32,159 bases of DNA from an uncultured Bacilli bacterium (GTDB taxonomy: Bacteria > Bacillota_I > Bacilli_A > RF39 > UBA660), in NCBI GenBank assembly GCA_944329365.1, contig CALVIC010000015.1, positions 1 through 32,159 of the forward strand. Direction: 5' to 3'. Shown here piece by piece: positions 1-32,159 of the stretch (positions are counted from its first letter, which is position 1; each line of letters starts with the position of its first letter). A program made the position numbers and the translations under genes. The notes beneath the pieces are model-generated. The model did not search any database and was not told the origin of the DNA. It worked only from the letters and a program-made list of their open reading frames with translations.

Positions 1-67
1 CCTCGGTGACATATAATATTACTACTAGGACATTTTCGCAAATTAACACTTAAGACATTATCACAAA

Positions 68-211
68 TTAATCATATGATTTTTCACCGTCCTTTTTAAA
101 TCCTTGACATCCAGTTAATATGGCATAATCAGTAAATTTAGGGGTACGGTTAAATCCCAATTTGGTTAGTTCGTTTAATCCTTTTTCGGACAGTAGTGTG
201 AATTTTGACAT
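68..211 (-). CDS. Small hypothetical protein, 47 aa
   Basis: An ATG at 209-211 is preceded by a good ribosome binding site (AGAAAGGAAG, about 5 bases upstream) and opens a 47-codon frame ending in TAA at 68-70. The product begins MSKFTLLSEKGLNEL and ends KKDGEKSYD. It is hydrophilic and has no membrane segment or motif that I recognise. It lies just past the nrdG terminator, so it is probably a separate transcript, but I see no clear promoter in the roughly 25 bases between. The sequence after the stop does not continue as an obvious protein. It could be an intact small gene or the N-terminal stub of a decayed longer one. The ribosome binding site is the main support. Confidence 0.4.
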   Translation of the reverse strand: MSKFTLLSEKGLNELTKLGFNRTPKFTDYAILTGCQGFKKDGEKSYD

Positions 212-234
212 AAAATCTTCCTTTCTATAAATAC

Positions 235-262
235 AAAAAGGGAGTATTTATACTTCCCCTTT
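235..262 (-). terminator. Rho-independent terminator of the nrd operon
   Basis: On the minus strand AAAGGG, a 2-base bulge and AGTAT pair with ATACT and CCCTTT around a 2-base loop, followed by TTTTT. The outer arm overlaps the nrdG stop codon at 261-263. Confidence 0.75.
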
Positions 263-812
263 ATATGTATATTCCTTGTTCTTTAGTAGGTCCCATACTT
301 TGATCTTTTTCTTTCATGTATTTTTCGATAACGACGGCTTTGCCTTCTTTTAATGATTTAGGAACGTCGATGATTTTTTGATTACGAGAACCACGGAAAT
401 ATAAATTTAAACTTCTTTCGGCAATGATAAATTTACCATCAACTAAAACATCTATGTTTTTTAAAAGTTCTAGTGTTTTTTTGTTTTTTAAGAGGTCTTC
501 GTAATTAAATCCAGTGTAACACCAAACGTCCATGCCTAATTTATGGGCGTATTTAGCGATTTCAGTACAAGCTTCGGGCTGAAATAACGGGTCTCCACCA
601 GATAAGGTTATTCCTTGCTGACCTTCTAATTTATCCATTTCCTTTTTAACATCTTCGAGATCAACTAGAAATCCGCCTTTGAAGTCCCAAGTTTCAGGGT
701 TTTGACAGCCAGGACAGGCATGGCCACAGCCTTGGGTCCAAATGACAGTTCTGATACCTTCACCATCGACGATACTATCTGGTTGTAAGGTACTGGCTAG
801 GCGTATTTGCAT
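261..812 (-). CDS. nrdG: Anaerobic ribonucleoside-triphosphate reductase activating protein
   Basis: A radical-SAM enzyme that generates the glycyl radical on NrdD, enabling anaerobic dNTP synthesis in the cytoplasm. The N-terminus carries the family's Cys-x3-Cys-x2-Cys cluster motif at C29, C33 and C36 (in GCGHACPGCQNP), followed by a TLSGGDPL stretch near residues 68-75 that fits the SAM-binding GGDP motif. At 183 residues it is slightly longer than typical NrdG. The ATG at 810-812 overlaps the TAA of the upstream 52-residue gene by one base (TAATG), so translation is probably coupled. It is the last gene of the nrdD operon and ends in a hairpin terminator. The assignment is firm from the motifs and the nrdD neighbour. 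Confidence 0.95.
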   Translation of the reverse strand: MQIRLASTLQPDSIVDGEGIRTVIWTQGCGHACPGCQNPETWDFKGGFLVDLEDVKKEMDKLEGQQGITLSGGDPLFQPEACTEIAKYAHKLGMDVWCYTGFNYEDLLKNKKTLELLKNIDVLVDGKFIIAERSLNLYFRGSRNQKIIDVPKSLKEGKAVVIEKYMKEKDQSMGPTKEQGIYI

Positions 813-970
813 TACTTATTTAAGATGCCGGCTGTTCCGTGTTTTACACGGTCGTTTTCTTCGGCTTTTTTGCCGTTATTAAATCTATCTGTAGTTCCTA
901 CTAGGTAACCAGTGATTCTTCTTATTCTTTCAAATTTTACTCCTTGTCCAACAGTTTTTTCTCTTTCCAT
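812..970 (-). CDS. Small protein resembling the C-terminal tail of NrdD, 52 aa
   Basis: A 52-codon frame between nrdD and nrdG with a strong ribosome binding site (GGAGG) upstream of the ATG at 968-970. The product contains FERIRRITGYLVGTTDRF and ends its conserved part with DRVKH. From memory, this resembles the far C-terminus of many Firmicute NrdD proteins, which follows the CPGCG zinc-binding region. The nrdD gene here instead ends earlier, with SLNSCGGR and TAG. The small ORF is in the same reading frame as nrdD, separated by that TAG and four codons. It may be a stand-alone NrdD tail domain made by reinitiation, or a stop-split gene. Its stop overlaps the nrdG start. That the gene is real is well supported; its function is inferred. 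Confidence 0.75.
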   Translation of the reverse strand: MEREKTVGQGVKFERIRRITGYLVGTTDRFNNGKKAEENDRVKHGTAGILNK

Positions 971-982
971 AAATAATTCCTC

Positions 983-3280
983 CTATCTTCCTCCGCAAGA
1001 GTTTAGACTTGCGTTTTTTACTCTTTCTATTGGTACACCTTCATACTCTTTTCTACCGCATCCTGGGCAGTAGTCGCCAATAACACCGGTGTATCCACAA
1101 ACTGGGTCACGATCGACTGGATGGTTGATTGCCCCATAACCCATTTTGTTATCGTGCATTAAGCGAATGATTTTTTCAAATGCGTCGACATTCATGGCTG
1201 TGTCGCCATCAAGCTCAACGTAACTGATATGGCCACCATTTGTTAAAGCATGATATGGCCCTTCAATTTTGAGTTTATCAACGATTGAAATGTTGTAATA
1301 AACTGGTACGTGGAATGAATTGGTGTAGTAATCCCTATCGGTTACACCTTTAATCTTTCCATAAATAGCTTTATCGATGTTAGTAAATCTTCCTGATAAG
1401 CCTTCAGCTGGAGTGGCAATAAGTGAGAAGTTTAGGTTATATTCTTCTGAATATTTGTCTACTCTATCACGCATGAATTTGACGATTTTTAAACCTAACT
1501 CTTGAGCTTCTTTGCTTTCACCATGATGTTTACCGATTAGAGCTTTTAGACATTCAGCTAAACCGATAAATCCAACTGTAAGTGTTCCATGTTTTAAGAC
1601 TTTACGTAGTCTATCACCAGGTTTTAATTTTTCAGAATCGATCCATACTCCTTGTCCAAGTAGGAATGGGAAGTTATAGATGTGTTTTGAGCATTGGTGC
1701 TCGAACCTTTCTAGTAATTCGTCTTTAACTAGGTCTTCAAGTTCACCTAGTTCTTTAAAGAATCCATCTAGGTCAGTTTCGCCACTAACGATTCCGTGTT
1801 TAATTCCAAGTCTTGGTAAGTTAATCGAAGTAAATGATAAGTTACCTCTTCCTGGAGTAATAGCTTTGCTTGGGTCAACGTGATTTCCTAAAACTCTTGT
1901 ACGACATCCCATATAACCAACTTCAGTTTCGTAATTGTTTGGATCATAGCCTTCAAGGTTAAATGGTGAGTCGATGAATGAGAAGTTCGGGAATAATCTT
2001 TTGGCTGAAACTTCACAAGCAAGTCTAAATAAATCATAGTTTGGATCTTCTTTATTATAGTTAACTCCTTCTTTTAGTTTAAAGATGGAAATTGGAAATA
2101 TAGGTGTTTCGTGATTTCCAAGACCGGCATCAGTAGCTAAAAGATAATTTTTCATAACCATACGTCCTTCTGGTGAGGTGTCAGTTCCAAAGTTGATTGA
2201 TGAGAATGGAACTTGGGCGCCGGCACGTGAGTGCATGGTATTTAAGTTATGAATGAATGCTTCCATCGCTTGATAAGTTGTTCTATCAGTTTTCTTATAA
2301 GCGGTGTCATAAGCTTTTTTGAATATTTTTTTTACTTCACTTGATTCTTTGGCGTATGAATCAAATATGCTTAGATCAACGTCGATCGAATCTAATTTAT
2401 CGATGTCTTTGGCTATTTTATCCATGTTGATAAAATGATCAAAACCAGTTAAATCTAAGAAATCAGCGATAGCTTGTTTAAATTGTTTTTTGAAGGTAAG
2501 TAGTACTCCTGGAGCCATATAATAATCAAAGGCTGGAATTGCTTGACCTCCGTGCTGATCATTTTGATTTGATTGGATAACGATAGCTGCTAAAGCGGTG
2601 TAACTCATAATATCCTTAGGTGGCCTTAAGAAACCGTGTCCGGTTGAAAAACCATTTTTAAATAATTTTTTTAAATCTATTTGGCAGCAAGTCGTCGTTC
2701 CCATTGGCCAGAAGTCTAAGTCATGGATATGAATATCACCATTGTCATGGGCTTCAGCAAATTTAGGTTTCATCAAATATGCTTTAGCAAATTCCTTGGA
2801 AACTGTACTTCCATATTGAAGCATTGTTCCCATGGCAGTATCACCATCAACATTGGCGTTTTCTCTTTTGGCATCTTCTTCGCCAGCGGTTTTTAAACCT
2901 AAGTTTTCGATAGCTTTAACAAATTTGTGCTGTTTCTTTTCGCCGATGAAGGCTTGACGGGATTTATTACGTCTTTCACGATATTCAGAGAATGTTTTAT
3001 AAACATCTTCATAATTTTTCTTTAGTTTATCTTCGATAATATCTTGAATTGCTTCAATTTTGATTTTATCTTGATCTTTATATTCTTTTTCAATTTGTTT
3101 TACAACTGAGTTAAAGACTTTATTAACGTCTTTTTCGGTATATAAGTCTTCCCCTTCTTGTTTTTCCAGAGCATCAAAAGCTTTTTTTATCGCAATAGCA
3201 ATTTTTGCTCCATTCCATTCTACTTTTTTTCCACTTCGTTTTATAACTGTTAAATGGCTTAAGTTCTCTTCATCAACCAT
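983..3280 (-). CDS. nrdD: Anaerobic ribonucleoside-triphosphate reductase, class III
   Basis: Reduces ribonucleoside triphosphates to deoxyribonucleotides under anaerobic conditions, using a glycyl radical installed by NrdG. The N-terminal 95 or so residues form an ATP-cone regulatory domain (TVIKRSGKKVEWN). The large middle part is the catalytic barrel. The C-terminus has VCGYTG with the probable radical glycine at residue 729, then the CPGCGR metal-site pair. I chose the ATG at 3278-3280 because AGGAGG sits 7 bases upstream; a start 18 codons further up would lie inside the promoter. The resulting protein is 765 residues. It stops at TAG (983-985) after SLNSCGGR, earlier than relatives I recall, and the expected tail is encoded by the next ORF in the same frame. 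It heads the nrdD-tail-nrdG operon. Confidence 0.96.
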   Translation of the reverse strand: MVDEENLSHLTVIKRSGKKVEWNGAKIAIAIKKAFDALEKQEGEDLYTEKDVNKVFNSVVKQIEKEYKDQDKIKIEAIQDIIEDKLKKNYEDVYKTFSEYRERRNKSRQAFIGEKKQHKFVKAIENLGLKTAGEEDAKRENANVDGDTAMGTMLQYGSTVSKEFAKAYLMKPKFAEAHDNGDIHIHDLDFWPMGTTTCCQIDLKKLFKNGFSTGHGFLRPPKDIMSYTALAAIVIQSNQNDQHGGQAIPAFDYYMAPGVLLTFKKQFKQAIADFLDLTGFDHFINMDKIAKDIDKLDSIDVDLSIFDSYAKESSEVKKIFKKAYDTAYKKTDRTTYQAMEAFIHNLNTMHSRAGAQVPFSSINFGTDTSPEGRMVMKNYLLATDAGLGNHETPIFPISIFKLKEGVNYNKEDPNYDLFRLACEVSAKRLFPNFSFIDSPFNLEGYDPNNYETEVGYMGCRTRVLGNHVDPSKAITPGRGNLSFTSINLPRLGIKHGIVSGETDLDGFFKELGELEDLVKDELLERFEHQCSKHIYNFPFLLGQGVWIDSEKLKPGDRLRKVLKHGTLTVGFIGLAECLKALIGKHHGESKEAQELGLKIVKFMRDRVDKYSEEYNLNFSLIATPAEGLSGRFTNIDKAIYGKIKGVTDRDYYTNSFHVPVYYNISIVDKLKIEGPYHALTNGGHISYVELDGDTAMNVDAFEKIIRLMHDNKMGYGAINHPVDRDPVCGYTGVIGDYCPGCGRKEYEGVPIERVKNASLNSCGGR

Positions 3281-3304
3281 TTTTGTACCTCCTACTCTGA
3301 GTAC

Positions 3305-3334
3305 ATTATAGACTATGAAATGGGTGATAGTCAA
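3305..3334 (-). promoter_or_regulatory. Sigma-A-type promoter of the nrd operon
   Basis: TTGACT (-35, 3329-3334), an 18-base spacer and TATAAT (-10, 3305-3310) on the minus strand, with the AGGAGG site starting about 13 bases past the -10. No clear NrdR box pair was seen. Confidence 0.8.
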
Positions 3335-3699
3335 TAGAAAATGTTCGCTTTTTTTACGAAAAAAAATCCAGTTTGGAGTTTGCCTTTATTTTCCGGTATT
3401 TTTAGTTTTTAAAAAAATGTAATTTTTTCGTTTTGCTTATTTTTGACATTTTTGCTTTTTGTTATTTTAAGTGTGTTTTTGACTGTTTTCCTTTTATTTA
3501 CAAGGAAAAATCGCAGTTTTGCTTTTTTGATTTAAAAAATATTTATTTTAGAAAAATAAGTTTTTAGAATTTTTGATTTTTCGTTTTTTTGATTTTTTTG
3601 CTTTTTTATTTTTCTTTTGTTTTACTTGTCAAAAGGTAAAATGTTCGCTTTTTAGAATATATTTTATTGTGGTTACATATACTTATATAGGTGGTTATA
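3335..3699. other. T-rich divergent intergenic region between nrdD and the deacetylase gene
   Basis: About 365 bases with no convincing gene. The plus strand is dominated by T runs with recurring patterns such as TTTTTTGATTT and TTGCTTTTT. The 16-base sequence AAAATGTTCGCTTTTT occurs twice, at 3338-3353 and 3638-3653, exactly 300 bases apart. A plus-strand promoter for the deacetylase must lie near the right end, but I see no well-spaced pair of elements there. Confidence 0.6.
3338..3653. repeat. Pair of 16-base direct repeats bracketing the T-rich spacer
   Basis: Exact copies of AAAATGTTCGCTTTTT at 3338-3353 and 3638-3653. The GC-containing core TGTTCGC makes chance identity in T-rich DNA less likely, though not negligible. 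Role unknown. Confidence 0.5.
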
Positions 3700-4917
3700 A
3701 TGGGCCGAAAATTTGTCTTTTTTTCGATTATATGTTTACTAATTTCAGGGTGTGAAAATGAGCCGGAGATTTTAACTGAGATTGAAAACAAGGATGCTTT
3801 AGTTTCAATAAATTATCCGGTTACGGAAGTGAGTGCTTTAGATGAGGCGATAAGTTCTTATATTAATAAAGTACGGGCTGAGTTTAAAAATTCCGATTAC
3901 GATGGAAAGCCAGAGCTTAATATTTCTTATACATATAAAGAAGTAAACGATGAGGTTATAAATGTCAGTATTTTAACAGAGATTGTTACTGATAAAACCG
4001 TAAGCAAGATTAAAACATTTACTTATAATAAAAAAAGTGAAAAGTTTTTGACCATGGAGGATATTGTCGATGATTTAGATGTGCTGGATTACGATATAAA
4101 AAAAGAACTTTTAAGTAAGTATCAGGATGCCGATATGGATTATTTAAGTAATGTAAGTTATGATTTTTTTACTATGGATGATGAGAATTTAACTATTTAT
4201 TTTAATCCTACCCAACTTAAGGATACTAATGATGAGCTAGTTTATTTAGATATTCCTCTAGATAGTCTAAATTTACTGATAGATGTCGATAGAGAGGAGA
4301 ATACTAATACTTATTTGAATTTTAAAAAAAATACGATAAACGAAGAAGATAAGGTGGTGGCTTTAACTTTTGACGATGGTCCAAGTAAGTATACGAAAGA
4401 TATTTTGGATATTTTGAAGAAATATGATGCTTGCGGGACTTTTTTCCTTATCGGTAACAAGGTTTCTTTTTATGGTGAGGTTTTAAGAGAGATGCTTAGT
4501 GAGGGAAATGAGATAGGCAATCATTCTTATGATCACAAGTATTTGACAAGGCTTTCGGAAGAAGAGGTTAAGGATGAGATAAATAAGACTCAGGATGAGA
4601 TTAAGCGGGTGACGGGATATACACCTACTCTTTTTAGACCGACTTATGGTGGGTATAACAATACGCTTAAAAGTTATATCGATTTGACTTTTGTTTTATG
4701 GGATGTGGATTCTAGAGATTGGTCAGTTAAAAGTTCCGAGGGAATTATGTATAATGTTTTTAAGGATGTGAAAAGTGGAAGTATTATTTTGTTTCACGAT
4801 AATCACGAATATTCGGTTAGGGCTTTACCATCTGTAATAAAAGAACTTAAAAAGCAAGGGTATAAGTTTGTGACAGTGAGTGAATTATTAGAGCTTAAAA
4901 AGCTTTGGGAGAGGTAA
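3700..4917 (+). CDS. Lipoprotein polysaccharide deacetylase (PdaC-like, NodB homology)
   Basis: Probably removes acetyl groups from peptidoglycan or another cell-wall glycan on the outside of the membrane. The N-terminus is a lipoprotein signal with lipobox ISG-C18. Residues 30-200 resemble the DUF4163/DUF3298 region found ahead of the catalytic domain in B. subtilis PdaC. The NodB domain follows, with TFDDGP (D225, D226), the metal motif HSYDH (H275, H279), RPTYGG, WDVDSRDW and LFHDN near the C-terminus, so all catalytic motifs look intact. I chose the ATG at 3700, which has AGGTGG 5-6 bases upstream, over the GTG at 3691. The product is 405 residues. The stop overlaps the start of the next gene (TAATG), so the two are coupled. 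PdaC itself is anchored by a membrane helix rather than lipid. Confidence 0.9.
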   Translation: MGRKFVFFSIICLLISGCENEPEILTEIENKDALVSINYPVTEVSALDEAISSYINKVRAEFKNSDYDGKPELNISYTYKEVNDEVINVSILTEIVTDKTVSKIKTFTYNKKSEKFLTMEDIVDDLDVLDYDIKKELLSKYQDADMDYLSNVSYDFFTMDDENLTIYFNPTQLKDTNDELVYLDIPLDSLNLLIDVDREENTNTYLNFKKNTINEEDKVVALTFDDGPSKYTKDILDILKKYDACGTFFLIGNKVSFYGEVLREMLSEGNEIGNHSYDHKYLTRLSEEEVKDEINKTQDEIKRVTGYTPTLFRPTYGGYNNTLKSYIDLTFVLWDVDSRDWSVKSSEGIMYNVFKDVKSGSIILFHDNHEYSVRALPSVIKELKKQGYKFVTVSELLELKKLWER

Positions 4918-5288
4918 TGACTAACTATAATTTAGAGGAAAGTGAACTTCTTAAGTGGCAACTTTTACTTACTTTTATTTTTATCGGAACTTTATTTGTT
5001 TCACTGACAATTACTTATAACGAAATTTTAAAGATGGAAGATAAAGATCCATTATATAACGAAGATGTGGAACTTGCTATTTTAAAGATAAATAGATTTA
5101 TAGCTTTAGTTATTTCTTTAGGTTTTTTATTAATTAACGTACGCGACAAAAATTTAAAAGAGTTTTATAATCAAGGAAACTTAAAGGATGCGGATAAGCA
5201 AATTGTAGCAGGAATTTTTACAGTTATATCGACAATTATTGTTTTGGGCACAGCGGCGACAGGTTCGACAGAAAATCCAGAAGACTAA
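4917..5288 (+). CDS. Small membrane protein coupled to the deacetylase, 123 aa
   Basis: I do not recognise this family. The ATG at 4917 overlaps the deacetylase stop (TAATG), with GGGAGAGG just upstream, so the two genes are translated together. The protein shows three likely membrane segments: about residues 18-37 (LLLTFIFIGTLFVSLTI), 64-78 (FIALVISLGFLLINV) and 97-115 (IVAGIFTVISTIIVLG). Acidic, hydrophilic loops lie between them and the tail ends GSTENPED. Such a partner could hold or regulate the deacetylase at the membrane, but that is guesswork from gene order. The gene ends only 11 bases before the convergent rny gene. Confidence 0.8.
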   Translation: MTNYNLEESELLKWQLLLTFIFIGTLFVSLTITYNEILKMEDKDPLYNEDVELAILKINRFIALVISLGFLLINVRDKNLKEFYNQGNLKDADKQIVAGIFTVISTIIVLGTAATGSTENPED

Positions 5289-5312
5289 AAAAGAAAGCTT
5301 TATTTTGCTTCC
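5287..5312 (-). terminator. Terminator of rny, stop codon in the loop
   Basis: On the minus strand GGAAGC and GCTTTC pair (one G-T wobble) around AAAATAAA, followed by six T. The rny stop TAA lies in the loop. Confidence 0.6.
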
Positions 5313-6853
5313 TCAATTACTCTTGTTTCACGAATAACAACTACTTTAATTGTTCCTGGATATTGGAGTTTTTCTTCAATTCCTTTTTTTATGTCACGAG
5401 CTAATTTATGGCTTTGAAGGTCATCTATTTCACCCGGCTTAACGATTACTCTAAGTTCGCGTCCGGCTTGAACAGCATAAGCTTTTTCAACACCATCCAT
5501 TTCATTGGCAATGTTTTCTAGGTCAGTTAATCTTTTGATATAGTTTTCTAGAGAATCATTTCTAGCTCCTGGACGAGATGCGGATAAGGCATCGGCAATA
5601 GTAGCTAAAACTGCAATTACAGATGTCGGTTCGCAATCACCGTGATGTGAGGCAACAGTGTTTCTAATGACCTCGTTTTCACCGTATTTAGTTACTAGGT
5701 CTAATCCTAATTCAACATGACTTCCTTCGGCTTCGTGGTCAATAGATTTTCCAATGTCGTGGAATAGTCCGGCACGTTTAGCTAGGGTTACGTTTTCACC
5801 TAGTTCAGCAGCTAAAAGTCCAGTTAAATGGCCAACTTCAACGCAGTGTTTTAAAACGTTTTGACCATAACTTGTTCTAAAATGAAGTTTTCCTAAGGCT
5901 TCTACTAATTCTGGAGCAACTTTGGTAAGACCTAGTTCGAACAGAGCATCGTTTCCATATTCCATAAGTTTAGCTTTCATTTCACTGGCAGTTTTATCGT
6001 ATACTTCTTCAATACGACTAGGATGGATTCGACCATCTTTGATTAAGGCTTCGATTGTAAGTCTAGCTATTTCTCTTCGATATGGATCGAAACTTGATAG
6101 AACGATAGCTTCTGGAGTATCATCGATTATTAAATCAACTCCGGTTACAGCTTCAATCGTCTTAATGTTCCTTCCTTCTCTACCGATGATTCTTCCTTTC
6201 ATTTCATCGTTTGGTAAGGTAACGACAGTTACTGTCTGTTCACCAGCAACGTCACCAGCATATCTTTGCATAGCTGTTACAAGCATATTTTTAGCGTTTT
6301 TATCAACTTCTAATTTAGCTTCAGCTTCGCGGTCTTTGATGTATGAAGCAATTTCAAGATTCATCATGTTTTCAACTTTTTTCATGATTTCATCTTTAGC
6401 TTCTTCTTTAGAATATCCAGCAATTTTTTCGAGTAGTTTTATTTGTTCATTTTTGGTATTTTCTAACTCCACTTGCTCTTTTTGAATATCTTTTTGTTTA
6501 TCAATTAAGTCTTGTTCTTTACCGTCTAATATTTGTTCACGATTTTGAAGGGTTTGATCACGACGATCAATACTTTCTTCACGGGCCAAAAGACGGTCTT
6601 CAGACTCTTTGATTTCTGCTTTTTTTTCTTTTATTTCTTTATCTAAATCTGCTTTAAGTCGATGATTTTCTTCTTTAGCTTCTAAGATACTATCTCTTTT
6701 TAGTTTATCAGCTTGTATTTCAGCATCTTCAAGTAGTTTATCGGCTTTTTTAGTAGCTGATAAGACTTTTAAGGAGTTTAAAATCATCATAAATATAATA
6801 CCAACAAAAAGTCCAATTAAAACTAGCAAAATGGAGAAAACAATATGATTCAT
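5300..6853 (-). CDS. rny: Ribonuclease Y
   Basis: Membrane-anchored endoribonuclease that starts mRNA decay in Firmicutes. In order: one N-terminal membrane helix (residues 4-26), a long charged coiled coil (about 30-190, rich in K, E, Q and D), a KH domain with [10 protein letters not shown] near residue 220, and an HD domain with the metal pair H365-D366 in LFHDIGKS. The length of 517 residues matches the family (about 520). The ATG at 6853 has GGAGG upstream. It has its own promoter and a possible leader hairpin, and ends in a terminator that includes its stop codon. It faces the plus-strand deacetylase pair, so the two transcripts converge. The assignment is very secure. Confidence 0.98.
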
Positions 6854-6870
6854 ATTTTACCTCCATTACT

Positions 6871-6888
6871 ATAGGGATAATCCCCTAT
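6871..6888 (-). promoter_or_regulatory. Inverted repeat in the rny leader
   Basis: ATAGGG and CCCTAT form perfect 6-base arms around 6 bases, between the rny -10 element and its ribosome binding site. It could be an RNA leader hairpin or an operator. There is no T tract, so it is not a terminator. Confidence 0.45.
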
Positions 6889-6892
6889 TTCT

Positions 6893-6921
6893 ATTGTAAA
6901 GGTAATAATATGAGAAGTCAA
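6893..6921 (-). promoter_or_regulatory. Sigma-A-type promoter of rny
   Basis: TTGACT (6916-6921), a 17-base spacer and TACAAT (6893-6898) on the minus strand, giving a leader of about 35 bases. Confidence 0.8.
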
Positions 6922-6937
6922 GATAAAATTTATAAAC

Positions 6938-6959
6938 AAAAAAGCCATTTACTTGGCTT
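6938..6959 (-). terminator. Terminator, near-exact copy of the greA terminator
   Basis: On the minus strand AAGCCA, AGTAAA loop, TGGCTT and then a T run. A 26-base stretch (6938-6963) is identical to 7654-7679 at the greA end. It closes the transcript of the 101-residue gene upstream. Confidence 0.8.
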
Positions 6960-7239
6960 ATTTGAGTGTGGTAATTTAGATGAATGCTTAAATTTTATAA
7001 ACATCAGTATATAGCATCGTCTACTATATCTTGTAACTTTATTTCAACAGCAAAACCAAACATTTCTGCACATGAATTATATTTTATAATAGACTAGATA
7101 TGTTATATATTTTCCATTTACACTTTTAAATTAAATACACTTATATATCAAAAATCAATTTGTAGTTAATGGTAATAACAATTATATATGAATAATCATG
7201 TTAATTTATTAAGATACAAAATGTAATAGAAATTTAGTG
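6960..7239. other. Non-coding or decayed region downstream of the 101-residue gene
   Basis: About 280 AT-rich bases without an intact gene. On the minus strand, 7004-7093 encodes an open fragment with no start of its own, including AEMFGFAVEIKLQDIVDD and ending in TGA. It reads like the C-terminus of a protein and could be a remnant. The bases next to 6960 (minus strand) still align loosely with the last codons of greA. Confidence 0.4.
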
Positions 7240-7545
7240 CTAGAAACCTTTTTTTGCAATTATTTTGAAGTTTCCTTTATTATCCTCATTTTCAAATATA
7301 ACGCCTTTAGTAGCATTACAATCACTCATTTCACAAGATAATACTTCTTCGGGCGTATAATACTCTTTTTCACTCCTTGGAAAACTGATTAAATCAGTAT
7401 AGTCTGTTGTTGCTACATTATATTGTATCTCATTATTTTTGTTTAAATACATTAAAACATATTTTGCTTCATTTATGTAAATGTACCATGGAATTTTATC
7501 TTTTAAATATTTTTTAAATTCTTCTTCAGTTATTTTTTTGTTCAT
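7240..7545 (-). CDS. Hypothetical protein, 101 aa
   Basis: Not a family I recognise. The protein is soluble and charged, starts MNKKITEEEFKKYL, and has aromatic-rich patches (PWYIYINEAKYVLMYL). A strong sigma-A-type promoter lies about 55 bases upstream (7600-7628) and a terminator downstream, so it is a single-gene unit. The ribosome binding site is weak (AATAGGCA). The gene sits between two copies of the greA terminator and next to decayed DNA, which suggests a later arrival in an otherwise conserved rny/greA neighbourhood. No toxin or nuclease motif is visible. Confidence 0.75.
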   Translation of the reverse strand: MNKKITEEEFKKYLKDKIPWYIYINEAKYVLMYLNKNNEIQYNVATTDYTDLISFPRSEKEYYTPEEVLSCEMSDCNATKGVIFENEDNKGNFKIIAKKGF

Positions 7546-7599
7546 ATTTAATGCCTATTTCTATTAAATAAGGGTAAGCCTTTTCTTTTGTCTATTTTT

Positions 7600-7628
7600 A
7601 GAATAGCATAGACTATAAACTGTGTCAA
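7600..7628 (-). promoter_or_regulatory. Sigma-A-type promoter of the 101-residue gene
   Basis: TTGACA (7623-7628), a 17-base spacer and TATTCT (7600-7605) on the minus strand, about 55 bases before the ATG. Confidence 0.75.
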
Positions 7629-7652
7629 TTCTTTTTCGGAGTTTATCCCGAC

Positions 7653-7675
7653 AAAAAAAGCCATTTACTTGGCTT
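7653..7675 (-). terminator. Terminator of greA
   Basis: On the minus strand AAGCCA, AGTAAA loop, TGGCTT and a run of seven T. The hairpin begins within the greA stop codon at 7674-7676. Confidence 0.85.
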
Positions 7676-8144
7676 ATTTAATTTCGGCAACTTTGACTTT
7701 ATAGTCACCGTTTGGACTTGCAACAACAACGGTTTCACCTTGTTTATGTCCAAGAATAGCTTTAGCGATTGGTGAGGCGTTAGAGATTTTATTAGCAAAA
7801 GGATCTGCTTCTTTAACACCAACGATAGTGTATTCGTCTTTTTCACCATCTTCTAAATATTCTATAACAACGGTACTTCCAACAGATACTAAATCTTTGG
7901 CACCTTCTTTGATTACAATGGCATTTTCAATCATTTTTTCCAATGTAACAATTCTGTTTTCAGTGTCTGATTGTTCACTGCGGGCTGCATCGTATTCTGC
8001 GTTTTCGCTCAAATCACCTAAGGCTCTGGCTTCTTTTAAAGCGGCGATGACCTTTGGACGTTTTTCCGTTTTAAGGTAATCTAGTTCTTTTTTCATGTCA
8101 GCTAGGCCTTGTTCGGTTACGTAGAACTCTTCGCTTTGATCCAT
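7674..8144 (-). CDS. greA: Transcription elongation factor GreA
   Basis: Rescues backtracked RNA polymerase by stimulating cleavage of the transcript 3' end. The N-terminal coiled coil (residues 8-76) carries the diagnostic LGDLSENAEY tip, whose acidic residues act in the polymerase channel. The C-terminal FKBP-like domain contains ISNASPIAKAILG. The length of 156 residues is typical. GAGGTGA precedes the ATG at 8144. Its promoter lies inside and just before the 3' end of trhP2, and it ends in its own terminator, so it can be transcribed alone. In B. subtilis greA also follows the trhP genes, with udk between; udk is absent here. Confidence 0.97.
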   Translation of the reverse strand: MDQSEEFYVTEQGLADMKKELDYLKTEKRPKVIAALKEARALGDLSENAEYDAARSEQSDTENRIVTLEKMIENAIVIKEGAKDLVSVGSTVVIEYLEDGEKDEYTIVGVKEADPFANKISNASPIAKAILGHKQGETVVVASPNGDYKVKVAEIK

Positions 8145-8183
8145 TTTTGTTTCACCTCAGTTCTTTGTATTTTTTCTCTCAAA

Positions 8184-8212
8184 ATGATACTACAGTTTTT
8201 TTTCTTTGTCAA
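8184..8212 (-). promoter_or_regulatory. Sigma-A-type promoter of greA
   Basis: TTGACA (8207-8212), a 17-base spacer and TATCAT (8184-8189) on the minus strand. The -35 overlaps the trhP2 stop region. Confidence 0.8.
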
Positions 8213-9396
8213 CACATTTTTAACATATAATCTTTTTTGACAGGTTTAGGCATTTTTAGATAAACTATTTGTTTTGGATGCCTTACAATTTCAAGGGGAT
8301 TTAAATCTTCATCGTATAAATCTGTGACTGTTAAAGCAAATTCATCGTTAGGTCCAAATACTTCAATTTTATCGCCTTTTTTGAAGTAATTTCTTTGTTC
8401 GACTTTAGCTAATTTGGTTTTGTCGTCATAGTCTAAAACGATACCGATAAAGTCTTGGTTAGTTTTTTCTTCTCGGCCGTTATAGTACTGAACGTCCTTA
8501 CTATAGTCGCCGTTAAAGAACTGAGTAATCGAATCTCTATTGGCAACTCTTCTTAGGGTCTGTTCATATTTTACATTATATGTATAATTTTCTGGATTTT
8601 GACAATATTCATCGATGATTTTACGGTATGTCCGAACAATTGTCGCAATATAGTAAGCTGAACGCATTCTTCCTTCGATTTTAAAGCTATCAGCTCCAGT
8701 TTTTATAAGGTCTGGGATAAATCCCGCCATCGATAAGTCTTTGGTACAGAAGGTAAATGGTTTATCGCCTTCTAAATGATTGTCTCCTTCATATAGATCA
8801 AAGTCCCAGCGACAGATTTGACTACATCCGCCACGGTTGGCATCTCTCCCGGTTAAAAAGTTAGAGAGAACGCATCTTCCACTATATGAGGCACACATAG
8901 CTCCATGAATGAATACTTCGAGTTCGATATCGACGTTTTTCTTAATATCTTCAATGTCCTCTTTGGTACATTCACGAGCTAAAACTACTCTTTCTACTCC
9001 TTCGTTTTTCCAAAATTCAATTGCTTCTTTATTTAAGCTTGAGGTTTGGGTTGATAAGTGAAGGGTTAGATTTGTATATTTTTTAGCAATTGGAATGATG
9101 GCTGGATCGGTTATGATTATCGCATCGACGTTTAGTTTATCTAAGGTTATTAGATACTCTTTTATTTTAACTAGTTCTTTATTGTGCATGGAAATATTAA
9201 CGGTTATGTATATTTTTTTGTTTAGTTTATGAGCAAATTCAACGCCTTCTTTTAGTTCTTCTTCGGTTAGGTTATTGGCGTTGGCACGTAAATTAAACAT
9301 ATTTCCGCCTAAGTATACGGCATCCGCACCGTATAAAAGGGCGATTTTTAATCTTTCTAAGTCCCCGGCTGGGGCGAGTAATTCTGGTTTTTTCAT
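8209..9396 (-). CDS. trhP2: tRNA wobble-uridine 5-hydroxylation protein TrhP2 (peptidase U32 family, YrrO)
   Basis: One of two U32-family proteins needed for 5-hydroxyuridine at tRNA position 34 in B. subtilis, made from prephenate and an iron-sulphur enzyme. The N-terminus MKKPELLAPAGDLERL and the signature EVFIHGAMCASYSGRC, followed by NRGGCSQICRW, place it in the U32 family with the conserved cysteine set. A beta-barrel C-terminal domain (about 320-395) is present. The length of 395 residues is close to YrrO. AAGGTGAAG lies about 6 bases before the ATG, and the start is one base after the trhP1 stop, so the pair is an operon. trmR, whose product methylates the hydroxyl group, is two genes upstream. 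Older annotations call this family collagenase-like proteases. Confidence 0.94.
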   Translation of the reverse strand: MKKPELLAPAGDLERLKIALLYGADAVYLGGNMFNLRANANNLTEEELKEGVEFAHKLNKKIYITVNISMHNKELVKIKEYLITLDKLNVDAIIITDPAIIPIAKKYTNLTLHLSTQTSSLNKEAIEFWKNEGVERVVLARECTKEDIEDIKKNVDIELEVFIHGAMCASYSGRCVLSNFLTGRDANRGGCSQICRWDFDLYEGDNHLEGDKPFTFCTKDLSMAGFIPDLIKTGADSFKIEGRMRSAYYIATIVRTYRKIIDEYCQNPENYTYNVKYEQTLRRVANRDSITQFFNGDYSKDVQYYNGREEKTNQDFIGIVLDYDDKTKLAKVEQRNYFKKGDKIEVFGPNDEFALTVTDLYDEDLNPLEIVRHPKQIVYLKMPKPVKKDYMLKMC

Positions 9397-9397
9397 G

Positions 9398-10204
9398 TTA
9401 CTTCACCTTGTATATCGTATCTTCAAACATAAATCCTAGGTTTTTAGGGTATTTGTTTGGTTTTTTATTTTTATAATCTGTTAATACTTCTTTAAAGTCT
9501 TTAGTTTCAATAAAGTTACTGTTAAATACTAAGTAATCTACGTTTTTAAAGTCTTCTTCAGTAGCGTTTAAAATGTATGAAGAATAAACTGTCGTTCCTA
9601 ATTTTGTGTCTTCGATTAGATAATCATTTCCTTCTTTAGATAGTTTTGCTGGTCTGGCATTTTCTTTTAGGTCGAATGTTTCAACATAGTTTTTTACTAA
9701 ATGTCTACGGGATGTGAACATAGGTAGATAACCAAAGATGTTTACAAATAGTTTTGATTTACTGTTTTCTTTGATTTCTAGTATTTCTCTTTTAGTAAGT
9801 TCAGATGAAAGGTAGGCATACTGCGCGCCTTTTTCATTCCAATAGTTAACGGTTCCATAGTTAGTGGTTAGGTGCTCCTGCGCCCAAACTAATGGGGTTT
9901 TAAAAGTCATTTTCTTTTTGAGGTTAACAATGGAAATGTCGTAGAAAATGATTCCACTTATTTTTAGTTTAGTAAGTTTGGTTAGGGCCTCTTTTAGTTT
10001 AGGTAATTCATCATTATGAATATTTTTATTGACCGAAACAAAGATTTCTTTGTTTAATTTTAAAGCTGTTTCAATTTCTTCTAGGCTAAAGGTATGATGG
10101 TAGTTAATACTTAGGCCTTTTAGAGGCATGATATAGGCATCAACTAGGTCATTTATTTCTTTGGCTTCTTCTAGATTGTTTATGATAGCTGTTATTTTGT
10201 TCAT
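9398..10204 (-). CDS. trhP1: tRNA wobble-uridine 5-hydroxylation protein TrhP1 (peptidase U32 family, YrrN)
   Basis: A shorter U32-family protein (268 residues) forming the usual tandem with TrhP2. It keeps the barrel-like fold features (SVNKNIHNDELP, FVNIFGYLPMFTSRRHLVKNY) but lacks the cysteine-rich signature of TrhP2, as I expect for YrrN. GGAAGGG precedes the ATG at 10204. The gene follows the terminator of the DUF975 gene, so it needs its own promoter; a TATAAT lies about 20 bases upstream of the ribosome binding site but without a convincing -35. The identification rests on the family resemblance and the preserved neighbourhood with trhP2, trmR, mltG and ruvX. Confidence 0.88.
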   Translation of the reverse strand: MNKITAIINNLEEAKEINDLVDAYIMPLKGLSINYHHTFSLEEIETALKLNKEIFVSVNKNIHNDELPKLKEALTKLTKLKISGIIFYDISIVNLKKKMTFKTPLVWAQEHLTTNYGTVNYWNEKGAQYAYLSSELTKREILEIKENSKSKLFVNIFGYLPMFTSRRHLVKNYVETFDLKENARPAKLSKEGNDYLIEDTKLGTTVYSSYILNATEEDFKNVDYLVFNSNFIETKDFKEVLTDYKNKKPNKYPKNLGFMFEDTIYKVK

Positions 10205-10238
10205 ATTATCCCTTCCTTTTAAGCGATATAATTATATC

Positions 10239-10265
10239 AAAAAAAAGTAGAAATTTCTACTTTTT
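10239..10265 (-). terminator. Terminator after the DUF975 gene
   Basis: A perfect palindrome AAAAAGTAG-AAATTT-CTACTTTTT extends into eight T on the minus strand. The TAG stop (10257-10259) is in the stem. Confidence 0.8.
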
Positions 10266-10952
10266 GATTTTATCGTAAAAGTTGGCTAATGTGACAAGCA
10301 TGTATGGGACAAGCCACAGGTATAGAATACCAAAGGTAAATATACCTAAAATAAACCAGCCAAAGAAGCTTAAGACAAGAAGTATATAGTCATTTTTATA
10401 TCCTTCTATCATATCTGTACTTTTCTTGAAGATTTCGATAATGTGCATGTCGTTATTATCATATAAAATGAAGTATGTTTGAGAAAAACAGATTAGAAGA
10501 ATAATAAAGAACAAGGGTATAGCTAGGCTTAGGGCAATTCCGATTACTATCATAAATGATGACAGTAGGAAATTTAGGTCTGTTTGATAACTCGTAAATA
10601 CAGATAGTGAAGTTACAGCTACTGTTTCAAGTAAGACAAAGGTTATACCCATGATGTAATAAACTATAGATATTCCTAAGGCTTTAAAGAAAAGGTCTGT
10701 TCTAGAAAAGAAGTCTTTAAAGCTTGTTTTTTCGTTACGGGCGGTTTTGACGGCTATTTGAATAAACCCCATAGATAACAGTCCAAAGAGAATTAATCCT
10801 AATATCCAACTTAATGGCTGGTCAGAGATAATCGCTCCAATAAAGTAACAACTAAGTCCAAGTAACGATAGTATAATAAAGGATATGACTAATGGAAGAT
10901 AGTTCCCTCTTAGACTGTTAGAGGATCTTCTTTTTAAATCTTGTCTATTCAT
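10257..10952 (-). CDS. DUF975 family integral membrane protein
   Basis: A 231-residue multi-pass membrane protein of unknown function. It starts with a short basic segment (MNRQDLKRRSSNSLRGNY), typical of DUF975, then five to six hydrophobic segments (about residues 20-40, 48-68, 90-125, 130-160, 190-225). The C-terminal half has the family pattern SQTYFILYD, then KSTDMIEGYKNDY, LSFFGWFILG and PYMLVTLANFYD. AAAAGGGG precedes the ATG. It starts 2 bases after the trmR stop and ends at a strong terminator, so it closes the ruvX-mltG-trmR operon. It is an insertion relative to the B. subtilis order, where the trh genes follow trmR directly. Confidence 0.88.
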   Translation of the reverse strand: MNRQDLKRRSSNSLRGNYLPLVISFIILSLLGLSCYFIGAIISDQPLSWILGLILFGLLSMGFIQIAVKTARNEKTSFKDFFSRTDLFFKALGISIVYYIMGITFVLLETVAVTSLSVFTSYQTDLNFLLSSFMIVIGIALSLAIPLFFIILLICFSQTYFILYDNNDMHIIEIFKKSTDMIEGYKNDYILLVLSFFGWFILGIFTFGILYLWLVPYMLVTLANFYDKIKK

Positions 10953-10954
10953 TT

Positions 10955-11536
10955 TTATGCCCCTTTTCTACGGCTTACAGTAATTCCATCACCGATATTA
11001 TAAAATTCTGTCGTGAATTCTTCGTTTGATTTAAGAAAATCACGATATTTATTTATTTTTTTGACTAAGGCCCTGAGGTTTTTACTTTTAATTTCTTCAG
11101 GGTTTTGTGTTAGTCCATGAAAGTTTAGATTGTCAGAGATGATACTGCCATCATCTGTTAGATTATTTTTATATTTTTCGAAGAATTTAATATACTGAGC
11201 TTTAGCTGCGTCGATAAAGATTAGATCGAATTTTCCTTCTATATCAATGTCTAAGGCGTCAGCATTTATTATTCTGATGCTTTTATCCAAGTTAAAATTA
11301 TGAATATTTTTAACCGCTTCTAGATATCTTGGGTAATCACGTTCGATGGTTGTGACACGGACATTTTGACCAGCTAGAGCCATTTGAATGGCCGAATATC
11401 CAATAGCAGCTCCTATTTCCAATATATTCTGAATATTATTTTTTTTGATATATTCTTGGAGAAACCTTATTCCTTCTTTTTGCATGATTGGAATGCCTTT
11501 TTCTTTGGCATAATTTTCGAGGTCTATGATGCCCAT
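10955..11536 (-). CDS. trmR: tRNA 5-hydroxyuridine methyltransferase TrmR (YrrM)
   Basis: A SAM-dependent O-methyltransferase that converts 5-hydroxyuridine at the tRNA wobble position to 5-methoxyuridine. The SAM motif ILEIGAAIGYSAIQMA is near residues 39-54, TTIERD ends the next strand, and FDLIFIDAAKAQY gives the metal-binding and catalytic acidic site of the catechol-methyltransferase-like family. Length 193 residues. AAGGAGCAAGGAAA precedes the ATG at 11536, and the gene overlaps the mltG end by 13 bases. Its place between mltG and the trhP pair matches yrrM in B. subtilis, which makes this function more likely than a generic O-methyltransferase. Confidence 0.9.
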   Translation of the reverse strand: MGIIDLENYAKEKGIPIMQKEGIRFLQEYIKKNNIQNILEIGAAIGYSAIQMALAGQNVRVTTIERDYPRYLEAVKNIHNFNLDKSIRIINADALDIDIEGKFDLIFIDAAKAQYIKFFEKYKNNLTDDGSIISDNLNFHGLTQNPEEIKSKNLRALVKKINKYRDFLKSNEEFTTEFYNIGDGITVSRRKGA

Positions 11537-12606
11537 TTTCCTTGCTCCTTTAACTTTGCAATTATTTGTTCGTGTTCGTTAGCGGTACGAGTAAAGTATA
11601 CTTTTTTGTCGGTATCAGCCACAAAATAGTAATATGAGTTTGCAGTTGGATTTAAAGCAGCCTCGATAGCGCTTAAACTTGGATTATCAATTGGACCAAC
11701 AGGGAGTCCACGCATTGATGTGCATCTCGTATTATAGCCATTACAATCGTTTAAATCTGATTGTGTTAATGTTTCAGAAAGATTTTTTCTAGCAGCATAG
11801 TAAGTCGTAACATCACTACCTAATGACCAATCATTGTTAAGTCTGTTATAGAAGACACCGGCAACCATGGCACGATCTTCGTCTGTTTCAGCTTCTAATT
11901 CAATTAGAGATGCTAAGGTTATTATTTGATGAATGCTGTAGGTATTATTTTCTAACTGTCCTCTATATGGTTCTAATTTTGTGCTGGTATTATCAAGCAT
12001 TTTAGTAATTATATCTTCAGCTGTTAGGTCATCAGGAGCAAAGTTATAAGTATCTGGGAACAGATAGCCTTCGAGTGCGTAATAGATTTGGTCATTTAAA
12101 ACTTCATCTGTCAAGAACCAGTATTTTTCTTGAAGTGATTTTACGTATTCTTTGTCAGATGCTTTATTTATAAAATCATCTTCAGGAATTCCTGTCTTTC
12201 TTTCGACAATATTTGCAATTTGACGAATATTTAAGCCTTCCCTGAAGGTTATTTGGACTCCGCTATCTGATTGGTTGGTTTTGTTGCTTAATATTCTTAT
12301 AATTTCTGAGACACTCATGGCTTCGTTAAGTTCGTAAGTACCACTAACTAGTGTGTTACTTGGTCTATTTAATCTTAAGTATAGTTTGTAAAATGTTGTG
12401 GATTTTATTAAGTTTTCTTCTTTTAATCTTTCAGCCAGTGAAAAATAATTGTCTCCTTGCTGTACGACAAATGTTTTTGGCGAAGTATCCGAACTAACGG
12501 CAGATATTTCGCTTCGATAAATTGCCAGTAAAATGAGCAATAAGACAATTATTAAGACTAATAAAAATATTAAGCATTTGCGCAGGGATAGTTTTCGTTT
12601 TTTCAA
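11524..12606 (-). CDS. mltG: Endolytic murein transglycosylase MltG (YceG-like)
   Basis: Membrane-anchored lytic transglycosylase that cleaves nascent glycan strands and sets their length. A short basic N-terminus is followed by one membrane helix (residues 11-30), a LysM-like region (FVVQQGDNYFSLAERL, about 46-61), and the YceG catalytic domain, with the probable catalytic glutamate E236 in LASLIELEAE and the conserved MRGLPVGPIDNPS segment. Length 360 residues. The start is TTG at 12604-12606 with little ribosome binding site, 5 bases after the upstream stop. No in-frame ATG occurs until about residue 97, so the TTG is preferred and translation is probably coupled. The end overlaps trmR. 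Confidence 0.95.
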   Translation of the reverse strand: MKKRKLSLRKCLIFLLVLIIVLLLILLAIYRSEISAVSSDTSPKTFVVQQGDNYFSLAERLKEENLIKSTTFYKLYLRLNRPSNTLVSGTYELNEAMSVSEIIRILSNKTNQSDSGVQITFREGLNIRQIANIVERKTGIPEDDFINKASDKEYVKSLQEKYWFLTDEVLNDQIYYALEGYLFPDTYNFAPDDLTAEDIITKMLDNTSTKLEPYRGQLENNTYSIHQIITLASLIELEAETDEDRAMVAGVFYNRLNNDWSLGSDVTTYYAARKNLSETLTQSDLNDCNGYNTRCTSMRGLPVGPIDNPSLSAIEAALNPTANSYYYFVADTDKKVYFTRTANEHEQIIAKLKEQGKWAS

Positions 12607-12611
12607 GTTAA

Positions 12612-12950
12612 CTAATTAGCTGAGGAAGCTGTACCTTCTTGGTCAGCTTGTTCAACTTGTTTCTGCATCTCGTTTAAGATTGTTTCAACCGTTTCCCATT
12701 CTCTTTCAGTTTCAATCGGTTTTAATGGAAGTGCTGCAAATTCATTATCACTATATGATTTTAAATCTTTTGGATCATAAACTGAAGCATATACTCTAGT
12801 ATTTCCTTCATCATCGATTGAATGGTCAGTGTAAGCTATATAATTCTTTTTTGTTTCTGGTGATTGAAAGCAAAATAGTGCTTCACAATCTATTTGTCTT
12901 CCGTCTTCATCGACAGCTTTGAATTTTAATCCTTCGTTAGTTTCGTTCAT
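12612..12950 (-). CDS. DUF1292 family protein (YrzB-like)
   Basis: A 112-residue acidic cytoplasmic protein of unknown function. The core (LKFKAVDEDGRQIDCEALFCFQ, split by variable residues, then NYIAYTDHSIDDEGNTRVY and LKPIETEREWETVETIL) matches the DUF1292 layout, with a longer acidic tail (EQADQEGTASSAN) than YrzB. I chose the ATG at 12948-12950; a TTG three codons upstream is possible. It overlaps ruvX by 14 bases. Its place between ruvX and mltG is the standard one in Firmicutes. Confidence 0.88.
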   Translation of the reverse strand: MNETNEGLKFKAVDEDGRQIDCEALFCFQSPETKKNYIAYTDHSIDDEGNTRVYASVYDPKDLKSYSDNEFAALPLKPIETEREWETVETILNEMQKQVEQADQEGTASSAN

Positions 12951-13374
12951 TTTTCTCAACCCTTTCTTTATCTAAATACGTCTGTAAAATGATATTGGCA
13001 GCTAAGCTATCTATTTTAGCTTTGCGTTTCTTTCGGGACATTCCTTCTGAAATCATGTAAAATTCAGCTTCTTTAGTAGATAATCTTTCATCTTGAAGTA
13101 TGACCGGAAGATGAAATTTTTCTTCTAATTTTTTTTTGAATTCTATCGTCGTTTCTGCACGAGGCCCGATAGTTCCATTCATATTTTTGGGAAAGCCTAA
13201 AATCATTTTTTCTATAGATTCTTTTTCTATAATAGTGGCTAGTTCAGTTAGAGCTTTGTCGTAATCATCATCATCGAAATGAATAGTACAGTATGCTCCA
13301 GCAACTGTTTTAGTCGCATCGGATATAGATACGCCTAAGGTTCTAGTTCCTAAATCTAGTCCTAAGTACTTCAC
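12937..13374 (-). CDS. ruvX: Holliday junction resolvase-like protein RuvX (YqgF)
   Basis: An RNase H-fold nuclease linked to pre-16S rRNA end processing and called a putative Holliday junction resolvase. The N-terminus MKYLGLDLGTRTLGV carries the catalytic aspartate D7. ILGFPKNMNG, QDERLST and the C-terminal DSLAANIILQ complete the family motifs. Length 145 residues. The start is GTG at 13372-13374 with GAGGGTGG just upstream. It is the first gene of a minus-strand operon running to the DUF975 gene. alaS and ireB, which usually precede it, are absent from this window. Confidence 0.95.
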   Translation of the reverse strand: MKYLGLDLGTRTLGVSISDATKTVAGAYCTIHFDDDDYDKALTELATIIEKESIEKMILGFPKNMNGTIGPRAETTIEFKKKLEEKFHLPVILQDERLSTKEAEFYMISEGMSRKKRKAKIDSLAANIILQTYLDKERVEKNERN

Positions 13375-13398
13375 TCAACCACCCTCTATTACAATATA

Positions 13399-13427
13399 AT
13401 TGTACCATTTATTTTGATTTTTGTATA
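13399..13427 (-). promoter_or_regulatory. Probable promoter of the ruvX operon
   Basis: TATACA (13422-13427), a 17-base spacer and TACAAT (13399-13404) on the minus strand. The -10 is good and the -35 is weak. Confidence 0.45.
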
Positions 13428-13757
13428 CAAAAATGTCGATAATTTTGTGATTATATAGTTTTATTTATTAACTTTATTTATAAAAGTTAATTTAAAAGTT
13501 AATTTTTTTCTAGTTCTTATTTTTCAACGGTTTTAACGACAATGTCAAATAAAAGTTAACTTTACATTTTTATTTTTTTTAATTGCATATTTTTCGCATA
13601 AATATTACCTATTATAATTGACTTTAAAAGTCTTTTATAACTATTTGACAGTGTAAATAGAAGCTATGTCAATGAGGTAAGTTTTTTTCTTAATAATTTC
13701 TTAATTTATAGCTAATTTTAGGAGTTTATGGTATATTATTTTTAAAGGATGGTGGAT
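13428..13757. other. AT-rich divergent intergenic region between ruvX and the VanY pair
   Basis: About 330 bases without a gene. Besides the AAAGTTAA cluster (13468-13563) it holds a TATAAT at 13613-13618 with a weak upstream element, a short GACTTT-A-AAAGTC palindrome near 13620, and an extended -10 (TGG TATATT, 13729-13737) very close to the vanY start. Either -10 could serve the VanY genes; the second would leave a leader of only about 14 bases. Confidence 0.4.
13468..13563. promoter_or_regulatory. Cluster of AAAGTTAA half-sites (operator-like)
   Basis: The octamer AAAGTTAA occurs at 13483-13490, 13495-13502 and 13552-13559 on the plus strand, and at 13468-13475 and 13556-13563 on the minus strand. 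The middle two are tandem 12-base copies of TAAAAGTTAATT. The last forms the perfect palindrome AAAGTTAACTTT. Five half-sites in 96 bases of a divergent spacer suggest a regulator binding region, though the AT-rich background weakens this. Confidence 0.45.
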
Positions 13758-14708
13758 ATGTATTATAAAAAAAGAAGAATAAAAAAAGGTCCGATTATTA
13801 TTTTGGTAGTTGTCGTTATTTTAATTATCGCAATTATCGTAGGAGTTAATCTTTATAAACATTATACTAGTGATGAATACAGATTAGGTAAGGCTGGTTA
13901 TAGTGAGGATGAGATTAGTGATATTTTAAAGATGGACAGAAAATACATCGATTATGCGATAGAACATAAATATGAAGATGATTTTATATCTTTAGTAAAT
14001 GAGAAATACTTCATATGGAAGAATTATAATGAATATATTAAGTATATAGATGATGTCTATGGTGATAAGAAGGTCGATTATAGTTTAGTTGTTTCTAAGA
14101 TTAACACAAAAACTAATTATGATCCTTATACACACACAGAAGATACTGATATGAATATGAAGAATTCAATTTTGGTCAACAAATATTATCATCTAGCTTC
14201 TGATTATGCACCTGACGATATTGTCGAGATGAGTAATTGGTATTCTTATCCTGGTAATAGAATTAGAGAAGAAGTTTATAACGCATTTATCGAGATGTTT
14301 AATGCGGCTAAGGAAGATGGGATTACGTTAATTGTCAATTCTTCTTACCGAACTCATGATGAGCAAGAAGAAATTTATAATGATTATGAGAGCAGTCAAG
14401 GAAAAGCATATGCGGATAAGTATGCGGCTAGACCGGATTATTCTGAGCATCAAACGGGACTTGCTTTGGACATATTTACGCCTGGTGCGGGTATGGCTAA
14501 TTTTGAAGAGACCGATGCGTTTAGATGGCTTCAAGAGAATTCATATAAATACGGATTTATTTTAAGATACCCTAAGGGTAAAGAGGATATTACCGGTTAT
14601 AATTATGAAGCTTGGCACTACCGCTTTTTGGGTAAAGATTTGGCTAAAAAGGTTTATGACAGCGGGCTTACTTATGATGAATATTATGCTTATTATTTAG
14701 AAAAGTGA
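13758..14708 (+). CDS. Membrane-anchored D-alanyl-D-alanine carboxypeptidase, VanY family (copy 1)
   Basis: Probable zinc D,D-carboxypeptidase that trims the terminal D-Ala from peptidoglycan stem peptides outside the membrane. After a basic start (MYYKKRRIKKGP) there is one membrane helix (about residues 12-33), a helical region of about 120 residues containing GYSEDEISDIL, and the VanY domain. Zinc ligands are visible: H231 and D238 in SEHQTGLALDI and H287 in EAWHYRF. SSYRTHDEQEEIY is the family's substrate-side motif. The ATG at 13758 is preferred because AAGGATGGTGG lies at the right distance; an ATG at 13749 has no spacing. The gene overlaps the next, paralogous gene. The sequence does not show whether it has a role in glycopeptide resistance. 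Confidence 0.9.
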   Translation: MYYKKRRIKKGPIIILVVVVILIIAIIVGVNLYKHYTSDEYRLGKAGYSEDEISDILKMDRKYIDYAIEHKYEDDFISLVNEKYFIWKNYNEYIKYIDDVYGDKKVDYSLVVSKINTKTNYDPYTHTEDTDMNMKNSILVNKYYHLASDYAPDDIVEMSNWYSYPGNRIREEVYNAFIEMFNAAKEDGITLIVNSSYRTHDEQEEIYNDYESSQGKAYADKYAARPDYSEHQTGLALDIFTPGAGMANFEETDAFRWLQENSYKYGFILRYPKGKEDITGYNYEAWHYRFLGKDLAKKVYDSGLTYDEYYAYYLEK

Positions 14709-15784
14709 TGCTTATGAAAAAAATTATTATTTGGGCTATAGGGATTATATCTATAACCCTTATTCTTTATATGATAATAGTAAATCCTTTTAGCGATGAA
14801 TATAGGGTTAAAAATAAATTTAAAGAGATTGGATATAGTGATAATGAAATTTCAGAGATTATGAAGGTTATTCCAGAGGAGGATTATAATATTATTTTGA
14901 AGAGAAATTACAACGATTCTTTAATAGATATTATTACGGCAAGCGGTTTTAAAGAAGAAAAGTTAAATGAATATTTGGATTATTATGAAAAAAACAGTGA
15001 AAACGATATCGATAATATTATTACAATCGTCAATTCCGGTTATGATTTAGCAAATTATCCGGCTTCTTCGCTTTTGGCAAAGTTAGTTAATGAAAAATAC
15101 TATATCGATAAAAACGTGGCAAGGTATTTGGATTATGGAAATACTCACGAGGTGAGTACGAGTAAGATTGTAAGTTTAGTTAATGCAAATGTGGATTTGG
15201 GTTTTTACAATTATACTAAGGAGACTAATTTAAACGATGGTAATTTGGTTTTAGTAAATAAGTTTTATTATTTAAGTGGAGATTATGAACCGGATGACTT
15301 AGTTAGTTTGAGTGGCCAGTACAATGGCGGGGTTAACAACAAAATGAGAAAAGAGGCAGCTCAGGCTTTTATGAGAATGGTCGATGCGGCTATTTTAGAT
15401 AATATTATCATCAAAAATTCTTCAGCTTATAGAAGTTACGATTATCAGGTTAAACTTTACAATAATTATGTTAAAAGAGATGGTAAGGATGCTGCAGATA
15501 TTTATTCGGCAAGAGCAGGATTTTCTGAACATCAAACTGGATTGTGTGCGGACATAAACGAGATCGACTCTTCGTTTGAGGGAACAGAAGAGTCACAATG
15601 GCTTATAAATAATGCTTATAAATACGGATTTATTTTAAGGTTTCCAAAGGGTAAGGAGGATATAACGGGATATAAATACGAGCCTTGGCATTATAGGTAT
15701 GTCGGCCAGGAGGCAGCTAAGGTTATTTACGAGAATGATTTAACTTTAGAAGAGTATTATGCTTATTATGTGGATAATAATTAA
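14708..15784 (+). CDS. Membrane-anchored D-alanyl-D-alanine carboxypeptidase, VanY family (copy 2)
   Basis: A paralogue of the gene just upstream. It has an N-terminal membrane helix (IIIWAIGIISITLILYMIIV), the shared SDEYR and GYSDNEISEIMK motifs, a longer helical stretch, and a VanY domain with SAYRSYDYQVKLY, SEHQTGLCADI and EPWHYRY. The zinc-site residues H, D and H are intact. The two proteins are nearly identical over YKYGFILR and FPKGKEDITGY/YPKGKEDITGY. The extra length (358 versus 316 residues) is in the region before the catalytic domain, where a repeat-like helical unit appears twice. The start is ATG at 14708 (overlapping the upstream TGA) or ATG at 14714; neither has a strong ribosome binding site. 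A terminator begins at the stop codon. Confidence 0.9.
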   Translation: MLMKKIIIWAIGIISITLILYMIIVNPFSDEYRVKNKFKEIGYSDNEISEIMKVIPEEDYNIILKRNYNDSLIDIITASGFKEEKLNEYLDYYEKNSENDIDNIITIVNSGYDLANYPASSLLAKLVNEKYYIDKNVARYLDYGNTHEVSTSKIVSLVNANVDLGFYNYTKETNLNDGNLVLVNKFYYLSGDYEPDDLVSLSGQYNGGVNNKMRKEAAQAFMRMVDAAILDNIIIKNSSAYRSYDYQVKLYNNYVKRDGKDAADIYSARAGFSEHQTGLCADINEIDSSFEGTEESQWLINNAYKYGFILRFPKGKEDITGYKYEPWHYRYVGQEAAKVIYENDLTLEEYYAYYVDNN

Positions 15785-15817
15785 AGTATAAGGATTTAGT
15801 TCCTTATACTTTTTTTA
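15783..15817 (+). terminator. Terminator of the VanY operon
   Basis: AAAGTATAAGGA pairs with TCCTTATACTTT around TTTAGT, followed by a T run. The stem begins in the stop codon (15782-15784). Confidence 0.9.
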
Positions 15818-15820
15818 TGT

Positions 15821-15845
15821 AAAAAAAAGAAGCTTTTGGCTTCTT
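15821..15845 (-). terminator. Terminator of the fucO-FIST-ALDH operon
   Basis: On the minus strand AAGAAGC pairs with GCTTCTT around CAAAA, followed by a run of about eight T. It overlaps the aldehyde dehydrogenase stop (15844-15846). Confidence 0.8.
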
Positions 15846-17280
15846 ATAAGATATTTTTTAAGACAAATGTTTTGGTACGAGACATTTCTTTTAGTGACGT
15901 CATAACGCCCTCGTTACCGATACCTGAATGTTTCCAACCACCGAATGGCATTTCAAATGATCTAAAGAATGAAGCTCCATTGATAACTACTCCACCACAC
16001 TCTAATTTGTCAGCTACATATTGACAAGTTTTTTGATCTTTAGAAAATACACACCCACATAATCCATAGCTAGATTGGTTAGCTATTTCAATAGCTTCAT
16101 CGATATTTTCATATTCAATGATTGGAACAACTGGTCCAAAGATTTCCATATCTTTAGCAACGTCCATATCTTTTGTTACACCATCTAAGATAGTTGGTTC
16201 GTAGAACGCACCTTTACGGCGACCACCAAAGATAATTTTAGCTCCAGCAGCAACAGTTTGGTTTACTTGTTCTTCAACCTTCTTAGCGGCGTCTTCACTT
16301 ATTAAGCAACCGATTTGAGATGTTGGGTCACTTGGCATTTTTACAGGAATTTGTTTAAATGTTTCAATTAATTTAGCTTCAAATTCTTGTTTAATATCTT
16401 TATGAATTAAAAATCTTTTACTAGCACAACAAACTTGTCCGGTGTTGTAAAGTCTTCCCCAAATTATTTCTTTAACTGCTAAATCGATATCTCCATCTTT
16501 GTGAAGGATAAAGGCGTCATTACCACCTAGTTCAAGAGTTACATGGGTAATGTTTTTCGCACATTTCGCCATTGTTTCAGCTCCGGCTATTGTTGAGCCG
16601 GTTAAGCTAACGAGGTTAACTTTAGGATTTTCAGCTAGGGTTTGAACTACTTCTCCACCAGCACCGTTTAATAGGTTGATGGCTCCTTTATCAACTCCAG
16701 CTTCTAATAAGAGTTCAACATATTTAGTTAAAGTTAATGGGTTATGTGCTGATGGTTTTAAGATTACGGCATTTCCCATAAGTAGAGCTGGAGGAACTTT
16801 TTGACAGAATAAGTCACTTGGGAAGTTAAATGGAATAACGGCAACGACAACACCTAGTGGATACCTCTCAGTATACTGAATTGTGTGTTCCTGCCCGGCT
16901 TCAGTTCCTCTTGGGATAACTGAGCCATATTCATGTTTTGCTTTTTCACAGAAGGCTGGAATGGCTACGTGAACGTTAGCTATTTCATTATAAGCTTCGG
17001 TTATTGGTTTGCCAGTTTCGTCTGATAATAATTTGGCTAGTTCATCTTTGTGCTCCTCAATTAAAGAATCAAATTTCATTAAAACATTTGCTCTTTCAAC
17101 GATTGATTTTTCAGCCCATACTTTTTGTCCTTTGACAGCGGCTTCAACGGCAGCGTTACAGTCTTCTTTAGATGGGTCTGGGACAGTGTCAATCAATTGA
17201 TTAGTAGCTGGGTTTAAGATTTCGATTGTCTTTCCATTACTGGAATCTACCCAATTTTCACCAATTAAGTTTTTAGCCAC
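15844..17280 (-). CDS. NAD(P)-dependent aldehyde dehydrogenase
   Basis: Oxidises an aldehyde to the carboxylate. The full ALDH fold is present in 478 residues: PFNFPSDLFCQKVPPALLMGN (split), the VSLTGST nucleotide-binding motif, catalytic E250 in LELGGND and the nucleophile C284 in GQVCCASKR, with a second cysteine beside it. The C-terminus has EIFGPVVPI and MPFGGWKHSG. Family members of this type act on lactaldehyde, succinate semialdehyde or glyceraldehyde. The FucO-like neighbour favours lactaldehyde, by inference. It starts with GTG at 17278-17280, which overlaps the FIST stop (TAGTG), and its GGAGG site is formed by the FIST Gly-Gly codons, so it is tightly coupled. It is the last gene of a three-gene operon. 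Confidence 0.93.
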   Translation of the reverse strand: MAKNLIGENWVDSSNGKTIEILNPATNQLIDTVPDPSKEDCNAAVEAAVKGQKVWAEKSIVERANVLMKFDSLIEEHKDELAKLLSDETGKPITEAYNEIANVHVAIPAFCEKAKHEYGSVIPRGTEAGQEHTIQYTERYPLGVVVAVIPFNFPSDLFCQKVPPALLMGNAVILKPSAHNPLTLTKYVELLLEAGVDKGAINLLNGAGGEVVQTLAENPKVNLVSLTGSTIAGAETMAKCAKNITHVTLELGGNDAFILHKDGDIDLAVKEIIWGRLYNTGQVCCASKRFLIHKDIKQEFEAKLIETFKQIPVKMPSDPTSQIGCLISEDAAKKVEEQVNQTVAAGAKIIFGGRRKGAFYEPTILDGVTKDMDVAKDMEIFGPVVPIIEYENIDEAIEIANQSSYGLCGCVFSKDQKTCQYVADKLECGGVVINGASFFRSFEMPFGGWKHSGIGNEGVMTSLKEMSRTKTFVLKNIL

Positions 17281-18458
17281 TATTCGTTACCTCCAAATCC
17301 AGTGTATGAAAGTGATAATCCCCCAACTGTATTAGATGAGTGGTCACCTGTTCCATATTCACCAAAGGTAAATACCATTAAGAATTCTTTATCTGGAATT
17401 ACTTTCTTAACTTCTGGATAAATTTGATCTTCAATTTTAGATAAAGCTAAGCCTAAACGACGTCCTCCACAGTGAACTAAGAAATAAGAATTTGGAGTTG
17501 TAGTCATTAAGTTATTTAAGTTTTTAATAGTTTCTTCATTAGCTTTTAAGATTCCTTCTGGACTATTAGATAACTGAATGACAGCTGTATTTTCAGCAAG
17601 GTTAGCACCAATATTCATTGAATAATCATCGTTTCCAAACATTGGATGACGAACTGCAGTTACTTTACCAATTGGGTCTTTTACTCCTAGTGGAGCGCAT
17701 ATTGTTTCGGTAAGTAAGTTGTTTCCTTTTAGTGATTCTACATCTTTGCCAGTCCACTCAGCATATACTTTTAGAGCTGGTTTATGATCGATTTCAACTA
17801 AGGTTCTTTCATCTCTTACTTTAGTGATAACACCAACGTTATTAGTTTCGTGATATGCACCTGTATAGAGGTTTTTCATTTCACCGTCAGTATAGAAAAC
17901 TGCAAGACTTAAACCATCTGAATAAGCTTCACCATCGTTTAAGATACTCCATTTTCCTTCAACAGTATTATCGGCAGCAGATCCTCCAAAGACTGGAATG
18001 TTTCCGATTACATCTTGGATTCCTTCTAGATATTCTTCTTCATTAGCAGGTGAGGCTGTCATAAAGAAGAAATCTGGTTCTTTATCAGCGCCTTTACGTT
18101 TAGAAATAGCTTCTTTAGCTACTCTTCTTCCAGCTTCTCTTGGAGTTTCATCCGTTTGTTTAGAACCCGCTGTAACTACTTCAACATCACCACCGAACAA
18201 CATCATACCTGAGTATCCAGTTTCTTTATTTAAGTAACCGTCTTGGGTACAGATGGCAGCAGATGAAGTACATCCAATGATTGGAACGTTACCAAGAACG
18301 CTTTTAGCTCCTTCCATTAGTTTATTTTGATCTTGATTACAGCTTGTGAAGAATAATCCAACACTTGGATTTTCAATGACATTTGCCATTGTAGCTGTTT
18401 CAACACCTGAAGCATAAGCATCAGGATTTTCACTATAACCTACTTTTGTTTTTAACAT
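17280..18458 (-). CDS. FIST-domain protein (FIST N plus FIST C)
   Basis: A 392-residue soluble protein of FIST N and FIST C domains without an attached kinase, cyclase or transmitter. Features are GLFFTSCNQD, VPIIGCTSSAA, a central GNIPVFGGSAAD, then GVKDPIGKV, VHCGGRRLGL and FTFGEYG, which match the family. FIST domains are ligand-binding sensors; the NosP subgroup binds haem and nitric oxide. Whether this one binds haem or a small metabolite cannot be told from sequence alone. AAGGAGG precedes the ATG at 18458. It sits between a lactaldehyde reductase-like gene and an aldehyde dehydrogenase, coupled to the latter by a one-base overlap. That suggests it senses or assists the same metabolite, but this is inference. 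Confidence 0.88.
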   Translation of the reverse strand: MLKTKVGYSENPDAYASGVETATMANVIENPSVGLFFTSCNQDQNKLMEGAKSVLGNVPIIGCTSSAAICTQDGYLNKETGYSGMMLFGGDVEVVTAGSKQTDETPREAGRRVAKEAISKRKGADKEPDFFFMTASPANEEEYLEGIQDVIGNIPVFGGSAADNTVEGKWSILNDGEAYSDGLSLAVFYTDGEMKNLYTGAYHETNNVGVITKVRDERTLVEIDHKPALKVYAEWTGKDVESLKGNNLLTETICAPLGVKDPIGKVTAVRHPMFGNDDYSMNIGANLAENTAVIQLSNSPEGILKANEETIKNLNNLMTTTPNSYFLVHCGGRRLGLALSKIEDQIYPEVKKVIPDKEFLMVFTFGEYGTGDHSSNTVGGLSLSYTGFGGNE

Positions 18459-18470
18459 TTTTTTACCTCC

Positions 18471-19619
18471 TTAGTAAGCTTCTTTAATTATTTCAAGCAA
18501 ATCTTCTTCAGTAACTTCTCTTGGGTTACCAGAAGTACATGGGTCAACTAGAGCTTGCTTAGCAAATTTATCAAAATCTTCTTCTTTGACTCCATATTCA
18601 CTTAAGTGCGTCTTAAGTTTTAAAGTACTTTCAAGGTCCCTGACTTTTTGAACGACTAAGTCAACACATTCGTCATCTGATAAACCTTCAGTATTGGCTT
18701 TGAAAGCTTTAGCAATATCACGATATCTTTCTTTGGCCGCTTGGCCATTCCATTTTAATACATATGGTAAAAACAGAGCACAAGAGAAACCGTGAGGTAC
18801 GTGATATAAGGCACCTAATTGATGAGCAAGTGAATGAACGATTCCTAATCCAACGTTAGAGAATCCCATACCAGCGATATATTGGGCAATTCCCATATTA
18901 TCAATGGCCTTGCGATTTTTCTCTGCAGCTTTAGGAAGATTTTCGTAGATCATTTCCATAGCTTTTAGGTGGAACATATCACTCATAACCCAGTGCCCTT
19001 TGGTTATATATCCTTCCATGGCATGAGTTAGGGCATCCATTCCGGTGGCCGCAATGGTATTTACTGGAGCTTCGGCCATCAAATCAGTATCGACAATGGC
19101 TAAAACAGGTATATCATTTGGGTCAACACAGACACGTTTAACTTCATATTCTGGGTCAGTTATAACGTAGTTAATTGTCACTTCAGCGGCTGTACCAGAT
19201 GTCGTTGGCATAGCGATTAAAGGGAGACTGCGATGTTTGGTATCAGCAGTTCCTTCGAGAGAACGAATATCACTGAATTCTGGATTTTCCATAACGATAC
19301 CAATACATTTAGCAGAATCAATAACTGAACCTCCCCCAACGGCAACTATACAGTCGGCATTAGCTTTTTGGCAAGCTTCAATACCTTCTTTACAGTTTTC
19401 GATGCTTGGGTCGGGTTTGATTTGATCAAATATTTGGTAATCGATATGTCCATTTTCAAGAGTATCGATAACTTTTTGCGCAACACCACATTTCATGAGC
19501 GTTTCATCAGTAACAAGTAATACTTTTTTATAACCTCTTTTGGTTATTTCCGGAACGAGTTTTTCGCGGGCTCCTGGTCCAAAGTAAGATGTTTCATTTA
19601 AAATTATTCGATTTACCAT
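18471..19619 (-). CDS. fucO: Iron-containing alcohol dehydrogenase, lactaldehyde reductase (FucO-like)
   Basis: A group III iron-dependent dehydrogenase. FucO interconverts L-lactaldehyde and 1,2-propanediol with NAD(H), regenerating NAD during anaerobic use of fucose or rhamnose. The N-terminus (VNRIILNETSYFG), AVGGGSVIDSAKCIGI, TTSGTAAEVTINYVITD and VDPNDIP follow E. coli FucO closely from memory. Metal ligands fit D195, H199, H262 and H276. Length 382 matches FucO. AGAAAGGAAGG precedes the ATG at 19619. It is the first gene of the operon with FIST and ALDH. Together the enzymes could dismutate lactaldehyde to propanediol and lactate. A different 1,2-diol or butanol specificity remains possible. 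Confidence 0.9.
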   Translation of the reverse strand: MVNRIILNETSYFGPGAREKLVPEITKRGYKKVLLVTDETLMKCGVAQKVIDTLENGHIDYQIFDQIKPDPSIENCKEGIEACQKANADCIVAVGGGSVIDSAKCIGIVMENPEFSDIRSLEGTADTKHRSLPLIAMPTTSGTAAEVTINYVITDPEYEVKRVCVDPNDIPVLAIVDTDLMAEAPVNTIAATGMDALTHAMEGYITKGHWVMSDMFHLKAMEMIYENLPKAAEKNRKAIDNMGIAQYIAGMGFSNVGLGIVHSLAHQLGALYHVPHGFSCALFLPYVLKWNGQAAKERYRDIAKAFKANTEGLSDDECVDLVVQKVRDLESTLKLKTHLSEYGVKEEDFDKFAKQALVDPCTSGNPREVTEEDLLEIIKEAY

Positions 19620-19684
19620 TTTATCCTTCCTTTCTATTTTAATTTTACCATGGTTTTGAATTTAGGTTTGCTTAAAGATTGATA

Positions 19685-19714
19685 ATTTTATTTTATGGTG
19701 GAAAAAAGTGTAAA
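19685..19714 (-). promoter_or_regulatory. Possible promoter of the fucO operon
   Basis: TTTACA (19709-19714), an 18-base spacer and TAAAAT (19685-19690) on the minus strand, about 65 bases before the ATG. No cre or Rex palindrome was recognised. Confidence 0.35.
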
Positions 19715-19715
19715 T

Positions 19716-19737
19716 AAAAAGATAGAAAATATCCTAT
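19716..19737 (-). terminator. Terminator of the 446-residue gene
   Basis: On the minus strand GATAGGA pairs with TTCTATC (one wobble) around TATT, followed by TTTTTATTT. It begins directly after the TAG stop. Confidence 0.7.
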
Positions 19738-21078
19738 CTATTCGGTTATATATACTGGTGAGACTTTATAATCTAAGATTCTAATAACTCTATTTTCAAG
19801 TTCACCGTCTGAATGATTTGAGAGGAATCCAAAGAATTTGCTTTTTTTCTTTTGGGTCGGAAGTCCTTCTTCATAACGATTTTTAGCTGTAAGTAACTTA
19901 TCTTTGTTAAGTTTAATACCTAAGATATCTTGCAGCTTGATAGCCATTTTGACTCCTTCATCAGTATTTAACTGATATATTATTTCGTCATAAGCTTTGT
20001 CTTCGCAAAAGTCTAATAATGGTTTATATATTTGTTTTAGTCCATCGTCAAACCTTTTATAGGTTTCTGGAAAGACTAAAAGATTGCAAATGCTGGCAAT
20101 GACACATGACCAGTAGTCGTGATTATGTCTTTTATATTTCATTGCCCCGACACTTTCGATAATAGGAATTAGGTTATTATCAAAGCATTTATAATCCAAT
20201 TCATCTAATGGCTTTTCACCTGCTTCGAGGATTTGTTTATATCTTATAAATGGACTATCTCGAAGTTCAATGTTATAACCAACTAATCCTTCAATGTTAA
20301 GGTAGGCATTGGCATAACTGTCTTCAGTTTTTTTAGAAGATTTTCGAACGACGTTTAATTTAGATTCTCCCCAAAGGAATATATCTTCGTCTTCTAAGGA
20401 GTGAACGTAAAGAATGTCTTTTTTATCGTTATAAAAGACACGATAAACTTCAGTTTGGGAGTCTTCGTTTATATAGGTTGTTTCATATCCACAGGTAAAA
20501 CCATTTGCCTTAATTATGTCTAGGGCTTGGTGAGTCATAATGTTAGGATATAGGTCATCTTCGGTTTTATTTTCGACCGTTTTTTTTACTTGAACTGGTT
20601 TTTCGGGTTCAAAAAAGTCTTCAAAGTTATTTACTGGTTTAGGATTTTTTGGAGTTTTGGTTTGCAAAAGTTCACTGACGATACTGCGTTCCTTCGCTTT
20701 TCTAAGGAATTGTAGTTCTTCACTTGTAAATAAATATTTGGGTGGATTTGCCTCGCGGTCTTCTTTGCTTCCTTCGTAAACAGCTTTGTAAGGAGTTAAA
20801 GATATGCTTAATCTATTCAGTTCATCGATATCTTTCTTTTGCATAGACAAAATTTTTTCATATAATTTAGATGAATCTTGGTCGCACAATTTATATAAGT
20901 TTCCTAACTGAACTCCTCTGATGTTCATGTCATCTAAGATCATCAAAAGAGTAAGAGTAAGGCCTTTACCGTGGTTTTTAATTAAATCTTCAACGGCAAG
21001 GCTTGCGGCCATGTTATTTTCAATCATTTGGCTAGCAAGGTTTGAAAATGAATTATAATCTAAAGGTTTTCTATTCAT
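19738..21078 (-). CDS. Hypothetical protein, 446 aa
   Basis: Not recognised. It is a soluble, acidic-basic mixed protein with no signal or membrane helix. Residues 1-110 are mostly helical (NMAASLAVEDLIKNHGKGL, ILDDMNIRGVQLGNLY). A low-complexity linker with PKNPKPVNNFEDFFEPEKP runs about 140-165. A middle domain (about 180-290) has beta-like segments (TEVYRVFYNDKKDILYVHSL), and a second helical domain with HNHDYWSCVIASICNLL is near 325-345. The tail is basic (QKKKSKFFGFL). It has a strong own promoter, a GAAGGGAG ribosome binding site and its own terminator, so it is a single-gene unit beside, and divergent from, recU-ponA. Normal codon use suggests a resident lineage gene rather than a recent import. 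Confidence 0.85.
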   Translation of the reverse strand: MNRKPLDYNSFSNLASQMIENNMAASLAVEDLIKNHGKGLTLTLLMILDDMNIRGVQLGNLYKLCDQDSSKLYEKILSMQKKDIDELNRLSISLTPYKAVYEGSKEDREANPPKYLFTSEELQFLRKAKERSIVSELLQTKTPKNPKPVNNFEDFFEPEKPVQVKKTVENKTEDDLYPNIMTHQALDIIKANGFTCGYETTYINEDSQTEVYRVFYNDKKDILYVHSLEDEDIFLWGESKLNVVRKSSKKTEDSYANAYLNIEGLVGYNIELRDSPFIRYKQILEAGEKPLDELDYKCFDNNLIPIIESVGAMKYKRHNHDYWSCVIASICNLLVFPETYKRFDDGLKQIYKPLLDFCEDKAYDEIIYQLNTDEGVKMAIKLQDILGIKLNKDKLLTAKNRYEEGLPTQKKKSKFFGFLSNHSDGELENRVIRILDYKVSPVYITE

Positions 21079-21105
21079 AATAAAGCTCCCTTCTATTCTT
21101 TTAAT

Positions 21106-21134
21106 ATTATAACATGGATATTTTAAGTTGTGAA
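21106..21134 (-). promoter_or_regulatory. Sigma-A-type promoter of the 446-residue gene
   Basis: TTCACA (21129-21134), a 17-base spacer and TATAAT (21106-21111) on the minus strand. Confidence 0.75.
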
Positions 21135-21353
21135 TTATTTAAACTTAATGTTTTTGATTTTTTATTAAGATGTTTTACAATTAGTATTTATAATGTAGGT
21201 TTTTCGCTTAAGGTAATCAACATCGTCAATCATCTCGCTAAAGATTTTATTTATTTTTGCATAGTTCATATTATCACCAAGGCTATAATAACACGTTTTT
21301 ATTTTGTTTTCATCGGTTTCGACAAGATATGCCTTTTTTAGAACTTCATGGAG
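21135..21353. other. Divergent spacer between the 446-residue gene and recU
   Basis: About 220 bases between two opposing promoters. I see no firm gene. A minus-strand 34-codon frame starting with ATG near 21266-21269 with GGTGAT before it is the only candidate, and I do not call it. Confidence 0.35.
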
Positions 21354-21382
21354 TGGAAAAATATTTCTTTTTATAGTATAAT
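21354..21382 (+). promoter_or_regulatory. Promoter of recU-ponA
   Basis: TGGAAA (21354-21359), a 17-base spacer and TATAAT (21377-21382), followed by GGTGAA and the ATG at 21399. The leader is about 10 bases, which is short. Confidence 0.55.
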
Positions 21383-21398
21383 TATATTGGTGAATTTT

Positions 21399-21971
21399 AT
21401 GCAAAGTATTAAAGGGGCTAGAAGTAGTTTTAGAAGTATTAATACTTATGCAAATCGCGGTATGACTTTAGAAGCTGATTTAGAGGCTTCAAATACTTTT
21501 TATTTAGTAAACGATATAGCGATTGTGCATAAGAAACCAACACCGATTACAATTTCCAAGGTGGATTACCCGTCAAGAGTTCAAGCAGTAATAAAAGAGG
21601 GGTATTTCAGGACTCCGTCAACTACTGATTATAACGGAATATACAAAGGAAGGTATATTGATTTTGATGCGAAAGAAACAAAGTCGAAAACTTCTTTTCC
21701 ACTTAAAAATATTCACCCACACCAGATTAAACATTTGGAAAGTATTGCGAGACATGGTGGTATTGGATTTTTAATTGTAAGGTTTACTTTACTTAATAAA
21801 ACTTTTTTCTTAAGTATTGAAAAATTATTAGAATTTATGAATAATAAAAAAAGAAAATCAATCCCACTTGATTATTTTGAGAAGGAAGGTCATATAATTA
21901 ACGATAAATATAATCCACGAGTTGATTATATTGAGGTAATAAATAATTTGTATTTTGGAGGTATGAAATGA
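21399..21971 (+). CDS. recU: Holliday junction resolvase RecU
   Basis: Cuts Holliday junctions during recombination and chromosome segregation in Firmicutes. In 190 residues it shows the family signatures ANRGMTLEADL near the N-terminus, STTDYNGIYKGRYIDFDAKE (active-site acidic residues and lysine), then HPHQIKHL. I chose the ATG at 21399, preceded by GGTGAA, because the upstream 17 codons fall in the promoter and the protein then starts just before the conserved N-terminus. It overlaps ponA by four bases (ATGA), the same pairing as in B. subtilis and relatives. Confidence 0.95.
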   Translation: MQSIKGARSSFRSINTYANRGMTLEADLEASNTFYLVNDIAIVHKKPTPITISKVDYPSRVQAVIKEGYFRTPSTTDYNGIYKGRYIDFDAKETKSKTSFPLKNIHPHQIKHLESIARHGGIGFLIVRFTLLNKTFFLSIEKLLEFMNNKKRKSIPLDYFEKEGHIINDKYNPRVDYIEVINNLYFGGMK

Positions 21972-24964
21972 AAAATCTTTTAATTTTTTTAAAAAAGGAT
22001 AAGTTTAATTTAGTAGTAGCTATTTTAAGTTTTGTTATTTTAGGCCTAGGGTGGTACTTGTTTAGTTGGTGGGCCGGTTTAATTGCTTTTGTTTTGGTTA
22101 ATTTAATTTGGTTTATTCCTTTTATACAGTGGAATAGCAAATTAGAAAAGCGTGAAAAAGTAAGAGAACTTAAAGGCGAGGATGGTGCTTTGGAAAGAAG
22201 GGATGAGGATTTGGCCAAAAAAGGTAAGAAGTCTTCAAAAAAATCAGATAAAAAGTCACTTAGAAAAAAGATTTTGCTAGGATTTATGATTTTTTTCTTA
22301 GCATGTATTGTTTTGGCAATTATCTTCTTTGCTTATATTGCTTTAACGGCAGGAAAGTTCGATCCTGATAAACTATATTCAAAGGAAGCTAGTACTTTAA
22401 TCGATGTTAATGGCGATACTTATGCGAAGCTTGGTTCAGAGATGAGACAAAAAATTTCTTATGAAGATATGTCAGAGGAACTTATAAATGCAATTGTGGC
22501 AACTGAAGATTCAAGATTTTTTGAACATAATGGTTTTGATTTACCACGTTTTGTGAAAGCTTCATTTGGTCAAATATTGGGCCAAGATGCTGGTGGTGCG
22601 TCAACACTTACGATGCAGGTTTCTAAAAACCAATATACTTCCAACGTAGCTACTGGTTGGGAAGGTATCAAGAGAAAGTTTACCGATATTTATATTTCAA
22701 TGTTCCAAATCGAGATGAATTATTCGAAAGAGGAAATTTTGGAATTTTATGCAAATTCTTATTATTTAGGTAGTGGAGCTTATGGAGTTGAGCAAGCAGC
22801 TCAAACATATTTCAACAAGAGTGCGGATGAACTTAATTTAGCTGAAGCTGCAATGATTGCCGGTTTATTCCAATCTCCAGTTTCATATGATCCTAATATC
22901 AATCCGGATAAAACTGAAGCTAGAAGACAAACAGTTTTAAGTTTAATGAAGAGACATGGGTATATCACCGATGAGGAATATGAGATTGCAAAAGATATGA
23001 CGGTTGATAAAATTGTCATTAAAGGTAATAGTTCAACTACAGATAATGCTCAATATAGAGGATTTATCAATGCGGTTGCAGAAGAGGTTGAAGATAAGAC
23101 CGGATATAATCCTTATCAATATTCAATGAAGATTTATACAACTATGGATAAAGAAAAACAAGATGTTTTGAATGATATAATGGATGGTACTTCTTACAAC
23201 TGGGAAAACTATGTTGTTCAAGCAGGAGTTGTGGCTATCGATAACAAGACTGGTGGTATCGCAGCTATAAGTAACGGACGAAATCAGGATGGTGAAACAT
23301 GGCAAGATTTCGCAACTGGTTCTGGTGGGAATGTTAGACAGATAGGTTCGACAGCAAAACCTTTATTCGATTATGGTCCTGCAATTGAATACAATAACTG
23401 GAATACCGATCATCCAATAATCGATACTGAGCATACTTATAGTGATGGAACTCCAGTTAACAACTGGGATGGTAATTATAAAGGTATTATTACAATGAGA
23501 CAAGCTTTGGTTGAGTCTCGAAACGTTCCAGCAGTTAAGACTTTCCAAAGTGTCGATAATGAAAAAATTAAAGATTTCGTAACAAGTCTTGGTTTACATC
23601 CTGGTATGGATAGTAATGGTAAGTTATACGAGGCTGATGCGATTGGTGGTTACAATGGTGAATATCCGCTTTCAGTTGCTGGTGCTTATTCCGCATTTGC
23701 GAATGGTGGTTATTATATCGAGCCACATACAGTTACAAAGATTAAATTCGATGAGACTGGTAAGGTTGAGGAGTATGAACCTGAGAGAACAAAGGTTATG
23801 AGTGCGACTACAGCTTATATGATAACCGATATGCTTGTCGATACAGCTGAAAATGCTTTAGGTCGTTACAGTAATATAAATGGAGCAACTTATGCAGCTA
23901 AAACCGGAACAAGTAATTACGATGAGAAAACTCAAAAAACATTAGGTTTGCCAGATAATGCAGTTAACGATTTATGGGTAGCTGGATATAATCCTGACTA
24001 TTCAGTTGCTGTATGGTATGGATATGCAAGTAATTCTAGTAAATATTACAACAGATTTGGTTCTGGGCAAAATTCAAGATTATTTAACGCGGTTGCGAAA
24101 AATTTCTTTAAAGCTGATGCAAAATTTGAAAAGCCTAGTGAGGTTGTAGAAGTTACAGTTGAAAGAAATACAGGTACTTCTTTACTTCCAAGTGAGCATA
24201 CTCCTGATAGTGCGAAGACAACTGAACTATTTAGAGAAAGTACAAAACCAACTGAGGTATCTGCAAGATTTAATACTTTAGGTAATGTTTCTAATTTAAA
24301 AGCTAGTGTTTCTGGCAATAAAGCGACTATTTCTTGGAGTGGTATTAATACTCCCGAGGCTTTAAATCAAAGTTATTGGAAACCATTTGTCGAGAAAGCG
24401 TTTGGTTTATCTAAAGATCAAAACAGTTATTTATCTTATATAATGAATTATAATAGAAGTGTTTTAGGTAATGTTGTCTATAAGGTTTACTATAAAAATG
24501 GTAATGATTTAACTTTACTTACAACTACAAGTGATACTTCAGCGACTGTGAAACTTCCTAATGTCGATTCACCGACAATTGTCGTTAAGACTGGATATTC
24601 TATTTATGCTGGCTGTGACAGTAGCGGTGTTGAAACTAAAGTTAATTATGACGCAGCATCTGCTTCAGATGTTAAAGCTACACTTAACGGTAGCAGTTCA
24701 GCGCAAGTTGATTTAGGTAGTAATTATATCGATCCAAGTAATCCTGTTAAGGTAACTTTAAACGGTGAGGATATTACTAATTCAGACGAAGTCGATGTTA
24801 CTTTGACAGTAACTGATGCGACAGGAACAGTTGTCAATAATTGGAAATCCGTAATCGGAACAGCCGAGGGTGTTTATACATTTAGCTATAAAGTTACTTA
24901 CAACGGCGAGAAGGTAACGACTCTAGAAAAGACTGTTACAGTAAAAGCAAAAGGCGAAGCTTAA
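21968..24964 (+). CDS. ponA: Bifunctional class A penicillin-binding protein (PBP1-type)
   Basis: Polymerises glycan strands and crosslinks peptides of peptidoglycan. Residues 14-52 hold two hydrophobic segments, then a highly basic stretch (KKGKKSSKKSDKKSLRKK) and a third helix (about 103-128); most class A PBPs have only one. The GT51 transglycosylase domain follows with catalytic E180 in ATEDSRFFEH. The transpeptidase domain has SxxK at S461 (GSTAKP), SRN at 517-519 and KTG at 645-647. The C-terminal 250 residues contain a fibronectin III-like part (LKASVSGNKATISWSG) and an Ig-like part with VDVTLTVTDATG. Length 998. It overlaps recU by 4 bases and meets nth head-on with overlapping stops. 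Confidence 0.96.
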   Translation: MKNLLIFLKKDKFNLVVAILSFVILGLGWYLFSWWAGLIAFVLVNLIWFIPFIQWNSKLEKREKVRELKGEDGALERRDEDLAKKGKKSSKKSDKKSLRKKILLGFMIFFLACIVLAIIFFAYIALTAGKFDPDKLYSKEASTLIDVNGDTYAKLGSEMRQKISYEDMSEELINAIVATEDSRFFEHNGFDLPRFVKASFGQILGQDAGGASTLTMQVSKNQYTSNVATGWEGIKRKFTDIYISMFQIEMNYSKEEILEFYANSYYLGSGAYGVEQAAQTYFNKSADELNLAEAAMIAGLFQSPVSYDPNINPDKTEARRQTVLSLMKRHGYITDEEYEIAKDMTVDKIVIKGNSSTTDNAQYRGFINAVAEEVEDKTGYNPYQYSMKIYTTMDKEKQDVLNDIMDGTSYNWENYVVQAGVVAIDNKTGGIAAISNGRNQDGETWQDFATGSGGNVRQIGSTAKPLFDYGPAIEYNNWNTDHPIIDTEHTYSDGTPVNNWDGNYKGIITMRQALVESRNVPAVKTFQSVDNEKIKDFVTSLGLHPGMDSNGKLYEADAIGGYNGEYPLSVAGAYSAFANGGYYIEPHTVTKIKFDETGKVEEYEPERTKVMSATTAYMITDMLVDTAENALGRYSNINGATYAAKTGTSNYDEKTQKTLGLPDNAVNDLWVAGYNPDYSVAVWYGYASNSSKYYNRFGSGQNSRLFNAVAKNFFKADAKFEKPSEVVEVTVERNTGTSLLPSEHTPDSAKTTELFRESTKPTEVSARFNTLGNVSNLKASVSGNKATISWSGINTPEALNQSYWKPFVEKAFGLSKDQNSYLSYIMNYNRSVLGNVVYKVYYKNGNDLTLLTTTSDTSATVKLPNVDSPTIVVKTGYSIYAGCDSSGVETKVNYDAASASDVKATLNGSSSAQVDLGSNYIDPSNPVKVTLNGEDITNSDEVDVTLTVTDATGTVVNNWKSVIGTAEGVYTFSYKVTYNGEKVTTLEKTVTVKAKGEA

Positions 24965-24977
24965 AGCTTCGTCTTTT
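24953..24977. terminator. Bidirectional terminator between ponA and nth
   Basis: GGCGAAGC pairs with GCTTCGTC (one wobble) around TTAAA, with TCTTTT after it on the plus strand and a CCTTTTGC run on the minus. Both stop codons (24962-24964 and 24961-24963) lie in the loop. Confidence 0.75.
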
Positions 24978-25593
24978 GATATTTACATATATTTTTTAAT
25001 TTACAATTTTCACAATTAGGTTTTCTAGCTAAACAGTGATACCTTCCAAATAATACTAATTGATGGTGAATTTTACCCAGATGATTTTTAGGAAATATTT
25101 TAGTTAGTTTTTTTTCAACTTCTAAAGGATCATCTTGGTTTTTTGCTAAGCCTAGACGTTTGCTTACTCTAGATACATGAGTATCAACGGCAATACATGG
25201 TTCGCTATATATATTACTTAAGACGACATTAGTAGTTTTTCTTCCAACACCAGGTAATGATTCTAGGTATTTACGGTCATTTGGAACTTTACTGCCCTTC
25301 TCTTCGACTAATCTTTTAGCTATTTCAATAACGTTTAAGGCTTTTTTATGATAAGTTCCAATTGGTTTGATAATTTCTTCAACTGCTTTTGGTTTGGCTT
25401 TACTTAAGGCTTCTAAACTGGGATATTTTTTGAAGAGAATACTTGTCACCATATTAACCCGTTTATCGGTTGTTTGAGCACTTAACATAGTTGCTAAAAG
25501 TAATTCATAGTCTTTATTATAATTAAGTTCACACTTGGCATCCGGAAATAATTCATCTAAATAGTTTTCAATCTTTTTCGTTAAGCCAGTCAT
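24961..25593 (-). CDS. nth: Endonuclease III (DNA glycosylase/AP lyase)
   Basis: Base-excision repair enzyme that removes oxidised pyrimidines and nicks abasic sites. Motifs: the helix-hairpin-helix LPGVGRKTTNVVLSN with the catalytic lysine, VDTHVSRVSKRLGLA with the catalytic aspartate, and the 4Fe-4S ligands Cys-x6-Cys-x2-Cys-x5-Cys near the C-terminus (CLARKPNCENCKLKNIC). Starting at the ATG 25593 gives 210 residues, the usual size. AAGGAG is 12 bases upstream, and a TTG two codons earlier would be spaced better. A longer frame reaching back into dnaD adds only a basic extension and is unlikely. It overlaps dnaD by 26 bases, as part of a dnaD-nth operon. Confidence 0.95.
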   Translation of the reverse strand: MTGLTKKIENYLDELFPDAKCELNYNKDYELLLATMLSAQTTDKRVNMVTSILFKKYPSLEALSKAKPKAVEEIIKPIGTYHKKALNVIEIAKRLVEEKGSKVPNDRKYLESLPGVGRKTTNVVLSNIYSEPCIAVDTHVSRVSKRLGLAKNQDDPLEVEKKLTKIFPKNHLGKIHHQLVLFGRYHCLARKPNCENCKLKNICKYQKTKL

Positions 25594-26188
25594 AATCAAA
25601 TACTTCTCCTTTGGGGTTTGGGGCTTCTTTTTGAACTTTGATATCTTGTTTGTCTTTGATGCCTTTCTTTTGCCATTCATATAATATTTTATCGATATAG
25701 CGTAAGTTAGAGACGCCGTTATATACAGCTTCTTTTAAGGCTTCTTCAATTAATTTTTCAGAAAAACCACTTTCAATCCAAGCACCAATTATTTCATATT
25801 CCATCGGGCTTAAGGTACGACCGAATTCATTTTCAAATTTATCATAGATATTGGTTTTTTTGGGAGTTTCTTTATCAGTCATGATTGTAAGTGCGAGCTT
25901 GTTGTATAGTTCGTCCAAATCAATATATTCTTCATATACTTTGGCACTTTTAGTTGAAATTTTTAAGATGTCTTTTTTGGTTAAGTCATCAATTATTTTT
26001 AAGGTTTCACCAATAGACAAGTCTAAGTCTTTAGAAATACGTTCTGGGTCAAATTCATTATTACCGATAAAATAAATGATTAGAATCAATTCTTGTTCGG
26101 TTAATTTTAGTTCTTTATAACTTTGAAGTAACAGCTTCGGTATTGTAATAGTTCCACTTTTTATAATGTTTATTATTTTATCCGTCAT
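25568..26188 (-). CDS. dnaD: Primosome component DnaD
   Basis: Helps load the replicative helicase at the origin and at stalled forks. The N-terminal winged-helix region (ELKLTEQELILIIYFIG, then ISKDLDLSIGETLKIIDDL) is followed by the DnaB_2/DnaD domain (FENEFGRTLSPMEYEIIGAW, SGFSEKLIEEALKEAV, LRYIDKILYEW). Length 206 residues. I chose the ATG at 26188 with AAGGTGG upstream over the GTG three codons earlier. It has a good promoter, and nth follows it with overlap as in B. subtilis. Confidence 0.93.
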   Translation of the reverse strand: MTDKIINIIKSGTITIPKLLLQSYKELKLTEQELILIIYFIGNNEFDPERISKDLDLSIGETLKIIDDLTKKDILKISTKSAKVYEEYIDLDELYNKLALTIMTDKETPKKTNIYDKFENEFGRTLSPMEYEIIGAWIESGFSEKLIEEALKEAVYNGVSNLRYIDKILYEWQKKGIKDKQDIKVQKEAPNPKGEVFDYDWLNEKD

Positions 26189-26205
26189 TTTAACCACCTT
26201 AATTT

Positions 26206-26234
26206 ATTATATATTAAGTGGCTAAAAATGTCGA
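26206..26234 (-). promoter_or_regulatory. Sigma-A-type promoter of dnaD-nth
   Basis: TCGACA (26229-26234), a 17-base spacer and TATAAT (26206-26211) on the minus strand, immediately before AAGGTGG. Confidence 0.75.
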
Positions 26235-26242
26235 TATTATTT

Positions 26243-26533
26243 TTAATTTTTAATTTCGCTTAATAGTTCTTTATTTAATATAATTGGAAGTTTTGCTTCA
26301 CCACCAATAGCTAGTACAAATATAGCACAGTCGGCATTTTGAATATAATTTTTTTTATTTTTTATTTCATAAGCAATATAATCATCTATTACATCATATA
26401 AATCAAAACAAAATGTTACTTCGATAATAATGTCATCATCTTGATTTTGAAGCGAATCATCTGTTTTAAAGCTATAATCAATGGATAGTTTGTCTAATTG
26501 TTTGTTTATAATTTCTTCTAGTTTTTCAGTCAT
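26243..26533 (-). CDS. Hypothetical protein, 96 aa (second of an orphan pair)
   Basis: Not recognised. It is a small, acidic, soluble protein starting MTEKLEEIINKQLDKL with a cluster of aspartates (QNQDDDIIIEV), an aromatic stretch (FCFDLYDVIDDYIAYEI) and a hydrophobic core ending (NADCAIFVLAIGG). The ATG at 26533 overlaps the upstream 196-residue gene by 8 bases, with AAGGTAAT before it, so the two are coupled and probably work together. No terminator was seen before the dnaD promoter. Confidence 0.75.
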   Translation of the reverse strand: MTEKLEEIINKQLDKLSIDYSFKTDDSLQNQDDDIIIEVTFCFDLYDVIDDYIAYEIKNKKNYIQNADCAIFVLAIGGEAKLPIILNKELLSEIKN

Positions 26534-27116
26534 CTATTACCTTCTTTACTAATTTTATAAGTTTTTCATTATTTCCAGCTACTCTTTTCATTTCTTTTTG
26601 GTCATCTAACCCTAAAATTACTATTATTTTCTCAAGGATTGACAAAGTTTGATGATTAAAATAATCGTTCATGATTTTATAGATATTTACAAAGTAGTAG
26701 ACACAGCCATCGGTATATATGTCTGTACGTTTATCCCCTAAAATGCACTCTGAGAATGAATTACCCGTATCTTTGCCATGAAGGCAGAAGAATATTCCAA
26801 CAAATCTTTGGGGATCAGGGTCTTCCTTGAATTTTATGTCTTCATTTTCAAAAGCAACTATGTTTTGATATTTTTTGTTAACGAAAAGGTTGATTGTATT
26901 TTCATTTTGCCATATTGGTAGAAGAGGAATATCTTCTTTGTTTGTTAGTTTGTTTAATATTATAGGGGTGGTAGTAAATGTTTTATTTTGATAGAGGTAG
27001 TCATAATCAACCGATCCAATTACACTTATAATATCTAATAGTATAGATTGTTCTGATGAAAATAGTTTTTCAAGTCTTTTATTAAAATCAGAAGTTATTT
27101 TAATTTTTTTCTGCAT
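26526..27116 (-). CDS. Hypothetical protein, 196 aa (first of an orphan pair)
   Basis: Not recognised. Soluble, starting MQKKIKITSDFNKRLEKLFSS, with DPDPQRFVGIFFCLHGKD and a NSFSECILG-type segment in the middle and a lysine-rich C-terminal helix (NNEKLIKLVKKVIDD). It has an ideal ribosome binding site (AAGGAGGTGA), so it is probably well expressed, and it overlaps the next gene by 8 bases. The pair lies between two conserved housekeeping blocks (dnaD and cca), a typical place for an accessory cassette. No nuclease, toxin or kinase motif is visible. A two-gene protein-partner system is possible but unproven. Confidence 0.78.
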   Translation of the reverse strand: MQKKIKITSDFNKRLEKLFSSEQSILLDIISVIGSVDYDYLYQNKTFTTTPIILNKLTNKEDIPLLPIWQNENTINLFVNKKYQNIVAFENEDIKFKEDPDPQRFVGIFFCLHGKDTGNSFSECILGDKRTDIYTDGCVYYFVNIYKIMNDYFNHQTLSILEKIIVILGLDDQKEMKRVAGNNEKLIKLVKKVIDD

Positions 27117-27175
27117 TATTCACCTCCTTCATAGATAATCATAGTGTGTCTACTTTCGATTTCCTTTTTTTTAGC

Positions 27176-27203
27176 AAAAAAAAATTAGATTTTTTCTAAT
27201 TTT
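27176..27203. terminator. AT-rich hairpin with flanking A and T runs
   Basis: AAAATTAGA and TCTAATTTT pair around TTTTT, with T runs possible in both directions. It lies upstream of the orphan pair and could stop transcription arriving from cca. The stem is AT-rich and weak. Confidence 0.5.
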
Positions 27204-27321
27204 TTGTTTTGATAGTTATTTTATGTATTTATATGAAAATGTTGAACACTATTCTTGTCTACTTTTATATTAACTTTTTTACAACAAATTCCTTGGATAA
27301 TAAATTTCGGTTAATAATTTA

Positions 27322-27349
27322 TAAAAATAACGTGTTTTTAAGACACGTT
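27322..27349 (-). terminator. Terminator of cca
   Basis: On the minus strand AACGTGT pairs with ACACGTT around CTTAAAA, then TATTTTTAT. The cca stop (27338-27340) is in the loop. Confidence 0.75.
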
Positions 27350-28426
27350 TTTTAAATATTCAGTAATAGCCTCCTTAGTGTTTTCAATTTTTCCATCAAT
27401 TATTTGATTTTCTAAATTTTTAATTAAATCTTTTAAGAAGCCTCCAGCTTTTTTATTTAATATTTCGCATATTTCCATCGGTTTTAGGGCTATATCTAAT
27501 TTACTTTTTATTGGAATCGATACATATATTTCATTTAATTTCTTTTTATCCTCACCTTTTAATTCACAAACCATTGAGCAAATATATAAGCCGTAATCAT
27601 ATAAGACATGTTTATCATATATGTTTAAATCTTTAACTTTATTTATTTTTTTGATTGTTTCTTTTTCAATTGAGTTAAAGTTATATTTATCTAGAACATC
27701 GAGCTGGGTCCAAGTAACTATCATGGATGGTGTTATTTTGATGTTTTTAAGGTTGTTTAGGCCAAGGTTTTCAGCTAATTTTAGTTCAATTAAGAGATTG
27801 ATTCCATATTCTTTATTTGGACTTGAAAATATTATATCTAATTCATCTTTACAGCGATCTTTGGATAATTTTTTCAATAAATGACCATATTTTTTTATAT
27901 AGTATTTTAAGTTTTTATCAATTTTAAAGTTTAAGGTTGTGGCAAATCTAATAGCTCTTAAAATTCTTAAAGCATCTTCTTTTAGTCTTATTTTAGGGTT
28001 CCCAACGCACTTTATTATTTTATCTTCTAAATCTTCTTTAGCGTTTAGAAGGTCAATTTGGTTTCCATCTTTATCAATGCATAGAGTATTGATTGTAAAG
28101 TCTCTTCTTTGAAGGTCTTCTTCTAGGGTATCTACATACTCAACTTTTAATGGATGGCGGTTATTTTTATAGCCAAATTCTTTACGGAATGTTGTTATTT
28201 CAAATTTTATTTGTTCAAAGATTATGGTTACAGAGCCATATTCTGAATTACTGGTTATTACTTCGGGAAATATTTTCATTAGTTCCATAGGGGTGGCATC
28301 GGTACAGATATCGATATCTGTAAAACTTCTTTTTAGATATAGGTCTCTGGGGTAGCCACCTACCATATAAGCAACATATCCATATTCATTTATTTTGTTT
28401 AGTAATCTAAGGGCTGAATCATACAT
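27338..28426 (-). CDS. cca: CCA tRNA nucleotidyltransferase
   Basis: Adds or repairs the 3' CCA end of tRNAs. Class II nucleotidyltransferase: YMVGGYPRDLYL, then the metal-binding D37 and D39 in FTDIDICTDA, ITTFRKE, QRRDFTINTLC, and the RNA-binding region RLKEDALRILRAIRFA. The 362-residue length is at the short side of the bacterial family, and the C-terminal tail is brief. A poly(A) polymerase or a split-specificity enzyme is a less likely alternative. AAGGAAGTG lies about 9 bases before the ATG. It has its own promoter and a terminator that includes its stop. Confidence 0.92.
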   Translation of the reverse strand: MYDSALRLLNKINEYGYVAYMVGGYPRDLYLKRSFTDIDICTDATPMELMKIFPEVITSNSEYGSVTIIFEQIKFEITTFRKEFGYKNNRHPLKVEYVDTLEEDLQRRDFTINTLCIDKDGNQIDLLNAKEDLEDKIIKCVGNPKIRLKEDALRILRAIRFATTLNFKIDKNLKYYIKKYGHLLKKLSKDRCKDELDIIFSSPNKEYGINLLIELKLAENLGLNNLKNIKITPSMIVTWTQLDVLDKYNFNSIEKETIKKINKVKDLNIYDKHVLYDYGLYICSMVCELKGEDKKKLNEIYVSIPIKSKLDIALKPMEICEILNKKAGGFLKDLIKNLENQIIDGKIENTKEAITEYLKNVS

Positions 28427-28450
28427 AGGGTTTTCACTTCCTTCATAAAT

Positions 28451-28478
28451 ATTATATCATTTTAGGGGTTTATTTCAA
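28451..28478 (-). promoter_or_regulatory. Sigma-A-type promoter of cca
   Basis: TTGAAA (28473-28478), a 16-base spacer and TATAAT (28451-28456) on the minus strand. The -35 touches the T run of the hup terminator. Confidence 0.75.
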
Positions 28479-28511
28479 AATAAAAAGACGGCTTAGTTTA
28501 AAGCGTCTTTT
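28477..28511 (-). terminator. Terminator of hup, stop codon inside
   Basis: On the minus strand AAAAGACG pairs with CGTCTTTT around a loop of about 13 bases that includes the hup stop, followed by TTTTTATTTT. Confidence 0.8.
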
Positions 28512-28765
28512 AATTTAGCACCAGCTTTGATTGAAACAGCTGTTCTTGCAGGAATGGTTACAGCTTCACCAGTTCTTGGATTACGTCCTTGTCTAGCATC
28601 TTTGTGTTGAGTAGCAAAAGTACAGAAACCAGTTAATGTAACTTTACCTTCTTCTTGTAATCCTTTAACGATTCCGTTTAAAACTGCATCTAAAGCACGA
28701 GTTGCGTCAGCTTTAGTCATTCCTGTCTCTTCAGCAATATAATTTACTAAATTTTGTTTAGTCAT
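28493..28765 (-). CDS. hup: HU-type DNA-binding protein
   Basis: Nucleoid protein that bends and compacts DNA as a dimer. The 90-residue sequence has the full HU pattern: NLVNYIAEETGMTKADATRAL, then VTLTGFCTF and the beta-arm GRNPRTGEAVTIPARTAVSI (split), ending KDALN. AGGAGG lies 12 bases before the ATG, a longer gap than usual. Placement next to spoIVA matches the spoIVA-hbs neighbourhood of Bacillus. It has its own promoter and terminator. Confidence 0.96.
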   Translation of the reverse strand: MTKQNLVNYIAEETGMTKADATRALDAVLNGIVKGLQEEGKVTLTGFCTFATQHKDARQGRNPRTGEAVTIPARTAVSIKAGAKLKDALN

Positions 28766-28813
28766 TTTGTAATAAATCCTCCTTCTGTGTTAAGCTATCT
28801 TGCTTACATTTAC

Positions 28814-28842
28814 ATGTTACCATGTTTGTTTTTAAAATTCAA
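28814..28842 (-). promoter_or_regulatory. Probable promoter of hup
   Basis: TTGAAT (28837-28842), a 17-base spacer and TAACAT (28814-28819) on the minus strand. Confidence 0.5.
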
Positions 28843-28912
28843 TATATTTTGTTATTTTTTAACGCTTTAATAAGGATTTTTACAAGTATTTTGGAAATAA
28901 ATTACCTTTTTG

Positions 28913-30388
28913 TTAAATTACTATTGCGAAGAGGTTGCCTGAGCCTTTATTTACAAGCTTTGTCAAGGTTTGTTTTAGTTTAAATCTAACTGAATCTGGC
29001 ATTAAAGATAGTTTTGCTTGAATGCCTTCTTGAACGATTACGTCTAAGCTTCTTCCGAATATTTCACTTTTCCAAATATTGTTACTTCGGCTATCTTGAT
29101 CTTTCATAAGGTGGCTTATTAATTCTTTACTTTGAATTTCTGAACCGATAATTGGTTCAAATGTACTTTCGACGTCAACTCTAATCATGTGAATCGATGG
29201 GGCAACAGCTTTTAGTTTAATTCCATAGCGGCTGCCTTGTTTAATTATTTCTGGAGTATCTAAGGTCATATCTTGAAGACTTGGTGATGCAACACCATAA
29301 CCGGTTTTCTTAACCATTTTTAAAGCTTCTTTGACTTGGTCGTATTCTCTTTTGGCTTCATCATAGGTTTGGAACAGACTTAGAAGCTGCGATCTACTAG
29401 TTATGTCAACACCAATTATTTCTTTTAGAACTTCATTGTACAGATTACTTGGGGTTTTTAGAGTAACTGTTACTTCACCATTAGAGGTGTTTACTTCTGA
29501 TAGATAAGCTTTTTCAATATATTCACAAGTTTCTAATTTGCCGGTTATTTGATCGATATCTCTAAGTTTATCAATTTCAGTTATACTTTCTCTAATCGTT
29601 TCAATGTAGGCTTTTTTTAGCCAATTATTTGGTTCGAGCGTCGCAACCCAGTCGGCTATTTCAACATTTATGCAAACGACTGGAAATTCATATAAAGCTT
29701 CTCTTAAGATGTTATATGCATCTCTTTCACTCATATTGTCAACGTTGAGTGGTATTACTGGAGCATTATATTGTTCTTTTAATTTTTCTGCTAAGTCTTC
29801 GGTTTCCGGAAGCATTGGGTGAGTACTGTTTAAAATAACGATATAAGGTTTCCCAATATCACTCAGTTCTCCCGCAATTCTCTCTTCGGCATCGACATAA
29901 TCGTTTCTGGAAAATTCACCTATTGAACCGTCGGTTGTAACCAATACGCCAATAGACGAGTGGTCTTTAATTACTTTTTCTGTTCCGATTTCTGCAGCTT
30001 CAACAAAGGGAATTGATTCATCGTACCATGGTGTGTGCACCATCCTGGGGCCATTTTCATCTTCATATCCTTTGGCGCCTTCGATTACATAACCGACACA
30101 ATCAACTAATCTAACATTGGCTGAAAAGTCGTCTATTTTTATTTTTGTAGCATTGCTTGGAACAAATTTTGGTTCGGTGGTCATGATTGTTTTTCCTTGA
30201 GCTGATTGTGGAATTTCGTCTAGGGTTCTTTTCCTTTCGTATTCGTCTTCAATGTTTGGAACAACTAAATTTTCGATGAACCGTTTGATGAAGGTCGATT
30301 TACCGGTTCTGACGGCACCAACAACACCTAAGTAGATATCACCGCCGGTTCTTTCGGTGATGTTTCTAATAATGTCTATTTTTTCCAT
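28913..30388 (-). CDS. spoIVA: Stage IV sporulation protein A, spore-coat ATPase
   Basis: An ATP-driven cytoskeletal protein that polymerises around the forespore to form the base of the coat. The N-terminal P-loop GAVRTGKST (residues 24-32) lies in a GTPase-like domain with VRLVDCVGYVI and ATKIKIDD. A middle domain and a C-terminal membrane-facing segment ending NKGSGNLFAIVI follow. The length of 491 residues matches B. subtilis SpoIVA (492). AGGGAG precedes the ATG at 30388. Upstream lies a likely sigma-E promoter, fitting its mother-cell role. Its presence is strong evidence that the organism, or a recent ancestor, forms endospores. Confidence 0.96.
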   Translation of the reverse strand: MEKIDIIRNITERTGGDIYLGVVGAVRTGKSTFIKRFIENLVVPNIEDEYERKRTLDEIPQSAQGKTIMTTEPKFVPSNATKIKIDDFSANVRLVDCVGYVIEGAKGYEDENGPRMVHTPWYDESIPFVEAAEIGTEKVIKDHSSIGVLVTTDGSIGEFSRNDYVDAEERIAGELSDIGKPYIVILNSTHPMLPETEDLAEKLKEQYNAPVIPLNVDNMSERDAYNILREALYEFPVVCINVEIADWVATLEPNNWLKKAYIETIRESITEIDKLRDIDQITGKLETCEYIEKAYLSEVNTSNGEVTVTLKTPSNLYNEVLKEIIGVDITSRSQLLSLFQTYDEAKREYDQVKEALKMVKKTGYGVASPSLQDMTLDTPEIIKQGSRYGIKLKAVAPSIHMIRVDVESTFEPIIGSEIQSKELISHLMKDQDSRSNNIWKSEIFGRSLDVIVQEGIQAKLSLMPDSVRFKLKQTLTKLVNKGSGNLFAIVI

Positions 30389-30417
30389 TTTCTCCCTACT
30401 TTCTTTTACTCATTACA

Positions 30418-30446
30418 AATATATGATGAATTTTACTGAATATGAA
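30418..30446 (-). promoter_or_regulatory. Candidate sigma-E promoter of spoIVA
   Basis: TTCATATT (30439-30446), a 13-base gap and CATATATT (30418-30425) on the minus strand. These resemble the sigma-E pattern (ATATT and CATACAnT), with the gap a base or two short. Confidence 0.5.
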
Positions 30447-30471
30447 AAAAGAAACTAAATTTTAGTCTCTT
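30445..30471 (-). terminator. Terminator of the surface-protein gene
   Basis: On the minus strand AAGAGACTAAA pairs with TTTAGTTTCTT (one wobble), followed by a T run, about 10 bases after the stop. Confidence 0.8.
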
Positions 30472-30481
30472 TATATTGCTT

Positions 30482-32041
30482 TTAAGATTGTTTTAAGGTA
30501 ACATGATCTGTTCCACTATTACTAAACATACCATATATATCAGTACCATCTGTTGACCAATTTGGACCAACATAGATTGTTTGTAAGTTAGTTGTGTTTA
30601 AAAACATATTTACCATACTTTTTACTTTTTTAGTGTTAAAATTGCTTAAATCTAGGGCTTTGAGGCTACTACAATTATGAAACATTCCAGCCATATTAGT
30701 TACATTACTTGTATCAAAATTACTTAAGTCAAGTTCTGTTATTTTAGCTAATCCATCAAACATTTGTCCCATATTGGTTACACTACTTGTATCAAAATTA
30801 CTTAAGTCGAGTTCTGTTAATTCAGTAAGTCCGGCAAACATACCCGACATATTTGTTACTTTTGAGGTTTTAAAGCTAGATAAATTTATTGTTTTTAATT
30901 GAGAAACACCATCCCAAGTTGCAAACATCTGATTCATATTGGTTACATTTGAGGTATCGAAATTACTTAAATTAAGCTCTGTTAAGCTTCGACAATGAGA
31001 GAACATTCCATTCATATTGGTGACTTTACTTGTATTAAAGTTACTTAAATCCAATGATTTTAGACGCACACACCAATTAAACATTCCATGCATATCGGTT
31101 ACTTTTGAGGTATCAAATTTTTCTCCAAAGGTAATACTTTCTAAGTGACCCACTCCATCAAACATAAAGTTCATGTTTGTAACGTAGCTTGTGTCTAAAT
31201 TACTTAAATCAATCGTCTTTACACTTTTTAAAGAAGAGAACAAATAACCTGAATTAGGATTGGCTGTAACTCCACCGTCTCCTCCAATATAAAGTTTATA
31301 ATAACCAGTATTTTCTGTATCATTTACTATCCAAGCCATGATACTTCCGTCTTGTCTTTCTGAGACGTCCCAACTTTGGACAGCTTCTGATTGTATATTT
31401 TTGTTATTTAAAATTTCAATTGATGTTATTTTTTCACGGTATTCTGCACTGTGATAATCTAACTGTGAATTTGTCGTATAGCTTCTCATTAAGTTTGTTT
31501 CGACCGGTAAGACCTCTCCTTCATCAGTTGTTCCAGCTTGAACATAATCTAAAGTTATAGTTAAATCACTTGTTAAATTTGCAGGCTGATTAGTTATTTC
31601 TGGATTATATGTAACAATTACATTGAATGTTGTTGACTCATGCGCTTTTAGGGTATCTCCTTGTTCAATTCCAGTTATTTCAAATATTATGGCCTGATTA
31701 TTACTATCTGTTTTACTTAATGTTTTAAGTACGGCATCGATACTTCCCCTATTTTCAACTGTCACTGTATACTGCATGCTGTCTCCTGGACTTACCAAAT
31801 TTGTTTTAAATGTCGCAGTTGTATCTGTATGACTTGGTTCTTCTGAATTTTCCGGGGTTCCATTTAAAACACTACTTTGAATATCAGTAATTAATACTTT
31901 CCATTCACTTGAGATATTACTTGTTCCATTAATTGTAAGCTGTGACCTAAAAGCTGCGTATCCTGCGGCCATTACCAAAAGAATACTACATAGACCTAAG
32001 ATTATATAATTTCTTTGTCTTGTATTGAATTTTCTTCTCAT
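30482..32041 (-). CDS. Surface protein with BspA-type (DUF285) leucine-rich repeats
   Basis: A secreted or membrane-held protein of 519 residues. A basic start and one hydrophobic helix (residues 11-30, IILGLCSILLVMAAGYAAF) lead into a TasA/camelysin-like beta domain (about 32-170, FRSQLTINGTSNISSEWKV, VTVENRGSIDAVLKTL). Nine units of about 25 residues with the core LDLSNFDTSxVTNMxxMF (about 270-515) follow; these are DUF285 repeats found in adhesins and other surface proteins. No LPXTG or other clear wall anchor is present, so the N-terminal helix may be an anchor or a signal. AAAGGAGTG precedes the ATG. The promoter contains a poly-G tract, so expression may be phase-variable. Target and role are unknown. 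Confidence 0.9.
   Translation of the reverse strand: MRRKFNTRQRNYIILGLCSILLVMAAGYAAFRSQLTINGTSNISSEWKVLITDIQSSVLNGTPENSEEPSHTDTTATFKTNLVSPGDSMQYTVTVENRGSIDAVLKTLSKTDSNNQAIIFEITGIEQGDTLKAHESTTFNVIVTYNPEITNQPANLTSDLTITLDYVQAGTTDEGEVLPVETNLMRSYTTNSQLDYHSAEYREKITSIEILNNKNIQSEAVQSWDVSERQDGSIMAWIVNDTENTGYYKLYIGGDGGVTANPNSGYLFSSLKSVKTIDLSNLDTSYVTNMNFMFDGVGHLESITFGEKFDTSKVTDMHGMFNWCVRLKSLDLSNFNTSKVTNMNGMFSHCRSLTELNLSNFDTSNVTNMNQMFATWDGVSQLKTINLSSFKTSKVTNMSGMFAGLTELTELDLSNFDTSSVTNMGQMFDGLAKITELDLSNFDTSNVTNMAGMFHNCSSLKALDLSNFNTKKVKSMVNMFLNTTNLQTIYVGPNWSTDGTDIYGMFSNSGTDHVTLKQS
30490..31240 (-). repeat. Tandem DUF285 repeat-coding units
   Basis: Eight to nine imperfect units of about 75-84 bases encode the LSNFDTSxVTNMxxMF motif. 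Several share long near-identical stretches, for example around 30700-30760 and 30770-30830, giving room for copy-number change by recombination or slippage. Confidence 0.8.
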
Positions 32042-32073
32042 ATAAAAACACTCCTTTTCTATTGTACAATTCC

Positions 32074-32103
32074 ATTGTACACCCCCCCCCCCAGAAAAAT
32101 CAA
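32074..32103 (-). promoter_or_regulatory. Promoter of the surface-protein gene with a poly-G spacer
   Basis: TTGATT (32098-32103), an 18-base spacer made of TTTCT, eleven G and TG, then TACAAT (32074-32079) on the minus strand. A second TACAAT lies at 32061-32066. The start codon is about 33 bases from the first -10. Confidence 0.7.
32082..32092. repeat. Homopolymer of 11 C (plus strand)
   Basis: The longest G/C homopolymer I saw in this AT-rich window. It lies between the -35 and -10 of the surface-protein promoter and is prone to slippage. Confidence 0.9.
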
Positions 32104-32159
32104 GCTTGGGATGTTATCATTTTTTTAGACAATGTAAAGAGGGGGTCAAGTACCCATAC

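Follow-up and report, generated by a model that had tools for sequence, protein, structure and literature searches.

Eleven G between the -35 and -10 boxes of a PARCEL surface-protein gene: a candidate phase-variation switch in uncultured gut Bacilli

A gene for a predicted repeat-rich surface protein in an uncultured Bacilli genome is preceded by a run of eleven G placed between its -35 and -10 boxes. A sequence-only reading of this DNA had proposed that the run acts as a phase-variation switch, and we asked whether the genome and its relatives agree with this proposal. The window, that is, the whole stretch of 32,159 bp that was analyzed, is the entire contig C15 of a metagenome-assembled genome (MAG) with 57 contigs, 1.30 Mb and 94% completeness. 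The features of the locus are as follows.

32108 to 32110, minus strand: CCC, a shortened version of the CCCCCT box found upstream of the -35 box in most modules (module comparison)
32098 to 32103, minus strand: -35 box TTGATT (read from the sequence; TTGATT or TTGACA stands here in nearly all modules)
32080 to 32097, minus strand: 18-bp spacer between the -35 and -10 boxes (sequence)
32082 to 32092, minus strand: G11 tract, the proposed slippage site (sequence)
32074 to 32079, minus strand: -10 box TACAAT with TG in front, extended -10 type (sequence; conserved among modules)
32063 to 32081, minus strand: 19-bp palindrome, TGTACAAT-GGA-ATTGTACA, covering the -10 box, a likely operator (genome pattern search and module comparison)
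32066 to 32061, minus strand: second TACAAT, 13 bases downstream of the first (sequence)
32051 to 32055, minus strand: ribosome-binding site AGGAG, 9 bp 5' of the ATG (sequence)
30482 to 32041, minus strand, ATG at 32041: predicted surface protein of 519 amino acids (hydrophobic N-terminal segment, paralog region of about 170 residues, PARCEL/DUF285 repeats)

Direct reading of the minus strand gives the order TTGATT, TTTCT, G11, TG and TACAAT, which confirms the eleven G and the 18-base spacer. A whole-genome scan found G11 to be the sole G/C run of 9 or longer in 1,303,721 bp, and the next-longest G/C run in the window is 5. A first-order Markov model predicts about 0.03 runs of G11 or longer per whole genome on both strands. 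The tract is thus far above chance, and the earlier impression that it stands out in this genome was correct. It lies 67 bp from the contig end. With eleven G it is within the range usually regarded as mutable, the cut-off for phase variability in Neisseria being G9 or more (PMC5953494).

The downstream protein had been described as a BspA-like, repeat-rich surface protein. The repeats and the surface type hold, the location being a prediction, but PARCEL/DUF285 fits the protein better than BspA proper. The 519-residue protein contains eight PARCEL repeats (TIGR02167) scoring 243.3 bits against a cut-off of 30, and it belongs to the PARCEL family by the tandem 25-26-residue repeats above the curated cut-off that define membership. 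DUF285 scored 160.7 bits (cut-off 25), and LRR_5 (PF13306) was much weaker than either, with 30.0 bits against a gathering threshold of 27.7. PARCEL proteins are described as often membrane-targeted repeat proteins of variable sequence, disseminated by transfer and shuffling (PMC2996958). Within this genome, six paralogs share the N-terminal region of about 170 residues at 68-74% identity and diverge behind it. This region gave nothing significant in PDB or NCBIfam. Relatives that share it come from Candidatus Coprosoma intestinipullorum and from uncultured Bacilli MAGs; Coprosoma was placed in the order RF39 by its authors (PMC8035907). The window is assigned to this genus from these N-terminal matches together with the genus label that it shares in the genome collection. 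The window also encodes a full-length SpoIVA (28913 to 30388, minus strand), which in a genome of 1.3 Mb suggests a spore-former with a reduced genome.

The promoter in the window is one copy of a module. Its consensus is CCCCCT-N6-TTGATT-N5-Gn-TG-TACAATggaATTGTACA, with the layout CCCCCT, about 6 bp, TTGATT or TTGACA, about 5 bp, the G run, usually TG, TACAAT, 2-3 bp and ATTGTAC. Further copies are present in this genome on contigs C5 (near positions 1, 23k and 48k), C9 and C18, with a degenerate copy on C12, and the module also lies upstream of genes in three related genomes (G001, G011 and G021). We read 25 modules without requiring the palindrome, and one match in coding sequence (L149) was set aside. 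Their spacers are 13 (1 module), 15 (3), 16 (1), 17 (3), 18 (7), 19 (6), 20 (3) and 23 bp (1). The tracts are pure (G6 to G12), interrupted (G5TG5, G4AG7, G3AG7, G7CG3) or mixed with GT repeats. None of the other G tracts in this genome reaches 9, and its other modules carry short or interrupted tracts with a longest pure run of 7. Because the window holds the only copy with a long pure tract in its own genome, most of the other modules are probably locked or slow.

Two other properties of the module were seen by comparison. Of 24 modules, 21 have a run of CCCC or longer no more than 14 bp from the -35 box. The CCCCCT box, which in most modules lies about 6 bp 5' of the -35 box, sets a conserved C run against the G run on the other side of that box, and base pairing between the two runs or binding of a protein are possible roles. 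In addition, contig ends share 52-64 identical bases 5' of three different G-tract genes (window 32108-32159, minus strand; C9 46563-46639; C5 1-64), which points to duplicated upstream repeats or else to promoter/gene shuffling.

A search for the palindrome (TGTACAATGGAATTGTACA) with the pattern TGTACAATNNAATTGTAC, allowing at most one mismatch, found it in the whole genome only within G-tract modules. The sequence-only reading had noted the second TACAAT as a possible fallback start. The hexamer is indeed present 13 bases downstream, but as a fallback -10 box it was rejected: it occurs in only 5 of 24 modules and is instead half of the conserved palindrome, the right arm of which (TTGTAC) is exact in 21 of 24. 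A protein-binding site is therefore the better reading, and in the simplest interpretation, which we infer here, a shared regulator uses the palindrome as its operator. The G run persists outside the Coprosoma sublineage, where the palindrome is missing and the flanks are different. Members of the same surface-protein family that have no G tract carry different promoter palindromes, ATATGGACAATTTGTCCATATAT at L038 and L047 and TACACCAAATTGGTGTATA at L049 and L050, as would fit a separate regulator for each group.

Runs of G9 or longer occur in 24 of the 44 genomes of the genus, with the highest counts in G039 (33), G005 (20), G042 (18) and G026 (15). We fetched 60 stretches around such tracts, disregarding promoters in the choice. 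Wherever the sequence downstream of a tract could be read in G039, G042, G009 and G021, a -10 box lies at most 9 bases after the tract. Seven of the eight G005 tracts are followed by a -10 box, two of them after a short interruption, and the eighth is a coding tract. The G026 contigs enter low-complexity sequence beyond the tract; all ten that were fetched (L202-L211) stop about 260 bp or less past it, several in A-rich low-complexity sequence. The -35 box and the flanks vary by species (TTGCCA-AAAACCT in G039, TTGCCA-AAACCA in G042, TTGACA-AAGTA in G005, TTGAAA-TTTTGAT in G009 and TTGACA-TA in G026), and in most cases the G run directly adjoins the -10 box.

Beyond the genus, the pattern G9-N0-6-TATAAT was found in 46 of 291 family genomes, representing 37 of 150 genera, as compared to 6 genomes for the reversed-pattern control. 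Of 395 genomes in a class-wide sample, 31 have it too, and several of these matches have TTGACA at the expected distance and lipoprotein-like ORFs after the promoter. The -35/G motif had exact matches in 15 viral contigs, which we take as chance; TTGACA-N6-G10-TATAAT gave no match in viral contigs. Searches of an open-access library brought up no account of G-tract promoter switching in RF39 or Coprosoma.

The genes behind these promoters are mostly of one kind. An N-terminal hydrophobic segment is predicted in 60 of 67 distinct ORFs after G-tract promoters vs. 8 of 29 other window genes. YAAF-type proteins with a start codon picked too late account for two of the seven exceptions. YAAF-type N-terminal anchors form the majority of the downstream ORFs in the genus, and the family adds prepilin-like proteins. 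A few downstream ORFs are non-surface by inspection (phosphatase-like and ABC ATPase-like). G-tract promoters thus appear to serve mostly exported or anchored proteins.

Tract length was compared among promoters with a pattern that does not favor any length (AAAACCW-GGG-N0-16-TATAAT). G039 has 21 such promoters, whose tracts measure 6-17 G (mode 12), and G042 has 11, with tracts of 7-17 G (mode 14), these lengths, as all others here, being taken from MAG assemblies and often at contig ends. Promoters of the same genome with 90-96% identical flanks of 55-70 bp have tracts that differ by 1-5 G. G039 shows less variation in the stretch between the -35 box and the tract, which is 7 bp long in 13 of 19 promoters and 6-10 bp overall. 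Length in related genomes thus differs among paralogous promoters, and also in one orthologous pair from two genera (G369 and G463, 87% identical), with G11 vs. G10 after 18 identical preceding bases. It is the same in two closer pairs: G643 and G582 (98% identical) both have G10, and G001 and G011 (99% identical) have (GT)3G7 vs. (GT)4G5, with a total of 13 bases in both. The G369 and G463 promoters (L334 and L335) lie outside the family, and their ORF has no obvious export signal. The G001/G011 comparison involves L045 and L152, a 654-bp stretch 99% identical between MAGs of two species, which is either recent transfer or mis-binning. A scan of further contigs yielded seven loci, several of them assemblies already compared, and no strain variants of the window locus; the sequence of a close G001 ortholog begins inside the gene.

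A spacer-length switch by slipped-strand mispairing, of the type described for porA, is the best explanation of these data, since it accounts for the position, purity and length spread of the tracts and for their target genes; on balance, we regard the promoter as probably phase variable. In this mechanism, slippage would add or remove G between the -35 and -10 boxes, and the changed spacer would affect how RNA polymerase binds and, with it, how much of the PARCEL surface protein is made. Such a promoter would be one copy of a module serving many surface-protein genes in Candidatus Coprosoma-type Bacilli, and a DNA-binding protein probably exerts further control through the palindrome over the -10 box. 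That slippage takes place in living populations and that tract length sets transcription are what we infer from the comparison of genomes. The proposal of a phase-variation switch is thus supported by the recurrence of tracts between -35 and -10 boxes, the length spread within conserved flanks and the exported or anchored targets, and the equal lengths in the two 98-99% identical pairs, the short or interrupted tracts of the other modules in this genome and the general presence of mutS in the genus count against it. The prediction that loss of one G would give an optimal spacer of 17 is not supported. The modal spacers of the related modules are 18-19, with modes of up to 20 in other species; for G042, G005 and G009, modal spacers of 18-21 and above were read. 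The best spacing in these promoters may therefore be above 17, and losing one G could act in either direction. Loss of mismatch repair was considered as a driver of the tracts and rejected, because this genome has mutS1, as do 41 of the 44 genomes of the genus; the gene was not found in G039, which has the most tracts (33), and this may reflect incompleteness.

The alternative that survives best is a fixed promoter architecture. The G run would then be a structural spacer (A-form-like, favoring 18-20 bp) or part of a protein site, and a regulator at the palindrome would set expression with no reversible switching. The concentration of spacers at 18-19 rather than an even spread, the interrupted tracts G5TG5, G3AG7 and G7CG3 that still give a spacer of 18, the unchanged length in the two closest pairs and the restriction of the palindrome to G-tract modules all favor it. 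However, pure tracts of 6-20 G within conserved flanks, giving spacers of 13-24 bp, exceed the tolerance expected of such a design, and beyond the sublineage the G run persists despite different flanks and no palindrome. We consider the fixed architecture unlikely.

Considerably less probable is a recombination hotspot, in which the module is a crossover site for exchange of promoters or N-termini among surface genes and the G run is a by-product. The identical upstream bases at the C15, C9 and C5 ends before three different genes agree with this, as do paralogs that are alike in the N-terminal region and different behind it. Of site-specific promoter inversion or shuffling of the vpma/vsa type, which involves recombination sites at all variants and a recombinase gene, this shared repeat at the three contig ends is the one sign that was seen. 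However, a repeat of about 100 bp suffices to break short-read assembly, and G-tract promoters of other species mostly have distinct upstream sequence. The weakest alternative, an artefact of poly-G calls in two-color Illumina chemistry or of assembly, could appeal to the many tracts at contig ends and to the G026 contigs that run on into low-complexity sequence, but it is highly improbable given the dozens of internal tracts that many MAGs carry on either strand, regularly with a -35 box upstream and a -10 box, ribosome-binding site and ORF downstream.

If the preferred reading of a spacer switch is extended to the lineage, uncultured gut Bacilli may have a promoter phasome in which surface proteins are switched independently by G-tract promoters, numbering up to about 30 or more in a genome of about 1.2 Mb. 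In the Coprosoma sublineage, a shared operator would place one regulator and random slippage on the same promoter, and the working spacer would be 18-20 bp, not 17. We put this wider model forward tentatively, at a little under even chances. If switching does occur, it would constitute a dense promoter phasome outside the known pathogens, with 33 tracts of G9 or longer in one 1.2-Mb genome, and would give commensals a simple path to varied surfaces in the face of host immunity or phages. In this group, contigs of short-read MAGs often stop at G tracts, and surface-gene repertoires are therefore under-assembled.

Promoter switching of this type has known precedents; what may surprise specialists is the scale seen here and the palindrome superimposed on the -10 box. 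The promoter homopolymer of the Mycoplasma hyorhinis vlp genes is poly-A. The vlp system is similar to ours in that a surface-gene family has its own homopolymer promoter for each gene (a promoter-repeat system listed in PMC3899988), and different in that our module has a G tract instead of A and our proteins have PARCEL repeats. In Treponema pallidum, the length of a G run upstream of tpr genes and TP0126 modulates surface-protein promoter activity (PMC10118025). The organism and proteins are unrelated to ours, and the likeness lies in the G run upstream of surface-protein genes. The PARCEL surface proteins (PMC2996958) resemble the window protein in their repeats and membrane-targeting N-terminus; the abstract of that account describes horizontal transfer and intragenomic shuffling and, unlike here, no G-tract promoter. 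Human-adapted Neisseria species have on average 15-19 poly-G tracts per genome (PMC5953494). The closest parallel is Neisseria meningitidis porA, whose transcription is controlled by a poly-G spacer (PMC3899988). As in the window promoter, a G run lies in the spacer of a surface-protein promoter and single-base changes shift the spacer length (van der Ende 1995, as cited in PMC3899988 and PMC10118025). Unlike porA, the present case concerns gut Bacilli, is known from sequence, has a palindrome on the -10 box and involves a kind of promoter common to many genes per genome.
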